From NCBI GenBank assembly GCA_002713215.1, contig PAVO01000005.1, positions 124,001-188,000 on the forward strand: a stretch of 64,000 nucleotides of DNA. The letters run 5' to 3'. Shown one piece after another: positions 1-64,000 of this stretch; within the stretch, counting starts at the first letter, position 1; every line of letters begins with the position of its first letter. Below the pieces are notes generated by a model. It worked only from the letters and a program-made list of their open reading frames with translations, was not told where the DNA came from and ran no database searches. The stretch is from Crocinitomicaceae bacterium (lineage in GTDB: Bacteria; Bacteroidota; Bacteroidia; Flavobacteriales_G; Salibacteraceae). The position numbers were made by a program, and so were the translations under genes.

Positions 1-813
1 GTAACCGGAAACGACTTTTTTGCTATCGGCGGGTACTATATTCAGGACAAAGCCGGGTTAAGTGAAACTTCGACTATGAATTCTGGATTGAACCTGAACT
101 TTGGTAAGTCATTCGATCCGGACGAGACTCACTTCTGGTCCATGGGAGCTAAGGTAACCTACAACCAAAAGAAAATGAATAACAATTCTAACTTGCATTG
201 GGGATCTCAATGGGACGTTATTGATGGAACTGGCTGGACAGGAACACCCGGAATGGTAGAGGGAGAGGTGTCCAAAACTTATGTTGGGTTTGGAGCGGGC
301 TTTAATCATTTTTTTACCAATCATGATAATATTAAAACCATGTTTGGCATTTCTATGAATAACATTAACCGCCCGGTGGTAAACTACTTAAATGATGAGT
401 ATAAATTGCGTGCCAGCGTTTTTGTACACGGTGAAGTAGAGGTACATAACCACGAAAGTCATGTTGCGGTTATTCCCAGGTTTGCTGCTTTGTTCCAGGG
501 ATCTCAACGTTATTTTATCGTTGGTTCTAGCCTTGATTTTTTGATCAAAGAAGCGGGTAAAATGACCGGAGTAGTTAAAGAAGCTACCTTGGAAATTGGT
601 GCGTTTTACCGTTGGAAGGATGCAATGGTTTTTGAAGCACAGTTTAACTGGGCCGGTATTGGCATAGGGGTTAGTTATGACCTACCGGTTTCTAAGGTTG
701 GAAAGGCGGTAAATTATGTTGGTGCAACCGAAGTTCTGCTCCACTACAAATTGGGCTATAAAACCGGCCTTAAATCGAAGCACGATAGCCATCGTTTCGA
801 TAGTATTCATTAA
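1..813 (+). CDS. PorP/SprF family type IX secretion outer-membrane protein (5'-truncated)
   Basis: The reading frame is open from base 1, so the gene begins before the window; about 270 residues are present. The repeated amphipathic strands, the N-terminal stretch with GGYYIQDKAG, and a Gly/aromatic-rich barrel pattern match the PorP/SprF family. These outer-membrane proteins accompany gliding or T9SS cargo in Bacteroidota, where they help export or anchor large adhesins, often one PorP/SprF per adhesin. The usual length is 300-340 aa, so only the first few tens of residues are missing. A hairpin follows the stop and the giant RHS gene starts 120 bp downstream. Whether the two cooperate is inference; the partner adhesin more often lies upstream, outside this window. 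Confidence 0.8.
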   Translation, partial: VTGNDFFAIGGYYIQDKAGLSETSTMNSGLNLNFGKSFDPDETHFWSMGAKVTYNQKKMNNNSNLHWGSQWDVIDGTGWTGTPGMVEGEVSKTYVGFGAGFNHFFTNHDNIKTMFGISMNNINRPVVNYLNDEYKLRASVFVHGEVEVHNHESHVAVIPRFAALFQGSQRYFIVGSSLDFLIKEAGKMTGVVKEATLEIGAFYRWKDAMVFEAQFNWAGIGIGVSYDLPVSKVGKAVNYVGATEVLLHYKLGYKTGLKSKHDSHRFDSIH

Positions 814-845
814 TAAGGTATACCTTTTTTATTTAAGGATTGATT

Positions 846-863
846 TTACGTGTAAACACGTAA
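846..863 (+). terminator. Hairpin after the PorP/SprF gene
   Basis: TTACGTG and CACGTAA form a perfect 7-bp stem around a 4-base loop, 33 bp after the stop codon. There is no long T run, so it may be a weak terminator or only a palindrome. Confidence 0.4.
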
Positions 864-932
864 TTTCTGCGTGTTTACCCTTACAAAAGAATGAATAGCG
901 AGAAATAGTTTTGGGAGATTAAATCTTCCATT

Positions 933-3900
933 ATGCGTTTCTCTTATTATCATTTAAAGTTTCTCTTACAATTTGTTTGTTTAACCTTTTATTGCCATTC
1001 GATTCAGGCACAAATCAGTGGATCGGTAGAAAACGGTACCACCCTTCCCAAGCAGGCCGAAAAATTTAACATTGCTACCGGAGCTCACCAGGGAAATGTA
1101 AACCTGTTTTCCGGGGTATATAATTCCAGTTACTCCTTGGGTACGGTTTCGGTACCTAACGGATTGATTTATACACTAAATAGTTCCTATTCTACTTCTT
1201 ATATAGGTGGAACGCATGGAGGAATTTTGGAAGGCATTCCCTATGGCGATGGTCGTTCGTTGAGTTTACCAACCTTGTCGGTTCAAAATGAATCTTATAT
1301 AGATAACCCCGACGACACGATGAATTCTTATTACAGCACCTGTAATGGAACCGGTACTCCGCCAGCCTTACGATTTACAACCAACGATGGAACTGTTTAC
1401 TGGCACGCCCCCTATGTGTCCATTCCCGGAGTATTAAGCGGGAGGGCCATATACAAGCATTACGACGATGAAAACCAGCGACACGTATTTGTATTGAATG
1501 CCTTTGAGCGTTATGCCGAAATTTATTTGAAAAGCAATAGATGGACAGTGAAGCTCGATAATGGAGTGGAGTATGCCTTTAACCTGGCCGTGGAAAGCTA
1601 CCGAAGGGCAAACCATCGTCGGAGTTTTGACTACAATGACCAGCGTATTGAAGATGGCCCGGATTCTTCTGCAACTGTAAAATCAATTTTAAAGGCTCAG
1701 ATTACGCCCAAAGCTGAATTCCTAAAATGGTATTGTACGGAGATAATTGATAAATCGAAACCAGCCGCGCCGCGCATTAAATTTGACTATGAAACCTTTG
1801 GTGAATTCAATTATTTTAAAGAGCTATCCCAAAACCATCAATCGGCATTCGATCAAATTTTACGTGAACATATCTATAACGTAACCAGCTACCTTTACGA
1901 TACCAATGGAAATGTAACAGCAACACTAAACAACATTGAGCCCAATGTTCAGGACTATACGGTATTTAAGGACGTGTTGCTTACACGGGTATCTGCTCAC
2001 ACCTTTTATGGAATAGAGGAGTGGCTCGACCTGGAATACGAAACTCAGGACGACCACATTACCAATTCCCTGGTTATGAAAATTGAAGATGCGGGTGTAC
2101 TGCGCCTGGATTCATTGTATAGTTACAAATCAGTTTTTTATCAGGGTGAGCACACCAATAGCTCTCAGGTTTATAATCCGGTAAAAGATGTAACCAGCAC
2201 AGTTAACTTTTCGGGTTGGAATCGGTTTATTCATGCAGCGCACCCTGATTATTCTTCAAGCTCAGGATACGTACCCATTAGTAGTATCAATCCATATATT
2301 CAAAACATTTCTACCCGAACCAACCGGTATTCTTATAAAACCCTGGGGGCAGCTAATTCGATCAGTATGGACCACGGTTTTCTTTCCGGAACCATAACCG
2401 CAACCAATATGCTGGAAACCCGGGTGCCGGGTGACAACTACGAAGTTCGTTTTGTAGTCAGTAAAGATGACGCTATGACCGGCGCTAATCAAGGTGGGTT
2501 TTTGAACCTCGACATAAGCATTGGGGGAGGCGTAGTTCCCCCAGGGAGTGTAAGCAATAGTGTTGGTTTTGATATTCCTGCCATTGATTTTGATCGCATT
2601 CAAAAAACGAAAATATTCTCCACTTTCGACCGTATGGTGAAGTGGAACGTTAGAGGCAACACCAGTTTAAATGCTACCAGCTCTGATGGCTTAATCGTAA
2701 CCTCCAACCATTTTACCATGCCCCTGTTTAACCCCAACGATAAACTGAATTTTCAGATTGGTCCGGCCAATTCCGATCATAATTTTATGGCACTTCCATC
2801 GGAAACAACTAAATCAGGTTCTAACACGTTGGCAGATGCCAAAAAAGCCTTTTTGCATGAACGGGCATCCTGGTCTACGGCACTCCCGGAACAATGCGAT
2901 TTTAAATCCATTCCCAACAATTTTGGAGTAGGGTTGCCCTGGTATCAAATGCATCATGTTTATGAAGAATTCAACACCGCTTCTCCGGATGATATGTATG
3001 AGTTTTGGTGGCATGATAACCCAAATAGCCTGACTTATTCGAATAAACCGACGTTGGCAGGTTCTAATACCGAACTAGAAGCCATAGAACTGATTCGCTA
3101 TGCCAAGAATCCCTACATGTTGCGCCATGTTAAGAAATATGTGGTTAGCGGAGTTCATGCGGTTAATGATAGCGGTATGGTGGGCGACCAGGCCCTGGTG
3201 CGCGATGTAGAACTGGATTATACCTCACAAAACATGAATATGAAGTTGTCTATCGACGACAACAGTGGAAACTTTAAAAAGACTTTCATTCTCTTAAAAT
3301 CGATTCGGGAGAATCCGGTTTATCCGGCAAATAATTCCTTACAATCGGGAATTACGACGGCAGACATTGAAGCGGCACCAACCACTCGCTTTGAGTATGG
3401 AACCGGTGTAAGCATTGGAGATACTACCACAGAGCATTGTACTGGTCCCCGTTGTTTTTTCCAATTCTACTTTGTTCCATTGAGCAAGGAAATCTCTCAT
3501 TTGGGTGGCGAAACCGAAATTGAATACCATGCGATCGATACCACCTTTTCAACCAAGAGCAGCTTGGTTTATTTAGGAACGGCACAAAAAGACCGACAGT
3601 ACACCATGCAGTTTAACTACCAGGTAAAAAAACTAAAAAAGCAAATTGGAGATACTACGCAGGCCGTATGGGAATATACCTACTCGGGGCTGGACACCAA
3701 ATATGGATTAAGAAGAATGGTACTCGATACCTTTTTTACCAACAACAACTACAAGGCCGATATGGGAGCAGGCTATACCATAGTAAGCGAGCCGGAGGTA
3801 AATGGAGTTAGAAACAGTACCAGGTATTATCACTATACCAATGAATATGAGGGGCTGCTGTTTGGAAAACTGTATAAAATTGAAAAGTACAACCCCCACG

Positions 3901-6900
3901 GAACACTCTTTGAAAAAACGGAGATAGAATACGATACGCTGTTGGCCTTTCGAAATGGGTTTTATAAAAAGGACCGGTACGGTAAGGTTTATTACTTCAT
4001 CCCAAAATTGGACACCGCAGGCAATCCGGTGGTTGTGAACGGCGATACGCTCATGGAACAACACTATACCTGGAACTACATGAACGATACTAACCTGGCA
4101 ATTGCTTACCATCCCTATTTTTGGAAATACCCCTACCTCGATCATCTCATTTCTCCACAAGCGGCCTTTTATCGCAACCAGGGGGCAGGGGATATAATTT
4201 CGGCCAGTGATGTTCGGTTGCAACCATTGCACTACACCGCTTACGCACCCAAGTACTACGAGGGACATTACGTAAAAGACGACGACCCGGCTTACTGGGA
4301 CAGTTGGTTTATTAAAAAAATTAAGGAAACTACTACCGAATACGATACCAATGCCTGTGTAATTGACGATTCGTATTACTATAACTCGAACATTGACGTA
4401 TCGGTCGATCCTATGGATGCCATTTTCCTGAACAACCTAAAGACTCTGGGAAGCGGCAACGCAGTGGAGAATGACCTCATCGACAACTCTCCGTTGAGCG
4501 ATACGGTACTGCTGGAAATATTGGATACTGCTTTTTTACTGGGCGATGCCCAGTTGATTACCGTGTTTGGAGAACAGGATAATGTAAAGGATACCATTAT
4601 TAAAAACCTGATTAATCGATTGCCTGAACTTGCCGAACAAACCCTGGTAGACATTATGCTGGGGCAGGAAAAAGATTATTCTCATGAGGTGCTGACCACC
4701 CTTATCGACCGTGAATCGCAAGATGCCTACGCTGCGGTGCGGGAGATTATGATCCACCAGGATTCGTTGTATGATTCCACAATTTTTCACCTGTTGGTTG
4801 ATACGTTAATACCCGATTCCGTATCCATGCTAATTCTTGCAAGTCGTTGGGAACTGAGCGATACGGTATACCAATGGTTAAATGATTCGGTACTCCGGTT
4901 TGGTGAACCGTTTTTAAAGAACCTGGTTTTGGCCAAACGCATATTTCCAGATGATGATGTACTTGCAATGCTGGCCCAAAACACCAACCTTTCCGATAAC
5001 GATATAGAGGACCTGTTTACTGCATGCCCTTACTCATATTCCAGCGCAGTACAAACACATTTAGATGGAAGAAGTCCGGCACTGCCATCAAGTGTTAGCT
5101 CTACCATTAGCTTGGCCCAAAGCAACATACCAAACTATTCTACTTACCTACTTAATGTAGGTATTACCGGCTCGGTAGCTCCATTCATTAACTTAACCAG
5201 TGGAAATGACCTTGAAAGTTTGTTTCAAACCTTAACCGACGCAAATACAGCGGATTTGGACCTGGAAACTGAATTTACCGCCGCTTCACCCCTGGAAGAC
5301 ACCTTGCTTCTGGAAATGATCGATTATGCCGGAAACTACGAAAATTCAACAATAATAACCATATTGAACGATCAACCGGGCCTATCCGACACGGTATGGA
5401 CCAAGGCTATAAATTCTTCAGAATTAACCAATGATGACCTGCTAGAACTGTTCAACAACAATATTGTAGGTTTTACCGATGACGTATTGGTGGAAATATT
5501 ATTGCTAAGTCCTGCGCTGGACAATACCGAACTTCAAAACCTATTGCTTAAGCAACCCAGCATTTCAGAATCGGTATTTGATGAAATTTATGATTCGGAG
5601 CTCGAAAACTCCAACATAGAACCGCTTCATTTTAAACAACGAAACTTTACCAGTGCCGGATTGAATGCCATGCTGGACGACTCCCGCGAGTTTTCCGAAT
5701 CGAACCTTACGGGTGTGCTGCTGGCACAACACAATTTTCCCGAGAAAGCGGTACTACTCAATCTTTTTGATCATACGCCTGCATTTTCCAACAGCATGAT
5801 TATTACCATTCTGTCCAATACCACGCGCGAGTTAAGCGCAGAGGTACTTTCCGAAGTAAATACCTATTTGCCCGGAAATTATTCTTCTTTGCTAGGGGTA
5901 AGCAATAAATTTAAACTCGTTGGAAAAGCATCCAAACTTAAATTGTATTGTAGCAATCCTAAACTTTCGCAGACCCTGAGTATAAGTACGGTTAAGGAAT
6001 TTGAGTACTACGATGCCAACTATAAGGGGCTTTCTACTTCGGAAGGCTATCGCCGATTGCTAAATGCCGATGTAACTCCTTTGCAATTGCTCTTTGAGCC
6101 CAGTTGGCAGCTTTACCGAACTACGGCCTATTCGCCTGAATTGCCCGGTGCCAAAACCGAGGAAGAATATTTTTATTACTACGACCTGCAACAGCGCTAC
6201 GAAAATTTGTACTGGAAATCGGGAATTACCGTAGACGACTCGCTACCGAATAACACAGGTGCTCAATTGACCGTGTCAAGTAAAATTTTGGGCAACGACA
6301 TTGATGGACTGGACAAATCGTTGGAATATGGTGTAAAAAACATAGCTTTTGAAAAACGCCTGACCACCCGGTACGCAAGCGACCAGGGAGCGCTGGCACG
6401 ATCTACCTACTACCTGCACGATACCGTTTGGACCCTGCTGTACGAACCGGAGGATTCGGTGATTCACTTTACCGGAGATACCTGCGTAACTGCATCGGGA
6501 GATAGTTTGGCAACCATTGGTTGCAAACGACTAATAGTTCGTTACTGGGGATCGCGCAGGGACATGGCCTGGAACATGATCGCCTTTTACAAACCCGGAA
6601 ACCCGGAATCTATTTTTTACGAATGTCCGTGCGATGCCAAGGATACCATGGTCAATCATTTGGGCTTTATCGCCGCGTGGGCCAATCCCTCGGCCTATAT
6701 GACCTGGTGCGATAGCGGCGTATTTGATACCCCGGACACCAATGGACCAGAACAGGTGCTTTTGGCAGAATATTCGAAGGGCAAGTATTTACAGTTGCGC
6801 AGTGTACAGCATCAGGCCGATACCATTTTAAAAGGTTCTTATGCTGATCTTGATATTACCAGTACTGCCTATTCGCGAATTTATTATCCCATTCTTGGTT

Positions 6901-9900
6901 TTAATGAAGATGGCGAAGAAGTATTTCCGTTTGATACGCTGGAAGTATTGCACGTAAACGATAGAAACGAATACGGGCAGGTAAAGCAGGAGCAAAATGC
7001 GGCCGGTTTACAAACCGATTATTTCTACCATAAAAAACTGGACATGTACTATATGGATACCAATTGCTATAAAAACAATTACAATGGTTTTTACAACGGC
7101 ATTTCGGGTTTACCCTACAAGGTAAAAGTGGGTAGCCTGGAAACCCTGTTTGAATACTACAACGACAAAAGCCTGAAAACCATAACCGGCCCCAATGGCA
7201 TGACCTTAACCCAGGATTTTGATATGTACGGACGACTGAACCTGACGAAGCGAAACAGTAACCTATTGAGCAAATACAACTACAATACCTGGGGAGGAGA
7301 TACATCGCAGGCATTTAGCACCAGGGCGGGTGAGAACTATAGCGACGTAATAACCTTGAACAAGATAGGTTCGAGCTATGGAGAGCAGAACCGAACCTTT
7401 TTGGACCCCATGGGAAGAATGTACCAAAATGTACAGGCGGTGACCTCCAATACCAGCAATTTTTATGGTGTAACGGCTCCCTATACCCACAGCGGAGAAG
7501 TGGTTTATGATGCCTTGGGCAGGGCCATAAAAACCTACCGCCCATTCGATTATTCGTGGTTTGGTGGACCTAAGATGAATGCAGCAGCAGGTGGCTCGGT
7601 AGACAAAACCAACCACCAGGCCTTTGCTTACGAAGACGGAGGTTTTCAGCGTTTGCTGCACGAAGCCAAATCCGGTGAGAACATCGATACCGGGCATACC
7701 GTAGACTACGAATACCAGTTGGTAAACTACCTTTGTATGTTCTGCGATTTGGATTTAACCACCGCCAACGGTAGCATTATGCTTCCTGATACGGGGTACA
7801 ACTACGTTTTCAGAAAAATAACGGTTACCGACGAAGACGGAAACCTCAGTACCGAATACCAAAATGCGTTGGGGCAAAAAATTGCCACCAAAGGCAAGAT
7901 AAACAACAACTGGGATGCAGTTACCCTTTTTGTATACGACGCTTACGGCAACCTAAACAAAACCATAAACCCCAATGGACAGCACAACGATTACTACTAC
8001 AACATACTGGGCTGGATGTACAAACAGGTAAGCCCAGACGGAGACGAAAAGAAAATGATGTACAACAACATGGGGCAGGTAGTTGCCGAAATGGACGAAG
8101 AAGATGTGTTGGGGTGGTACGATGGTACATCAAAATATTACAATACTATTCGGTTATACGAATATGATTTGCATGGCCGCTTAATAAGACAGAGTAGAAG
8201 AACTATCCCGCATTTATATGGAAGGGTAAATACCAGTTCGGAAATTAAATTTAATCCGCTGCTTTACAATAATTATAATATCACTAGTGGTGAGTACATA
8301 TATAAGTTTAGTAATGCAAGCACTTATCTTTGGAGGGCAGAAATAGATGCCTACTACGATACTGGTGTAAATCAAGGAGGAGGTGGCACCTGGACTACTG
8401 GTAAGCATAATATTTTTAACTATTACCTTTACGACCCCCAGCCCAACTATTTAGAAAAAACCTGGCATTACAATTCTACCACCTACAACCGCATTGGCCG
8501 TTTGTATAGAACCGAATCGTATGGTCATATCGAAGATTTTAATACGAACAACTCAAAACTGATTCATGCTACCGAATTTAAATACAATGCCGATGGGCAA
8601 ATCAGCGAATTGAACAAACACTTTTTGCCCAACGATACACTTGGTGGTAGAAAGGGCCTACACGTGCTTATTGAATACCCGGAGTACGACCTGAGGGGGA
8701 ACCCTTTAACGGTAAATGTAGATGTGAATAAGGACAGCATTCTGGACATACAATACCACTATACCTACGACCACTACGGAAGAATGGACCAGGTATACGG
8801 CAATTTTAGCAACAGCAAAGACCAGGGAAACCTGCTGGCCGAATATTTCTACGACAACCCCACCGGTATGGTAAAACAGGTGGTGTACAGCAAAAACTGC
8901 GAGTCGTTTACCCAGTCGGTGGGGTATACCGGTTTGCCGGTAGATACGATTGAGTATGCCTACGACGTTCGAAACCGGTTGACCGATATTACCAGCCATT
9001 TCTACGACGAAGCCCTCTACTACGATGGCAACAACCCTTCTAAAACAAGTGGCTCCATGGGCAGCAACAACTACAACGGCAACATAAATGGAGCAACCAA
9101 TACCTACCGCCTAACCAATGTCGGAAGTTTATTCGATGACCCAAGCAAGTACGGTTACACCTACGATGGCCTAAACCGATTGATAACCGCCGATGCCTTT
9201 TGTTCGCACTGGAACACCCTTGCCGCAGGCAAAGACGACGTGGTGGGTGACGTAAAATACAAATATGACCGGGTTGGCAATTTTGTATGGCTTAGGCGCG
9301 ATGTAGAGCAGGGTGGAAGCCACGTACAACACTGGTACGATTTTACCTACCAGGGCAACATAACCACCAACAAACTGCTTGGGGTAAGCGCTCATGCAGG
9401 CAACACCACAACGGCGGCAAGAACCTATAGCTACGATGCCATTGGTAACCAAATTACCGACAACAGCCGCTCCATTATCGGTACTACCTACGGCCGAAGC
9501 AATTTACCCTTCGAAACCACAGTAGATACCACCGAAATAGCCTATTTTTACGACGCTAACGATGCACGTGTGTTCAAACGAAGTAAAAACCAGGGGAATC
9601 CCGGAGTGGTAATTAACAAGGAACTCTACCTGCGCGATGCCGGTGGACGCGAACTGGGTGTGCTGGATGTAAATGCCGGCCAATGGACCTGGTATGTGTT
9701 TGGGCTCGATCGTTTTGCACGGCTTAAACCCAAGGCCGGCCAGCAACCCAAAACCTATACGGGCAATGGCGGTAGCACCGGAAGTGGGGTAGTGGACTGG
9801 CTCAGCTACAACAGTACCCTCGACAACTTTTTAATTTATACCTGGCAGGAAGGCGACCCCCTGCTTTTTGGACACGACGACAATAACTACCCCTTACAAA

Positions 9901-11273
9901 TAGACCAAGCCAATGTAAACGGGCAAATTCGTTTGTTTTTGGGGAGCCAGTTGCAAGACCACATTACCAATAACCCCGAAGACGAGGTGGAATTGTTGCA
10001 CTCGAGCTATGCCAACAGCGGCCAGCAGCAGTATAGCTTTATGGATACCCTGGGCAGGGTTTACGATTTGCCTGTAATTGAGCTGGCACTCAACCCCAAC
10101 GAACCCGGAGCCGACACCACCAATCGATTTATGGAAAGTATGGCGGCTTCGCCACCAGCGGGCCAGCGTTTTGCCTACCACAGTGATACCACCCTGAGCG
10201 AATTGGTTTACTACGTTTACGACCACCTGGGAAATACCAGGGTAACCTACTCGCCCAAAGTTGAAGACTGTGGACCGCCAAGTTTTGATACGAGTTATGT
10301 CATAGGTTTAGATACCTGCTGGACGGTGAATTATGTTTACATGGGAGATTCATTGGACTCTATGAGATGTGACACTACCTGGGCCTTGATTTTAACCAAC
10401 ACCAGTAGAACGCTGACTTACACCATTGAAAGTGCGTTTGATTATTACCCTTACGGGAAAGTCTTAAGGCAATACATTAATACACCTGAGAAATACCTTA
10501 CAACCCACCACGAAAGGGATACTGAAACTGACTTGGATTATAGAAATGCGAGGTACTCGGCAGCAGATATACCGAGGTTTACGAGTATTGATCCATTGGC
10601 AAGTGACTTTGCACATCAATCTCCGTACATGATGGTAAATGGGAACCCTGTTATGTTGGTTGACCCGGATGGTAAGTCCGCAGGAGAACCTAATGAGCTA
10701 AAAGTTACCGAAGAGTCAAAGATTGAAAGACGCTTTGAATTTACTGATAGAAAGAATGGAGAAGGAGTCGATATTGTTACTAATACTCACACCAAGCGAA
10801 CGGTCAAATATGATAAAAATGGGGATGTTCTCTATGATATGACCACTACAACTACTACAACTACTACAATTGATAAAAAAGGAGTGTTTAATTCTACTAG
10901 ATCATCAATTACCTCGATTCAATCTCAGAGAGGAAATAGTGTAATTACAAATAGCTCTAAAGCTGTTGATCATACAAAATTGAACTCTACGAATCGAAGA
11001 GTAGTTAATAATGTGGCTAGATACAGAAGGGAAAATGGAATAAGCCCAAGTCAATATTATGTGTACAGAAATTATATGGCCCAACAACAAATGTTACCGA
11101 AACCATTGACTACCATTAGCAATGCGGTAATTTCTAATAGGCTTAATTCTTATGCTCGGGGAATAGGGTTCCCCATTTTTGTGTCTAGCTTTCAGAATCA
11201 AATGGGAGGCATTATTTACGCTGCTCCTCTTGAATTGAATCCTGAAAAAATTAAGGGCTCTAAAAGATATTAA
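933..11273 (+). CDS. Giant secreted RHS/YD-repeat protein with helical insert and variable C-terminal tail
   Basis: This is a 3446-residue protein. Residues 1-26 look like a signal peptide ending in HSIQA. A long beta-rich N-terminal part follows. Residues about 1165-1650 are an alpha-helical repeat array unlike the rest (listed separately). From about residue 2030 there are many YD repeats (YDALGR, YDLHGR, YDVRNR, YDGLNR, YDAIGN). The RHS core has YDHLGNTRV, FDYYPYGKV, RFTSIDPLA and closes with VDPDGK near base 10675. The last 200 residues (10676-11270) form a more A+T-rich tail with a run of nine threonines from an ACT/ACA repeat and no domain I recognise. RHS proteins build a cocoon-like shell that often carries a toxin at the C terminus. 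No T9SS sorting tail is visible, so export by Sec is likely and the later route is unknown. The start is set by the signal peptide. Confidence 0.9.
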   Translation: MRFSYYHLKFLLQFVCLTFYCHSIQAQISGSVENGTTLPKQAEKFNIATGAHQGNVNLFSGVYNSSYSLGTVSVPNGLIYTLNSSYSTSYIGGTHGGILEGIPYGDGRSLSLPTLSVQNESYIDNPDDTMNSYYSTCNGTGTPPALRFTTNDGTVYWHAPYVSIPGVLSGRAIYKHYDDENQRHVFVLNAFERYAEIYLKSNRWTVKLDNGVEYAFNLAVESYRRANHRRSFDYNDQRIEDGPDSSATVKSILKAQITPKAEFLKWYCTEIIDKSKPAAPRIKFDYETFGEFNYFKELSQNHQSAFDQILREHIYNVTSYLYDTNGNVTATLNNIEPNVQDYTVFKDVLLTRVSAHTFYGIEEWLDLEYETQDDHITNSLVMKIEDAGVLRLDSLYSYKSVFYQGEHTNSSQVYNPVKDVTSTVNFSGWNRFIHAAHPDYSSSSGYVPISSINPYIQNISTRTNRYSYKTLGAANSISMDHGFLSGTITATNMLETRVPGDNYEVRFVVSKDDAMTGANQGGFLNLDISIGGGVVPPGSVSNSVGFDIPAIDFDRIQKTKIFSTFDRMVKWNVRGNTSLNATSSDGLIVTSNHFTMPLFNPNDKLNFQIGPANSDHNFMALPSETTKSGSNTLADAKKAFLHERASWSTALPEQCDFKSIPNNFGVGLPWYQMHHVYEEFNTASPDDMYEFWWHDNPNSLTYSNKPTLAGSNTELEAIELIRYAKNPYMLRHVKKYVVSGVHAVNDSGMVGDQALVRDVELDYTSQNMNMKLSIDDNSGNFKKTFILLKSIRENPVYPANNSLQSGITTADIEAAPTTRFEYGTGVSIGDTTTEHCTGPRCFFQFYFVPLSKEISHLGGETEIEYHAIDTTFSTKSSLVYLGTAQKDRQYTMQFNYQVKKLKKQIGDTTQAVWEYTYSGLDTKYGLRRMVLDTFFTNNNYKADMGAGYTIVSEPEVNGVRNSTRYYHYTNEYEGLLFGKLYKIEKYNPHGTLFEKTEIEYDTLLAFRNGFYKKDRYGKVYYFIPKLDTAGNPVVVNGDTLMEQHYTWNYMNDTNLAIAYHPYFWKYPYLDHLISPQAAFYRNQGAGDIISASDVRLQPLHYTAYAPKYYEGHYVKDDDPAYWDSWFIKKIKETTTEYDTNACVIDDSYYYNSNIDVSVDPMDAIFLNNLKTLGSGNAVENDLIDNSPLSDTVLLEILDTAFLLGDAQLITVFGEQDNVKDTIIKNLINRLPELAEQTLVDIMLGQEKDYSHEVLTTLIDRESQDAYAAVREIMIHQDSLYDSTIFHLLVDTLIPDSVSMLILASRWELSDTVYQWLNDSVLRFGEPFLKNLVLAKRIFPDDDVLAMLAQNTNLSDNDIEDLFTACPYSYSSAVQTHLDGRSPALPSSVSSTISLAQSNIPNYSTYLLNVGITGSVAPFINLTSGNDLESLFQTLTDANTADLDLETEFTAASPLEDTLLLEMIDYAGNYENSTIITILNDQPGLSDTVWTKAINSSELTNDDLLELFNNNIVGFTDDVLVEILLLSPALDNTELQNLLLKQPSISESVFDEIYDSELENSNIEPLHFKQRNFTSAGLNAMLDDSREFSESNLTGVLLAQHNFPEKAVLLNLFDHTPAFSNSMIITILSNTTRELSAEVLSEVNTYLPGNYSSLLGVSNKFKLVGKASKLKLYCSNPKLSQTLSISTVKEFEYYDANYKGLSTSEGYRRLLNADVTPLQLLFEPSWQLYRTTAYSPELPGAKTEEEYFYYYDLQQRYENLYWKSGITVDDSLPNNTGAQLTVSSKILGNDIDGLDKSLEYGVKNIAFEKRLTTRYASDQGALARSTYYLHDTVWTLLYEPEDSVIHFTGDTCVTASGDSLATIGCKRLIVRYWGSRRDMAWNMIAFYKPGNPESIFYECPCDAKDTMVNHLGFIAAWANPSAYMTWCDSGVFDTPDTNGPEQVLLAEYSKGKYLQLRSVQHQADTILKGSYADLDITSTAYSRIYYPILGFNEDGEEVFPFDTLEVLHVNDRNEYGQVKQEQNAAGLQTDYFYHKKLDMYYMDTNCYKNNYNGFYNGISGLPYKVKVGSLETLFEYYNDKSLKTITGPNGMTLTQDFDMYGRLNLTKRNSNLLSKYNYNTWGGDTSQAFSTRAGENYSDVITLNKIGSSYGEQNRTFLDPMGRMYQNVQAVTSNTSNFYGVTAPYTHSGEVVYDALGRAIKTYRPFDYSWFGGPKMNAAAGGSVDKTNHQAFAYEDGGFQRLLHEAKSGENIDTGHTVDYEYQLVNYLCMFCDLDLTTANGSIMLPDTGYNYVFRKITVTDEDGNLSTEYQNALGQKIATKGKINNNWDAVTLFVYDAYGNLNKTINPNGQHNDYYYNILGWMYKQVSPDGDEKKMMYNNMGQVVAEMDEEDVLGWYDGTSKYYNTIRLYEYDLHGRLIRQSRRTIPHLYGRVNTSSEIKFNPLLYNNYNITSGEYIYKFSNASTYLWRAEIDAYYDTGVNQGGGGTWTTGKHNIFNYYLYDPQPNYLEKTWHYNSTTYNRIGRLYRTESYGHIEDFNTNNSKLIHATEFKYNADGQISELNKHFLPNDTLGGRKGLHVLIEYPEYDLRGNPLTVNVDVNKDSILDIQYHYTYDHYGRMDQVYGNFSNSKDQGNLLAEYFYDNPTGMVKQVVYSKNCESFTQSVGYTGLPVDTIEYAYDVRNRLTDITSHFYDEALYYDGNNPSKTSGSMGSNNYNGNINGATNTYRLTNVGSLFDDPSKYGYTYDGLNRLITADAFCSHWNTLAAGKDDVVGDVKYKYDRVGNFVWLRRDVEQGGSHVQHWYDFTYQGNITTNKLLGVSAHAGNTTTAARTYSYDAIGNQITDNSRSIIGTTYGRSNLPFETTVDTTEIAYFYDANDARVFKRSKNQGNPGVVINKELYLRDAGGRELGVLDVNAGQWTWYVFGLDRFARLKPKAGQQPKTYTGNGGSTGSGVVDWLSYNSTLDNFLIYTWQEGDPLLFGHDDNNYPLQIDQANVNGQIRLFLGSQLQDHITNNPEDEVELLHSSYANSGQQQYSFMDTLGRVYDLPVIELALNPNEPGADTTNRFMESMAASPPAGQRFAYHSDTTLSELVYYVYDHLGNTRVTYSPKVEDCGPPSFDTSYVIGLDTCWTVNYVYMGDSLDSMRCDTTWALILTNTSRTLTYTIESAFDYYPYGKVLRQYINTPEKYLTTHHERDTETDLDYRNARYSAADIPRFTSIDPLASDFAHQSPYMMVNGNPVMLVDPDGKSAGEPNELKVTEESKIERRFEFTDRKNGEGVDIVTNTHTKRTVKYDKNGDVLYDMTTTTTTTTTIDKKGVFNSTRSSITSIQSQRGNSVITNSSKAVDHTKLNSTNRRVVNNVARYRRENGISPSQYYVYRNYMAQQQMLPKPLTTISNAVISNRLNSYARGIGFPIFVSSFQNQMGGIIYAAPLELNPEKIKGSKRY
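4420..5870 (+). repeat. Degenerate helical repeats inside the RHS gene
   Basis: About 480 codons encode repeated units of roughly 20-27 residues with the pattern LSDTVLLEIL, LSDNDIEDLF, LTNDDLLELF, FTDDVLVEIL, FSNSMIITIL. Each looks like one or two short amphipathic helices, which would stack as an alpha-solenoid. The flanking parts are beta-rich RHS-type sequence. The repeats are diverged at DNA level, so they are old rather than a recent slippage product. Their function is not known to me. Confidence 0.7.
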
Positions 11274-11285
11274 ACAACTGGAATC

Positions 11286-11651
11286 GTGAAAAACATATTT
11301 ACTCTGGTGATTTGGTTAGCTATACTAACGGTTAAAAAGTACGAAGCAGCCATTGAGGCTTCATTATTTATTTTATTGGGTATATCAATAGTTTTATTGA
11401 TCATTCTTATTTGGGGGGTTTTTATCCACCATTCTTTAAAATTAGATATAGGAATAATAAAGGAATTAGCTCCTTTGGATAAGGGAATATTGATTTTGTG
11501 TTTCCCGCTTTGTTTCTGGTTTTTCTATATTGAGGATAGTTACTCTACGTTAAACTTAACGTTTCTAGTTATTCTCTCGGTTTGTGTTTTCCTTGAGTTT
11601 TTATCTTGGAGCCTGAACAATGGAAGTTTAAGAACTAGAAAACAATCGTGA
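11286..11651 (+). CDS. Small membrane protein, possible RHS immunity partner
   Basis: 121 residues with a GTG start 12 bp after the RHS stop codon. Hydrophobic stretches at about 5-17, 27-48, 66-82 and 88-108 suggest three or four membrane helices, and the tail is basic (LRTRKQS). I recognise no family. The position directly after the variable RHS tail and the tight spacing are typical of an immunity gene for an RHS toxin, but that role is inferred from context only. If so, the toxin would probably act at the membrane or periplasm. Confidence 0.6.
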   Translation: MKNIFTLVIWLAILTVKKYEAAIEASLFILLGISIVLLIILIWGVFIHHSLKLDIGIIKELAPLDKGILILCFPLCFWFFYIEDSYSTLNLTFLVILSVCVFLEFLSWSLNNGSLRTRKQS

Positions 11652-11681
11652 CTACACTGCTGATGTATTATCCCCCCCACC

Positions 11682-11845
11682 GTTAGCGCGAGTTTCCAAG
11701 CTCGTTCTAACGTTTAAAAATTTGTTCCAAATTAGGAACAAAAACCCTAAAAAGGTGCCACCAAAATATTTGGCACGTTCATTAGAGAAATTAAGGCTCA
11801 ATTAAAAGGTAATCAGTAAGATACAAGATTTTGTATCGGGTTGTT
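11682..11845 (+). repeat. REP hairpin plus shared upstream block, orphan copy
   Basis: The block opens with a 30-bp imperfect palindrome (GTTAG outer arm, CTAAC closing arm, 11682-11711). It continues with a TTGTTCC/GGAACAA hairpin, a GTGCCACCAAAATATTTGGC segment and a CAGTAAGATACAA segment. Closely similar blocks lie just upstream of the PEGA genes at 15371 and 17574. Here no PEGA gene follows: the block runs straight into the tail of a truncated response regulator, which points to a deletion or rearrangement. Confidence 0.7.
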
Positions 11846-11847
11846 TA

Positions 11848-11890
11848 GGTCGGACGGCCGACCATTACCAAACGTGTTACTGACACGTTT
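11848..11890. repeat. Double-hairpin element at a response-regulator 3' end, copy A
   Basis: Hairpin 1 is GGTCGG, loop ACGG, CCGACC. Hairpin 2 is AAACGTGT, loop TACTG, ACACGTTT. It lies 5 bp beyond the 3' end of the truncated regulator gene on the minus strand. Two further copies at 12312-12355 and 19859-19903 differ in the stem bases, partly with matching changes. It could act as a transcript end or be a mobile palindrome. Confidence 0.6.
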
Positions 11891-11895
11891 AAAGC

Positions 11896-12279
11896 CTAAA
11901 GTTCCCTCATGGATTTAATGTCTAGTTTCTGGAAAATGTTTTGTAAATGAGTATCAACGGTATTGACTGAAATATTTAACTCCTTTGCAATTTCCTCACG
12001 GGATACCCCTTGTTTACCCAACCAAGCCACATCCTTTTCGCGAGAGGTAAGTAAAGCATTCTTAGGCAAGTTCATTAGTTTTTTTATTTCTTCCTGTTGT
12101 TCCTTGTTATACCAGGTGCCACCAGCCATAACAATTTTTGAAGCTTCAATGATTACATCCGTATCAACCGATTTATGAATGTACCCCTTAACCAGATGGT
12201 GACGACAGAGCGAGAGTGTTTGAGTTTCGGTAAAAGAGCTAAACAAGATTATTTTTAGATTTAATTGAAAGTTAATCAA
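11896..12279 (-). pseudogene. Truncated NarL/LuxR-type response regulator
   Basis: The C-terminal half of a response regulator like those at 12483 and 19909. It starts only at the LKIILFSSF segment of the receiver domain, then has the GYIHK lysine region and an intact LuxR-type helix-turn-helix (LTSREKDVAWLGKQG, then NISVNTVDTHLQNIFQKLD). The phospho-acceptor Asp and the acidic pocket are missing. The only available start is a TTG inside sequence that belongs to a 108-bp intergenic repeat, so the gene was probably cut by recombination at about base 12252. If translated it would be a free DNA-binding domain. Confidence 0.8.
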
Positions 12280-12358
12280 TAAGTTACAAATTTTTTAGGT
12301 GAAAATTATTGGTTCGGAATACCGAACATTGCCAAACGTGTTACTAATACGTTTGGAA
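12251..12358. repeat. 108-bp direct repeat, copy 1 (contains double hairpin)
   Basis: This segment matches 19798-19905 in the same orientation with about three differences. It contains the double hairpin (GTTCGG/CCGAAC at 12312-12327 and CCAAACGT/ACGTTTGG at 12332-12355). In the other copy it directly follows a response-regulator gene. Here it abuts the cut end of the truncated regulator. The 120 bp between it and the next gene hold no gene that I can see. Confidence 0.8.
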
Positions 12359-12482
12359 AAGTGCATTGAATAGAGAATATATGGCCGCTTCGCGAGTAGT
12401 AAATTTCTTTGGTATTGCCCAAAGGAACCGAAAGGCTAGTTGGTTGTAGCTTAATTTGGTGACTGCAATACGTTTGGAGAGC

Positions 12483-13064
12483 CTAAAGTTCTCGCATGGA
12501 ATTAATATCTAGTTTTTGGTAGATATTTTGCAAATGACTGTCTATAGTTTTAATGGAAAGATTTAATTCTTCAGCAATTTCTTCACGCGACTTTTTTTGT
12601 TTGGCCAATCCAATAATTTCTCTTTCTCGTTCAGTAATTACGTCGCTTTTGGGAAGTTCTAAAAGCTGTTTAATTTCTTCTCGCTGTTCGGGTTGATACC
12701 AGGTGCCGCCTTCAAAAACTGTTTCCATAGCCTGGGCGAGTACGTCAAGGTTTACCAGTTTGTTTACATAGCCTTTTACCAATTTATGCCGACACAAGGT
12801 GAGAATATAGGGTTCGGTAAATGAACTGAATATGATGATTTTTAGATGTCTGATTTTTAATTGGTCTATGTGGTTAAGAAATTTAGCAGCATGACCAAAA
12901 CTTCCTAAATCATAATCGAGCAGAAGCAGATCATATTCAAGGAGTTTTTGGAAATCAAAATTTACTGGACTGAATGCCTTTATTGATTTGTATTGTTTTT
13001 TTGCTAATGCTACTTCCAAACCTTGACCTACTGATTCATGGTCGTCAATAATTACAATTTTCAT
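12483..13064 (-). CDS. NarL-type response regulator, operon 1
   Basis: 193 residues. The receiver domain has the acidic pair D7/D8, phospho-acceptor D50 in LLLLDYDLG, S80 in IIFSSF and K102, so the phosphorylation site looks complete. A LuxR-type helix-turn-helix fills residues about 130-193 (ITEREREIIGLAKQ, then LSIKTIDSHLQNIYQKLD). It should act as a cytoplasmic transcription factor. Its start codon overlaps the stop of the sensor gene upstream by 4 bp (ATGA), so the two are translationally coupled. Close paralogs lie at 19909 and 25542, and a truncated one at 11896. Targets are unknown. Confidence 0.9.
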   Translation of the reverse strand: MKIVIIDDHESVGQGLEVALAKKQYKSIKAFSPVNFDFQKLLEYDLLLLDYDLGSFGHAAKFLNHIDQLKIRHLKIIIFSSFTEPYILTLCRHKLVKGYVNKLVNLDVLAQAMETVFEGGTWYQPEQREEIKQLLELPKSDVITEREREIIGLAKQKKSREEIAEELNLSIKTIDSHLQNIYQKLDINSMREL

Positions 13065-14527
13065 AAGCGATTTTCGAGTAAGGGAATATGTATTTTAGTT
13101 CCATTGACAGCACAATCAAAGAAGCGGAGTAAGGCCCTGGTATTTTTCGAAAAATTAATAGGCTTGGCAGAATTTACTTCCACGCCGTATTCGTCGGGAG
13201 TAACCCAAAGTTTTTGCTTTCCGTCTTGCAGCAATTGCTCCAGGATACTTAGTACCGCAATTTTGTAATCAATGCTATGGGTTTCAGGGTCAATGTCGTG
13301 TGTTATCTCAATCCATTGTAAACCCTGCTTTGTGTTGCTGGGAATGTATTTGAGCCAATTGGTTTGGTTGAATCGCTTGCTGTACAATTGATGGTTTTGA
13401 ATATAACTCAAGTCTTTACCGAGGTTATTTAACTGTTCCATTGCCTTTTCAATATCACCGCCATAAAGAAAACTCCTAGCCGCAAGCAAAGTGGGAGATG
13501 CGTTGGAATGAAGTCTAGATCCTACTTCACTTTTTTCATATTCCAATACCTTAAGTTGTTCAATGAACATGGCTGTTAAAGATTTGGATTCTTCTATTCG
13601 TTTGTTGGCATTTCGTTTTTCCATGTACCTTAATGCCAATACCAGTGCTAATGCGAATATCAGTATTGATACTATGGCAATTACCCAGTTCATAATAGTA
13701 GCGAATTGGGCTTTGTCTTTTTGTAATTGTAGTTCTGATTCCAATTGGGCAATAGTTATGGCTGTTTCTCCATTTTTTAAATCATTAGCAACAATATGGT
13801 ATTGGTCTTTGTAAGAATAAGCACTGTCATGGTTTCCTAATCGCCGATTTACTTCATAGAGATTCTTAAGTACGGCTTTCTTAAGTAATAGATCGTTGCT
13901 AAGGGTTGCAGATTTTCTTAAATAGAGTAGAGCGCTGTCCGGCATTTCCTGATTGAGATACATACTGCTCAGATTATTAAGAATCATATTCATTTTTACA
14001 GAATCTCCTAAAGCCACTGCTAAGGCTTGTGCTTTTAGTAAGGTTTGTGCTGCACGATAATATTTGTTAGAATGATTGTACAAGCCACTCATATTTACGA
14101 GGGTAGAAAGTTGGTCGGCTTTGTTTTTTGTATTTGTAGCATAAGCCAAACGTTGTTGATATAGCTTTTCTGCGAGGCCGTATTTTTTGATTTTCACGTA
14201 AACGTTAGCTAGGTTCGATTGACATTTTAGGAAATTCTCCTGATCTTTAATTTTTTGGTAGAACTTTCCTGCATATTTAAAGTTTTCAATGCTTCTTTCG
14301 TATTCTTCCTGCTGGTAAAGAATGATGCCTAGTTTTCGGTAGCTCTCTGCCATAACACTGTCAGGTGCATTTTGGGAATGTGTTAGTTTGAAGTAATAGG
14401 TGTAGGCACTGTCGAATTGTTTGTTTTGGTAGTGTTGGTTAGCGAGTTGTACCCTTTCGGGCCAGTGGTGCTTTGCACCGGCCCAAAGGGAACAACTCAT
14501 AAGTAATATGGTTAATAATAATTTCAC
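13061..14527 (-). CDS. TPR sensor protein with degenerate histidine-kinase domain, operon 1
   Basis: 488 residues. A signal peptide (1-19, ending WAGA) is followed by about five TPR units to residue 250, one membrane helix at about 280-302 and a cytoplasmic part. The segment EVGSRLHSN places a candidate phospho-acceptor His at 340 in a HisKA_3-like helix, but the usual Asp after it is Ser. The ATPase part is short (about 100 residues): LSILEQLLQDG sits where the N box should be and lacks the Asn, and no DxGxG or G2 box is visible. Kinase activity is therefore doubtful; it may be a pseudokinase, phosphatase or phospho-relay partner. GTG start, sharing one base with the stop of the gene upstream (TAGTG). 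Confidence 0.85.
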   Translation of the reverse strand: MKLLLTILLMSCSLWAGAKHHWPERVQLANQHYQNKQFDSAYTYYFKLTHSQNAPDSVMAESYRKLGIILYQQEEYERSIENFKYAGKFYQKIKDQENFLKCQSNLANVYVKIKKYGLAEKLYQQRLAYATNTKNKADQLSTLVNMSGLYNHSNKYYRAAQTLLKAQALAVALGDSVKMNMILNNLSSMYLNQEMPDSALLYLRKSATLSNDLLLKKAVLKNLYEVNRRLGNHDSAYSYKDQYHIVANDLKNGETAITIAQLESELQLQKDKAQFATIMNWVIAIVSILIFALALVLALRYMEKRNANKRIEESKSLTAMFIEQLKVLEYEKSEVGSRLHSNASPTLLAARSFLYGGDIEKAMEQLNNLGKDLSYIQNHQLYSKRFNQTNWLKYIPSNTKQGLQWIEITHDIDPETHSIDYKIAVLSILEQLLQDGKQKLWVTPDEYGVEVNSAKPINFSKNTRALLRFFDCAVNGTKIHIPLLENRL

Positions 14528-15045
14528 TAATCAAATGTGAATACTGATTCACCAACAGGTTCCCCACCTTTTTTAGTTACCACTTTACCCGAAGGCTCAT
14601 TATTTTCCCGTTCAATGGTTTCGTTAAAGGGTCGGTCTCCGGCAGCGGCTGTTCCACTCACTACATCAAATTGAAATTCGCCTTCGGCATTTCTACCTAC
14701 ATACTGGATGTCTTCGTTATCGCTAACGGCAATGTGGCCCACCAGGGCATAATCGTTTCCGCTAATGTGATCTACCGGGTTTGGGTCTACTACAGGTCTG
14801 TATAAAACACTCATAATTTTATTGTTTTTAAATAAGTTAATAAAGGGCAAGTTAACGGCTTTTTCTATGGGTGGTTTCGTAGGAATGCCCTTTATTTTTC
14901 GCTTGCCTGCCGTAAGGCATGGTGTTTTATTCACTTCGGTAGACTCAGTACAAGGTTTTTTCATTTCCGCAGCCTGTGCCAAGGTAATTTTATTCTTTTC
15001 AATTATTTTTTCTAATCGTTCAATGGTCTCTTGTAAGTCATTCAT
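14527..15045 (-). CDS. Small protein of operon 1 (leader region fused to a conserved 95-residue domain)
   Basis: 172 residues, no known family. The C-terminal part from MSVLYRPVVDPNPVDH to the end is about 80% identical to the 95-aa protein at 21941-22228, including NDYALVG, SDNEDIQYVGRN and TAAAGDRPFNET. The first 77 residues (MNDLQETIERLEKIIEK, then Lys-rich) correspond to a separate, now broken, reading frame upstream of the second copy. Translation could start at 15045 (fusion) or at the internal ATG at 14817. No signal peptide or membrane helix is visible, so it is probably cytoplasmic. It is the first gene of the sensor/regulator operon and may modulate the sensor. Confidence 0.7.
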   Translation of the reverse strand: MNDLQETIERLEKIIEKNKITLAQAAEMKKPCTESTEVNKTPCLTAGKRKIKGIPTKPPIEKAVNLPFINLFKNNKIMSVLYRPVVDPNPVDHISGNDYALVGHIAVSDNEDIQYVGRNAEGEFQFDVVSGTAAAGDRPFNETIERENNEPSGKVVTKKGGEPVGESVFTFD

Positions 15046-15060
15046 AGTTTACTAGATTAT

Positions 15061-15120
15061 GGGAGTAGAACTCCCAAACCTAAAATTGGTTTTTGGGAAA
15101 GCTCTAAGTATAAATAACCA
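15061..15120 (-). promoter_or_regulatory. Conserved palindrome and promoter block upstream of operon 1
   Basis: A perfect palindrome GGGAGT-AGA-ACTCCC lies at 15061-15075, 15 bp before the start codon. A block AGTATAAATAACCA (15107-15120; on the coding strand TGGTTATTTATACT) follows. Both occur at matching places upstream of operon 2 (22465-22524), while the sequence between them differs. The A+T block resembles a Bacteroidota -7 region; the palindrome could be an operator or a 5'-UTR hairpin over the ribosome landing site. Confidence 0.55.
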
Positions 15121-15240
15121 TTTTTCGAGATTTATTTACAGTTTTTGTCCTGTTGAGTGGGGCGGAACAAAGTGAAAGGTAAAAATGCGTGTAAACCCTT
15201 AAAAGAAAACCCACCCAAAAATGTATCTTGCAAGCCCCAC

Positions 15241-15370
15241 GTTAGCGCGAGCTTCCAAGCTCGTTCTAACGTTTAAAGAATTGTTCCAAAAAAAAGCCCT
15301 CAAAAAAGTGGAGATAGTTTTTTTGCGTAGAGGTAAAATAAAAATGACAATAAGATATTACTGAATTGAA
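15241..15370 (+). repeat. REP hairpin plus shared block upstream of PEGA gene 1
   Basis: A 30-bp palindrome at 15241-15270 differs from the copy at 11682 by one base. It is followed by CGTTTAAA, a TTGTTCC half-hairpin and an A-rich stretch up to the start codon at 15371. It probably carries the promoter of the PEGA gene. Confidence 0.65.
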
Positions 15371-16111
15371 ATGCGATATTTCTTTATTTTAAACTTTCTG
15401 TTATTTGTCTTAGTGGGCAGTTCACAGACACAGAAGGGTACTTTGTTACTAAGGGTCTTTCCTGTAGATGCAATTGTAAAAATAGACGGTAAAAAATACG
15501 TTGAACGCGATCAAAATGGCTTCTTAAAAATTGAATTGGACAGCGGAATGCACTTTTTGCAATGCTGGGCACCAACTCATGAGTTGATAGAAGATAGCAT
15601 TAGAATTAAGGCCAATGAAACGGTCAGAAAAGTTCAATACATAAGTCACTCAAAAGAGTTTCAATCTTTTAAACAAAGCAAAAGAAGGCAGGCAGTTGGA
15701 AAAACAGTTTTACTCGTTGTTCCACCAGCAATGCTCATCGGATTTACAACGGAATACTTCATAAAAGAGCCAGATATGAAATTAAAAGTTGAGAACTCGA
15801 AAACAGATGTTGAATCAACCAAGCAGGTTTATTTGGATGCAATCACCATTAATACGGTAAAATCCAGTAGGGAAGCATACGAAAGGTCAGTTGACAATTA
15901 TAACGAGCGGGTAAGCGAATACAATGAGTTTGTTACTATTTCTGCAATAAAAATTAGTGCCTCAGCTGTCATAACGGGCCTTTCAATTTGGTGGGTCACC
16001 AAGTTTAAAAAACTCGAATATGAAGAGAAACAGCTGTTATCCAGAACTAAAATAATACTAGACCCAATAAATGGACAGGCTTTCTTAACATGGAAAATAC
16101 AGAAACAATGA
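15371..16111 (+). CDS. PEGA-domain membrane protein, copy 1
   Basis: 246 residues. A signal peptide (1-20, LVGSSQTQ) is followed by a PEGA-like domain (about 22-78: GTLLLRVFPVDAIVKIDGK, then LDSGMHFLQCWAP). Two hydrophobic segments at about 113-132 and 195-215 flank a charged, probably helical loop. The order and length match the protein at 17574, so this is a duplicated gene. PEGA domains are found on cell-envelope proteins. The stop overlaps the start of the lipoprotein gene (ATGA). Function unknown. Confidence 0.75.
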   Translation: MRYFFILNFLLFVLVGSSQTQKGTLLLRVFPVDAIVKIDGKKYVERDQNGFLKIELDSGMHFLQCWAPTHELIEDSIRIKANETVRKVQYISHSKEFQSFKQSKRRQAVGKTVLLVVPPAMLIGFTTEYFIKEPDMKLKVENSKTDVESTKQVYLDAITINTVKSSREAYERSVDNYNERVSEYNEFVTISAIKISASAVITGLSIWWVTKFKKLEYEEKQLLSRTKIILDPINGQAFLTWKIQKQ

Positions 16112-16503
16112 GGAATATTTTTATTCTGCTAGCATTATCGATATTCTGTAATTCGTGCCTTAAGAGTGAATACGAAGATTATACTTTACCGCATAACCAA
16201 TATGGGGACATGTACCCCGATATAAAGACGGTTACTTTTATCGGATTTAGAACACAAGGAATTGGTCAATCGTGTAACTTGTATCTCGATTTTAAAATAG
16301 ATACAACTGGCACCGGAGTTCACCCAGGCAATATTGGTGGAGTTTTTTTATTTCAAAACAACAAACACATTAGGACGCTCCAGATCTGGAGAACGAATAC
16401 CGTGTTAGCACGAAGTTGCTTAGGGGCAAAAACATTTAGGTTTCAACTCATAGATAAGGAGGGCTACCATGTTGGGAAAGCAACAACCGTGGTTTGGGAA
16501 TGA
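16108..16503 (+). CDS. Small lipoprotein, partner of PEGA gene 1
   Basis: 131 residues when started at the ATG that overlaps the preceding stop; an ATG 18 bp further up also exists but spoils the signal. The signal MRNIFILLALSIFCNSC ends in a lipobox, so the mature protein begins at Cys-17. Two later cysteines may form a disulfide. The first part (CLKSEYEDY) and the overall plan resemble the lipoprotein at 18369. No known domain. The PEGA-lipoprotein coupling suggests a joint envelope function. Confidence 0.7.
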   Translation: MRNIFILLALSIFCNSCLKSEYEDYTLPHNQYGDMYPDIKTVTFIGFRTQGIGQSCNLYLDFKIDTTGTGVHPGNIGGVFLFQNNKHIRTLQIWRTNTVLARSCLGAKTFRFQLIDKEGYHVGKATTVVWE

Positions 16504-16571
16504 TGTGCGATTATTCCACGCCTCGTTCCAGCGCGATTGTATCCCCTAAAGCTACTCTCGTTAATATCATT

Positions 16572-17408
16572 ATGAAATTTCATATAACTTACTGGCTATT
16601 TTTTTTACTGGTAGTATCCTGTTCTCAGTCTCCAAATAAACTATTGAACCTGGGTTATGAATTTTTGGGTAAAGGTTTGAACGAAAAAGCGGATTCAGTT
16701 TTTTCTGAAATAATTAGAAATGATGGGCAGGTCTCACTTGCGTTTAATGGTCGAGGGATGGCGAAGAAAAGAATGGGAAATCTGGAAGGTGCCATTGCAG
16801 ATTATTCAATAGCTATTGAAATTGATAGTAATCCTGTTCATATATCTAATAGAGCAATTGCATATAGTAAGCTAGGTAAATACCTGGAGGCGCACAATGA
16901 TTATTTGTTGGTATTGGAAAGAGATAGTGGGAATAGCGATTATTGGTTTGGTTATGGAGAGGTATTAATTAAACTTGAAGATTATAATAAGGCAATTATA
17001 GTTTTTGAGCGCCTTAATACTCAAGGAAGCGGTCATAGGTTAAGTAAAGTATGGGAAAATCTTGGCTTTTGTTATAATAAAAAAGAAGAACGCATAAAAG
17101 CAATAGAATCTTATAAAGAAGCGATTCGGGTAGACAGCTCAAATTCGATTGCTTTTAATGAACTTGGAGCTATTTACTTAAATTTTGGAATGTATGTTAT
17201 ATCTCGGGAAATATTTAAGGAGTCTTTATCTTATCTTAATAACACTGAGGATAGCGCTTTTGCTTTTTATCATTTAGGGTTGTCTTATGATTTCTTGGAA
17301 GAAAAAGATAGTGCTTGTAAGTACTATCAAATGTCCATAAATTTAGGTATTGACGAATCAATTGTTGGTGAAACCATTCAAGGAACTTGTGGTGATATTA
17401 CTAATTGA
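16572..17408 (+). CDS. TPR lipoprotein
   Basis: 278 residues from the ATG at 16572, chosen because it opens a lipoprotein signal (MKFHITYWLFFLLVVSC, lipobox Cys-17). A start 78 bp earlier would bury the signal. At least six TPR units follow (for example AFNGRGMAKKRMGNLEGAIADY, shortened here to its core AFNGRGMAKKRMGNLEGA, and AIESYKEAIRVDSSNSIAF). It should sit on the periplasmic or surface face and bind proteins. It lies between the two PEGA/lipoprotein pairs and is not duplicated in this window. Confidence 0.8.
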   Translation: MKFHITYWLFFLLVVSCSQSPNKLLNLGYEFLGKGLNEKADSVFSEIIRNDGQVSLAFNGRGMAKKRMGNLEGAIADYSIAIEIDSNPVHISNRAIAYSKLGKYLEAHNDYLLVLERDSGNSDYWFGYGEVLIKLEDYNKAIIVFERLNTQGSGHRLSKVWENLGFCYNKKEERIKAIESYKEAIRVDSSNSIAFNELGAIYLNFGMYVISREIFKESLSYLNNTEDSAFAFYHLGLSYDFLEEKDSACKYYQMSINLGIDESIVGETIQGTCGDITN

Positions 17409-17429
17409 TTTGATAGGGGTGAAAAGTGG

Positions 17430-17571
17430 CTCAAGCTCGTTCTAACGTTTAAATATTTGTTCAAAAGGAACAAAAACCCTTAAAAAAGTGCCACCAAAAT
17501 ATTTTGGCCCTGTTTTTAGAAATATTCTGAATTAATTAAAAGACAGTCAGTAAGATACAAAATTTTAGTAA
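17430..17571 (+). repeat. Half REP plus shared block upstream of PEGA gene 2
   Basis: The right half of the REP palindrome (CAAGCTCGTTCTAACG) is followed by a TTGTTC/GAACAA hairpin, then AGTGCCACCAAAATATTTTGG and CAGTAAGATACAA. The order and sequence match the orphan copy at 11682-11845. The REP left arm is lost. Confidence 0.65.
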
Positions 17572-17573
17572 AA

Positions 17574-18362
17574 ATGAACTTAAAAACTTTAAATAAAATG
17601 CAAGCAAAATTGGAGCGCGCACCACTTAAAGCAATAATACTCACGTTAATTATTAGCAACATGGTATTTGGACTCGATGCCCAAAATTTAGTTGGAAAAG
17701 GCAAGTTGTTACTAAGAGTAAGCCCGTTAAACGCTATTGTAAAAATTGATTCAAAAAAGGTCAATTCCAAACCAGGAATTATGAGTCTGGATTCTGGATG
17801 GCACTACATTGAAATGTGGGCACCAACACGGGTTCTTTTAATTGATAGCATTTATATTAAAGCTGACACATTAAATCGATATACCAAAGTTCTTCCGGTA
17901 ACTGAATCGTACTTAGCATATAGAAAAGAGGCTGTTTCTTTTAAAGCCAAAAGAACAGCAACCAACTTACTAATACCGGTAATTGGTGTAGTTTATTATC
18001 CATTGGTAGTTAATCCAAAAATAAACGACTACAATAATCAATTGAAAACGCTTCAAGATCAAGCTCAAGGTATAGCTACAGAATACGAGAATTTGACGTT
18101 TGTAGGTACATTTGAAGCCTATAAAAAGGAATACAAGGAGTTGGTTCAACAATACAATTCCACACTAGAAGAAAGGGATAAATACATTGAAAAGCAATAC
18201 TACATTTATGGTGCCGCTGCTTTGCTCGAAATTGGGGTGATAATATGGACAGCAAACTGGAATAAACCCAAGTTTGTAGAAGAAACATTACTATCTAATG
18301 TAGCGTTAAAAACTGGGCATGTTCTTCAAAATCCAACCCTTGGTTTAACCCTGAAATTTTAA
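17574..18362 (+). CDS. PEGA-domain membrane protein, copy 2
   Basis: 262 residues. A hydrophobic signal or anchor lies at about 17-37 (IILTLIISNMVFGLDAQ), so the second Met (codon 9) could also be the start. The PEGA-like domain GKLLLRVSPLNAIVKIDSKK plus LDSGWHYIEMWAPTR aligns with copy 1 at 15371. Two later hydrophobic segments (about 125-142 and 205-223) flank a charged helical loop. It is followed after 6 bp by a lipoprotein gene, so the whole two-gene unit is duplicated. Function unknown. Confidence 0.75.
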   Translation: MNLKTLNKMQAKLERAPLKAIILTLIISNMVFGLDAQNLVGKGKLLLRVSPLNAIVKIDSKKVNSKPGIMSLDSGWHYIEMWAPTRVLLIDSIYIKADTLNRYTKVLPVTESYLAYRKEAVSFKAKRTATNLLIPVIGVVYYPLVVNPKINDYNNQLKTLQDQAQGIATEYENLTFVGTFEAYKKEYKELVQQYNSTLEERDKYIEKQYYIYGAAALLEIGVIIWTANWNKPKFVEETLLSNVALKTGHVLQNPTLGLTLKF

Positions 18363-18368
18363 CAAACT

Positions 18369-18776
18369 ATGAAAACTATTGCTATTTTTTTGATTCTGCT
18401 AATTACCTGTTTTTTCAGTTGTAAAAAAGAGGAGTATGAACCCATGGAAGAAGATGCTTTGAATTATAATATTTATGACCCGGAATCTGGAGTAGAACTA
18501 ATCCACGTTGAGTTTACAAAGACCAATAAATGTGATTGTGTAATTGTAGATATAGCTGGAACGCCTACGTATTCAAAAACTAAATTTGCCGCTTGGACTA
18601 CTGGCGTGTGGGTTGGCAGTACTTTTTTAAGAAAGAATGTAAGAAGGGGTGCTGTAAGAGTTAAGTGTTCGGACACCACTCATTTAAGGATTTTGATAAA
18701 AACTACTTTTGGACAGGGACTACCTAAGTGGCATCTTGACAATGGGTATCGAATTTATGATCCTTCAACCATGTAA
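18369..18776 (+). CDS. Small lipoprotein, partner of PEGA gene 2
   Basis: 135 residues with a lipoprotein signal (MKTIAIFLILLITCFFSC, Cys-18). The mature start CKKEEYEP resembles the lipoprotein at 16108. A Cys-Asp-Cys pair lies near residue 55 and another Cys near 102. It follows PEGA copy 2 by 6 bp. A palindrome that may end the transcript lies 10 bp after the stop. No known family. Confidence 0.7.
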   Translation: MKTIAIFLILLITCFFSCKKEEYEPMEEDALNYNIYDPESGVELIHVEFTKTNKCDCVIVDIAGTPTYSKTKFAAWTTGVWVGSTFLRKNVRRGAVRVKCSDTTHLRILIKTTFGQGLPKWHLDNGYRIYDPSTM

Positions 18777-18786
18777 TACCCCTTGC

Positions 18787-18811
18787 TACCGCACGATTGT
18801 ATCGTGTGGTA
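18787..18811 (+). terminator. Palindrome after lipoprotein 2
   Basis: TACCGCACGAT and ATCGTGTGGTA pair over 11 bp with one G-T wobble around a TGT loop, close after the stop. There is no T run, so termination is uncertain. A second hairpin, TTGTTC/GAACAA, lies at about 18899-18918 and resembles that in the REP-linked blocks. The rest of 18812-19039 holds no gene that I can see. Confidence 0.4.
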
Positions 18812-19039
18812 TTAAGAACTACAGTATTCTTTTGGTTACTAGCTTTTTAGCTGGTTCTGGCTTGTATCCTGGTTATGATTTTTTGAGTAAATTAAATTTG
18901 TTCCAAATACAGAACAATTTATAATTCCAATATGTATAGAGTTCTTAAACCAATGAAAATGTACTTTTAGTAAGAGTTTATAAGATGGAAATAGAGGATG
19001 AAATGGGATTTAATTTTGTGAGTGATAAGCTTGTATTTA

Positions 19040-19126
19040 CAGGGAGCCACACGGCAACCGGGGGTGGATAGCATGGTACGCAAAATAGAAGTCACCTTTG
19101 ATTACTACCCCTATGGCAAAGTCCCC
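19040..19126 (+). pseudogene. RHS core fragment
   Basis: One frame reads VRKIEVTFDYYPYGKV, matching the RHS core of the large gene (TIESAFDYYPYGKVL at about 10425-10460). The match ends at the left REP of the RAYT unit. No start or longer frame is present, so this is a remnant of a second RHS gene cut off at the REP. Confidence 0.7.
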
Positions 19127-19130
19127 CTGC

Positions 19131-19159
19131 GTTGGTGCGAGCGTCCCGCTCGTTCTAAC
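19131..19159 (+). repeat. Left REP of the RAYT unit
   Basis: The core hairpin CGAGCG-TCC-CGCTCG has a perfect 6-bp stem with outer GTT and AAC ends. It is the same family as the palindromes at 11682 and 15241. It lies 45 bp before the transposase start. Confidence 0.75.
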
Positions 19160-19203
19160 GTGTACTTAAGCTAAGTTACAATCATTACTTTTGACCATAA
19201 TCG

Positions 19204-19746
19204 ATGAGTAGAAAATACAAGTTTCACAATTTATCAGGCCTTTACTTTATAAGTTTTGCAACCGTATATTGGATTGATGTTTTTATCAGAGAACACTATT
19301 TTGAAGTATTGATACAAAGTATTTCTTATTGTAGAAAAGAAAAAGGCATGGAAGTATATGCCTATTGTGTTATGCCGAGTCACATCCATTTAATTTTTCG
19401 ATCTTCAAAAGATGACCCTTCAGGATTAATTCGCGATTTTAAAGGATTCACGTCTCGTAAAATGTTAAAAACCATTGAAGAAAACCCAAAAGAAAGCAGG
19501 AAAGAATGGTTACTTCAAATGTTTGAAAAGGCTGGAAAGGAAAGAAGTAATGTTAAAAGAAAACAATTTTGGCAGCAGCATAATCAACCAATCGAATTGT
19601 GGAACAATAAGGTAATCGACCAAAAAATCGATTACATTCATAACAATCCGGTTGTTGCCGGTTTTGTAACAAATCCGGTAGATTGGAAATACAGTAGCGC
19701 CAGAAATTATCAGGACGATGAAACCGTTTTGAGCATAGATGTTTAG
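19204..19746 (+). CDS. REP-associated tyrosine transposase (RAYT, IS200/Y1 family)
   Basis: 180 residues, a Y1 single-strand DNA transposase. The HUH motif is MPSHIHLIF (H60, H62) and the catalytic Tyr is probably Y144 in IDYIHNNPV; the family tail DWKYSSARNY is present. REP hairpins of opposite orientation flank it (19131-19159 and 19767-19793), the classic layout in which RAYTs mobilise REP sequences. Other REPs in the window lie upstream of the PEGA genes and at 11682. The gene looks intact. Confidence 0.9.
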   Translation: MSRKYKFHNLSGLYFISFATVYWIDVFIREHYFEVLIQSISYCRKEKGMEVYAYCVMPSHIHLIFRSSKDDPSGLIRDFKGFTSRKMLKTIEENPKESRKEWLLQMFEKAGKERSNVKRKQFWQQHNQPIELWNNKVIDQKIDYIHNNPVVAGFVTNPVDWKYSSARNYQDDETVLSIDV

Positions 19747-19766
19747 GGTGTTGATTGGTATGGTAG

Positions 19767-19793
19767 GCACGAGCGTGACGCTCGCGCTAACCG
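19767..19793 (-). repeat. Right REP of the RAYT unit
   Basis: The core hairpin GAGCG-TGA-CGCTC ends in CGCTAACC. Read on the minus strand it starts GGTTAGCGCGAGCG, like the other REPs, so it is inverted relative to the left REP. It lies 20 bp after the transposase stop. Confidence 0.75.
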
Positions 19794-19797
19794 TGGG

Positions 19798-19905
19798 AAT
19801 TTTAGATTTAATTGAAAGTTAATCAACAAGTTACAAATTTTTTAGGTGAAAATTATTAGTTCGGAATACCAAACATTGCCAAACGTGTTACTAATACGTT
19901 TGGAA
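19798..19905. repeat. 108-bp direct repeat, copy 2 (contains double hairpin)
   Basis: Nearly identical to 12251-12358. It contains GTTCGG/CCAAAC (19859-19874, one pair broken) and CCAAACGT/ACGTTTGG (19879-19903), and lies just beyond the 3' end of response regulator 2 on the minus strand. It may serve as that operon's transcript end. Confidence 0.8.
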
Positions 19906-19908
19906 AGT

Positions 19909-20490
19909 TTAAAGTTCTCGTATGGAATTAATGTCCAGCTTTTGATAAATGTTTCCTAAATGACTATCTACTGTTTTAACTGAAATGTTTAGCTCTTTCG
20001 CTATTTCTTCCCGGGGTTTTCCTTGTTTAGCCATCCGGACAACCTCCTTTTCCCGAGCAGAGAGAACATCACTTTTGGGAAGAGCTAAAAGTTGTTTAAT
20101 TTCAGCTTCGTATTTGGGCTGATACCAGTTTCTTCCTGTTACCACGGTATCAACGGCCTGTACCAGATCATTAAATCCAAATGATTTATGCACATACCCC
20201 TGAACCAATGGATTGCGGCAGGTCATAAGAATGGGTTGTTTCGAAAAGGAGCTAAACAGAATAATTTTAAGGTGGGTAATATTGAGCTTGTTTAGCTGGT
20301 CCAGAATATCATTGGCATCGCCTAATGGCCCATAATCAAAATCGAGTAACAATACTTCGTAGTCATTCAATGTATTGTAGTCTAACGATTCAGGGTTAAG
20401 TATACTAACTTCGCCGTTATATCTGGCTTTTAATAATTCTGCTACACTTTGGGCAACAATTAAATGATCTTCCAGTATTGCAATTTTCAT
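19909..20490 (-). CDS. NarL-type response regulator, operon 2
   Basis: 193 residues, a paralog of the regulator at 12483. The acidic pocket has E7/D8, the phospho-acceptor is D50 in LLLDFDYG, followed by FSSFS and the HK lysine of GYVHK; the LuxR-type helix-turn-helix (LSAREKEVVRMAKQG, NISVKTVDSHLGNIYQKLD) is intact. Its start overlaps the stop of the sensor gene by 4 bp. The near-identical recognition helix (SVKTVDSHLGN against SIKTIDSHLQN) suggests that the paralogs may share DNA targets. Confidence 0.9.
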   Translation of the reverse strand: MKIAILEDHLIVAQSVAELLKARYNGEVSILNPESLDYNTLNDYEVLLLDFDYGPLGDANDILDQLNKLNITHLKIILFSSFSKQPILMTCRNPLVQGYVHKSFGFNDLVQAVDTVVTGRNWYQPKYEAEIKQLLALPKSDVLSAREKEVVRMAKQGKPREEIAKELNISVKTVDSHLGNIYQKLDINSIREL

Positions 20491-21944
20491 ATTCTGTTTT
20501 CAAGCAAGGGTATGTGTATTCTTAGATTCTGAACCGTGCAATCGAAAAAAGAAAGCAACGCTTTCGTGTTTTCCGAAAATTTAATAGGGGTAGTGTAATT
20601 TACTTCTACGCCATATTCGTCGGGATAAACTTCTAATTTCTGTTGTCCATCCTGAAGCAGTTGTTCCAGGATGCTTAGGGTGGCAATTTGGAATTCATGC
20701 GTGTAAATGGTTGGCTTGTGATCGAGTTTTATTTCAATCCATTTTGAATGATGCTTAGCATTGGTGGGTGTGTAAACGAGCCAGTCGGAGTGGTCGAAAC
20801 GACGGTTGTAAAATTGGTTGTCTTGCATATTAAAGATCTCTTCACCAACTTCTTCGAGGTATTTCTCGGCCTTTTCCGTATTCCCCACTTTTAGAAAACC
20901 TCTAATTGCAACCAGGGTAGGCATTACACTTGAATGCAGTTTAGAACCTACTTCCGTTTTTTCATTTTCAAACACCTTAAGTTGTTGAATAAACATATTG
21001 GTTAGTCGGCGGTACTCCTTTAATCTTTTGTTGGCGTTTTGTTTATCTATGTACCACAATACCAATGCAATGATCAGTGTAGCCGTTAAGGCAATTGCCC
21101 AATTTAAAAAAGTAGCAAATCGGACTCGATCTTTTTCTTGTTGTAGCTCCGTTTCCAATCGGGCAATGGTAAGGGCTATTTCTTTGTTTTTAAGGCTGTC
21201 AGCTACAACATGGTATTGACTTTTGTAGAAATAAGCACTGTCAATATTACCTAATTGAAAATGTAATTCCTTTAAGTTCCAAAGGGCTGCTTCTTTGAGT
21301 ATCAAATTGTTACTTGAACTCGAAGATATTCTGAGATAAAAAAGTGCACTGTCTGGTACCTCTTGATTGAGATACATAGTAGTTAGGTTATGCAGGGCCA
21401 CTTGCATTTTAAAGTTATCTTTTAGCGAAGCCGCCAATTTTTGTGCCTGTACTAAATGATTAGCGGCACGGTTGTATTGCTCTGCATGATTGTACAAATA
21501 ACCAAAATTTATGTGAGTAGAGTATTGAGCCGTTTGGTCTTTGTTTTCTAAGGCTTTTTGTAGGCGCTTTTCGTAGAGTTTTTCGGCTAAATCATACTTT
21601 CCGAGCTTTACATAAACATTGGCTAGGTTCGACCAGCATTTGTGTTCATTTTCCAAGTCGTTTATGGTATTGAAGAATTTGCTGGCCTGTTTAAAGTTTT
21701 CAATGCTCTTTCTATATTCTTCCTGTTGATAAAGAATAATTCCAAGTTTTTTGAAACATTGGGCTTTAATGCTATCTGGCGTTTCTTGGAAATGGCCTGT
21801 TCTAAAGTAGTAGGTGTAGGCACTGTCAAATTGATGGTTCTGGTAATGGGTATTAGCGAGTTGAAGCCACTCAGGCCAGTGGTGCTTTGCACCGGCCCAA
21901 ATGGAATAACTCATAAATAATATGATTAACGCAATACGTGTCAT
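20487..21944 (-). CDS. TPR sensor protein with degenerate histidine-kinase domain, operon 2
   Basis: 485 residues, same plan as the sensor at 13061: signal peptide ending WAGA, TPR units to about residue 250, one membrane helix at about 280-300, a HisKA_3-like helix with H337 in EVGSKLHSS, and a short ATPase-like tail with LSILEQLLQDG but no N-box Asn or Gly boxes. Both copies keep the closing IHIPLLENR. The shared loss of ATP-binding motifs shows the degeneration preceded the duplication. ATG start, overlapping the stop of the upstream gene by 4 bp. Confidence 0.85.
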   Translation of the reverse strand: MTRIALIILFMSYSIWAGAKHHWPEWLQLANTHYQNHQFDSAYTYYFRTGHFQETPDSIKAQCFKKLGIILYQQEEYRKSIENFKQASKFFNTINDLENEHKCWSNLANVYVKLGKYDLAEKLYEKRLQKALENKDQTAQYSTHINFGYLYNHAEQYNRAANHLVQAQKLAASLKDNFKMQVALHNLTTMYLNQEVPDSALFYLRISSSSSNNLILKEAALWNLKELHFQLGNIDSAYFYKSQYHVVADSLKNKEIALTIARLETELQQEKDRVRFATFLNWAIALTATLIIALVLWYIDKQNANKRLKEYRRLTNMFIQQLKVFENEKTEVGSKLHSSVMPTLVAIRGFLKVGNTEKAEKYLEEVGEEIFNMQDNQFYNRRFDHSDWLVYTPTNAKHHSKWIEIKLDHKPTIYTHEFQIATLSILEQLLQDGQQKLEVYPDEYGVEVNYTTPIKFSENTKALLSFFDCTVQNLRIHIPLLENRI

Positions 21945-22228
21945 TCAAAAATGCAAATTGATTTACCTTTTTCCACCCCTCCTTTCTTAGTAACCACCGG
22001 CGCCGACAGCTCATTATTTTCCCGTTCAACGGTTTCATTAAAAGGTCGGTCTCCGGCTGCGGCGGTACCACTTACTACATCAAACTGAAACTCACCTTCC
22101 GGGTTTCTACCAACATACTGGATGTCTTCGTTATCGCTTACGTTTATGTATCCCACCAGGGCATAATCGTTGCCACTAATGTGGTCTACCGGGTTTGGGT
22201 CTACTACGGGTCTGTATAAAACACTCAT
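21941..22228 (-). CDS. Conserved 95-residue small protein, operon 2
   Basis: 95 residues starting MSVLYRPVVDPNPVDH and matching the C-terminal part of the 172-aa protein of operon 1. No signal peptide, membrane helix or known domain. The middle (NDYALVGYINVSDNEDIQYV) looks like a small beta fold; the tail is charged. It is coupled by ATGA to the sensor gene. The start is supported by an upstream stop codon 7 bp away. A role in signalling with the sensor is inferred from its strict linkage in both operons. Confidence 0.7.
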   Translation of the reverse strand: MSVLYRPVVDPNPVDHISGNDYALVGYINVSDNEDIQYVGRNPEGEFQFDVVSGTAAAGDRPFNETVERENNELSAPVVTKKGGVEKGKSICIFE

Positions 22229-22234
22229 AATTTT

Positions 22235-22448
22235 TTAGAATTTAATAAAGTTAATAAAGGGCGAGTTAACGGGTTTTTTCAGGAGTAGTTTCATTTCGAC
22301 TGGGTTAGTGTAAACTTTTTTGGTAGGTAACCCATTAGGCTCGTCCATACTTATCCTTCCTTCTTTGGTTATGGCAAGTGTTTTTTTTCTTTTCAATTAT
22401 TTTTTCTAAGCGCTCCGTATTGAGTTTGTCGAGGCATAAGTCATTCAT
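22235..22448 (-). pseudogene. Frameshifted leader gene of operon 2
   Basis: The ATG at 22448 opens MNDLCLDKLNTERLEKIIEK, like the start of the 172-aa protein of operon 1, but stops at 22335 after 37 codons. Another frame continues the match (TLAITKEGR, GLPTKK, PVNSPFINFIKF) and stops at 22235, just before the next gene. An extra A in a run of eight A (about 22381-22390) explains the shift. The ancestral state may have been a separate leader gene of about 70 codons. Confidence 0.55.
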
Positions 22449-22464
22449 AGTTCAAATAATTAAT

Positions 22465-22524
22465 GGGAGTAGAACTCCCAAATTTATACGACCGTTTTGA
22501 GAAAAACCTTAGTATAAATAACCA
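22465..22524 (-). promoter_or_regulatory. Conserved palindrome and promoter block upstream of operon 2
   Basis: GGGAGT-AGA-ACTCCC at 22465-22479 and AGTATAAATAACCA at 22511-22524 match the operon 1 region in sequence and nearly in spacing (31 bp in each case between the two blocks). Conservation of both blocks within diverged spacer supports a regulatory role. Confidence 0.55.
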
Positions 22525-22649
22525 AATTTTGAGGATTTGCGAAAACGTGAGGTTGATAATATGTATGATATTATAAAGGTTGGGTGAGGGGGGAAGTTGT
22601 ATTTTTAGCCTGATACGTTGTTCACTTGTTTTAGTGTTATACTAAGTGA

Positions 22650-23852
22650 ATGAAAAGAATATATAATCAAAGACACAATAAAGTAGCTTTTTTATATGCT
22701 GGTTCTAGATTAGTAGAACGGATGGCTTACTATGGTTTGCGGTCGTCAATTGTATTGTATATGACCGGAGATGTATTTAAAATGTCGTCAAGAGATGCAT
22801 TAACCATATATGGTTGGTTCGGCACTGCTTTTCTTTTCTCTCATGTAGTAGGAGCAATTATTGGTGATTTGTTTATTGGGAATAAAAGATCTATAATTTT
22901 TGGAGGAATAGTTCAGTCCCTTGGCGCATTTAGCCTATGTATATCTAATGAAGCGGGATTTTTCCTTGGTCTGTTCTTAATTGTATTGGGTGGAGGTTTG
23001 TTTACTCCAAATATCATTTCAAACTTTGGAAAGCAGTATTTGAAATGCCCTAAGCTTTTAGATTCCGGATTTACACTATTGTACACAGTAGGTAATTTTG
23101 GGGCGCTCTTTGGGGTAGTTATTATTGGAGTTATAGGAGAGCAATATGGTTGGAATGCTGCGTTCCTGATTTCTGGTTTGCTCATGTTACTGTCAATGGC
23201 CACAATATACTTTGTAAAAGAAGATATAGTAAGTACCCCTCCGTCTAAAAACTTGCTCATAAAAGAGAGTTGGGCAAAAATTACAATTGTAGTTCTGTCG
23301 GTTGCGATGCTATGGGCCACGTTTAGTTTGGTCAACTATCAAATGTTTGATTTACACCTGAAGTTTAGCGAAATATTGGCATACAATATCCCTAGAGGAT
23401 TTTGGACTTCCATGGATTCTAGTTTTACATTACCATTGTGCATTTTGGCGGTAATCATTTGGAGTTTTTTCTATGTTACTCAGTTAAAAAAATTGGTTCT
23501 TGGATTTGTTTTGGCTTCAATTTCTTTTGGTTTTCTTTTTCTTATTCCTGAAAACCTCGGTCAGAATCACTTCGTGCTTTATATATTGTTCCTGTTTTTG
23601 TTGTCAGTATCCGAGGTTCTAATTATACCTATTCTCAATTCTACACTTACACAATACGCAAACCCAAGGTATTTAGCCATAATTCTTAGTTTGGCTTATT
23701 TACCGATCCGTTTCTTAGTGTTTGTGGTTGCTATGTTTAATGGGCCTCTAAGCAGGGAGCCGGGGTTAAGTTCTGTAATTGCTATTGTGATGGCTGTTTC
23801 TGTAAGTTTAGGATTAATTGTATATATAAGCAGAAGTGAACGTAACCAATAA
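22650..23852 (+). CDS. POT-family-like MFS transporter
   Basis: 400 residues with about 11-12 membrane helices. The N-terminal helix has RLVERMAYYGLRSSIVLYM, close to the ExxER-YY motif of proton-coupled oligopeptide transporters, and FTLLYTVGNFGALFG resembles the PTR2 second signature. The family is usually near 500 aa in bacteria, so this is a short member. Peptide uptake is the likely role, but substrate cannot be read from sequence. It is transcribed away from operon 2 with about 200 bp between. Confidence 0.75.
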   Translation: MKRIYNQRHNKVAFLYAGSRLVERMAYYGLRSSIVLYMTGDVFKMSSRDALTIYGWFGTAFLFSHVVGAIIGDLFIGNKRSIIFGGIVQSLGAFSLCISNEAGFFLGLFLIVLGGGLFTPNIISNFGKQYLKCPKLLDSGFTLLYTVGNFGALFGVVIIGVIGEQYGWNAAFLISGLLMLLSMATIYFVKEDIVSTPPSKNLLIKESWAKITIVVLSVAMLWATFSLVNYQMFDLHLKFSEILAYNIPRGFWTSMDSSFTLPLCILAVIIWSFFYVTQLKKLVLGFVLASISFGFLFLIPENLGQNHFVLYILFLFLLSVSEVLIIPILNSTLTQYANPRYLAIILSLAYLPIRFLVFVVAMFNGPLSREPGLSSVIAIVMAVSVSLGLIVYISRSERNQ

Positions 23853-23979
23853 TGCCGGAAAATAACCTTTCATGTTCAAGTGGGTAAAGAAACCATGCCC
23901 AAAAAATGGTTAATTGTACTGACTTTTATTTTAAAACTCACCCTTACGTTTGGCAGTAACCCCTTAAAGTGATTTTGAA

Positions 23980-24246
23980 ATGAAGCCAGAACGAACTCAT
24001 TCCATAAAGCCAGCAACTCTTACTACCATGAATCGGATGCTAACTAGACGCGAAGAACAAATTTTAAAAATGTTATTGGCCGAATACACTCAACCGGAAA
24101 TATGCAAGGTTTTAAAACTTCATTGCAATACAGTATCTGATGCCAAACGCAGAGTAATGGAAAAATGGAATGTGCTAACAATGGTAGGTCTGGTAAAGGA
24201 GGGAATTAAACGCGGGTATTTGGAACTGGAAGAGGATCATTTTTGA
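23980..24246 (+). CDS. Small LuxR-type helix-turn-helix protein
   Basis: 88 residues from 23980, or 72 from the ATG at 24028 that directly precedes the domain. It is almost only a LuxR-type HTH: LTRREEQILKMLLAEYTQ, then PEICKVLKLHCNTVSDAKRR. It has no receiver domain. It stands alone between a transporter and a barrel protein and is likely a small DNA-binding regulator; it is more diverged than the regulators at 12483, 19909 and 25542. Confidence 0.65.
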   Translation: MKPERTHSIKPATLTTMNRMLTRREEQILKMLLAEYTQPEICKVLKLHCNTVSDAKRRVMEKWNVLTMVGLVKEGIKRGYLELEEDHF

Positions 24247-24302
24247 ATACGCTATGTAAGGGGAATATGGAATATTCGTTATTCCTTGCCTGGCTATTTT
24301 CA

Positions 24303-24342
24303 GATTCCTGCTCCCGATAGTTATCGGGACGCAGGAATGACG
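24303..24342. repeat. Short GATTCCTG...GGAATGACG palindromic repeat
   Basis: ATTCCTG at one end and CAGGAAT at the other flank an inner CCCGAT/ATCGGG hairpin. It belongs to the same intergenic family as the elements at 25486, 51311, 53118, 56985, 57148 and 59250. Confidence 0.6.
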
Positions 24343-24498
24343 TTTCATTTTTATAAGGTAATTCCTTTAACCCGTTCTATTATTAAGCAAAAGCGTTTTT
24401 AAATAGCTGCCACTAACTGTCACTCATTTTACTTCTTCCGGTATTGAATTATATCAACTTTGTACGGCTTAGTTTGTCTATTGAAAAAAAGAAGAAGA

Positions 24499-25419
24499 AT
24501 GAAAAGAATAGTTGGTATAGTAGGAGGGATGGTGTTGGTTTTAATGGCGGCAAACACTATAAATGCCCAGGGATGTAGCGACGCTGGATTTTGTACCATA
24601 GATAGTTTTAAGCCTAATAACCAAAAAGAGGATAGTGCCTCTGCACCCAAGAATCAGGTTAAGGTAGGAGCTTCTTATGGTGATGCCGATAGAGGCATTA
24701 TTGCCATAGGATCCTATGTAGAATACAACCGGTCACTCAGCAAACGTTGGGGGCTTGACTTAAAGCTTACTGCTTTGTCTCAGAGTGGAAATGACATATC
24801 GGTTTTCGGACTATCGGATGTATTCGTAAATGCAAACTACCAGGCAGCTAAAAACCTAAAGTTTACACTGGGGGGTAAGATACCTCTAACTGACGGAAAC
24901 CGAACAAAGGACGGCCTTCCACTACCTATGGATTACCAGTCAAGTTTGGGTACCTTCGATCTCTTATTGGGCATTGGTTATCAAATTGTAGGTGTTCAAC
25001 TGGTAGCCGCCATTCAGCAACCTCTTACTCAAAACAACAACCAGTTTCTCGCAGAAACCTATGATCCTATGTCACCACTTGTTGGTTGGCAGTCTACCAA
25101 CAATTACCAACGAGCCGGAGATATGTTATTGCGTATTTCCTATCCTTTCAACATTGGAGAAAAACTGAAAATAACGGCAAGTTTGCTCCCCATCTACCAT
25201 TTTGCCAATGACAAATACACCGATGCTTTCGGAGTTGAAAAGGAAATTGCCAATTCAGAGGGCTTAACCCTAAACTGGAATGCATACGTAGACTTAATGG
25301 CTAACAAGAACAGCACCCTTCAATTCAATTTGGGTTCTCCGATAATTATTAGGAAAGCCCGGCCGGATGGATTGACGCGTAGTTTAATTATGACGCTGGA
25401 ATACCGGATTAGGTTTTAA
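24499..25419 (+). CDS. Outer-membrane beta-barrel protein
   Basis: 306 residues from the ATG at 24499, which opens a good signal peptide (MKRIVGIVGGMVLVLMAANT, cut after INAQ); a start 39 bp earlier would place charged residues before it. The mature part alternates hydrophobic and polar residues in many strands and ends in EYRIRF with a terminal Phe, as in barrel proteins. No specific family recognised. Palindromic repeats lie on both sides of the gene. Confidence 0.7.
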   Translation: MKRIVGIVGGMVLVLMAANTINAQGCSDAGFCTIDSFKPNNQKEDSASAPKNQVKVGASYGDADRGIIAIGSYVEYNRSLSKRWGLDLKLTALSQSGNDISVFGLSDVFVNANYQAAKNLKFTLGGKIPLTDGNRTKDGLPLPMDYQSSLGTFDLLLGIGYQIVGVQLVAAIQQPLTQNNNQFLAETYDPMSPLVGWQSTNNYQRAGDMLLRISYPFNIGEKLKITASLLPIYHFANDKYTDAFGVEKEIANSEGLTLNWNAYVDLMANKNSTLQFNLGSPIIIRKARPDGLTRSLIMTLEYRIRF

Positions 25420-25485
25420 TGTAACCCCTTTTTGCTAGGGTCATTATTCACAACACCGATTAGTGGGTTACTCATTTTGTTTATA

Positions 25486-25518
25486 GATTCCTGACTCACT
25501 TCGTTCTCAGGAATGACG
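25486..25518. repeat. Short GATTCCTGA...GGAATGACG palindromic repeat
   Basis: GATTCCTGA and TCAGGAATGACG flank a short centre (CTCACTTCGTTC), between the barrel gene and response regulator 3, which are convergent. It could fold as a bidirectional transcript end. Confidence 0.6.
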
Positions 25519-25541
25519 CTTGGTTAAAAATATGGCTAGAC

Positions 25542-26123
25542 CTATAACTGAGCAATCGAAGAAATTTCCAGTTTCTGGTATATTTTTCTGAGGTGGTTAC
25601 TTAAGGTATTGACTGATATATCAAGGGTTTTGGCTATTTCTTCCTTGTTCTTTTTCAATTTATGCAAGGCAATTATTTCTTTCTCTCTGGGAGAGAGAAC
25701 ATCGCTTTTGGGTAGTGCAATTAACCTTCGTATTTCTTTGGCATATTTTGGCTGATACCAAAATCCATTATCGGCAATGGTATCTATGGCTAAAACCAAC
25801 TGATTCAGGCTTGCAGTTTTGTTTACATATCCATGGATCAATTCGTGCCTGCAGATTAAGAGTGTATACACTTCACCGTAGGTGGTAAACATAATAATCT
25901 TAAGTCGTTTCAGTTTCTCCTTTTCAATGTCGGCTAGTATATCATAGGCGTTACCAAGCGATCCATAATCGAAGTCAAGTAGTAGAATATCGAATTCCCT
26001 TAATTCGCTATAATCCAGTGTCTTCGGAGTAAAAATACTTACCCTAAAATAGTATTGACTTTCTAATGCAACAGCTAAACTCTGAGCAACTAAAACGTGA
26101 TCATCTAGTATTGCAATATTCAT
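25542..26123 (-). CDS. NarL-type response regulator, third copy
   Basis: 193 residues; receiver with D7/D8, D50 (LLLDFDYG), Thr in IIMFTTYG and the lysine of GYVNK; LuxR-type HTH with LSPREKEIIALHKLK and DISVNTLSNHLRKIYQKLE. The recognition helix differs from the other two copies, so its targets may differ. The start overlaps the stop of the short sensor gene by 4 bp. Confidence 0.9.
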   Translation of the reverse strand: MNIAILDDHVLVAQSLAVALESQYYFRVSIFTPKTLDYSELREFDILLLDFDYGSLGNAYDILADIEKEKLKRLKIIMFTTYGEVYTLLICRHELIHGYVNKTASLNQLVLAIDTIADNGFWYQPKYAKEIRRLIALPKSDVLSPREKEIIALHKLKKNKEEIAKTLDISVNTLSNHLRKIYQKLEISSIAQL

Positions 26124-26683
26124 GAGTCAAGGCCAAGTAAGGGTATGTGTAATTTTTGTTGGGTGAACTTGCAATGAAAAGAAGAAAGTAAATGAAGCGT
26201 GTTTTCAGCGTATTGAATGGGTGAGCTAAACGTTACTTCTATTCCATATTCATCACAGTCAACCATTATTTTTTGTCCTGCGTCTTGCAAGAGTAATTCC
26301 AGAATGCTTAGAGCAACGATTTTGTAATCCATATCGTATAGGTTAGGATCAGCTTCGCTGTTACACTCAATCCATTGATAGTCGTTTTTAGCATTGCTAG
26401 GTACAAAGCGATACCAGTCCGACTGATTAAACCTTTTGCTATAGAGTTGGTTGCTTTGTAATTCCACTAAAAGGTCGGTAGACTTTTGCAGGTGTTTCAT
26501 ACCTTCTTCATACTTTTCTAAATGAAAATAGTTTCTTGCTGTTATAAGAAGGGGTAGGAGCGTTGTATGCAACCACGATCCTATTTCGCTTATTTCATTT
26601 TCACGTGTTTTTAACTGCTCAATATAGAGCGCTATCCAGGTTTGCACTTCCTTCTTTCTTTGATTATTACCCTGTTCATCCAT
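26120..26683 (-). CDS. Sensor remnant: kinase-like domain without TPR or membrane part
   Basis: 187 residues from the ATG at 26683 (a TTG 12 bp further up is possible). It matches only the cytoplasmic part of the sensors at 13061 and 20487: IEQLK, EIGSWLHTT with candidate H39, LSILELLLQD, DEYGIEV and IHIPLL. The frame is closed by a stop at about 26707, right where the membrane helix of the paralogs would end. Either it is a truncated gene or a soluble version that still talks to its regulator. The ATP-binding motifs are missing as in the paralogs. Confidence 0.7.
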   Translation of the reverse strand: MDEQGNNQRKKEVQTWIALYIEQLKTRENEISEIGSWLHTTLLPLLITARNYFHLEKYEEGMKHLQKSTDLLVELQSNQLYSKRFNQSDWYRFVPSNAKNDYQWIECNSEADPNLYDMDYKIVALSILELLLQDAGQKIMVDCDEYGIEVTFSSPIQYAENTLHLLSSFHCKFTQQKLHIPLLGLDS

Positions 26684-26727
26684 AAGCCATACCAAAAATT
26701 GTAATTAAGCAGCCTACCAAAGTTTTG

Positions 26728-26904
26728 ATGACTGAGGCACCAAAAGTGTTTTGGTTAGGGTATACGGGCTTAATTTATACAAATGCATTTAGTTTAGTCC
26801 TCTTTTTATTAGCTCCTACGCTTACAGCTTTTGCTGTAATTATATGGTGTAGGGGTGTTATTCATAATATTAGTGGATCTGTAATACCATCACTTTGGAG
26901 CTAA
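26728..26904 (+). CDS. Possible small hydrophobic protein
   Basis: A 58-codon frame from ATG to TAA. It has one strong hydrophobic stretch (residues about 20-41: AFSLVLFLLAPTLTAFAVII) after a short N-terminal part. No family, no clear ribosome site. It sits where the missing upstream part of the third sensor would be, on the opposite strand. It could be chance. Confidence 0.2.
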   Translation: MTEAPKVFWLGYTGLIYTNAFSLVLFLLAPTLTAFAVIIWCRGVIHNISGSVIPSLWS

Positions 26905-27365
26905 TTTATTTGTTTTATGCTAAATCGGTACAGCCACGGTTGTCTTTCATTCAATTGAATTTGTCTACTGTGCCAATCGGCTTGTTTAGAATTCATCAGG
27001 TTAGGGTGTTAATCTGACATTAATGCCTGCTTTTTATCCAGAATGCTGACTGAATCGCGTTATTTACAATGGACAGGATTTTGCTCTTGAAGGCTGCTGG
27101 TACATATAAATTCTGCATTGCTTCTTGGCAATTCATGGTTCGGCTTCTATTAAGTCAGGTATCAAATTTAAGAACTGGGAAAGATAATTTAATAGTTAAT
27201 ATTAACTATTATACTAAAAATCTGAAATTAGATACACGTGTATATAATTCCGAGAACGCAGTGTGTTAAAGGTCAGTAGGTTAAAAGAAGAATGTTTCAC
27301 CTTTAATTATTGTTTGAGTTGATTTTTCTCAAACACAATGGATTATTTGTAAGTACCGCAATTAT
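26905..27365. other. Intergenic region without a recognised gene
   Basis: About 460 bp. One frame of 66 codons (27069-27269) exists but lacks a plausible protein pattern. I see no clear repeat or RNA gene. Confidence 0.5.
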
Positions 27366-28595
27366 TTATGCCATCAATTGTTTAATGGATTGACGGGTCA
27401 AACCAGAATAAACGATATTTCGCCATATTAAGATGAGTATTACGGGGATATAAACTTCGTTTAAGTTCTGTGGAATAAATGCCCAGAAAAGCAACAACGA
27501 GACGTTGATTATAGCCGCTGCCAAATAAAACCGACGCAACCAATTGGGTTTCTTCTTCTTCCACAAACCGAATGCCGTAAACAGATATACGGGCAAGGCC
27601 CATAGCAAATCAAAGTTTACCTGGGTGGTGGTGTGGTCGGTAACAAACCATAGAAACAGAATTAGGCATCCCGCAATGCCTACCAGGAAATAGAGCAAAA
27701 TGTCTAATAGAACCAAAACTTTGCGTGTAAAAGGAATTGCAGCCAGCAGAACATAAACCAGTAACAAAACCCAAAATACAATCATGGGCTGATAAAAATC
27801 GAAGGGCTGGGGAATAGGGATGAACTCAACAATAAGTGCTTTGCTGGATACCAAAGGTACAGAGCCGGTACTGCGTTTAATTTCTGCTTCATCATACGCC
27901 CTAAGCACGTAATCGGGTAAAAACATTTTTTCTCGTTCACTTAAAACCCGGTCGGCCGTTTTTCCCAATCCCAGGTCCATTCCGCAATCGGCCCATTGCA
28001 TGTTTACCAAATAAACGTCGAGCATATCATGGAAAGTCGAATCTTTTTTGTAGTCTCGGAAGTGGTAAACCAGTTTATCCCCCAAAACGGTTTCAAATAC
28101 GTCTCGTGGTCGGGTTGAACAGTTGTCGTAGAAGAAATCGTATAAATATTCCCGGTTCTCGGGTAAGTAGTTGGTTCTTAAAAATTGGTATACATCATTT
28201 CTTTCTTCTTCGTTTAGGTTTAGCACTTGTTCTACTACCCACCGGTTTTCGTATTTGTACCCTCTTTCGAACCCCTCAAATGATTCAATGGAAAGCGTAT
28301 AATTGAGCTTCCCCATAACAAACTGAACATAGAAGTCATCGGAGAACTGGAACGTACCATAGTTAAATACTATATCCAGGTTTTGGGCTGTGTCTTTTAC
28401 CCGAATGGCGGTATGGCCAAAAATGGAGTAGAGGTCGCTCCCGCTTCCACAGGTAAGCAAGGAAATTGAAGATGTGGGAGATAATTGTTCTTGTGCCTTT
28501 AGATTCGAAAAAGAAAAAAGGACAAGAAAAAAAGCAGTTAAAAGGCTAGCCCTTTTCAAAAACAAGAACAACTTTATTGAAATCTGCAGCGGCAT
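27366..28595 (-). CDS. DUF4105 / Lnb-like lipoprotein N-acyltransferase
   Basis: 409 residues. A signal peptide (to about 35, FSNLKAQ) is followed by a periplasmic DUF4105 domain with YSIFGHTAIRV (H61) and YDNCSTRPRD (C159), the likely catalytic His and Cys, then five membrane helices from about residue 265. This layout matches the Lnb family, which completes lipoprotein N-acylation in Bacteroides in place of Lnt. The assignment of this activity here is by family only. The start lies 50 bp inside the end of the upstream DUF3857 gene. It is last in a long minus-strand gene run. Confidence 0.8.
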   Translation of the reverse strand: MPLQISIKLFLFLKRASLLTAFFLVLFSFSNLKAQEQLSPTSSISLLTCGSGSDLYSIFGHTAIRVKDTAQNLDIVFNYGTFQFSDDFYVQFVMGKLNYTLSIESFEGFERGYKYENRWVVEQVLNLNEEERNDVYQFLRTNYLPENREYLYDFFYDNCSTRPRDVFETVLGDKLVYHFRDYKKDSTFHDMLDVYLVNMQWADCGMDLGLGKTADRVLSEREKMFLPDYVLRAYDEAEIKRSTGSVPLVSSKALIVEFIPIPQPFDFYQPMIVFWVLLLVYVLLAAIPFTRKVLVLLDILLYFLVGIAGCLILFLWFVTDHTTTQVNFDLLWALPVYLFTAFGLWKKKKPNWLRRFYLAAAIINVSLLLFWAFIPQNLNEVYIPVILILIWRNIVYSGLTRQSIKQLMA

Positions 28596-30525
28596 TAATC
28601 ACACTTTTAAACTCATCGTATCTGGACTTGGGCAAATGAAGCGCATCGTAATATTCGTTTACGCTTATCTTAAGCGTATTTCCTTCCAACTTGTAATTGG
28701 AGGTGAAGATCATCTTTTTTTCGCCATCAATTTCCACCGATTTGTCAAATACCAGGTCTTTTAAATTAGTAATTCGGTATCCTTCAGGAATTTGAACATC
28801 AATATCCCTTAAATAGCCATGGTTATAATCGAGTTCAATATCCAGTTCCCTTTTTTTCTCCTGATACAATTCCGATTGAGGGCCAATTATTTTACCCACA
28901 CTTACCAGGTATTTTGGACCCGCTTTTTGCACCAGGTTGGGATAGTCTAACGTAGCATTAATCACAAACGGTTTTTGAAACACATCCAGAGGATTGGTAT
29001 TCTCAAAAGATTGCGTAATGACCTTTTCTTCGTCATTAAAAAAAGCCAAAAATACGGGCTCGAGGTTCTTTAACTGTTCCTGGCTTAAGCTCTCATAAGA
29101 GGCTTGAAATATAGCCGCTTCGTGACCAGCGGCAGTTTTTACAAACGATACTTCAGTTTTGTCAAAAGAGTCGCCTAAGTCTACATTCATATCTAAATTG
29201 GTATAAGTAATATCTTTTGAACTTGGCTTCACCCATTTAACGCGAGACATGTAGGTGGTAAAATCTCCCAACGTAACCTCTTTCATAAACAGGGCATAGT
29301 TCTCGGTATATGAAGGAGGGAGGTAACCCAATCGATACCCCCAATAATCGGGAACCATGTATTTATCTATTTCGGGGAAATAGAAAAAATAGTCACCCAG
29401 GCAATTGTATATTTCAAAGTCTTTTTCAAAAGGGAATTCATCCCTTTCTGTTCCCAGGCACAGTTCATACTCTATTCCTTCATTTTCAATCCAGTTAACG
29501 TAAACTTTCATTAATCCTGAGTTGTTGCAGTTTTTATTTTCAAGTATTTTGGAAATACTCTCTAAATCTTCACCACTTTGATCCACCGAATTCAAGTTAG
29601 ACTTAATAAACTTTTCCATGTGTCGAAGTTTGTCTTCGGTATCCATTTTACTGATCTTAAGCTTCTTGCTCAACGAACTCAAACTTTTAAGGTCGGCGCT
29701 GCTAACATTGTAGTGCATGTTTACATGAATGTTTTGCGCGGCCTGGGTATAACTCACTAAATTTTTGCTTCCGCTTGCACCGTTGTAATCCAATTTGTAC
29801 ATAACTCCCTGGCGCGAAGTGGTGTAACTGCTATAGTCTTCTGATTCAAGTCGCGACATTTTATCTACCTGAGCGGAATAAAAATTGACCGTAGTATCGT
29901 TGGTGTCTCTTATTACCTCAGGAAATCCATTAAGCGAAACAAAATCGAAATACAAATTTGAAGGAGCAATTAAAATAAATTCAACGTTGTTTCTTTCTGC
30001 TTCTCCCTGAAGTAAAAAACGATTGCCATTGTAATCCGGGTTTCGCTTTATGGTATATATGTATTCGATATCGGCACCCAATTCAATCCCTTCAAAGGCA
30101 AAGTATTTAAACCTTCCATATTCTTCAAAGTTCTCAGCTTCTTTAATGTCATCCGGGTTTAGATTAATAATTGAATTGTCCGATTTGATCACCCTGGCTT
30201 TGGCTTCCACCAGGTCTACCGCGTTATTCAGGTTAAAATAGACCTTGTTGTTTTGCTTGATGGATCGGTTCGTTGTTAGCTTTATCTTTTTATGATAGGT
30301 TCTGTATTCCATTAATCCACCTTTACGTTCCTGGTCGTAGTACATATCGACTACAGTACGATCTATAAGATGAATTCCGTAGCTGGAAGTATCAGACTCC
30401 GTTAAATTCTCATTTTTGGGTTCCTTTTCAAACTCAATTTTTTCGTGATAGGGAGAATAATCTTCTTGTGCCGAAAGAATTGGGCTAAAGACTAATGCGA
30501 TAATGGCAATAAACAGGTTTTTCAT
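28546..30525 (-). CDS. DUF3857 transglutaminase-like protein, probably inactive
   Basis: 659 residues with a signal peptide (to about 19, SPILSAQ), an N-terminal DUF3857 domain and a transglutaminase-like middle. The Cys is kept in NKNCNNSGL, but the usual GDCKD context is lost, and at the place of the catalytic His the sequence reads IYNCLGDYF. The paralog next door keeps all three catalytic residues. It lies 4 bp after that paralog and overlaps the Lnb-like gene by 50 bp. Probably a structural or binding protein of the envelope. Confidence 0.75.
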   Translation of the reverse strand: MKNLFIAIIALVFSPILSAQEDYSPYHEKIEFEKEPKNENLTESDTSSYGIHLIDRTVVDMYYDQERKGGLMEYRTYHKKIKLTTNRSIKQNNKVYFNLNNAVDLVEAKARVIKSDNSIINLNPDDIKEAENFEEYGRFKYFAFEGIELGADIEYIYTIKRNPDYNGNRFLLQGEAERNNVEFILIAPSNLYFDFVSLNGFPEVIRDTNDTTVNFYSAQVDKMSRLESEDYSSYTTSRQGVMYKLDYNGASGSKNLVSYTQAAQNIHVNMHYNVSSADLKSLSSLSKKLKISKMDTEDKLRHMEKFIKSNLNSVDQSGEDLESISKILENKNCNNSGLMKVYVNWIENEGIEYELCLGTERDEFPFEKDFEIYNCLGDYFFYFPEIDKYMVPDYWGYRLGYLPPSYTENYALFMKEVTLGDFTTYMSRVKWVKPSSKDITYTNLDMNVDLGDSFDKTEVSFVKTAAGHEAAIFQASYESLSQEQLKNLEPVFLAFFNDEEKVITQSFENTNPLDVFQKPFVINATLDYPNLVQKAGPKYLVSVGKIIGPQSELYQEKKRELDIELDYNHGYLRDIDVQIPEGYRITNLKDLVFDKSVEIDGEKKMIFTSNYKLEGNTLKISVNEYYDALHLPKSRYDEFKSVINAAADFNKVVLVFEKG

Positions 30526-30529
30526 AATT

Positions 30530-32458
30530 CTATTGGGTTTTTCTTTTTAATAGCAGGGATTCGCTATAATCTTTATTAATACTCTTAACTACTTTGTTCC
30601 ATTCATCGAATCGTGTAGTTGGAAAGAGTAGGTAATCTATTTTAACTTCATTTCTAACCGAAACTTCACCGAGCGAACTGCTGTATTGAATGGAGTAGGA
30701 GTAATCGTTTTTGCTTTGCATGCCGTTAGGCGGTAGGTAATCCACAGTCATACCGTCATCAAGCTTTAGGGTGTTGATTTCGATTTCGTAAAAAGCGTAT
30801 TCGCCATTGAAATCATAAATAAATTGTTCCTTATCGAATTTCCCACTTTTAAGGTATTTGCTAATATTAAGGTTCAAATACACTTCGTTATCTACCTGCT
30901 GTGCATAATCCTTCAGAGTGAACTCATATTTTACCAAAAGTGGTTTGTCTTTAGCCATTTCATTGGTCAGTTCATATTTATCGAGATAAAATTTATTGTT
31001 GCCCTTCCGAACCAGGTTTCTGATGTATTTCTCCCGATCTTCTCCCTGCTTGCTGTCTAGGTAATGTCGAATGCTTCCTGCCGTGTATCCTTTAAATTCG
31101 CAGATACACTTTCCTTTTATTTCCTTGTCTTCCAGCCTTAAAATACAGCTGTCTTTTTTTCCACTGAACGAGGCCGGCATACTTGGTATTTTTTTGATTT
31201 TGTAATTGCTTGGGCCTTTTTCCACCAATGCTTCTTTGGTCTGTATCATAGCCGTAGGAGCGCCAAAAGGAACAAACTTATCAGTAGCGTCCAGAAAGTA
31301 GGTACTGTCGTCGGTTTCGTATGAACATATCATGTGGTTATCGATAAGCGGTGAAGGTATTTCGCTGTACTTGTACGGGAGTCTCCGAGTGCCCACCCAG
31401 GTCATGTTACTTTCAATATCAACACTGTTTAGCATTTTATGAATTAAACAACTCATGTCTTTGCAGTCTCCATATCTACGCTGATAGACAAGTCCCGCTT
31501 CTCGTGGAATAATACCTCCGCTACCGTATTCTATTGCTACATACTCGATGTTGTTTTGAACCCAATTAAAAACCGACCTCACCTTATCCAATTCCGTACT
31601 GTCGTCTTTAATGATTTCTTCTACAAAAGTTCTAAGGCTATCGTCTTTTGCCTCTTTGCTGTTCTTAATGCTGGTATAGTACCACTTATAAAGACCATCT
31701 AAATCAGGAATTACTTTTACCGTGGAGTCTCCCAATTGGTATTCCGCAATTTGAAAAAGAACTACCGGAAAAACGTAGGGTAGTGCCACCGCACGATTTA
31801 CGTATTTGTATTTGGGAATATCTTTAAATATCCACTGATACACGTAATTTTTCTTGTTCTCAGTTTTCTCAAAGGTTATGTTGTATCCCTCAAAATTTAC
31901 TTCCTGGTAGTTTAGTTTTAAATGTTTTGGAAACTCAACCCTCAAAACACCTTTTTCTATAGGAAGATAGCTTCCCATATAACAGGAGCCAAAAAAGTGT
32001 TCTTCTTTCTCTAATTCAGAATAGGAGAGGTAGCTGCTTGCACCTTTTTGTAATCCATTAAAATGAAATTCAAGGTTTTTTCCATCGTTGTAGAATATGG
32101 AACTCGAATACTCATCTGTTGTGTCAAATTCAGTCACGTTGAACCGCTGGGGCTTTTTTTCGCCCGGCACTACCGAATAAGCAACCACATTGTCAATATC
32201 GAGGTGATATCCGTAGCGAACACTTTCTTTAGAATATAATCGCGCCTGATCGTTGAGAAACATACGGTGTTCGTAGAAATTGGAAGTAATGATTAGTCCT
32301 TTTTTCTTGTGAACACTTAATAGAATGGAAGTGTTATTTTCAATATAAACCCCGTCAGAATTAGGGTGTTTAGCCTTGAGCGAATCGACCACGGAGTTTG
32401 CTGCAATTCCTTGTACAGCAAGCAAAGCCACAATTATGGATAGTAACAGCCTCATCAT
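30530..32458 (-). CDS. DUF3857 transglutaminase-like protein
   Basis: 642 residues, signal peptide (to about 20, VQGIAA). The DUF3857 domain lies in the first 250 residues. The transglutaminase core has YGDCKDMSC (catalytic Cys), DNHMICSY (His) and FLDATDKF (Asp), so the triad looks complete. A C-terminal beta-rich part follows. It should act in the periplasm or on the surface as a protease-like or cross-linking enzyme; the substrate is unknown. Overlaps the upstream MORN gene by 4 bp. Confidence 0.8.
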   Translation of the reverse strand: MMRLLLSIIVALLAVQGIAANSVVDSLKAKHPNSDGVYIENNTSILLSVHKKKGLIITSNFYEHRMFLNDQARLYSKESVRYGYHLDIDNVVAYSVVPGEKKPQRFNVTEFDTTDEYSSSIFYNDGKNLEFHFNGLQKGASSYLSYSELEKEEHFFGSCYMGSYLPIEKGVLRVEFPKHLKLNYQEVNFEGYNITFEKTENKKNYVYQWIFKDIPKYKYVNRAVALPYVFPVVLFQIAEYQLGDSTVKVIPDLDGLYKWYYTSIKNSKEAKDDSLRTFVEEIIKDDSTELDKVRSVFNWVQNNIEYVAIEYGSGGIIPREAGLVYQRRYGDCKDMSCLIHKMLNSVDIESNMTWVGTRRLPYKYSEIPSPLIDNHMICSYETDDSTYFLDATDKFVPFGAPTAMIQTKEALVEKGPSNYKIKKIPSMPASFSGKKDSCILRLEDKEIKGKCICEFKGYTAGSIRHYLDSKQGEDREKYIRNLVRKGNNKFYLDKYELTNEMAKDKPLLVKYEFTLKDYAQQVDNEVYLNLNISKYLKSGKFDKEQFIYDFNGEYAFYEIEINTLKLDDGMTVDYLPPNGMQSKNDYSYSIQYSSSLGEVSVRNEVKIDYLLFPTTRFDEWNKVVKSINKDYSESLLLKRKTQ

Positions 32459-35400
32459 ATCTCTTCCATTAATTCTCCCTCAAACCAAATTTGAGTTTTT
32501 GTTAGTTTGCCGCTTTCGTCGTAAAGCAGGGTAGTGCCATGCTTTTCATCGTTCCAATATTCACTTTTCCGTTTCAGCTTCCCATTGGGATGATAATATT
32601 TGCATTCACCTTCCATGTTGTCGCTTTTCATCTGTTGCTCGCTTTTTAAAATACCAGTATCATAATATTCCTTGCGAACTCCTTCGTTGTCTCCGTAGTA
32701 CTGCGGTATCGATTTCCAGAGTTTGCCATTGTCATAGTATACCTTGTAAGGACCATGATAAACGCCATTTACATATTCCACTTCAAATGCCTTTTTACCA
32801 TTGGTGAAGTAGGTAAGTACTTTTCCATTTCCCTTGTCAAATTCTATCATTGGTTTCAATTTGCCGTTGGCATCGGGATAACTGTATCCAATAACCTCTC
32901 CTTTGTAGTAATACCGAACAAAGTACAAGGTCCCATTGGGATTGAAATACTTACTGGCACCTTCTCTAACGTCATCAGCACGATTCGCAATGGTGCTAAT
33001 TTTACCATTAGCATGATAAAAAGTATCCAGGCCATTTAGTTCATCATTGGTGTAGGTTCTCACCCAGTAAGGTTTGCCATTGTCGTGGTAATTGACCCAT
33101 CGCCCTACTTGCTTACCTTGTTTGTAAGCCCCTTCGGAAGACACTTTTTTATTAAGGTGGTACCAGGTCCATTTCCCTTCTCGCTTATCGTCTTTAAAAT
33201 TTGCATTAAGTCGCACATTCCCAGCCCAGAAGTAGGTTACTTTCCCTTGTATATTACCATTTTCGTAATTCTGAATGCTATAAAGTTCTCCGTTGGGGTA
33301 GTGTAATTCGAGCCTTCCATTACCCTTGTCGAATTTTATTTCATTGATCATTTTTCCCTCAGCATCGTACTCTTCTACACCCATTAAGGTTCCTTTGTAA
33401 TAGGTATAGACTCTTTTTAGCTGCTTTCCGTTTTTCCCTTTTACGTAGTAGTAATTTCTGCCATGGATGTTACCGTCCACGTAATATTCTTTTTCGAGCG
33501 TATCTCCCATCGGAGTAGTAATAAAGTACAGGCCCTGAAGGTCCGCATCAATAAAATAAGCTACATGGTTTAAGCGACCATTCTGATGGTATTTTAAATA
33601 GATACTGTCTCTTACTCCTTCATCATAAAATTGCCTAACCCTTATTTTACCATTAGGGTGGTAGGAAAGGTATTCTCCTTCAACTTCACCCTCAACATAA
33701 TCCATCTCGCTCTCCTTAACTCCAATTTCGGTGTAATAAACCCAATGACCGGTACGTCCCTTTTTGTCGAAGCTTCCTGTTCCGTCCAGAATTCCTCTCG
33801 GTGAATAACTTTCGAATTCCAGCACGGCCTTTTCCCTTTCAAAATTGTGGGTCATTCTCCCTTTTTTATCGAAGCTTCTTATGGCCGAGATAATTCCCTT
33901 ATCATACTCATAGGTTTCATACAAGATGCCATCTCTATCGTAATTTTTTACGGTGCCATTTTCCTTACCCGATTCATCCAGCATTTTGACACTCTTAAGC
34001 TTTCCGTTTTTGTAGTAGCTTTTTACTTCACCAATCTCCGACCCTTTTTTGTATTCGGCTTCCTTCTTTAAAATTCCATTGTCGTAGTAGAACTCCCAGC
34101 CTCCGGTCATATCGCCTTTACTCATTTGGCCTGTACTTAGAACCTTGCCATTTCTATGGTAGCTTGTGTATTCACCATCCATGTTATTATCGACATAGAT
34201 AGCTTCGATTGAAAGCTGTTCGTTGTCATAATAGCTCTTATATTCTCCAGCTGCAATTCCTTCTTCGTAGTTGAGTGTAAATTTTATTTTTCCATTCGAA
34301 TGAAACTTCTTTTCAACTCCACTTCGCTGGCCATTTTTAAACTGAAGAATTCCTGATTTCACTCCATTATCGTAGTAGAGCAATACTTCTCCTTCAATTT
34401 TAGAGTCTTCGTTGTATGAATACTGTTGGGTTAAAATGCCAATATCATTGTATTTTTTGTAGACACCTAACAGCTTTCCGTTGTTGTAGTTTGCGGTTTC
34501 ATTTCGAAGCCCGTTTTCAAGGTACCAGTTCCACTCGCCATTTCTCTCTCCTTCAGCATTATATTCTCCCTCGGATAACAGCCTACCGTTAGAATGGAAA
34601 TATTCCCAGTTATTAATTCGGGCAGAGAAATCGTCGTTTACAGGTCCGTACCCATACAAGTGATTGTTTTTGTAAAACGACAGCTGAGTAGGGGTAAAGT
34701 TTTTGTCAACTTTCCTTCGATCAATTAATACGTTTATGGTAATGTTTTCCTTGGCCCAGTTTTGAAACTTCTCAATTGCACCGGAACGTTTTTCAATTTG
34801 TTTTTTTAATCGGGTATTGGTTAGGCTTTGAAAGAAGTAATAGGAGTATCCTTCATAAATATCGTTCTTCCAGATATCATAGAAATTTCGGGTTACAAAA
34901 CGATTCCAGTATGTAGTATCATTTCCCGGATCTTGCATTTTTTCGCACATCAACTGACTTGATTTAATAATCCTAAAATCGAAAGCAGATTTAACCTTGT
35001 ATTTGTCATTTTGCGCTAAACGATTCCTCAGTATCTGGTCTATTTCATCAAAGTATTCAGGGATATCTGGGTCTACAACAACGATGCTATCATTCTTCGA
35101 ATGCTCATCAGACATCATTTTTTCTACGTAGTAGATAATTTCATTGGAAACCTTTGCCTTGGGTTTGATTAATAATGCCATGTGGTAGCTTAATGCAGCA
35201 GCGGTTAGCTGTCCGTTTTGAGCCAACAAATACCCCAGCATCCTGTGATTACTTGTATTGTAGGGGTTCAATTTGAGCGACATCTTATAATAGTCGTAAG
35301 CCTTTTGGTACTCTTTGTTCTTGTAGTACGAATTGGCCAAGTTGCTGAACAACAGATAATCCTTAGGATATTCTTTTATATACTCTTTGTATAAATTGAT

Positions 35401-35772
35401 TGCAGCGGTATAGTTGCCCTGTCTTTTTAATGCCAGCCCTTTAATGTTTATAAAATCCGATGTCTTGTCATTTGGCCTTACCAGGACCTTGTCACAAACT
35501 TCAACGCATTTGGTGTCGTTGCTATCGAGGTAGTAGAAATAGGCAATGTCGTACTGTACGTTGTAATAATTGGTGTCGTTTTCGTTAATTTTACTCAGTA
35601 GTTCAATGGCTTTTTCATAATCGGGTTCATCACCACTATAAAACTCCTGGGCTTCAATTCTGACTTCGCCACTTTCAATAAACTCAAATTCGGTATCCTT
35701 TTGTGCGAATAATTCAATTGTAGCGATGCTGAAGCACAGCATAAATACGCTGGTATATAATGATTTTTTCAT
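32455..35772 (-). CDS. Large TPR and MORN (YwqK-like) repeat protein
   Basis: 1105 residues. Signal peptide (to about 23), then TPR units up to about 190 (for example AFDYYKMSLKLNPYN-type units), a middle segment, and from about 370 to the end more than twenty MORN_2 repeats of the form G-x-x-x-x-Y-x-x-N-G-K-L. These are the repeats of YwqK-family proteins. A secreted or surface scaffold is likely. It starts one base after the epimerase gene and overlaps the next gene by 4 bp, so sugar genes and envelope genes seem co-transcribed. Confidence 0.85.
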   Translation of the reverse strand: MKKSLYTSVFMLCFSIATIELFAQKDTEFEFIESGEVRIEAQEFYSGDEPDYEKAIELLSKINENDTNYYNVQYDIAYFYYLDSNDTKCVEVCDKVLVRPNDKTSDFINIKGLALKRQGNYTAAINLYKEYIKEYPKDYLLFSNLANSYYKNKEYQKAYDYYKMSLKLNPYNTSNHRMLGYLLAQNGQLTAAALSYHMALLIKPKAKVSNEIIYYVEKMMSDEHSKNDSIVVVDPDIPEYFDEIDQILRNRLAQNDKYKVKSAFDFRIIKSSQLMCEKMQDPGNDTTYWNRFVTRNFYDIWKNDIYEGYSYYFFQSLTNTRLKKQIEKRSGAIEKFQNWAKENITINVLIDRRKVDKNFTPTQLSFYKNNHLYGYGPVNDDFSARINNWEYFHSNGRLLSEGEYNAEGERNGEWNWYLENGLRNETANYNNGKLLGVYKKYNDIGILTQQYSYNEDSKIEGEVLLYYDNGVKSGILQFKNGQRSGVEKKFHSNGKIKFTLNYEEGIAAGEYKSYYDNEQLSIEAIYVDNNMDGEYTSYHRNGKVLSTGQMSKGDMTGGWEFYYDNGILKKEAEYKKGSEIGEVKSYYKNGKLKSVKMLDESGKENGTVKNYDRDGILYETYEYDKGIISAIRSFDKKGRMTHNFEREKAVLEFESYSPRGILDGTGSFDKKGRTGHWVYYTEIGVKESEMDYVEGEVEGEYLSYHPNGKIRVRQFYDEGVRDSIYLKYHQNGRLNHVAYFIDADLQGLYFITTPMGDTLEKEYYVDGNIHGRNYYYVKGKNGKQLKRVYTYYKGTLMGVEEYDAEGKMINEIKFDKGNGRLELHYPNGELYSIQNYENGNIQGKVTYFWAGNVRLNANFKDDKREGKWTWYHLNKKVSSEGAYKQGKQVGRWVNYHDNGKPYWVRTYTNDELNGLDTFYHANGKISTIANRADDVREGASKYFNPNGTLYFVRYYYKGEVIGYSYPDANGKLKPMIEFDKGNGKVLTYFTNGKKAFEVEYVNGVYHGPYKVYYDNGKLWKSIPQYYGDNEGVRKEYYDTGILKSEQQMKSDNMEGECKYYHPNGKLKRKSEYWNDEKHGTTLLYDESGKLTKTQIWFEGELMEEI

Positions 35773-35773
35773 A

Positions 35774-36313
35774 TTAAAATGGTGTTTTAAAGTCTTTAAG
35801 TGTCGGGAAAGTAAGGTCTCGATCTGAATGGACTGAATCGTTTACCGGCCAATCAAATCCAAAGCTGTTGTACAAAATGCCACCGTCGTTATCAGGGCTG
35901 TGTACTGTTGAAGTCAGATAGGTCATACAAGTGTGATCTTCCAGGGTGCAAAATCCATGAGCCGTTCCCTTGGGTAAATATACACCTCTATAATTGCTGG
36001 CCGATAACTCAATGCTAGTATACATACTGTAAGTCGGTGAATTTTTTCTAAGATCTAAGATAACATCCAGTAGTTTCCCATGTGTGCAGTAAACAATTTT
36101 AGCGTGGTCGTCAGGTGGATACTGAAAATGCATTCCACGAATTACGTTCTTATTGTTTATGGAATAAAAACTTTCTGCAAAGCTGCCTTCGAGTTCATGT
36201 TCAAGTAAGAAATCTTTATGGAGAGTTTTAACAAATGTTCCTCTGCTGTCTTTTACATGAAAAAAGTCAATTTCATATACACCAGGAAGATCAGTTGCTA
36301 TTATACTATTCAT
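35774..36313 (-). CDS. RmlC-like sugar nucleotide 3,5-epimerase
   Basis: 179 residues of the dTDP-4-dehydrorhamnose 3,5-epimerase family: RGMHFQYPP with catalytic H62, VILDLRKNSPTY, LPKGTAHGF, and MTYLTST with Y132. Because it follows CDP-glucose genes and not rml genes, its substrate is more likely CDP-4-keto-6-deoxyglucose. It overlaps the dehydratase gene by 8 bp. The enzyme would change the ring stereochemistry at C3 and/or C5 before a later reductase that is not in this window. Confidence 0.8.
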   Translation of the reverse strand: MNSIIATDLPGVYEIDFFHVKDSRGTFVKTLHKDFLLEHELEGSFAESFYSINNKNVIRGMHFQYPPDDHAKIVYCTHGKLLDVILDLRKNSPTYSMYTSIELSASNYRGVYLPKGTAHGFCTLEDHTCMTYLTSTVHSPDNDGGILYNSFGFDWPVNDSVHSDRDLTFPTLKDFKTPF

Positions 36314-37391
36314 TAATACCGTAGTAGGTTTTAATTTGATCGAAAGTAAATTCTTTTATGTCTTTTTCATCATGAACTGCCTTATACCATTCCAAGGTAT
36401 AAGATATTGCTTTCTTAGAATCGAATTGCGGAGTCCAATTTAATTCCTTTTTGGCTTTCTCAATATCAAGTCGAAGTAAATTAGCCTCGTGTGGCTGATT
36501 CTGATTGTGAGAAACTTTGTAGTTTCCGCTGCCCCAAATCCTTATGGCTTCTTTTATCAGCTCTTCCACATTCAACTGGTCTTCTACGTTAGGACCAAAA
36601 TTATATGCAGTAGCGTACTTTATTGGATCTTTATCCATATGAGCCCCCAGGGTCAGGTACCCATGCAAAGGTTCCAGTACATGTTGCCAGGGCCTTACAG
36701 CCTTTGGATTTCTTACGATAAGCATTTCGTTGTTAAACAGCGACCGAACCAAATCAGGGATGATTCTATTTCCTGACCAATCTCCACCGCCAATTACATT
36801 TCCGGATCGTACGGTGGCAATGCTCTGTCTATGCAGATTATACTTATCGGGATTAAAAAAAGACGACCGGTATGAAGAAGTAAGCAATTCACAACAAGCT
36901 TTTGAATTGGAGTAGGGGTCAAATCCGCCCATTCTTTCACTTTCTTCGTAAGGTTCTTCCCGCTCAAAGTTTTCGTAAACCTTGTCGGTGGTTATTACAA
37001 TGGTCTTGCAGGGATAGTCCAGGCTTTTTAAGGAGTCCAGCACATGCAGCGTACCCATTACATTGGTTTGGTAGGTTTCTACCGGGTTTTTATACGACTC
37101 CAGCACCAGGGCCTGAGCCGCCATATGAAAAATGAAATCGGGATTGAATTTGGTAATCTCCCGTTCTACTTTATCCCGGTTTCTAACATCTGCTATTACC
37201 GAATCGCAATACAATTCAGCTCTTACCTCGTGGTACAAAGCATTGTGTTCTATTGGAGGAAGGGCATAGCCTTTAACCTCGGCACCCAACAGCTTTAGCA
37301 TAAGGGTCATCCAGGTTCCTTTAAATCCGGTGTGACCGGTTAGAAGAACTCGCTTTCCTTCGTATGTTGACTTTAATTCGTTAAAATTCAA
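36306..37391 (-). CDS. rfbG: CDP-glucose 4,6-dehydratase
   Basis: 361 residues of the extended short-chain dehydrogenase family. The NAD site is TGHTGFKGTW (G19, G22, G25); TTDKVYE lies at 134-140 and Y160-x-x-x-K164 in DPYSNSKACCE. The GHTGFKG signature and the sequence around it are typical of RfbG. It converts CDP-glucose to CDP-4-keto-6-deoxyglucose, the precursor of CDP-deoxysugars for surface glycans. It lies 24 bp after rfbF. Confidence 0.88.
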   Translation of the reverse strand: MNFNELKSTYEGKRVLLTGHTGFKGTWMTLMLKLLGAEVKGYALPPIEHNALYHEVRAELYCDSVIADVRNRDKVEREITKFNPDFIFHMAAQALVLESYKNPVETYQTNVMGTLHVLDSLKSLDYPCKTIVITTDKVYENFEREEPYEESERMGGFDPYSNSKACCELLTSSYRSSFFNPDKYNLHRQSIATVRSGNVIGGGDWSGNRIIPDLVRSLFNNEMLIVRNPKAVRPWQHVLEPLHGYLTLGAHMDKDPIKYATAYNFGPNVEDQLNVEELIKEAIRIWGSGNYKVSHNQNQPHEANLLRLDIEKAKKELNWTPQFDSKKAISYTLEWYKAVHDEKDIKEFTFDQIKTYYGINE

Positions 37392-37415
37392 AATACTCGC
37401 TTTAGTTAATTCTAA

Positions 37416-38189
37416 TTACCAACATTTCCATTTCGGATCTGAATCCCACATGGTATTCAAGTCCTGGTTATCGCGTAAGGTGTCCATGCATTTCCAAAAT
37501 CCATGATGGCGGTATGCTGCCAGCTGATTGTCTTTGGTTAAACCCTCAAGTGGAAAACGTTCCCACATAATATCATCGGAGTTATCGGGGAGGTAATTGA
37601 ATACTTCCGGTTTTAGAATAAAAAAGCCCCCGTTAATCCAGGCGCCATCTTCCTTAGGCTTTTCAATAAATTCATTTACCATGTCATTTTCATCCAGGTC
37701 GATAATTCCAAAACGACTTCCCGGTTGTACAATGCTCATGGTTGCATATCTATTATGACTTCGGTGAAAGGCTAGCTGATCGTCCATATTGATGTCACAC
37801 ACACCATCGCCATAGGTGAGCATAAACTCTTCGTTACCAACATAAGACTGAACTCGTTTGAGTCGACCTGCTGTCATAGTCTCCAATCCGGTGTCAACCA
37901 GGGTAACCTTTATGTTTTCAGCATTCGTTTGATGAACCTCGACCTGGTTATTGGATAAGTCCACGGTAACGTCACTATTGTGGGTAAAATAGTTCAGGAA
38001 ATATTCCTTAATCATGTAACCCTTATAACCCAGGCAAATGATAAACTCGTTGTGGCCCCAGTGCGCGTACTGTTTCATGATGTGCCACAGTATGGGTTTG
38101 CCACCAACTTCAATCATCGGTTTCGGGCGAAGGTGAGATTCTTCCGAAATTCGTGTTCCTTTACCACCTGCAAATACTACGACTTTCAT
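37416..38189 (-). CDS. rfbF: Glucose-1-phosphate cytidylyltransferase
   Basis: 257 residues. The nucleotidyltransferase start is VVFAGGKGTRISEE (A7-R13) with RPKPMIEVGGKPI (K23), and LTYGDGVCDINM holds the metal-binding Asp. It makes CDP-glucose from CTP and glucose-1-phosphate and feeds RfbG. First gene of the minus-strand sugar and envelope gene run. Confidence 0.9.
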   Translation of the reverse strand: MKVVVFAGGKGTRISEESHLRPKPMIEVGGKPILWHIMKQYAHWGHNEFIICLGYKGYMIKEYFLNYFTHNSDVTVDLSNNQVEVHQTNAENIKVTLVDTGLETMTAGRLKRVQSYVGNEEFMLTYGDGVCDINMDDQLAFHRSHNRYATMSIVQPGSRFGIIDLDENDMVNEFIEKPKEDGAWINGGFFILKPEVFNYLPDNSDDIMWERFPLEGLTKDNQLAAYRHHGFWKCMDTLRDNQDLNTMWDSDPKWKCW

Positions 38190-38312
38190 TTCTTGATTTA
38201 AGAGTTAGATTATAGTCACAAATATATCAAAAAGGCTAGGTAAGGCTAGGCAACTTAACCTTTGTTAGCGATTAAATAATCATAGTTTTTCTGGCCTTTG
38301 AACCCTAAATAG

Positions 38313-39803
38313 TTATTTGGTTGCATTGCGAAGTGCTTCGTAGACTTTTAGGAGTCCTATTGCGTCACGCTCACAATATACAAGCAGGTTATCCAGTTGC
38401 TTTTCAATTTCCGTTTTATCGGTCATAGAACGTAGCATTTGGTAGGTGGTAGCCGCCATTCTCCCTGATTGTATCTCCAGATTGCGGTAGTGGTGTTCTT
38501 TTGAAATAGCCGGCAGTACATGCTTCATGCTATGGTATCCCTTCATTTGGGGTAAGTAGTAGTCCTTTTGCTTAATGGGGATAGAAAGGTCAATTATTTT
38601 GTTTTTGACATCCTTTAGGTCTTCCTCAAATTCAGGAAATTGATTGATGAGCCTGTTAATTATGTTTTTTTCGGTCAGTGGATCGTAAACCAGAATGGTG
38701 TTTACCCCGGAAGTAACCTCTAAAAGCCTTTGTGCAAATTCGAGACGAGGGTCGCGGTCTACCGGGCAGATATAACTTACGGGAATCGGTTTTTTACCTT
38801 CTGCTGCCATCTTAATGCCCGCAAATAGGAACGGAATAAGCTCAAATGGGCGGGAATTCCGGAATTGGGGGATAGCGGGGACAAATGCTTCGAAATCGAT
38901 GAATAGAAGCGGGTAGTGGAAACCTTCTAAAAAACGTGCAATAGCATCAGTATTTATCCTGATTTTATTTTGACGCTGAATTTCCTGATTTGTAGAAAGT
39001 TCATGCTTCAATGGAATCTGATTGATTTTTTTAATTCCACTTTTCCAAAATTGAAAGGCAGCAACCTTTGAAAAGCCAACCAAATCAAAAACGGAATTTG
39101 AAGGTACTTTGTCCCAGCATTGTTTTTGGTACGGACAGGGCCTCGGCTCTGTGCAGTGCTGACCGATTTCAATTTTCGGCTTATTGAAACTGTTTAAGGC
39201 CTTGATCTGCTCATTCACGTCCTGTTTTATTTTGGGCAGCAAACGGGTTACTTTTTGAGTAACATTGGTTGGTTTAAATAGCTTGTTACGATTAATGTCT
39301 CCTTGTCTTACGTATTTGTTGTCAATAACTAAAAACGCAATTTTAGAGAGCTTAAATCCGGCTTGTTCAATAACCCAATACTGATAGGCAGCATTTATCA
39401 GGTTCTGCTCTGAGACTCGCGTTGCATTTTTAACGATATAAGCTTCCCAGGCGTCTCCCTTTTTGGATAATATGTGAATATCGCAGAGCAAATCGTTGTA
39501 CTGAAACGTTGCGTGATACAGGGTAGTGATTCCCTTTTGAACTTGTTCTTTCGTTTTCTTTAGTGACTGGCTCCAGTCTTTCTCGTTATCAGTGTTTTGA
39601 ACGTGACAATTAACTCCTCCTGGAAATTGTTTAAAGGCTAATTCCTGAATAGGATTTCCAATGGTTCTGAAAATCTGAGTTTGCTTCTCAATTTCAGGGT
39701 TTACTATGGGTTGGTTTCGATGGTACCACAAGTGTTTCTTACATTGCCAACCTCGGGCAAATGAAGTTTTGGTTAAGGATTTTTCAAATAGAATATCAAC
39801 CAT
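38313..39803 (-). CDS. DUF2779 protein with nuclease-like domains
   Basis: 496 residues. The N-terminal part (TSFARGWQCKKHLWYHRNQP) resembles the start of PD-(D/E)XK/Cas4-like nucleases. The cysteines in HCTEPRPCPYQKQCWDKVP with Cys-12 to 16 region could bind an iron-sulfur cluster. The C-terminal DUF2779 domain starts LLFIDFEAFVPAIPQF (first acidic pair of a DEDD exonuclease) and ends near YCERDAIGLLKVYEAL. Role in DNA or RNA processing is likely, exact function unknown. It stands alone, on the minus strand. Confidence 0.75.
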   Translation of the reverse strand: MVDILFEKSLTKTSFARGWQCKKHLWYHRNQPIVNPEIEKQTQIFRTIGNPIQELAFKQFPGGVNCHVQNTDNEKDWSQSLKKTKEQVQKGITTLYHATFQYNDLLCDIHILSKKGDAWEAYIVKNATRVSEQNLINAAYQYWVIEQAGFKLSKIAFLVIDNKYVRQGDINRNKLFKPTNVTQKVTRLLPKIKQDVNEQIKALNSFNKPKIEIGQHCTEPRPCPYQKQCWDKVPSNSVFDLVGFSKVAAFQFWKSGIKKINQIPLKHELSTNQEIQRQNKIRINTDAIARFLEGFHYPLLFIDFEAFVPAIPQFRNSRPFELIPFLFAGIKMAAEGKKPIPVSYICPVDRDPRLEFAQRLLEVTSGVNTILVYDPLTEKNIINRLINQFPEFEEDLKDVKNKIIDLSIPIKQKDYYLPQMKGYHSMKHVLPAISKEHHYRNLEIQSGRMAATTYQMLRSMTDKTEIEKQLDNLLVYCERDAIGLLKVYEALRNATK

Positions 39804-39883
39804 TTCAATTCCAACAAACTTAGTGCATGATGACCTTGTGAAGAAAAAAGAAATTTGGACTGTCGGTAGAAGAGGAGTACCTA

Positions 39884-42800
39884 TTAATTCAACAGGTAAC
39901 CGATTCGCTTAATTGAATCTAATTCTGCCCTATAACTGCTTTCACTTATTTTTTTGTTGTTTTTGTAATAGTTGTCCCACACAAACCAATCAGTGGTTTC
40001 AACATATTCAGTCATAATTCCCTTAACGTATACCTGGTCACGAGAAATGCTGTAGATCTTTTTGCCTTGATCGAGGTGTTTAATTCTTGGCAACAGGTAA
40101 ACATTAAAAGTACTGTCGGTGGATACTAAATCTCCGCCATCGGTACGCATGCCCAATGCGGAAGAAATAATATCGTTAAAGTCATTCTTTTGTTCGGCAG
40201 CTTCAGCCATGTTCTCATCAATTTTCTTTTTATCCTGGCCTGTTAGGGCAACCCGGGCATTAAAGATTTCGTTAAGTGAGAGCGTTACATCCTGAATTTT
40301 TGCTCTTCGTTCTCCCTGTATTCCAGAAATGGCATTGTGAAAAGTACCCATGAAAACCGACTTCTGTGCCTGGCTTTGGTTCTGACTTCTTTTTTGAGCT
40401 GCTTCTTTTGCTGCACCAGCAGACGATGTGTATTCTTTGTATCCTTTCTCAGAGGTAAACTCGGCTTTTGCAAGGACCGTTTTAGATTTAAGTTGGTATT
40501 CTTTTTTCTTTTTCTTGTCGGGCTTTTCTTCTTCTATAAATAGGTCAGCAATGAAGGATTCTGTAATTGAACCCACTTCGACAAACTCATCCAATTGGGG
40601 GTCATAGGCGATTCTGGCATAGGGTTTAGAGAAAACTTTATTGTTTATGTTCTTCTCATTTTTATTGACAAGTAATAGATTTAGGCTTTTTACCTTTTTG
40701 TCGATTAACCTCTCTTTCTCCTTGGAGGTATTGGTACTCACAGCTGCAAATGTGCTTTGATAACCTTCTTTGATCACCTGCATACGATAGTCTTTTTGAT
40801 ACTCCAGCTTAATGTTATACTTTCCTTTTTTGTCCGAGTATACAGTATCAACTACAACTCCATTGGAGGTGACAATAATCTGAGCATCACCAATGTTCCT
40901 TCCTTTTTGGTCTTTTGCTCTACCTTCCACAGCCAGGTATTGATTATCAGGTGTCGAATTCAATTTTTTAGCATACAATTTTGGTGTTTCATCATCAGTA
41001 ACAAAACGGTTGGTCGATGGGTCATACGTAATTTTTTGCCAATGGTCGTCAAATGCAGCAGGGTTAATTCCAACGTTGGAAGTGGTATATGTTTTTAAGT
41101 CGGGAAGCACCAAAATCTCGCTTTTAGGTTCAAGCGAATCAGGGTAGATGGTGTTGATGTCAGCGGTAACAGGATATAAACCCTTGCCCTCGACTTTTAA
41201 AACCATTTCTCTTTGAACAGGAAGGCCCATATTAAAATTACCCGCACTATCGGTTTTTCCCTCCCCAACTTTTTTCTTTCCTTCATATAGTGCAACACTG
41301 GCACCAGCCACAGGCTGATTCCTTTCGTCATTTACCTTTCCGGCAAGTCTCATATCGGGCTGCTTAGGTTTGTTTTTTTCGGCTTCCAATCTCTTAGCTT
41401 CCTCAATTTGAGCTAATGTTACAGCAGGAATTTCAGGTTCAACAGGTTCCTTGTATTCTATAATTGCCAATGCAAATTGGTCAAACACGGCTGGATCTTC
41501 GACAAACTCCTTGACGGTATCATTAAAATAATACGCCATAGATTCGTTTTGTTCTAGCATCTCCTGACGCATTCTATACCGGTTTCCTTCTTCATCCGAA
41601 ATCTCCATATCTGAATGCAATATTTCCAGGTTCGTACTTGGATGATCTTCCAGATCTGAACCATCCATTCCTTCTGGTACATGGGTATCGAACTTAATTT
41701 GTGTAGCAAAATATTCGTCTGCTTCTACTTCAAGAAAATAGACTTTATTGAGACCTAGGGTAGCGGAATACCGGCCTTTTTTATCCGTGCTAAAGGACGA
41801 AGTCATTGCTCGATCTTTATTTAAGATACGTACGCGAGCATTCGGTACCGATTTTCCATTTCTACTGGGATCTATCACAGCACCACGAATGGTAACAAAG
41901 TTCTTGCTTACTGCGGTATCCGGAACTTCAATAGGGGTATTAAGCTCCGCAATAAAATAGTCTTTGGTAACACTATCATTCACAAATGATTGGTCATTGT
42001 TGCTGTAGTAATATTTGTACATCGGATACTGAAATGCTTTGGGGTTTATATCCGATCGGTCACGGCTTATCAACTCAACATTGGCTTTAACTTCGTTTTT
42101 CTTATCTGTATTGTCGACATCCATGTTGGTGTTGAAAGAGACATAGCTATCGTGATAGTCATTGGTTTTAAACCTAACATGGACAATGGATTGATAGGGT
42201 AGATCAACTTTAAAGTAATTGGAATCAACCACTACCTCTTCGACCAAAACATCGCCGTCGCGAACCTGAATATTGGTATTTTTAAAAGCGGTTCCTTCGC
42301 GAGAAGTCAAATAGCCACTAAACTGCATGCGCCGATTTCCAACCATCAATTCGTTGGTAAATCGTGTTGCCACTGCTGGGTTTTCAACAAAATCATCGCT
42401 TCCCTCAAAGTGTTCTACCCGGGCAATTGGTTTGTCAAATGCATCTTCGTTAACGGTAGTATCCACTTTATTTACAAGTGTAAAATCCTGTTTAACAACA
42501 TAGTCGTTACCTGAATTGCTCTCCGGTTTTACCTTGGTGTTGACCATGGCAAAGGATTCATAGTGGTTGTCTGAAACGAATTTCAACTTAACCTTGTTCA
42601 TCAAGGGTAAGGAAATTTTATAAGAACCATCTTCGTTCGATTGAGTTTCTGCCAATAAAAAGCCTAAAGTATCTTCCGCCAGGATTCGCACCCTGAATGT
42701 ATCGACTAGTGTATCCTGAAAAACTCCGGACACATACATTTCTCCAACATTTGGTTTTATAACCTCATCCAAATAGGCAGTTACACTTTCCACATCCTCA

Positions 42801-43264
42801 ATAAACATGTCCAGCGATTTATCAAAGTAGATAACGTAAAATGGATGCCGCTGTATGGCACGGCGGTTAACGTCTGCCGTACTATCAAAAAGTGTGACCA
42901 CCAGCGTTGGGCCGTACAAATCTTTATAGAGTTTGCTTTTAGGAACCTCTGTTTTTATTAAATCGAAAGACTTAAGGTAACCCTTTGCAACGTAGTGCAT
43001 CCGGTAATTTTGGTTGTACTCAAATTCATATTTGAATTTACCCTTTTTATCTGTTTTAATGGTGTCCAGTGCTAGGCGCCCCGTGCTATCGGTAATTATG
43101 ATAGAAATACTATCCAGTATCTTGTTATTTGCATTTTTAACCTTACCCGAAATGGTAAGCTTGCCCTGTTCTACCGGTGGATGGTAAGAAAATGAAAGCA
43201 GAAGGCTCGATAAGACTATCAAAGCAATTCCTAATGGCGACAGTTGAGCAATATAAGCCTTCAT
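39884..43264 (-). CDS. Large repeat-built envelope protein (carboxypeptidase-regulatory-like domains)
   Basis: 1126 residues from the ATG at 43264; a start 30 bp earlier adds hydrophobic residues before the signal. Hydrophobic segment at about 9-25. Then six composite units of about 150 residues follow, each an Ig-like carboxypeptidase regulatory domain (GKV, ..V..t.G, TDKKGKYNI) and a linker of the type AF-x(4-5)-Y-x(5-7)-FV-x(2-3)-V. The last 230 residues are charged, with an Ala/Gln-rich stretch. Likely a surface or periplasmic filament-like protein; function unknown. Confidence 0.75.
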   Translation of the reverse strand: MKAYIAQLSPLGIALIVLSSLLLSFSYHPPVEQGKLTISGKVKNANNKILDSISIIITDSTGRLALDTIKTDKKGKFKYEFEYNQNYRMHYVAKGYLKSFDLIKTEVPKSKLYKDLYGPTLVVTLFDSTADVNRRAIQRHPFYVIYFDKSLDMFIEDVESVTAYLDEVIKPNVGEMYVSGVFQDTLVDTFRVRILAEDTLGFLLAETQSNEDGSYKISLPLMNKVKLKFVSDNHYESFAMVNTKVKPESNSGNDYVVKQDFTLVNKVDTTVNEDAFDKPIARVEHFEGSDDFVENPAVATRFTNELMVGNRRMQFSGYLTSREGTAFKNTNIQVRDGDVLVEEVVVDSNYFKVDLPYQSIVHVRFKTNDYHDSYVSFNTNMDVDNTDKKNEVKANVELISRDRSDINPKAFQYPMYKYYYSNNDQSFVNDSVTKDYFIAELNTPIEVPDTAVSKNFVTIRGAVIDPSRNGKSVPNARVRILNKDRAMTSSFSTDKKGRYSATLGLNKVYFLEVEADEYFATQIKFDTHVPEGMDGSDLEDHPSTNLEILHSDMEISDEEGNRYRMRQEMLEQNESMAYYFNDTVKEFVEDPAVFDQFALAIIEYKEPVEPEIPAVTLAQIEEAKRLEAEKNKPKQPDMRLAGKVNDERNQPVAGASVALYEGKKKVGEGKTDSAGNFNMGLPVQREMVLKVEGKGLYPVTADINTIYPDSLEPKSEILVLPDLKTYTTSNVGINPAAFDDHWQKITYDPSTNRFVTDDETPKLYAKKLNSTPDNQYLAVEGRAKDQKGRNIGDAQIIVTSNGVVVDTVYSDKKGKYNIKLEYQKDYRMQVIKEGYQSTFAAVSTNTSKEKERLIDKKVKSLNLLLVNKNEKNINNKVFSKPYARIAYDPQLDEFVEVGSITESFIADLFIEEEKPDKKKKKEYQLKSKTVLAKAEFTSEKGYKEYTSSAGAAKEAAQKRSQNQSQAQKSVFMGTFHNAISGIQGERRAKIQDVTLSLNEIFNARVALTGQDKKKIDENMAEAAEQKNDFNDIISSALGMRTDGGDLVSTDSTFNVYLLPRIKHLDQGKKIYSISRDQVYVKGIMTEYVETTDWFVWDNYYKNNKKISESSYRAELDSIKRIGYLLN

Positions 43265-43316
43265 GAGAATAACCCAAAAGTATAAAAATAGCAAGATAAT
43301 TTACACGAGATTCGCA

Positions 43317-44741
43317 TTAGTTCTTATCACGAATCGGTTGATCCCAATCCCAAATATCTTCCTTTTTAGTTGTCTGACTATCAAAAAGATATTTAAATAG
43401 TAATTCTATTCCTCCACCGGGTTCCTGTGCTGGCGATTGTAATATTGTTCCATCTTTACCAATTAAGTAATACAATGGAAGGCCCGAAACGCTGTAATCG
43501 TCCCTGAGTTTAAGATTACCACTGCCATTTAAAAAGGTCCAGTTGTAACCATTTGTTTTAAGTAGCTGGTTGGTAGGGTTTTCACCCTCATCCACGTTGA
43601 TGCTCACAACTTCAATGCTGTCTTTGTATTGCGTATAAAAGCTGTTCATTAACACCATGGCCTTTTTACACGACGGGCAGTTATTTGACCAGAATCCAAG
43701 ATAGACATACTTCCCCTTAAAGGCATTAAGACTTACTAAATTACTGTCTTGGTTTTCCAGTTTGAATGGTGGTGCTTTCGAACCAACTTTTAGTTTGTTT
43801 AGTATGTAGGTATAGTATTGGCAAGTCCGGTACACGTTATTAAACCTGGTGGTTTCTGCTAACGTGTCGAGCAGGAGGATCAGCTTTTTGCGTTGATAAC
43901 GTTGTGATAGCTGACTTTCCCTAAAGAGTTCTTTGGCCATAACCATCTCCAGCGATTCTTCTGATTGCATAAAATCATTTCGTCTGAATAAGAGCTTTAA
44001 ACTATCAAGATCGGTATTTTCAATTGAATTAACCAGCCAGTTAATATCGTCGTTCGACATATATCGATTGAGCCATTTGCCATAGAATTCAGTAAAAAGT
44101 TCGGTGTAGGCCTCGTTTTGTAATTCATACCTTTCTTCAATGTATTCCTTAAAAATTTCTTTTTTGGAATAGCGGGCAAAAAGCATCTGCCTGGCAAGCA
44201 TAAATCGTTTGTAGTCTGTAAGGTAGTCCGATTGGGTACTATCAATGTTTAGTCTTCTTTCGAGAATGGGTATTTTCGGTTTAATTCTATTATTTAAGTA
44301 ATCAACATAAAACTCACGTTGATAATTAGATAAAATCCTATTTATTTCAATAATCTTGAAGTTAAGACTATCCGTATCCTGTTCTAAAAAATCAAAAGTC
44401 AGGTATTTATTTGGGCTTAACGGAGGGGCAGATTTAGGGTTGAACTCGTTCAAATTTACCTTGTAATTACCCTTCGGTGTAATGTAAAAATTAGCCTTAT
44501 AATCTTTTATTCTAAGTGAAATACGCCTAGTGATCTTGGTTTTATAGTTAAAACTAAAGCTACCATCTTCTTTGATAACCTGAGCTTCAATTACATCGGG
44601 CAGTTGGTTGAATAGATCGTAGTAGGCAACCAATTCAATTTTTTTTCCCTTGTAGGCCTTACAGTGGCCCGAAATGGTCACTGAGTAGATAGGCTGAACT
44701 CCAATCAGCAATAAAAAAAACAGGATAGAGATGTGTTTCAT
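43317..44741 (-). CDS. TlpA-like thioredoxin-fold lipid-envelope protein
   Basis: 474 residues. Signal peptide (to about 20), an N-terminal DUF4369-like beta domain (SGHCKAYKGKKIELVAYY), a helical middle and a C-terminal thioredoxin domain with FWSNNCPSCKKAM near residue 355. The CPSC active site and cis-Pro context GLPLYYLI fit a periplasmic disulfide reductase of the TlpA type. It overlaps coaD by 4 bp. The partner is unknown. Confidence 0.8.
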   Translation of the reverse strand: MKHISILFFLLLIGVQPIYSVTISGHCKAYKGKKIELVAYYDLFNQLPDVIEAQVIKEDGSFSFNYKTKITRRISLRIKDYKANFYITPKGNYKVNLNEFNPKSAPPLSPNKYLTFDFLEQDTDSLNFKIIEINRILSNYQREFYVDYLNNRIKPKIPILERRLNIDSTQSDYLTDYKRFMLARQMLFARYSKKEIFKEYIEERYELQNEAYTELFTEFYGKWLNRYMSNDDINWLVNSIENTDLDSLKLLFRRNDFMQSEESLEMVMAKELFRESQLSQRYQRKKLILLLDTLAETTRFNNVYRTCQYYTYILNKLKVGSKAPPFKLENQDSNLVSLNAFKGKYVYLGFWSNNCPSCKKAMVLMNSFYTQYKDSIEVVSINVDEGENPTNQLLKTNGYNWTFLNGSGNLKLRDDYSVSGLPLYYLIGKDGTILQSPAQEPGGGIELLFKYLFDSQTTKKEDIWDWDQPIRDKN

Positions 44742-45196
44742 TTCAGTTTAAAGGATGAAGGTACAAACTGTTTTATATCTCCATTATTACGAATGATGTC
44801 CCTTACAACGGAAGAAGTGATTGCTGAGTATTTGGGCTCGCTAATTAGAAAGATGGATTCTATATCAGGGTGCATGGCCTGGTTCATTAAGGCAATGTTC
44901 CTTTCAAATTCAAAATCAGCTGCAACCCGTAGCCCCCTTAGAATAAACGAGGCATTCTTTTTTCTACAATAGTCTACGGTTAAGCCTGTATAATGGTCAA
45001 TTTCAATTTTCGGCTCATTCTCAAAACACTTGATTAAACCCCCAATTCGGTCTTCGAGACTAAACATGTATTGTTTACTGGAATTGACACCAATGGCAAT
45101 TACTATTTTATCAAAAAGCGGCAAGGCCCTTCTAATGATTGATTCGTGACCGACTGTAATCGGATCAAAGCTTCCCGGAAATATTGCAATCTTCAT
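44738..45196 (-). CDS. coaD: Pantetheine-phosphate adenylyltransferase
   Basis: 152 residues; FPGSFDPITVGHESII carries the T-x-G-H nucleotide site (T14, H17), LRGLRVAADFEFE and YSAITSSVVRDI are the conserved CoaD motifs. It makes dephospho-CoA from phosphopantetheine and ATP. Lies 39 bp after rsmD, a common neighbour. Confidence 0.95.
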   Translation of the reverse strand: MKIAIFPGSFDPITVGHESIIRRALPLFDKIVIAIGVNSSKQYMFSLEDRIGGLIKCFENEPKIEIDHYTGLTVDYCRKKNASFILRGLRVAADFEFERNIALMNQAMHPDIESIFLISEPKYSAITSSVVRDIIRNNGDIKQFVPSSFKLK

Positions 45197-45235
45197 GTAT
45201 ACGTTTTGTACATTACAAAATTAGTCATCCAGTCA

Positions 45236-45766
45236 TCATTCGAAAAAACTGAAGTGAACATGACCATAACTTCTTTCTTCAACAAAATGAGAATGGCTTT
45301 CAAAACTTGTATGCGGACCGTGCTCTACAATTAGCAGTCCATTAGGAGTGAGCCATTCATTTTTAAATATTAAATCGGGTATGGTAGTTAGTTCTTTATT
45401 TTCATAAGGTGGGTCAGCAAAAATGACATTGAAGGTGTTTTTTGCCGGTTTAGCGATCAAACGAAATACATTGGCTTTTACTGTATTAATCGATAACCCA
45501 AGTTCTTCAGAAGTTTTTTTTATAAATCGAATGCAGTTGTTGTTTTGTTCTACTGATAATATGGATGGGCAAGCCCTGGATGCAAACTCATAGCTAATAT
45601 TTCCAGTTCCGGAAAACAAATCCAAAAGATTAGTGTTTTCGAAATCGATTTTATGGTTCAGGACATTAAACAATGCTTCTTTGGCAAAATCAGTAGTGGG
45701 TCTAACGGGTAGATTTTTAGGGGCCTGTAATCTTCTTCCTTTTAGTTTGCCACCTATTATCCGCAC
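45236..45766 (-). CDS. rsmD: 16S rRNA (guanine966-N2)-methyltransferase
   Basis: 176 residues. MRIIGGKLKGRRL opening, SAM site DLFSGTGN (49-56), and the DPPY motif (118-121) of N2-guanine methyltransferases. Overlaps the DUF3822 gene by 10 bp, in the rsmD-coaD context. Confidence 0.93.
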   Translation of the reverse strand: MRIIGGKLKGRRLQAPKNLPVRPTTDFAKEALFNVLNHKIDFENTNLLDLFSGTGNISYEFASRACPSILSVEQNNNCIRFIKKTSEELGLSINTVKANVFRLIAKPAKNTFNVIFADPPYENKELTTIPDLIFKNEWLTPNGLLIVEHGPHTSFESHSHFVEERSYGHVHFSFFE

Positions 45767-46467
45767 AAAAACATGTTTAGCAGGGTAAAGTTTTCTGTTA
45801 TTGAGCTGTCGTTGATTAGATCTGCTTTTAATCCCTGGATATCAAATTGCCTTGAAAGGCTGGGTAGGTATTCATTGGCTAGTTTAGCGTCCAATTCAAA
45901 TGATTTGCTTTTACCACTAATTTCAACCTGCACCTGATCGGCTGTGAGTTTAAGTTGTTCAAATACGTTTAATGTATAGTAAAGCAGGTCCTCGGTATTG
46001 TCAATTTCAAATTGATTGAATATCAATAACTCCTTGTTATCAAAAATGCACAAATAGGAAATCTCCTTAGAAATTAACCATCGACAAATAGCTTCCGGTT
46101 TAAACTTGGTGAGACGTTCTCCTTCTTCAATAAAAACCGCTGGTAACGCCTCTATTTTCACATTCGACAAGTTGTTTTCGAGTGTCTTAATGGCTTCGCT
46201 GCTACAAACACTTAGGAGGCTTAATTTACCGGATAGAATGGATTGAGCAACCCATTGTTCGTTCTCATTTGGCGGAATAATTTCCAATTCAGCCAGTTGC
46301 TTCAATTCGGCCTGTGGAGCAGAGGGGAGCAAGCAGTTTCGGTTCGATTGTACGGCAACTAACATTTTGCGGTAGTCGTTGCGAATAAACTTAATCTTTC
46401 CAATGGCATCAATCAGGTTTTGATCATTCTCAAGCATCTGCTTTGAATCAACTACCTGCACGGCCAT
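45757..46467 (-). CDS. DUF3822 protein with uncertain start
   Basis: 236 residues from the first ATG. The frame stays open for 50 more codons to just after a TGA at about 46620 and reads like protein (GYLWVSDSFDSTFCHNYFLY, then NDRFSVCVIDE), as expected for the missing N-terminus of this family. There is no ATG, GTG or TTG in that part, so a rare start (ATT or CTG) or a small sequence change is implied. DUF3822 has an actin-like ATPase fold in family descriptions; role unknown. Next to rsmD, as is common in Bacteroidota. Confidence 0.75.
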   Translation of the reverse strand: MAVQVVDSKQMLENDQNLIDAIGKIKFIRNDYRKMLVAVQSNRNCLLPSAPQAELKQLAELEIIPPNENEQWVAQSILSGKLSLLSVCSSEAIKTLENNLSNVKIEALPAVFIEEGERLTKFKPEAICRWLISKEISYLCIFDNKELLIFNQFEIDNTEDLLYYTLNVFEQLKLTADQVQVEISGKSKSFELDAKLANEYLPSLSRQFDIQGLKADLINDSSITENFTLLNMFLCG

Positions 46468-46619
46468 TAAATCGGCCTGAGACTCGTCAATGACACAAAC
46501 CGAGAACCGATCGTTCTCCAGTATACCGTATAGGAAATAATTGTGACAAAAGGTTGAATCGAAGCTGTCGCTTACCCACAGATAACCCGATTCGACGTGA
46601 AGTTTTTCCAGAATGCAAT

Positions 46620-47366
46620 TTATTCACCCCAGTTTCCTGCGGTAGTGGGGTCAACCAAGGAACCAACCATCATAACATCCATTTCATCATATGGGGCTGC
46701 ATCGGTTATTAAAAACACCGGTACCTTAACTTTACCTCTTTCAATAATGGAAGCTTCCACTGTAAACATGCTTGTACTAAATGGCACATAAGCTAACGAA
46801 TCGAGGCTAAAAGGAACCTTTCGATCGGAAAGGTACTTTTGGTCGAATATGGTAGTGGCGGCGGGCGCCTTAGATGTATCAATAGCAAGGTATCCTGAAT
46901 CAATAGCTTGTGTTTGAGTCATTCCATCGGGAACGGTTCCGTTTGAAACTATCAGTAATATGGAGTCATTATTAATGAAATCCATCAAAGAATCCATGCT
47001 GCCCAGGTACTTGCCATACTGACTTTTGTATGCCATTTGAGCCTGGCGTAAATCTTTTAGGTTTTGAATGACGTACTGGTATCTTCTTTGTTTTTCCTTC
47101 TGGAAGTCAAGAGGATCTTTTATCGCTTTGTAGTCCAACCAAATAAGAACAACGGAAAAGGCCATCATTACAAACAATATGATGGTTCTAACTCCTTTAC
47201 TAAATATATCCAATGAGCTTAATGTAGCAATTACACCAACAATCAAGAAGGCAAATGCACCCAACATAAATAACGGAAGCTGATCATTAGCAAAGCCGTA
47301 GATTATCAATGCCAAACCCATTAGTGCAATGATTAGGGGAGCGTAAATCTTTTTAATAATATTCAT
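46620..47366 (-). CDS. Membrane protein with three N-terminal helices
   Basis: 248 residues. Three hydrophobic segments (about 8-25, 31-50 and 60-80) are followed by a soluble domain with a short coiled-coil start (DFQKEKQRRYQYVIQNLKDL) and a hydrophilic C-terminus. No known domain. The stop is adjacent to the DUF3822 frame, so both may be co-transcribed. Confidence 0.65.
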   Translation of the reverse strand: MNIIKKIYAPLIIALMGLALIIYGFANDQLPLFMLGAFAFLIVGVIATLSSLDIFSKGVRTIILFVMMAFSVVLIWLDYKAIKDPLDFQKEKQRRYQYVIQNLKDLRQAQMAYKSQYGKYLGSMDSLMDFINNDSILLIVSNGTVPDGMTQTQAIDSGYLAIDTSKAPAATTIFDQKYLSDRKVPFSLDSLAYVPFSTSMFTVEASIIERGKVKVPVFLITDAAPYDEMDVMMVGSLVDPTTAGNWGE

Positions 47367-47516
47367 AGTATTTACTAGTGTTTAAGCCATTTTTGAAGGC
47401 TGACAAACTTACAATTTTTTTTAAATTACAATAGTTTCATTTACTTATTTCAGGCTAAGCGGTAAACATAAATCATACCTCTTTTAAACCGCCATTATTG
47501 GCCTACTTTTGACTCA

Positions 47517-48938
47517 GTGAAATCGAACGAAATAATTGAATTATTAGTTAAAAATCTTAACCTGAATCCAACACAAGATCAGTTTCGATTCATAAAAAAG
47601 TTTGCTGGTTTTCTCAACAATGAAACTCCCGATCATCTATTTATTTTAAGGGGATATGCCGGAACCGGAAAAACGACGCTGGTACGTACATTAACCAAAT
47701 CACTCGATAGTATTGGAATGAAAACGGTGTTACTCGCACCCACTGGTAGAGCCGCTAAGGTATTGGCTAAATACTCAGGCCAGTTTTCAAGTACCATTCA
47801 CCGAAGAATTTATGCACTGGAATCAAAGAATGGTCGTGATTTTTCATTTGCAAGAGCCAGTAACAAAAGTACCAATACCTTATTTGTGGTAGACGAAGCA
47901 TCTATGATTAGTGGGAGCACACAAATGGATGGTGCTATGTATGCGGGTTCCAATTTGTTGGAAGACCTGCTGAACTATGTCGAAGAAGGTAAACAATGCA
48001 AGCTCCTTTTTTTGGGAGATGTGGCCCAGTTGCCACCCGTTAAAGAGAGAGTAAGTCCCTGCCTGAGCCCAAAGATGTTGAAGGCTAGTTTCGGTAGAAA
48101 CGCGCTGCTTTCGGAATTGAAAGAAGTGCTACGCCAGGAAGAAGGATCTGGCATATTGGAAAATGCTACTTCTCAGCGAAACCGACTGATCAATCAGGAA
48201 ATTCAGCCATTACTACAGCCAAATAGATCGGATGTTATAAACCTGGATGGCTATGAACTGGAAGATGAACTCCAGTCGGCCTATTCTGGTAATGGAATAG
48301 AGGAGAGCATTATAATAACGCGTTCCAATAAAATGGCTAATATCTACAATCAGCAGATCAGGAACAGGATTCTATTTCGCGAATCGGAATTGGAAGTGGG
48401 AGACTTGATGATGGTGGTTAAGAATAACTACTATTGGTTGGATACAAAAAGCAAGGCTGGGTTTGTTGCCAACGGAGATGTTATTGAAATCTTATCGGTG
48501 GGTGCCATTGAAGAAAAATGGGGGTTCCGGTTTGCCCGATGTGATATTCGAATGCTGGATTATCCAACACAAGCACCTTTTGAGGTGCAACTGAATTTGA
48601 ATACAATATATACAGAGGCACCTGCATTGACCAGGGAAGAGCAGGACCGATTGTATTCTTCAGTAATGATGGATTATCAGGACGTAACGGATCGTAAATT
48701 ACTCTTTCAAAAGATTAAGGACGACCCTTATTACAATGCGCTCCAGGTGAAATTTGCGTATGCCATTACCTGCCACAAAGCGCAGGGTGGTCAATGGGAG
48801 AATGTGTTTGTTGACCAGGGTTATGTTAATGATAATCTGTTGGGGACGGAGTACATGCGTTGGATGTACACGGCTATTACCAGAGCTACTACCAAATTGT
48901 ACCTTATCAATTTTAAGGAGGAGTTTATTGACAGTTAA
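47517..48938 (+). CDS. RecD-like superfamily 1 DNA helicase
   Basis: 473 residues, GTG start. Walker A is GYAGTGKTT (46-54), motif Ia APTGRAAKVL, Walker B LFVVDEASM, motif III GDVAQLPPV, and the end has YAITCHKAQGGQW and YTAITRAT. This is the compact RecD/Pif1-like helicase type without a nuclease domain. It should unwind DNA with 5'-3' polarity in repair or replication. It is the only plus-strand gene of this part. Confidence 0.88.
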   Translation: MKSNEIIELLVKNLNLNPTQDQFRFIKKFAGFLNNETPDHLFILRGYAGTGKTTLVRTLTKSLDSIGMKTVLLAPTGRAAKVLAKYSGQFSSTIHRRIYALESKNGRDFSFARASNKSTNTLFVVDEASMISGSTQMDGAMYAGSNLLEDLLNYVEEGKQCKLLFLGDVAQLPPVKERVSPCLSPKMLKASFGRNALLSELKEVLRQEEGSGILENATSQRNRLINQEIQPLLQPNRSDVINLDGYELEDELQSAYSGNGIEESIIITRSNKMANIYNQQIRNRILFRESELEVGDLMMVVKNNYYWLDTKSKAGFVANGDVIEILSVGAIEEKWGFRFARCDIRMLDYPTQAPFEVQLNLNTIYTEAPALTREEQDRLYSSVMMDYQDVTDRKLLFQKIKDDPYYNALQVKFAYAITCHKAQGGQWENVFVDQGYVNDNLLGTEYMRWMYTAITRATTKLYLINFKEEFIDS

Positions 48939-49047
48939 AGACGATTTGGCTTACGAAGCTCCTAATTTCCTAGATAAATAAGATGCTATAAAAGAATAAT
49001 GTGGGATTGCTGTTAACCTCAGGAATGAAAAAGCTCGTTACTTAGGG

Positions 49048-49486
49048 CCGCCTCATGCCGGCTAGGCAATTTCTTTTAGCCAAAGCCCCAACAGAAATCA
49101 AAAGCGCTTTTTTAGATTTTCAAGGAGCCAAGCTTTGCTAATATTCCAGCTTCCACCTTCATGCTCCTTCTTCCTTCGGAAGACGCAATTTCGGTGAGCT
49201 TTCACTGGCTCTTCGAAAATCTTTGAAATTTGTCTAAAAAGTTAAATTGAACAAGAATAAATAAGTGTGTCTTGCATAATTTCTTACAACGTATTAAAAA
49301 TGCGATTTCCTAAAAAGGAAGCAAATACTGTCTCGTTATTCTAGTACTTTACCGGTTTGCTCGATGAAGACCTTATTTTATACGGGAAACCGTTCGCGAT
49401 TAGCGGAACGGTTTAGCTTTTTGAAGAAAAGCGTCGAGTATCAAATTCAGTCGAAGCGAGTAAACGCTGCCTCCCGGCATGAGCGG
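49048..49486. repeat. Intergenic element with inverted ends and two hairpins
   Basis: CCGCCTCATGCCGG (49048-49061) and its near-inverse CCGGCATGAGCGG (49474-49486) bound the region. Inside are 17-bp arms with two mismatches (AGATTTTCAAGGAGCCA at 49114-49130 and TGGCTCTTCGAAAATCT at 49206-49222) and the hairpin at 49387-49414. No protein-coding frame convinces. It could be a mobile non-coding element or a structured RNA. Confidence 0.4.
49387..49414 (+). terminator. Strong hairpin
   Basis: AAACCGTTCGC pairs with GCGGAACGGTTT (one bulged base) around GATTA and is followed by AGCTTTTTG. It could stop transcripts from either side; the nearest gene end on the plus strand is 450 bp away. Confidence 0.4.
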
Positions 49487-49527
49487 ATGAATAAATCCTT
49501 ACCAGTTATGGAGATTCCACACCATTC

Positions 49528-50652
49528 TTACAACTTAGTTATAGCAACAAACTCACCTCCCATAATCCGGTAGGTTCCGCCATTGACCACCAAATCCTGG
49601 CCCTCCATGAGTTTCGCTATATTGGTTATGTCCTCTTCCATGGTATGAACACTACCTCCTGTTTTCCAGGCAATCTGAAGGTAGTGAGGAAGCACCTGTT
49701 TGTTAACTCCGCACAGAATAATATGTACAGGTTCTTTGAATTGACTGAGCAATTCAATGTCCTTAACCGGAGCATTGTTGTCGGCAATCATCACCAGTTC
49801 TTTATAAGGACTGGCCAGTTTAATGCCCTCTATTAATGCTTCCATGTTGTTTTCGGGACAATCGCCTTCGTATCCCTTGGAAGATACACTGGCAGCAAAC
49901 TGCGCCAAATGATCCACGCCTTTTGACGGAGTATAATAGATACCACCGGTATTGCCTATTACCTTTTTTGAATCAGGGGTATTGTCTCCATCGTTGAAGA
50001 AAACGAATTGCAGGTTTTTTTCCTGTTTGAAATTTAACAGGTACCACAGCGATAACTGGGCAGAGTAGGGCTGCATACTGCCGGTCAAATCACAAACGAT
50101 TAGTTTTTCATCCCACTGGTTTCGGTTCAATACTGCAGATACCACCGTATCGTTAAAGTTGGCCATGTTTTTTATTGACTCTTCGGCTTCCAGCTTACGT
50201 CCTTCTTCTTCCGTTATTCCCAGTTTTTTACACCAGTCCGTAAACCGCTTCTTTTCAGCCAACAATCTTTTTTCTTCTTCGGCTATACGTTTGGCTTCAA
50301 TGCGCATTCTTCTTTCAATTTCAACTGTTCCCAAATAGCTGAACTTACTGTTGATTTTTGATGTACCGGCGAGGTAGTAAGATTTTACCGTGGAGTAGTT
50401 CTTGTTGTGTTTGAAGTTGGTGGTATAAGTATCTCCCTTGGGTAGATAGACTTGTATTCTACCGGATGACGAAGTAGTTGCCTTAATGGTTTTGCCGTTT
50501 TTAATTCCTGTGAGCCAAATGGTTTCCCTGACCAATGGGCCACCTTCTATATCTTTAAGGCTTAAGGTCAGTTTTGAATAATAACTAATAGGAGAGGGTG
50601 TCTTCATTAGGTAACCCCGAACGATAATGGTGTCAGGAAGTCTGGAAACCAT
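49528..50652 (-). CDS. VWA-like protein, 3' part of a split gene
   Basis: 374 residues from the first ATG. A beta domain (KLTLSLKDIEGGPLV) is followed by a charged helix (RRMRIEAKRIAEEEKRLLAE) and a VWA-like domain starting LIVCDLTGSMQPYS near residue 190, with the metal-site DxTxS pattern. It has no signal peptide, odd for this kind of protein. The same frame continues upstream through 15 sense codons to a single TAG at 50698-50700, which is the stop of the preceding gene. The two are therefore probably one gene broken by an amber codon. Confidence 0.7.
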   Translation of the reverse strand: MVSRLPDTIIVRGYLMKTPSPISYYSKLTLSLKDIEGGPLVRETIWLTGIKNGKTIKATTSSSGRIQVYLPKGDTYTTNFKHNKNYSTVKSYYLAGTSKINSKFSYLGTVEIERRMRIEAKRIAEEEKRLLAEKKRFTDWCKKLGITEEEGRKLEAEESIKNMANFNDTVVSAVLNRNQWDEKLIVCDLTGSMQPYSAQLSLWYLLNFKQEKNLQFVFFNDGDNTPDSKKVIGNTGGIYYTPSKGVDHLAQFAASVSSKGYEGDCPENNMEALIEGIKLASPYKELVMIADNNAPVKDIELLSQFKEPVHIILCGVNKQVLPHYLQIAWKTGGSVHTMEEDITNIAKLMEGQDLVVNGGTYRIMGGEFVAITKL

Positions 50653-50697
50653 TTTGTCAATTTTGGTAATTTCTTCTTCGTTTAGTTTAAACTTCTC

Positions 50698-51093
50698 CTA
50701 TTTAGCGATCATATCGGGTTCGTACGACATTCTTTTCTTCATTTGAGCACCGTTGAAAGAAGGAATTCTGACTTCTTTGGAACCAGTGTAATTACTAACC
50801 CTTAGATCATAAGTACTGTTACAAGGAAGGGTAAACTCAGCGGTTCCCTTGGCATTACTCGTTTGTTCGAATTTTAATTCACCTGATTTCGAATAGAAAG
50901 CAATCTTTTGCCCGGCATAGAAACCTCCTTTGCGGTTTTCTAATATTACGGTATATGAAATTTCGCAGGACTGACCGAGTATAATCTTGGAATAAAGGAC
51001 CAGCAGAGCGAAAGAAATTGCCAAGATGGCGATTTTTGAGAATAAACGAAAAAGAATGGCTTGAATGATGGTGATGGATTTTATTGTTTTCAT
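50698..51093 (-). CDS. Secreted beta-domain protein, 5' part of a split gene
   Basis: 131 residues. Hydrophobic signal at about 20-41 (IAILAISFALLVLYSKIILG) and a beta domain (YTVILENRKGGFYAG, FTLPCNSTYDLRV) of the same style as the start of the next gene. It ends at a TAG that is in frame with the VWA-like gene 45 bp downstream. It supplies the signal peptide which that gene lacks. Confidence 0.65.
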   Translation of the reverse strand: MKTIKSITIIQAILFRLFSKIAILAISFALLVLYSKIILGQSCEISYTVILENRKGGFYAGQKIAFYSKSGELKFEQTSNAKGTAEFTLPCNSTYDLRVSNYTGSKEVRIPSFNGAQMKKRMSYEPDMIAK

Positions 51094-51310
51094 GTAAAAC
51101 TAACTCGTGGTTGGATTATTTAGTATGTCTTGATTTGGGATGTAACTTTAAAACCCCTGTTCATATTGAGTGTTTTTTATAATTGATCTTCATTTTCTTT
51201 TGGGCAACAAAAAGAGGGCAGTTAGCCTGTGGTTAAATGAGCCGGAATGCGGGAAGAACAAAAGAAAAATTGATTAGTAAGCAGTGTTGAACTAACAATT
51301 TTCTCTGAAT

Positions 51311-51446
51311 CGTCATTCCGTAAACGTGATCGAACCAAATCGCTTTAAGTGATTTGTGTGAGATAGTTATACGGAATCTCATTGAACATACAAGGAGATT
51401 GGCTGCACCGAGCTCCTTCGTCGATTCCTACCTTCACAGGAATGAC
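51311..51446 (+). repeat. 136-bp MITE-like element, copy 1
   Basis: Ends are CGTCATTCC and GGAATGACG. Inside are GTAAACGTGATCGAACCA, GTGTGAGATAGTTATACGGA and AGCTCCTTCGTCG. Copy 2 at 56985-57120 has the same length and is inverted. The bases 51094-51310 before it hold no gene I can see. Confidence 0.75.
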
Positions 51447-51459
51447 GATTGGGGTAGGA

Positions 51460-51759
51460 TTACCAATTCGTAAAAATGACGCTAATAACAAACAACACCC
51501 CAATGATAGCGCCACCGATAATTGAAATAGGAGTTTTGGCGCTTCCCTTAAAGTTACGGAGCAAAAACTTTGAAACCAGCAACTGACCGGCTAGTATAGC
51601 TACTGCGTACACCACAAAGGGAATCCAATTCCCAACATTGGCCATCCACTTAAAATTGTAATAGCCCTCATCAATAAAAAACAGAAAGATGGTTATGAGT
51701 AGCGCACTAAGAACCAATATGACTATGTTTTCCTTTCCCTGCGTGTTTGCTTTAATCAT
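51460..51759 (-). CDS. Small three-helix membrane protein
   Basis: 99 residues with hydrophobic segments at about 12-27, 44-63 and 77-96; the loops are basic (SKFLLRNFKG), setting topology. No family recognised. The gene begins 130 bp from the divergent thioredoxin gene. Confidence 0.6.
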   Translation of the reverse strand: MIKANTQGKENIVILVLSALLITIFLFFIDEGYYNFKWMANVGNWIPFVVYAVAILAGQLLVSKFLLRNFKGSAKTPISIIGGAIIGVLFVISVIFTNW

Positions 51760-51888
51760 GGTATTGTAAATTTAGATAGGATTGGTCAAAACAACGCGCA
51801 CTCTTTTTTCATTATTGTATAAGTGGTATTTTATTGCCGCATTTCATTAAAAAAATTAATCTTTGAGGGTTCACATTAAATCATTTCC

Positions 51889-53070
51889 ATGAAATTCATT
51901 TCAAGTATTATATTCACTCTTCTAATTTCAAGTATTCTGGTTGCTCAAAACCGTTCCATAGATTTTGTAGACAACGATTTTGCGGCAGCTAAGGCAAAGG
52001 CCAAACAGCAAAACAAACTCCTTTTCGTTGATGCGTATACCACCTGGTGTGGTCCGTGCAAGTGGATGGCGGCCAATAAATTTACCAACGACACCATTGC
52101 CGATTTTTATAACGAGCATTTTGTATCCTTAAAAATGGACATGGAAAAAGGAGAGGGAATTGAAATGGCCAAGACCTATGGAATTCGCATGTATCCCACC
52201 TTACTATTTCTCGATGCAGAAGGCAAAGTAGTGCATCGCAATGCTGGTGCTTCCAGAAAGACCCGGGGATACATTGACTTTGCCCTGAAGGCCATGAATC
52301 CTTATGAACGGTTATCAACCTTCGATCAGGTTTGGGCCTCGGGCAATACGAGTCCAGGATTTGTCAAGGAGTATTTAAAACGATTGGATGAAGCTGGGAT
52401 TAGGGATAACAGTGACATAATAAAGGCTTTTTATGCCAACCTGAGTGACGATGATTTAACGAGTGAGGGTACCTGGTATATTTTATACAACTTCGATAGA
52501 AGTATTGATTCCAGAGGCATGGTAAACCTGCTTTCGAAAAAAGACGACTATGCTACCCTCTACGGTCAGGACAAGGTCGATGAGCGATTGTATAACAATT
52601 ACCTGGATCATTTATATTCGAAAGTGTATGCCAGGGAATTCAGCATGAAGGAAATGGAACTAACCATGATCGATATCAAGAAGAAGAACATTCCTTATTG
52701 GCAAAAAATTATTCTGCTAGGCGATCTGGCGCATTTGAAAAAAGAAAAGAAGTTCAAAGACTATTGTGAGGTGGCTACGGAAGACATTGGAGAGTATTTT
52801 AATGAAGATGCAGACAAACTCAACGAATTTGCCTGGAACGTATTTCAATGGTCCAAAAAGAAAAAAGAGCACGAAATAGCACTGGGCTGGGCAAAACGAG
52901 CACTGGAACTGGAAGAAAACGCTGCCATTTTGGATACCTACGCAAATTTGCTCTACAAACTTGGTAGAAAAGAAGAAGCGAGAACAGCTCAACAAAAAGC
53001 CATTGACAGGATTAAGGCCGAGGGTGACGATGCGGAAGATTACCAAAAAACACTTGACTCATTTAAATAA
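51889..53070 (+). CDS. Thioredoxin-family protein with TPR-like tail
   Basis: 393 residues. Signal peptide (to about 20, SILVAQ), a thioredoxin-like domain with TTWCGPCKWM (WCGPC at 53-57) and YGIRMYPTLLF (cis-Pro loop), then a helical part that ends in a TPR-like unit (ALGWAKRALELEENAAILDT). Likely a periplasmic thiol-disulfide or redox-sensing protein. Its partners are unknown. Confidence 0.85.
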   Translation: MKFISSIIFTLLISSILVAQNRSIDFVDNDFAAAKAKAKQQNKLLFVDAYTTWCGPCKWMAANKFTNDTIADFYNEHFVSLKMDMEKGEGIEMAKTYGIRMYPTLLFLDAEGKVVHRNAGASRKTRGYIDFALKAMNPYERLSTFDQVWASGNTSPGFVKEYLKRLDEAGIRDNSDIIKAFYANLSDDDLTSEGTWYILYNFDRSIDSRGMVNLLSKKDDYATLYGQDKVDERLYNNYLDHLYSKVYAREFSMKEMELTMIDIKKKNIPYWQKIILLGDLAHLKKEKKFKDYCEVATEDIGEYFNEDADKLNEFAWNVFQWSKKKKEHEIALGWAKRALELEENAAILDTYANLLYKLGRKEEARTAQQKAIDRIKAEGDDAEDYQKTLDSFK

Positions 53071-53117
53071 AATACTTTGTTGTATAGTAAAACAGGCGTC
53101 TCATTCTCATATCTTAC

Positions 53118-53157
53118 GTCATTCCTGAGAGGAGGAACGACGAGTCAGGAATCTCAT
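53118..53157. repeat. Short CGTCATTCCTGA...TCAGGAATCTCAT repeat
   Basis: ATTCCTGA and TCAGGAAT arms flank a GA-rich centre. Same family as the elements at 24303 and 59250. Lies between the thioredoxin and ABM genes. Confidence 0.55.
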
Positions 53158-53227
53158 AAATGACGTATGCAGTGGAGTTGTTATTTACATTGCGTCAGTC
53201 CACAACATGAACTAAATAAACGCTACA

Positions 53228-53518
53228 TTGGAAACACCTTATTACGCCGTCATATTTACCTCCAAACTCAGCGATAACACTGTTGGTTACGCAGAAATGG
53301 CGGAACAATTGGAGAAGCTGTTAGAAAGCCAACCCGGATTTATGGGAATGGACTCGGCCCGGGGAGAAGTAGGTATTACGGTTTGCTATTGGGACAGTTT
53401 GGAATCGATAAAAAACTGGAAAAACCACGAACTACACCAGAAGGCTCAGCAGAGAGGGAAGAAGGACTGGTATTCGAACTATACCGTTCGGGTATGTAAA
53501 GTAGAAAAAGAATACTAG
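53228..53518 (+). CDS. ABM-type (antibiotic biosynthesis monooxygenase-like) protein
   Basis: 96 residues from a TTG start, the only start that gives a full domain; the next ATG is at codon 23. The ferredoxin-like fold is visible in YYAVIFTSKL, the GFMGMDSARGEVGITVCYW strand pair and WKNHELHQKAQQRGKKDWY. The family includes small heme or flavin-free oxygenases and stress proteins. It ends 3 bp before the next gene, so the two form an operon. Confidence 0.75.
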   Translation: METPYYAVIFTSKLSDNTVGYAEMAEQLEKLLESQPGFMGMDSARGEVGITVCYWDSLESIKNWKNHELHQKAQQRGKKDWYSNYTVRVCKVEKEY

Positions 53519-53521
53519 TTC

Positions 53522-53980
53522 ATGGAACAAAAACAAATAGCCAACGAAAGCCACTGTTTCTTTTGCGAAAACCGCAAACTGGACCTTCAACAAGGATTAA
53601 TTTGTTCCATAACGGAATCCAAAAGAGAGATTCGAAGAAAATGCCCTGATTTTGAATTTAGAAAGGACAAACGAATTGTGCTACGCGATTTTAATGAAGA
53701 GTTGGAGAAGCCGGAACACCAGAAAGCAAACATTATTGGAGTTTTGGTTAAATGGTTGGTTGTTGGTGGAGCCATGGTAACGGGCGGAGTTATTCTTTTC
53801 AATATGGCGTTGGACGCTTATGTAGTTCACTTACTTCCTATAGGAATGGTGCTTGCCGGATTCATAACCATGCCCTTTGGAATTGGTGCTTACCTAAAAG
53901 GAATGCAATCCTTAAAGGCGCTTAGAGAAAAGCATGAAGAGTATATGTATATTTTGAATTTGTACGAACGGAGGCGGTGA
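53522..53980 (+). CDS. Zinc-ribbon-like membrane protein
   Basis: 152 residues. HCFFCENRK, a Cys near residue 28 and another near 41 (RKCPDFEF) could bind one zinc. Two membrane helices follow at about 73-92 and 97-118, then a basic tail. Function unknown. Coupled to the ABM gene. Confidence 0.65.
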   Translation: MEQKQIANESHCFFCENRKLDLQQGLICSITESKREIRRKCPDFEFRKDKRIVLRDFNEELEKPEHQKANIIGVLVKWLVVGGAMVTGGVILFNMALDAYVVHLLPIGMVLAGFITMPFGIGAYLKGMQSLKALREKHEEYMYILNLYERRR

Positions 53981-54060
53981 ATCAGGTTAATGTGGGCGTG
54001 CAGTCTGAACCTGTTTATGACTTATGGAATTTCTTCTGGAGTACATTATATTCGTGTTGA

Positions 54061-54781
54061 GGGATTCAAACCCTGATACCATTTCAGGCTTGTTCCCAAC
54101 AAGACGCACCTGGGAACAATCCGAGATACAGTCCTTTTTTACCTCTTGATAGTTTCCATGTTGTAGTAGATACGGTCCGGTGTTCGGAAAACAAACTCGA
54201 CTTGGTTTATCGTGAGGATTTTAATTGGAAATCAGGAAAGCAGTTTGATTGGAAAAACTGGAACGATGTATTTCCTTATGAGGAGGGGTTGGAATGCGAT
54301 GGCATTGTAAAAACCTATGGTGATGCCAAGTTTTCTTCGAGTGCTTTTGCAACGCAATGGCCCAATAGAACAATCCCTAAGCTAATTTCGTGGCACAACT
54401 ATGAGTTCGACTCGTTAAATGGTAGAATGAGCCTGGTAACTCGTGCTGAGCCGATTCAGATACTGAACAATCAGTGCGGAACCTTAAAAGTCAATTTTAA
54501 CAGTGCTAAAATGGTTTCCAAAGCATCCCATTAAGCGATTTTATAATTTAGGATTGACCCATAATAGTGAAGAAATCGAGAATTGTCCTCAGCTATCTGT
54601 ATCAATAAATACGGATGATCAAGGGATTTTTGGAACTAGTTTGGAAAACGAGTACGCATTGTTATATAAAGCACTAGATAAGGAAACCGATGAAGAAGGA
54701 GAACAGCTATACAATAGTACAATGATCTATGATTGGCTAGATCGCATTAGAAAAATGGGAGTAGAGCAGAGCTTTCGTTAA
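54061..54781 (+). pseudogene. Frameshifted lipoprotein-like gene
   Basis: The first frame is open from 54061. It contains a lipobox-like LIPFQAC (Cys codon 54091-54093) and runs to 54534, then stops after KMVSKASH. A second frame (54503-54781) continues with HPIKRFYNLGLTHNSEEIEN to GVEQSFR. The overlap and the matching style suggest one gene with a shift near 54520. No complete signal peptide precedes it (a TGA at 54058 closes the frame). No known domain. The region 53981-54060 has no separate gene. Confidence 0.55.
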
Positions 54782-54904
54782 TACATGGAGCTAATTCTTG
54801 AGAATTGGTAAGCTTAAAGTTTAACCAATTGCAAACCGAAAGGCTCCATTTTTTAACGCGTAATGTCCCAATAAAAATTAAACCTCACCACTATTTTTCC
54901 ACCC

Positions 54905-55107
54905 TGCTACACTTCATTGCGAAAAAAGTGTAGCAACCCTTTCAAAAATTCAAACCCGTAGCACCACCTCTTATAAGATGCTACACCCGTTTCTAAAAAA
55001 ACCGTAGCACTGCTTTTTATTTTTCCCTGTAGCAGGTCTAAAAAAAAATTAGCGTAGCACTACTTATTTTTAATGGTGCTATACTAAATCCCAGAAACAA
55101 TGTAGCA
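54905..55107. repeat. Phased array of GTAGCA hexamers
   Basis: Nine sites start at 54905 (TGCTAC), 54930, 54958, 54979 (TGCTAC), 55004, 55029, 55054, 55077 (variant TGCTAT) and 55102; unmarked ones read GTAGCA. Gaps are 25, 28, 21, 25, 25, 25, 23 and 25 bp. Spacers are A+T-rich and unlike each other. It lies between the convergent ends of a broken lipoprotein gene and the DUF4139 gene. The rest of 54782-55157 holds no gene. See findings. Confidence 0.75.
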
Positions 55108-55157
55108 CGCAAGTTCGGTTTGTAATCCAAGCGAATAACCAATAAAATGGTATTCTC

Positions 55158-56783
55158 CTACAAATTCACCGCCTTATCCTTTGGAAATTTTACCGAATAC
55201 TTAAACACCACCTTCTTGCTCTCACCAGGACCAAGTTCTAACGGCCAGGTTAAAAATCCGGTTTTTTCATCATATTCCGCGCCGGAAGATTCTTCCAGTT
55301 CCACCACAATCTCCTTATTACTCGAAATGGGGATTTGTTCTTCAACCACTAGCTTAACCGCAGTCATTTTGGTGTTCTTTACCATCACTTCCAGGCCAAT
55401 GGTTTCCGTCTTTTTGGAGCCAATGGAACTGCTTTTACAAAAGTCTTCAATTCGCTTACGGGATACTACGATTTGTTTATCCACTCCCAGGGAAATATTA
55501 AGCGTGTCTTCCGTGCTTTTGGCATTGATAAAACTCTTACCTACAAAGGTGCCGTCGAGGTAGATATTGGCGCTACCCGACATTAACTGCAGTTGCTCCC
55601 ATTCCGAAACCGAAGCCACTAGGTAGGCATCCTGCTTTTTCTTAGGTACCGTATAGTAATTGAAATTGGCCTTCATATCCAGGTTTTTCATATTCACCTT
55701 GTGTTCATTACCATCAGAAGGAATGTTGTAGGGGATAGGAATCTCAAACGAGAAGTTGAGGTCCGATTCGGAAATGGCTGCTGAAATCGGTTTTGCCTTT
55801 GCAAAATCAACCTTCTTCATAACCTTATCTTCCGCAAGATCAGCACCTGCTTTGTTATATTCAGTTTTTCGGTTGGAATACATATCATATTTTCCACCAA
55901 CGGAACCGTAATTACGAACCGTAATAAATCCCAACCTCCAGGGGGTTAGGTCCGGTTTAATGGGAGATACATGCGGGTTGTTAGTCGAAAGGCTTAAATC
56001 GACACCCTTCCAGTCTATACCGGTATTTTGTACTACCTGGGCGTTATAAACCAGTTCGAGGGGTTTGTCCACACCGTTGGCTCTTATGTCGTAGTTGGGT
56101 GACCAACTGGCACCGTGCACCATATACTTCAGTTCAAAGCTCGAAGGGATAGTTTGGTCTACTGCAACTTCTACCAGCACTTCCGATGTATACATATTTT
56201 TAGCTGCCAATTGATTCATCTGGTTTTGGATCAATCGAATCGATTCCTGCAATTCGGTTTCCTTTTTACTAACCCCGATAATTAGTTTCATAATCTCCGA
56301 TAGGCGAGAGCGGTACAAATTGGCCAGGTCTTGAACGTCCTTGATATCGAATCCTGTTTGAGTACCAGCACCAACCTGTTTGTTGGCCAAAATCATTTTC
56401 TGCTCCTCCTGGTACACCCTTTTCATTTCTTGCTGGTACCACAATTCATTTTGAGCAACTTCCAGGGAATCTTTCAGGCTTTTGTATTTCGGCGAATCTT
56501 TTACCGGGTTGAAATAATTCTTTCGGCTTGAAACCGATAGAATGGTAAAATCTCCATTGCCACCCACCTGTACACTGTTGGGGTTGATGTTATTGGACAG
56601 GCCGTTAAAATTGAGGTGGTAAACACCTTTACGCAAGGTCTTTTTTGCAGAGCGTTCTACCTGCGCACCCGAGAGGAAAACCGTAACGTGTTCAATTTTA
56701 GAATCAACCTGAACTTCTTTGTCTTGGGCAGTACTACTTAAATAAACAGATAATAGAATACTAAGGATTAGTGCAGTTCTCAT
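55158..56783 (-). CDS. DUF4139 (mucoidy-inhibitor-like) envelope protein
   Basis: 541 residues. Signal peptide (to about 20), an N-terminal part starting VTVFLSGAQVERSAKKTL, a coiled coil around 90-190 (QNELWYQQEMKRVYQEEQ), and a DUF4139 domain to the end (for example VKNTKMTAVKLVVEEQIPIS, then GFLTWPLELGPGESKKVVF). These are the two halves of the MuiA-type family. Location is periplasmic or surface; exact function not known. Confidence 0.85.
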   Translation of the reverse strand: MRTALILSILLSVYLSSTAQDKEVQVDSKIEHVTVFLSGAQVERSAKKTLRKGVYHLNFNGLSNNINPNSVQVGGNGDFTILSVSSRKNYFNPVKDSPKYKSLKDSLEVAQNELWYQQEMKRVYQEEQKMILANKQVGAGTQTGFDIKDVQDLANLYRSRLSEIMKLIIGVSKKETELQESIRLIQNQMNQLAAKNMYTSEVLVEVAVDQTIPSSFELKYMVHGASWSPNYDIRANGVDKPLELVYNAQVVQNTGIDWKGVDLSLSTNNPHVSPIKPDLTPWRLGFITVRNYGSVGGKYDMYSNRKTEYNKAGADLAEDKVMKKVDFAKAKPISAAISESDLNFSFEIPIPYNIPSDGNEHKVNMKNLDMKANFNYYTVPKKKQDAYLVASVSEWEQLQLMSGSANIYLDGTFVGKSFINAKSTEDTLNISLGVDKQIVVSRKRIEDFCKSSSIGSKKTETIGLEVMVKNTKMTAVKLVVEEQIPISSNKEIVVELEESSGAEYDEKTGFLTWPLELGPGESKKVVFKYSVKFPKDKAVNL

Positions 56784-56984
56784 GAGAATTTAGATTTTAA
56801 CGTTGTAAGAATTTTAAATAACCGGGTTCGCATCATATAAAAACAATGCCAAACCTAATAAGTCTTATTCTACAATCACCCTTTGAAGTAGAAATAGGTA
56901 TTGTCTACAAGCATTTTTAACAGATGGATTCTTCTTTTAATAATACTTCGGCGTTCCAGCTTTCAATCGACGTTCCCATTTCGG

Positions 56985-57120
56985 TCGTCATTCCCGCGAA
57001 GGCAGGAACCGACGAAGGAGCTTTGCATAGCCAATCTCAATAAACCCGTGTGGAGATTCCGTATAACTATCTCACACAAGTCTCTTCGAGCCCTGGTTCG
57101 ATTACGTTTACGGAATGACG
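56985..57120 (-). repeat. 136-bp MITE-like element, copy 2 (inverted)
   Basis: Ends CGTCATTCC (56985-56993) and GGAATGACG (57112-57120). On the minus strand it reads GTAAACGTAATCGAACCA then GTGTGAGATAGTTATACGGA, matching copy 1 at 51311-51446. Same length in both. Confidence 0.75.
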
Positions 57121-57147
57121 AAATACTAATTGATTTATATCCCTGAT

Positions 57148-57195
57148 TGTCATTCCTACTTCGTATCGTCATTCCTGCGAAGGCAGGAATCTCAT
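57148..57195. repeat. Short GTCATTCCTGCG...GGAATCTCA repeat
   Basis: ATTCCTGC and GCAGGAAT with a GAAG centre form a short hairpin next to the 136-bp element. The remaining bases of 56784-57232 hold no gene I can see. Confidence 0.55.
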
Positions 57196-57232
57196 TGAAT
57201 CGACGAGAGATTCAAGCATGTCGTCTGGTGTT

Positions 57233-59167
57233 TTACTCAACAATCACTTTCTCCGTAGAAAGCAAAACCCCATCACCTACAATTTTAACGTAGTATACTC
57301 CAGGTTTTAGGTGAACTACATCAAACGAAAGTTCATTTCTTCCCTGTGTTGCAGTTTTACGTAAAATTTGATCAACCAACTGACCACCGGCATTGTATAG
57401 ATCAAATTCTACATACATATCCCCATCCAAACTAAACTCAACGCTTACATGGGTAGAAGATGGGTTAGGGAAGGTAGTAGCCCTAAATTTCTTGTTGTTG
57501 TTGTCCTGCACCGATGTTCCAAAATTGGGCGCCTGAACCTTGGCTACATAAACTCCTGGATCATTATTCGATTTTCCGTAATAGCCTGCAATCCATGCTG
57601 TGTTCTTTTCGTCGTAAACCCGCTGCATGCCCAGGTAGTCACCCCACCGAATTGCACCATTGTTAAGGCCTGCTCTTACAAATGACTTACCCTCAACCAA
57701 TTTTACTATGGAAGAGTAATTCCCCTTACCATCGTAATACATGGCCGAAATACCAGGAGCGTCATTGGGGCCTGTATGATTAAATCCGATCAATGCATTC
57801 TGATCCGTTTTGTCGAAACCTGTAAAAGAAATATTAGGGAATCCAATGTCGAAAGTGGGACTACTTAGGATGTTGATCTTTACGTCAATAGGACCACCCA
57901 GGTTTTTGACAAAGCCATGAAAAATAGCGCTATTGCCATTGGTTGTATCTATGGAGTTTCCAACAAACTGGATTTCTCCATTGTTGAGTATGGCGCCCAA
58001 TACCCGGGAGTCATTGGTCCACATTTTAAAATTAGTTCCCGGTTGACGCGCAATCGGGGAAGTATGGGTCCTGGTGTCTGCACGCCCTTTTTGTAAATTA
58101 AGTTTCGCTTGTCCACTGGCAATGCTATTGGTCACTTGCACCACAAACAAGCTATCGTAAGAGTATGATTGGGTATCCAATGGGTTTACCGGAATCGATC
58201 GGTTGGAAATAAAGTACATGTTATCACCATCAGGAATAGCTCCGTAATGTACTGGCCGAAGGTATCGAATCGCCTGTCCGTTGTGGTAAATGGAGTCATA
58301 TAAATTAGTAGTCAACGATGCATTACCATTAAATCCAGAGTTTTTATCAATTTGCCAGATTACCGTACGTTGAAAATCGCCAATCCAGTCATTTCCAGTT
58401 AGCAGGTTGATGGTAAAAAATAACTCATTATTCGAAAAAGCAATCTGCGGATAGTCTGACCACGTTCCATTTTTAAGGGGATGCCCATCAATTTCGTAGA
58501 TATGCCATTTATCCAACGGATTACTGGTACTACTAAACGCAATTACGGTTTTGCTTCTTTTATAGTTGTTAGGATCACTTCGTTCAACACTAAGGAAGAG
58601 CAAAACAAAGCGATTGGTTTTTGGATCGTATAATACCTTGGGATCGAAGGTATTGTCAACGCTTATTGTATCGGCAAAGGTTCCAAACGAAATGTAAGTG
58701 AATCCGGGTTTGGGATTAATAAGGGGAGTATCCGCTTCCAAATCGTGGAAATAGATGTTGCTGTTCCAGGCTGCCACCATATAGCCATCGTTCGATACGG
58801 CCATGTGGTTATCGTTGGGAGTACCTCCGCGAACCAGTGGTGTTCCACTAGGAAGATTATACCGAATACCAAATGAATCCAGAAGAAATGGATCGGCAGC
58901 GGCATTGCCGTTTCGGCTGTGTTTAACTACTTCCTTACGTGGAAAATCTGCCGATACTCTGGCTTTTTGTCTCATAAGAAATTCCCTATACGTTTTTCCT
59001 GTGGGAAAAGGAGCTTCAAGCGACTGGAGCTGCGGATCGTATTTGTTTTCAACCATTCTTGGATCAAATTCCCTTACTTTTTTAATTTGAAAGGGTGTAG
59101 TTCGATAAGAGATTTGTCCTAAAGCGGAAACCGAAAAAAAGATCAATAGAAGGGAGGCAATTCGCAT
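57233..59167 (-). CDS. Secreted protein with T9SS type A sorting domain
   Basis: 644 residues from the ATG at 59167, which opens the signal MRIASLLLIFFSVSALGQ; the ATG 57 bp further up puts a second hydrophobic run before it. The middle is a beta-rich, propeller-like body with no family I recognise (MVAAWNSNIYFHDLEADTPL, YDPKTNRFVLLFL). The end is a T9SS sorting domain: FPNPSSTHVSVEFSLD, then LKPGVYYVKIVGDG. It should be exported by Sec and T9SS and released or anchored on the surface. Confidence 0.85.
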   Translation of the reverse strand: MRIASLLLIFFSVSALGQISYRTTPFQIKKVREFDPRMVENKYDPQLQSLEAPFPTGKTYREFLMRQKARVSADFPRKEVVKHSRNGNAAADPFLLDSFGIRYNLPSGTPLVRGGTPNDNHMAVSNDGYMVAAWNSNIYFHDLEADTPLINPKPGFTYISFGTFADTISVDNTFDPKVLYDPKTNRFVLLFLSVERSDPNNYKRSKTVIAFSSTSNPLDKWHIYEIDGHPLKNGTWSDYPQIAFSNNELFFTINLLTGNDWIGDFQRTVIWQIDKNSGFNGNASLTTNLYDSIYHNGQAIRYLRPVHYGAIPDGDNMYFISNRSIPVNPLDTQSYSYDSLFVVQVTNSIASGQAKLNLQKGRADTRTHTSPIARQPGTNFKMWTNDSRVLGAILNNGEIQFVGNSIDTTNGNSAIFHGFVKNLGGPIDVKINILSSPTFDIGFPNISFTGFDKTDQNALIGFNHTGPNDAPGISAMYYDGKGNYSSIVKLVEGKSFVRAGLNNGAIRWGDYLGMQRVYDEKNTAWIAGYYGKSNNDPGVYVAKVQAPNFGTSVQDNNNKKFRATTFPNPSSTHVSVEFSLDGDMYVEFDLYNAGGQLVDQILRKTATQGRNELSFDVVHLKPGVYYVKIVGDGVLLSTEKVIVE

Positions 59168-59249
59168 AAAAAATATTTTGGGTAAAAATAATATGGAAAG
59201 CAGGTGGATTCGAAAAAAAAGCACTAATTCAGGATAATCTGAGAATAGT

Positions 59250-59345
59250 CGTCATTCGCGATAAGCGAAGCGGATTTGGGAATCTCAAAACGTTCATAAA
59301 AATATGGAGATTCCTGAATCGTCGTACCTCCTATCAGGAATGACG
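59250..59345. repeat. CGTCATTC...GGAATGACG intergenic element
   Basis: The left end CGTCATTCGCG and right end TCAGGAATGACG are inverted, with GGAATCTCA and GGAGATTCCTGA inside. It is a shorter, diverged member of the 136-bp element family, between two divergent genes. The rest of 59168-59465 shows nothing else. Confidence 0.55.
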
Positions 59346-59465
59346 TTTCTTCATGAGGTAATTTCCTTAATCTACATTATTCTCGACCAAAATGAAAAAA
59401 GAAATACAAACTTGCCCACAAGCCCAAAAAATTTACTTTAGTACACGCTGGAACAATACCCTACA

Positions 59466-59954
59466 ATGAGAACAAATAGATCGATCGCTTTTTTATCCCT
59501 AATGGCAGGGATTTGCTATCTTTTTGTGCAGTGCAAATCAGGAGAAAAACTCCCCGCCGAAGAGCACAGTTCCAAAAGCAAGGTGGATATTGAAGTGCTC
59601 TCTGCAGTTGAAGAAAGTTGGGTGGCTGGTATGAAAGGAAGGGGATCGGGAACAGACCTTAAGATTACTGCCGTAATTAATACAAAAGAATTGAAGGTAG
59701 AATCCATCTGTTTTAAGAAAACGAAACTGACTCCAAAGATCATCAAGTCCTACAATATTATGGATGACTCCTATAGCATTTCTAAAGGAGATACTTTGTT
59801 GCTGAGATGCTCTTTAATGAGCAACGAACTGGCTGAAGCTTGTTATGATTTGCAGGTGGAAGATGCTGCAATAATTAACTATTCTATTGGTAAAAGTCAA
59901 AAAAACATTCAGGTAAATAATATTGTTAAACGAAGGGCCAAACCCAGGCCATAA
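59466..59954 (+). CDS. Small lipoprotein
   Basis: 162 residues. Signal MRTNRSIAFLSLMAGICYLFVQC with lipobox Cys-23; the mature protein is charged with two or three later cysteines. Ends in a basic KRRAKPRP. No family recognised. It stops 12 bp before the large T9SS cargo gene, so they likely form an operon and may work together on the surface. Confidence 0.65.
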   Translation: MRTNRSIAFLSLMAGICYLFVQCKSGEKLPAEEHSSKSKVDIEVLSAVEESWVAGMKGRGSGTDLKITAVINTKELKVESICFKKTKLTPKIIKSYNIMDDSYSISKGDTLLLRCSLMSNELAEACYDLQVEDAAIINYSIGKSQKNIQVNNIVKRRAKPRP

Positions 59955-59966
59955 TTCCACTTAATT

Positions 59967-62582
59967 ATGAGAAAATCATTACTAATAATAATTGCCATTT
60001 CTTGTTCAACTTTCCTCTATTCACAAGCGTGGAAGAGTGAACTGCCAAACAAATCAGAATTGACCCTGCAGGATTATCAAAAGGCCTTTGATACCTATTT
60101 TGAGGAACACCCCGAAGCAATAGGGCAGAAAGGAAACGGATATAAACAGTTTAAACGATGGGAGTGGTTTTGGTCTCCAAGAGTTACCCCCAATGGCGAA
60201 TTTCCCAGCAACCGAGCTACCTGGGACAACTGGGCGAATTACGTTGAGGAACATGGAAGCTATGGAACCAGAGGAACAATGGCCAAAACCTGGACCTCGC
60301 TGGGGCCGAATAAGATAGAGGAACCCGATTCGGGTCAGGGAGTGGGTCGTATCAATTGCATTGCGTTTCATCCGACCAATGCAAATACTTTTTGGATTGG
60401 AACCCCAGCCGGTGGATTATGGAAAACCACCGACAATGGAAAAACCTGGTCTACCAATACCGACAATTTACCGGTACTGGGGGTAAGTGATATTGCCATT
60501 CACCCCACCACTCCAACCACCATGTGGATTGCAACCGGCGATGGCGATGGTGCAATTTCGTTGGGTACTTTCGGAGCGCCTGGACGGGGGGATACTAAAA
60601 GTGTTGGAATTTTAAAATCAACCAACGGAGGAGCTACGTGGACTCCCTCTTATTCAGCCAAAGTAACCGATAGTCTATTGATTAGAAGGCTAATTATTGA
60701 CAAGAAAAATCCCGATTATTTATATGCTGCTACAAGCAAGGGAATTTTAGCCACTTCCAATGGAGGAACTTCCTGGCAAATTGTTCAAAGCGGTTACTTC
60801 ATGGACATAGAAATTAATCCCAGCAGTGCAGACACCTTGTATGCAAGCACCTTCGAAGAAGAATATGGTGGGGCTGCTATTTATGTAACGGGCGACGGTG
60901 GAAGCAATTGGAATATGGTATTTATGGATACCAATGTAGCGCGTTATAACATTGAGGTTACTCCGAAAGAGCCTGATTATGTTTATATACTGGGTACTGA
61001 ACGATGGTCTGAAGTGTTCTACGATTTAAACGTATCAACAGATAGGGGAGCCAACTGGTCGAACGAGGCCAATAAGACTAACGATGGTAATTTACTGGGT
61101 TGGGAGATAGCCCGATCCGATAACGAAGGACAGGGAACTTATGATTTGGCTTTTGCCGTTTCTCCATTGGACGAAGAGGAAGTGTATGTTGGTGGGGTAA
61201 TAACCTGGATGACAACTGATGCGGCTCAAACCTGGAAGGTTGCTAATTTTTGGTCTGCTAAAGATGAAAATGAAGTAAAGCATAGTTTTCCGGTAGTGCA
61301 TGCCGATAAGCACTTTCTAACCTATCATCCTCTAAGAAACAATGAGTTGTACGAATGCAACGATGGTGGCGTTTGGAGAACCAGTGACAAGGGAAAAACG
61401 TGGGAAAACCTTTCCAATGGAATGGCAATTAGCCAAATTTATGCCATTGGCTTATCACAAAAAGATAAAGATATCTTCGTTATGGGACTCCAGGATAACG
61501 GCTCAAAGGGACATGACGATGGTGATTGGCTGGATGTTTCTGGCGGTGATGGGATGGATTGTGCGTACGATGATAAAAACGAATACGTTTATACTTCATA
61601 CGTAAATGGAGAAATTTTCCGAACCGATTCGGATACTCAAATTACCATTTCTAATAACCTGCCAGGAGGAACAAAAGGTGCATGGTTAACGCCATTTGAA
61701 TTGGACGCTGTAAATGAATCAATCATAATTGCTGGATACGATGAAGTATTTAAGTCAAGCAACTCCGGTGACACCTGGACCCAATTGGGTACGCTTGGAG
61801 CTACTGATTTAATCAAGTATTTATCTGTATCCGATCTCAATCCTGATATTATCTATGTTGCCAATGATCAGGAAATAGCTATGACTAACAATGGAGGAAC
61901 AAGCTGGTCTGATATATCTACCGGCCTTCCTTTAAGCAAAGTGAACATCAGTTCAGTTTTTGCCGATCCTACTGATAAGAATTATGTAATTGTTACACTC
62001 TCGGGATACGAAGCATCCGAAAAGATCTATGTTTCTTCTGATCAGGGTAAAACCTGGGCCAATTATACCTATTCAGGATTGCCCAATGTACCTGCAAACT
62101 GTTTTGTAATGGATGCGAAATCGGGGGACAATTATATAGGTACTGATGTGGGTGTATTTCTAATTGACTCGGCGACCAACACCTGGAGTCGATTCGGTGA
62201 TAAACTACCAAATGTTCCGGTTGTAGACATGAAAATACATGTGGCTACATCTAAACTTCGCATAGGAACTTTTGGAAGAGGAATGTGGGAAAGTGAGTTA
62301 AATACAGTGAGCAATCCTAACGTATCAGTAAAGGAACTTACCTCGGGCAATGGAATTGAAGTATATCCCAATCCGGCTAATGATAAAATCTCAGTAAGGT
62401 TAGAATCCTTTGAGGCTGGACAACAAGTTGATATTTACAACTATTTGGGCGAGAAAGTAAAATCCGTAACAATTACCTCCAATGAAACAGAAGTTTCCAT
62501 TTCAGGGTTGTCTTCAGGAATCTATTATGTCGGGCAATTAGGATATAGCTTTCAGGACTTTACACGGTTTGTAAGGCAATAG
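59967..62582 (+). CDS. VPS10/Asp-box beta-propeller protein with T9SS sorting domain
   Basis: 871 residues. Signal peptide (to about 19, STFLYSQ). About ten Asp-box-like turns follow (TTDNGKTW, STNGGATW, TSNGGTSW, TGDGGSNW, STDRGANW, TSDKGKTW, SSNSGDTW, TNNGGTSW, SSDQGKTW), a pattern of sialidase or VPS10-like propellers. The end is a type A sorting domain: VYPNPANDKISVRLES, LSSGIYYVGQLG. No catalytic residues are obvious, so binding or glycan interaction is more likely than hydrolysis, though unproven. Confidence 0.9.
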   Translation: MRKSLLIIIAISCSTFLYSQAWKSELPNKSELTLQDYQKAFDTYFEEHPEAIGQKGNGYKQFKRWEWFWSPRVTPNGEFPSNRATWDNWANYVEEHGSYGTRGTMAKTWTSLGPNKIEEPDSGQGVGRINCIAFHPTNANTFWIGTPAGGLWKTTDNGKTWSTNTDNLPVLGVSDIAIHPTTPTTMWIATGDGDGAISLGTFGAPGRGDTKSVGILKSTNGGATWTPSYSAKVTDSLLIRRLIIDKKNPDYLYAATSKGILATSNGGTSWQIVQSGYFMDIEINPSSADTLYASTFEEEYGGAAIYVTGDGGSNWNMVFMDTNVARYNIEVTPKEPDYVYILGTERWSEVFYDLNVSTDRGANWSNEANKTNDGNLLGWEIARSDNEGQGTYDLAFAVSPLDEEEVYVGGVITWMTTDAAQTWKVANFWSAKDENEVKHSFPVVHADKHFLTYHPLRNNELYECNDGGVWRTSDKGKTWENLSNGMAISQIYAIGLSQKDKDIFVMGLQDNGSKGHDDGDWLDVSGGDGMDCAYDDKNEYVYTSYVNGEIFRTDSDTQITISNNLPGGTKGAWLTPFELDAVNESIIIAGYDEVFKSSNSGDTWTQLGTLGATDLIKYLSVSDLNPDIIYVANDQEIAMTNNGGTSWSDISTGLPLSKVNISSVFADPTDKNYVIVTLSGYEASEKIYVSSDQGKTWANYTYSGLPNVPANCFVMDAKSGDNYIGTDVGVFLIDSATNTWSRFGDKLPNVPVVDMKIHVATSKLRIGTFGRGMWESELNTVSNPNVSVKELTSGNGIEVYPNPANDKISVRLESFEAGQQVDIYNYLGEKVKSVTITSNETEVSISGLSSGIYYVGQLGYSFQDFTRFVRQ

Positions 62583-62606
62583 TTGAAACTCGTTTACAAT
62601 TGTTTA

Positions 62607-62640
62607 AAACCGTTGATCTGATCTGGATTAGCGGTTTTTT
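62607..62640 (+). terminator. Terminator after the T9SS cargo gene
   Basis: AAACCGTTGATCT pairs with GGATTAGCGGTTT (with G-T wobbles) over 13 bp and is followed by a run of T, 25 bp after the stop codon. This fits a factor-independent terminator. Confidence 0.75.
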
Positions 62641-62671
62641 ATAGAAAAAGCAGGAGCATTGGCTATCGGTT

Positions 62672-64000
62672 TTGCGAAAATATGGAACCAACTTAAAATT
62701 ACTGGATAAGAAGATCGTCTTCATCTACTTTCTTTTTTTAGCAGCTGTTGTATCCTATTCCGCCCTGATTTTAGATTCAACCCTTTACGTAAAGTTTTTT
62801 ATTGGTGGAATTGCTTCTATGGTTGCAATACTGGCATTGCGAAACAACTGGGATAACTACCAAATCTCCTCATTCGATGCGCTATTGTTTCTGCTTTTAA
62901 TTATCCTTTTAATCCATCTGGAGACGTCAGAATATTTGAGCCTGGCATTGAATGAGTTTAACCGGTTTGTTGTTCTAATTGCCGTGTTTGTCTCATTTAA
63001 ACTCATTAGGCCTGTTAGTTTTAAAAGGGAAACAGCCTTGTTTTTTGCCCTTATAGTAATGTTTGCAACCTTCAGCTCCGTGTATCAACTCATAACGGGT
63101 TGGCTTGATGGAAATTCCATGGGCCTGATTTTACCATCAGGACTTTCGGGGAATAAGAACCTAAATTCTCACATTCTGTCAATGGGTCTGTTAATCTCCA
63201 TTATTTCATTGGTAAAAAATCATTCGACTACCAGGTATATATGGTTGCTTAACGCAGTGGTTAGCCTGTTTCTAATCTATTTTCTAAAATGCAGAAGTGC
63301 CTATGTCTTTAGCCTTGTCGGGTTGTTGGGTATTTCTGTGACGTATTATTTTCATTCCCGTTCTGACCAATCTAAATGGCTCCTGGGTTTTTGTCTAATT
63401 CTAGCCCTGTTCGGGTTAGTTTATACTAATATTCTGGAACAATTTATACTGTCTTTTGAGGATTCAAAGTCCGGATTTCAATCGCGTTTTTTACTTTGGG
63501 AAAAATCAATAGAAATGTTCCTTAACTTTCCATTTTCAGGAGAGGGGAGCGGTGCGTGGAGAATAAACCACACGCTGTTTGGCGATAATTCAGTTTACAA
63601 TCACGATGCTTCCGTTTATTATGTCATGGGCCATAACGATTACCTTCAAAATTTGCTGAATTAGGAATGGTCGGGGGATTGGTTTATGTATCTGCTTTGC
63701 TCTATGCCTCCTGGTTAGCATTAAAGCGAATATTCCATTTTAACTCCTCAGATTGGTTGCAACTGCAATCGGCAGTTTTTGTGTTAGGATTTGTTTTTTA
63801 CTCCCTCCCTGGTTAGTTTTCCAGGTGAACGCTTTATACATGCTGCCCTCTTTATGGCTGGAATGGCAATTCTACTCCATCGGGAAAAAACGCGGGTGCT
63901 GAAAGGCAACGAGTTCGTTGCAATTTCAACCTGTTTATTCGTTGTGATTTCCAGCTATAACCTGGGTAAAAAACTCCAGGGAGAGTTTTATTTAAAGAAA
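62672..64000 (+). pseudogene. O-antigen ligase/Wzy-like membrane protein with two frameshifts, 3'-truncated by the window
   Basis: The first part (62672-63664, TTG start) has about ten membrane helices and the family loop HNDYLQNL near its end, then stops at TAG. The next frame goes on with LGMVGGLVYVSALLY, so one base is missing near 63655. This second frame stops at about 63815, and the first frame resumes with VSFPGERFIHAALF to the window end, so one base is extra near 63806. The sum is zero, so both look like single-base changes or read errors. The intact protein would polymerise or ligate surface polysaccharide. It follows a terminator. Confidence 0.75.

Follow-up and report, generated by a model that had tools for sequence, protein, structure and literature searches.

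A phased intergenic array of short words in a Bacteroidota genome and its kinship with arrays beside a small HTH gene pair

What is the nature of a set of nine short, regularly spaced words that fills the gap between two convergent genes? The question is raised by a short region of the window, i.e., the whole stretch of 64,000 nucleotides analyzed here, in which GTAGCA/TGCTAC occurs eight times exactly and once as the variant TGCTAT, the nine sites following each other at a pitch of ~25 bp (gaps of 25, 28, 21, 25, 25, 25, 23, and 25 bp) and in the orientation - + + - + + + - + (Table 1). The nine sites and their gaps had been listed in a first-pass annotation and were recovered as such, and both lie far above chance: in 20,000 order-1 simulations of the same 251 bp no more than three sites arose, compared with eight observed, which led to the rejection of a chance origin, and the regularity of the array was unmatched in 200,000 random placements. 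Any 6-mer reached at most six copies in 5,000 simulations of 251 bp, and the site density expected by chance is 0.15 per 251 bp, so that the 0.1 per 200 bp estimated initially was about right. A protein-coding tandem repeat was also rejected, as the array is intergenic and its units, with gaps of 25, 28, 21, and 23 bp, keep neither one frame nor one orientation. Another dispersed repeat, GCACGCAAGTTCGGTTTG[TA]AATCC, abuts the last site (window 55104-55127) and is also found at contigs C39 and C7 and partly at C19 (L139, ~1360-1395; L141, ~1294-1310). Neither an HTH gene nor a CC gene, the two genes that accompany related arrays (see below), was found inside the 64-kb window.

Table 1. Sites of the window array and the genes on either side (window coordinates; a dot denotes mixed orientation).
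Feature	Position	Strand	Basis
Whole window array, nine sites	54905..55107	.	Motif scan and simulations
Site 1, TGCTAC	54905..54910	-	Motif scan
Site 2, GTAGCA, within GTGTAGCA	54930..54935	+	Motif scan
Site 3, GTAGCA	54958..54963	+	Motif scan
Site 4, TGCTAC, within TGCTACAC	54979..54984	-	Motif scan
Site 5, GTAGCA, first of a direct triplet found by pattern search	55004..55009	+	
Site 6, GTAGCA, in the direct triplet	55029..55034	+	Motif scan, pattern search
Site 7, GTAGCA, in the direct triplet	55054..55059	+	Motif scan, pattern search
Site 8, variant TGCTAT	55077..55082	-	Read from the sequence
Site 9, GTAGCA, overlapping with the beginning of another dispersed repeat (GCACGCAAGTTCGGTTTG)	55102..55107	+	Motif scan, similarity search
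Left neighbor, a pair of overlapping ORFs (weak adenosine-deaminase-like match in the second), neither of them an HTH or CC gene	54202..54781	+	
Right convergent neighbor, DUF4139/DUF4140 protein, unrelated to the neighbors of other arrays	55158..56783	-	

Whole-genome pattern and similarity searches of the genome to which the window array belongs (G000, 5.03 Mb in 56 contigs, probably a member of Bacteroidota judging from its genes) revealed at least five arrays in total, namely the window array on C5, two on C39 (254 kb and 203 kb), one on C28 (17 kb), and one on C26 (118 kb), all of which lie between genes, be these convergent, divergent, or in tandem. The GTAGCA hexamer is present as first described, but the conserved unit is longer: an alignment of 73 sites from seven arrays gives GTGTAGC[CA] with an A-rich 5' flank and a T-rich 3' flank, the units being separated by A+T-rich spacer and the A/C choice at position 6 being shared by the units of an array. 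The spacers had been described as not similar, yet the window array aligns with two other G000 arrays at 73-76% identity over 84-95 bp, hence it belongs, in diverged form, to a family of repeats. Identity between the homologous arrays of C28 and C39 is 92% in the core and 69% in the spacers, and super-units of 74-75 bp can be discerned in the G000 arrays. Unphased GTAGCA clusters, the occurrence of which would have spoken for a chance phasing, were not seen, as no GTAGCM cluster (four in 200 bp) lies outside the five arrays in 514 kb of G000. Among the 35 genomes of the family that were searched, G008, which belongs to another genus, carries two arrays with the same word, while a class-wide pattern search outside the family (395-genome sample) returned the paired word only as single chance matches, and a pattern scan of wider genome contigs gave no array of 25-bp pitch among the matches listed. 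In a CRISPR array, identical repeats of ~23-47 bp all point the same way and alternate with unrelated spacers that hardly vary in length. Here just 6-8 bp are conserved, the orientation is mixed, and spacers are homologous between arrays, so a CRISPR was discarded, as it had been in the first-pass annotation.

Two of the five G000 arrays, those on C28 and C39, are located directly upstream of a duplicated, hitherto unnamed pair of genes, termed HTH and CC. Together they form a common unit of ~1.4 kb, comprising the array, a leader that carries extra sites up to the HTH start, the HTH gene, and the CC gene, and the homology between C28 and C39 ends at the edges of this unit. The HTH protein has 88 aa and is of Cro/CI-type by profile search, and the two copies, which have one word in common, are 81% identical. 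CC is a protein of 137 aa that is predicted to be helical by reading of its sequence; it belongs to no Pfam or NCBIfam family, its PHROG matches are weak and uninformative, and a comparison of its profile with solved structures returned just designed helical proteins and other weak, equally uninformative matches. According to the ORF lists, the operon consists of these two genes only at C28 and C39, as well as at the loci in G030, G004, and G323 discussed below, and the HTH genes of the system encode 71-92 aa. A literature search for the combination of an array with an HTH-CC pair found no description of it.

The same build recurs in other genomes with other words: a word of 6-8 bp, present in 6-16 copies of mixed orientation, is combined with a leader, an HTH gene, and a CC gene of ~137 aa. 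The pairs in G030 and G004 were first reached as HTH homologs, and a CC homolog was then seen downstream; HTH matches in G023, G141, and G160 were set aside as generic HTH proteins that lack a CC partner. In G030, the pair lies beside eight TGGCGCA sites with a pitch of about 18-20 bp. G004 harbors four pairs: at C108, 16 TTGGCAAC sites are found upstream and 10 downstream at a 17-bp pitch; at C199, GGTGCA occurs 13 times in 350 bp with a pitch of 22/31 and then 25/28 bp; at C70, there are five CCGGTC sites downstream and no more; and C43 has no long array. The HTH protein of C43 is by alignment most like that of C108, and the core of the C108 word, GTTGCC, occurs three times within ~135 bp immediately before the C43 pair. 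Judged from these sequences, the word appears to follow the HTH protein, as C28 and C39 share one word and the C43 upstream region has the core of C108. In G004, a number of contigs break off within or at an HTH-CC/array locus (L355, which is C108 of G004, L349, and L350), hence this 6.9-Mb genome probably holds more arrays than its assembly shows.

A search with the CC profile alone returned just G000, G004, and G030 within the family, with weak matches in G015 and G022, and one genome of another family, G323, in the 395-genome class sample. In G323, an HTH gene directly precedes CC, and arrays of TTGTGAA (TTGTGAAC) with a 27-bp pitch are located on both sides. As this locus was found by the CC profile without prior knowledge of arrays, it provides the strongest evidence that the arrays and the gene pair belong together. 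In total, long arrays are present at six of the eight HTH-CC pairs. Such accumulations are rare elsewhere: no 6-mer reaches eight copies in 350 bp in 514 kb of G000 outside the arrays, and in 1.2 Mb sampled from G323 and G030 this density is confined to a few repeats of short-period or coding type. That arrays accompany the gene pair again and again, in unrelated lineages and with different words, points to a protein-docking array rather than to chance or a simple repeat. The word thus changes with the lineage, while the build is kept, and the pitch is 17, 18-20, 25, or 27 bp depending on the lineage, which suggests that no fixed helical phasing is required. In several arrays of unrelated words, a direct run is closed by inverted copies (e.g., "+-------+," "-+++++++-," and "+-+++++++-"), and the arrays of G323 and C39b consist almost wholly of direct repeats. 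The 27-bp spacers of G323 (L359, L406) alternate between two types, giving a 54-bp super-unit, and one of the types is palindromic at one locus (GCATTCcccGAATGC).

Further features were noted around these loci. The weak CC homologs of G022 (L339/L351) and G015 (L340/L352), the former with an internal stop, have no detected arrays and are possibly decayed modules. Defence-like genes lie near several arrays (L161, 9044-14150; L162, 6592-8703; L328, 2271-2681), and include PDC-M30A/B and Septu PtuA/PtuB-like genes at C39, a gene for a HerA-like ATPase at the 203-kb locus of C39, and Vsr in G030.

The window array itself has no adjoining HTH-CC pair and is tied to the C28 and C39 modules by repeat homology. 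The array at 203 kb of C39 is likewise an orphan in G000, while the C26 array is situated at a contig end and was left out of this judgement. Orphans are not peculiar to G000. In a blind sample of 800 kb (20%) of G323, the whole genome of which has one CC gene, two more array loci were encountered. One of these, L373, has retained both arrays as well as the leader (85% over 68 bp) but not the genes, hence an orphan array can originate by loss of the genes; the other, L406, lies between convergent genes, like the window array. In G008, no CC gene was detected by the CC profile (210-contig assembly) beside its two arrays, so either arrays can persist there without the module or CC was missed in this assembly.

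The window array is therefore best explained, with a probability of about 0.6, as a gene-less copy of the cis element of the HTH-CC system, which would be bound in trans by HTH proteins encoded elsewhere. According to this model, the HTH protein would bind each copy of its own word and control its own promoter from the adjoining array, and in G000 it would also occupy the orphan arrays in trans, supplied by the module copies on C28 and C39. CC might then link bound HTH proteins, by which the arrays would become multivalent docking or bridging points. Among the options raised by the first-pass annotation, a multi-site binding array is thus the best supported, given the similar arrays beside a small HTH gene in several lineages; binding by HTH, the role of CC, and action in trans are what we infer from this arrangement, and a contribution to chromosome tethering or segregation, to repression, or to titration may be envisaged as the function in the cell.

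The same arrays could be read as a neutral or selfish tandem-repeat family that is spread by duplication and recombination and has no protein partner, the gene pair being a passenger. Such a family would account for spacers that are homologous between arrays, for the super-units of 74-75 bp in G000 and 54 bp in G323, which indicate tandem duplication, for the sharing of position 6 within arrays, as homogenization would give, and for the pitch that varies by lineage and the sporadic distribution among the genomes searched. It is conceivable for the orphan copies but unlikely overall, as the core is conserved above the spacer, arrays of the same kind but of unrelated words recur beside homologous HTH-CC pairs, and the terminal copies are inverted in several unrelated arrays. 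A hairpin in RNA or DNA, comparable to BIME/REP elements and acting in transcripts as terminator, stabilizer, or RNase target, appears quite improbable. Folding is significant for the + strand of the window array (z = -4.1), C28 (-5.4), and C39 (-4.0), some facing pairs have GGG/CCC inner stems, and position 6 keeps pairing (C..G or A..T) at several of them, but good folding is expected by construction from inverted copies of a word, facing pairs do not clearly exceed shuffles in the complementarity of their inner parts (4 of 15 at p<=0.1), folding is weak for the opposite strand of the window array (z = -2.6) and for C39b (z = -1.9), and arrays such as those of G323 and C39b are made up nearly wholly of direct copies. 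The structured 3' region considered at first is weakened further by the variety of intergenic settings in which arrays occur and by an Rfam search, which gave no match at E<=1. Nothing was found that supports an integration site.

Elements of the REP type that are mobilized by a RAYT (TnpA_REP) transposase, of the class tagged by GTAG, came into consideration because the sites contain GTAG, GTAG-tagged REPs form clusters (PMC3733652), and the window encodes a Y1 transposase of 180 aa (19204-19746). However, this transposase is flanked by its own GCGAGCGT..CGCTCGC palindromes and not by the word of the arrays, Y1 transposases are equally present in relatives without these arrays, and no palindrome stands at the GTAG foot of individual units (in the 73 aligned sites, GTAGC is not followed by a conserved one). 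A RAYT/REP origin, two defining features of which are thus missing (the GT[AG]G-foot palindrome and the same element flanking the RAYT), was rejected and is very improbable. The transposase with its palindromes (window 19130-19790) is an observation in its own right: its length and YIHNNP motif fit subclass 2.6 of TnpA_Y1 of Bacteroidetes (PMC6006769), and a similar gene is found in G008 (L318).

A strong form of the binding-array idea is that the arrays are centromere-like and serve chromosomal segregation, as with StbA/stbDR or type Ib par. Multiple copies of a short word upstream of a small gene of DNA-binding type, with further copies elsewhere on the replicon and a trans-acting protein, correspond to the arrangement of StbA on R388 (PMC3098194), and in type Ib centromeres direct repeats occur together with inverted ones, separated by A+T-rich gaps (PMC5016525). 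Against this, a non-exhaustive look at array-linked regions noticed no ParA/ParM/TubZ-like gene, and HTH and CC have no match in plasmid and phage collections. The system is moreover present in few of the genomes searched, hence it cannot be the main chromosomal segregation system, and a centromere in this sense is a rather doubtful reading.

Beyond the docking of HTH proteins to the window array, it is tentatively conceivable that the arrays belong to an undescribed chromosomal system of Bacteroidota, in which fast-diverging pairs of an HTH protein and a helical linker, each with a private word of 6-8 bp and with gene-less docking arrays, bridge or position loci without an NTPase. An unexplained intergenic repeat is now tied to a candidate binding protein, and the homologous HTH proteins beside different words, several of them within G004, amount to a built-in comparison of specificity. 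If the orphan arrays are bound in trans, they would represent a chromosomal multi-site docking system without a recognized motor protein, and the pairs of HTH protein and word would offer a natural set from which to learn how small HTH proteins recognize DNA; if they are not, what remains is a clear example of a repeat family accompanying a regulator.

Among known systems, REP/BIME elements with their RAYT (PMC3733652, PMC6006769) resemble the arrays in being extragenic, short, GTAG-containing, inverted as well as direct, and clustered, whereas the arrays have no palindrome per unit and no cognate RAYT adjoining. The TAACTGA direct-repeat sets consist of heptamers joined head to tail with no spacers, and most of them lie immediately before a start codon (PMC4679880); they are likewise intergenic sets of a short word with a sporadic distribution and long sets in some Bacteroidetes, but in contrast to the arrays described here no associated gene pair is reported (PMC4679880). 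In type Ib par sites (ParG/parH, omega/parS), ribbon-helix-helix proteins work with a ParA ATPase (PMC5016525). The arrays share with them the direct and inverted short repeats, the A+T-rich gaps, and the position upstream of a small DNA-binding gene (PMC5016525), while they differ in the Cro/CI-type HTH protein and the helical protein, with no ATPase noticed in the ORF lists. The closest working analogy is StbA with the stbDRs on R388 (PMC3098194). The stbDRs are 9-bp direct repeats with 2-bp spacing on a plasmid, with StbB and StbC as partners (PMC3098194), whereas the arrays here are chromosomal-looking, of mixed orientation and 17-27 bp pitch, and accompanied by a helical partner of no known family; in profile searches, HTH gave just generic Cro/CI-type matches and none to a family of StbA type. 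As to architecture, StbA is a small DNA-binding protein whose gene adjoins arrays of a short word that surround the StbA promoter, and its word recurs at other promoters of the replicon, where StbA acts in trans (PMC3098194); similarly, arrays of a short word are located at the promoter of the HTH gene at C28, C39, the G030 locus, C108 and C199 of G004, and the G323 locus.
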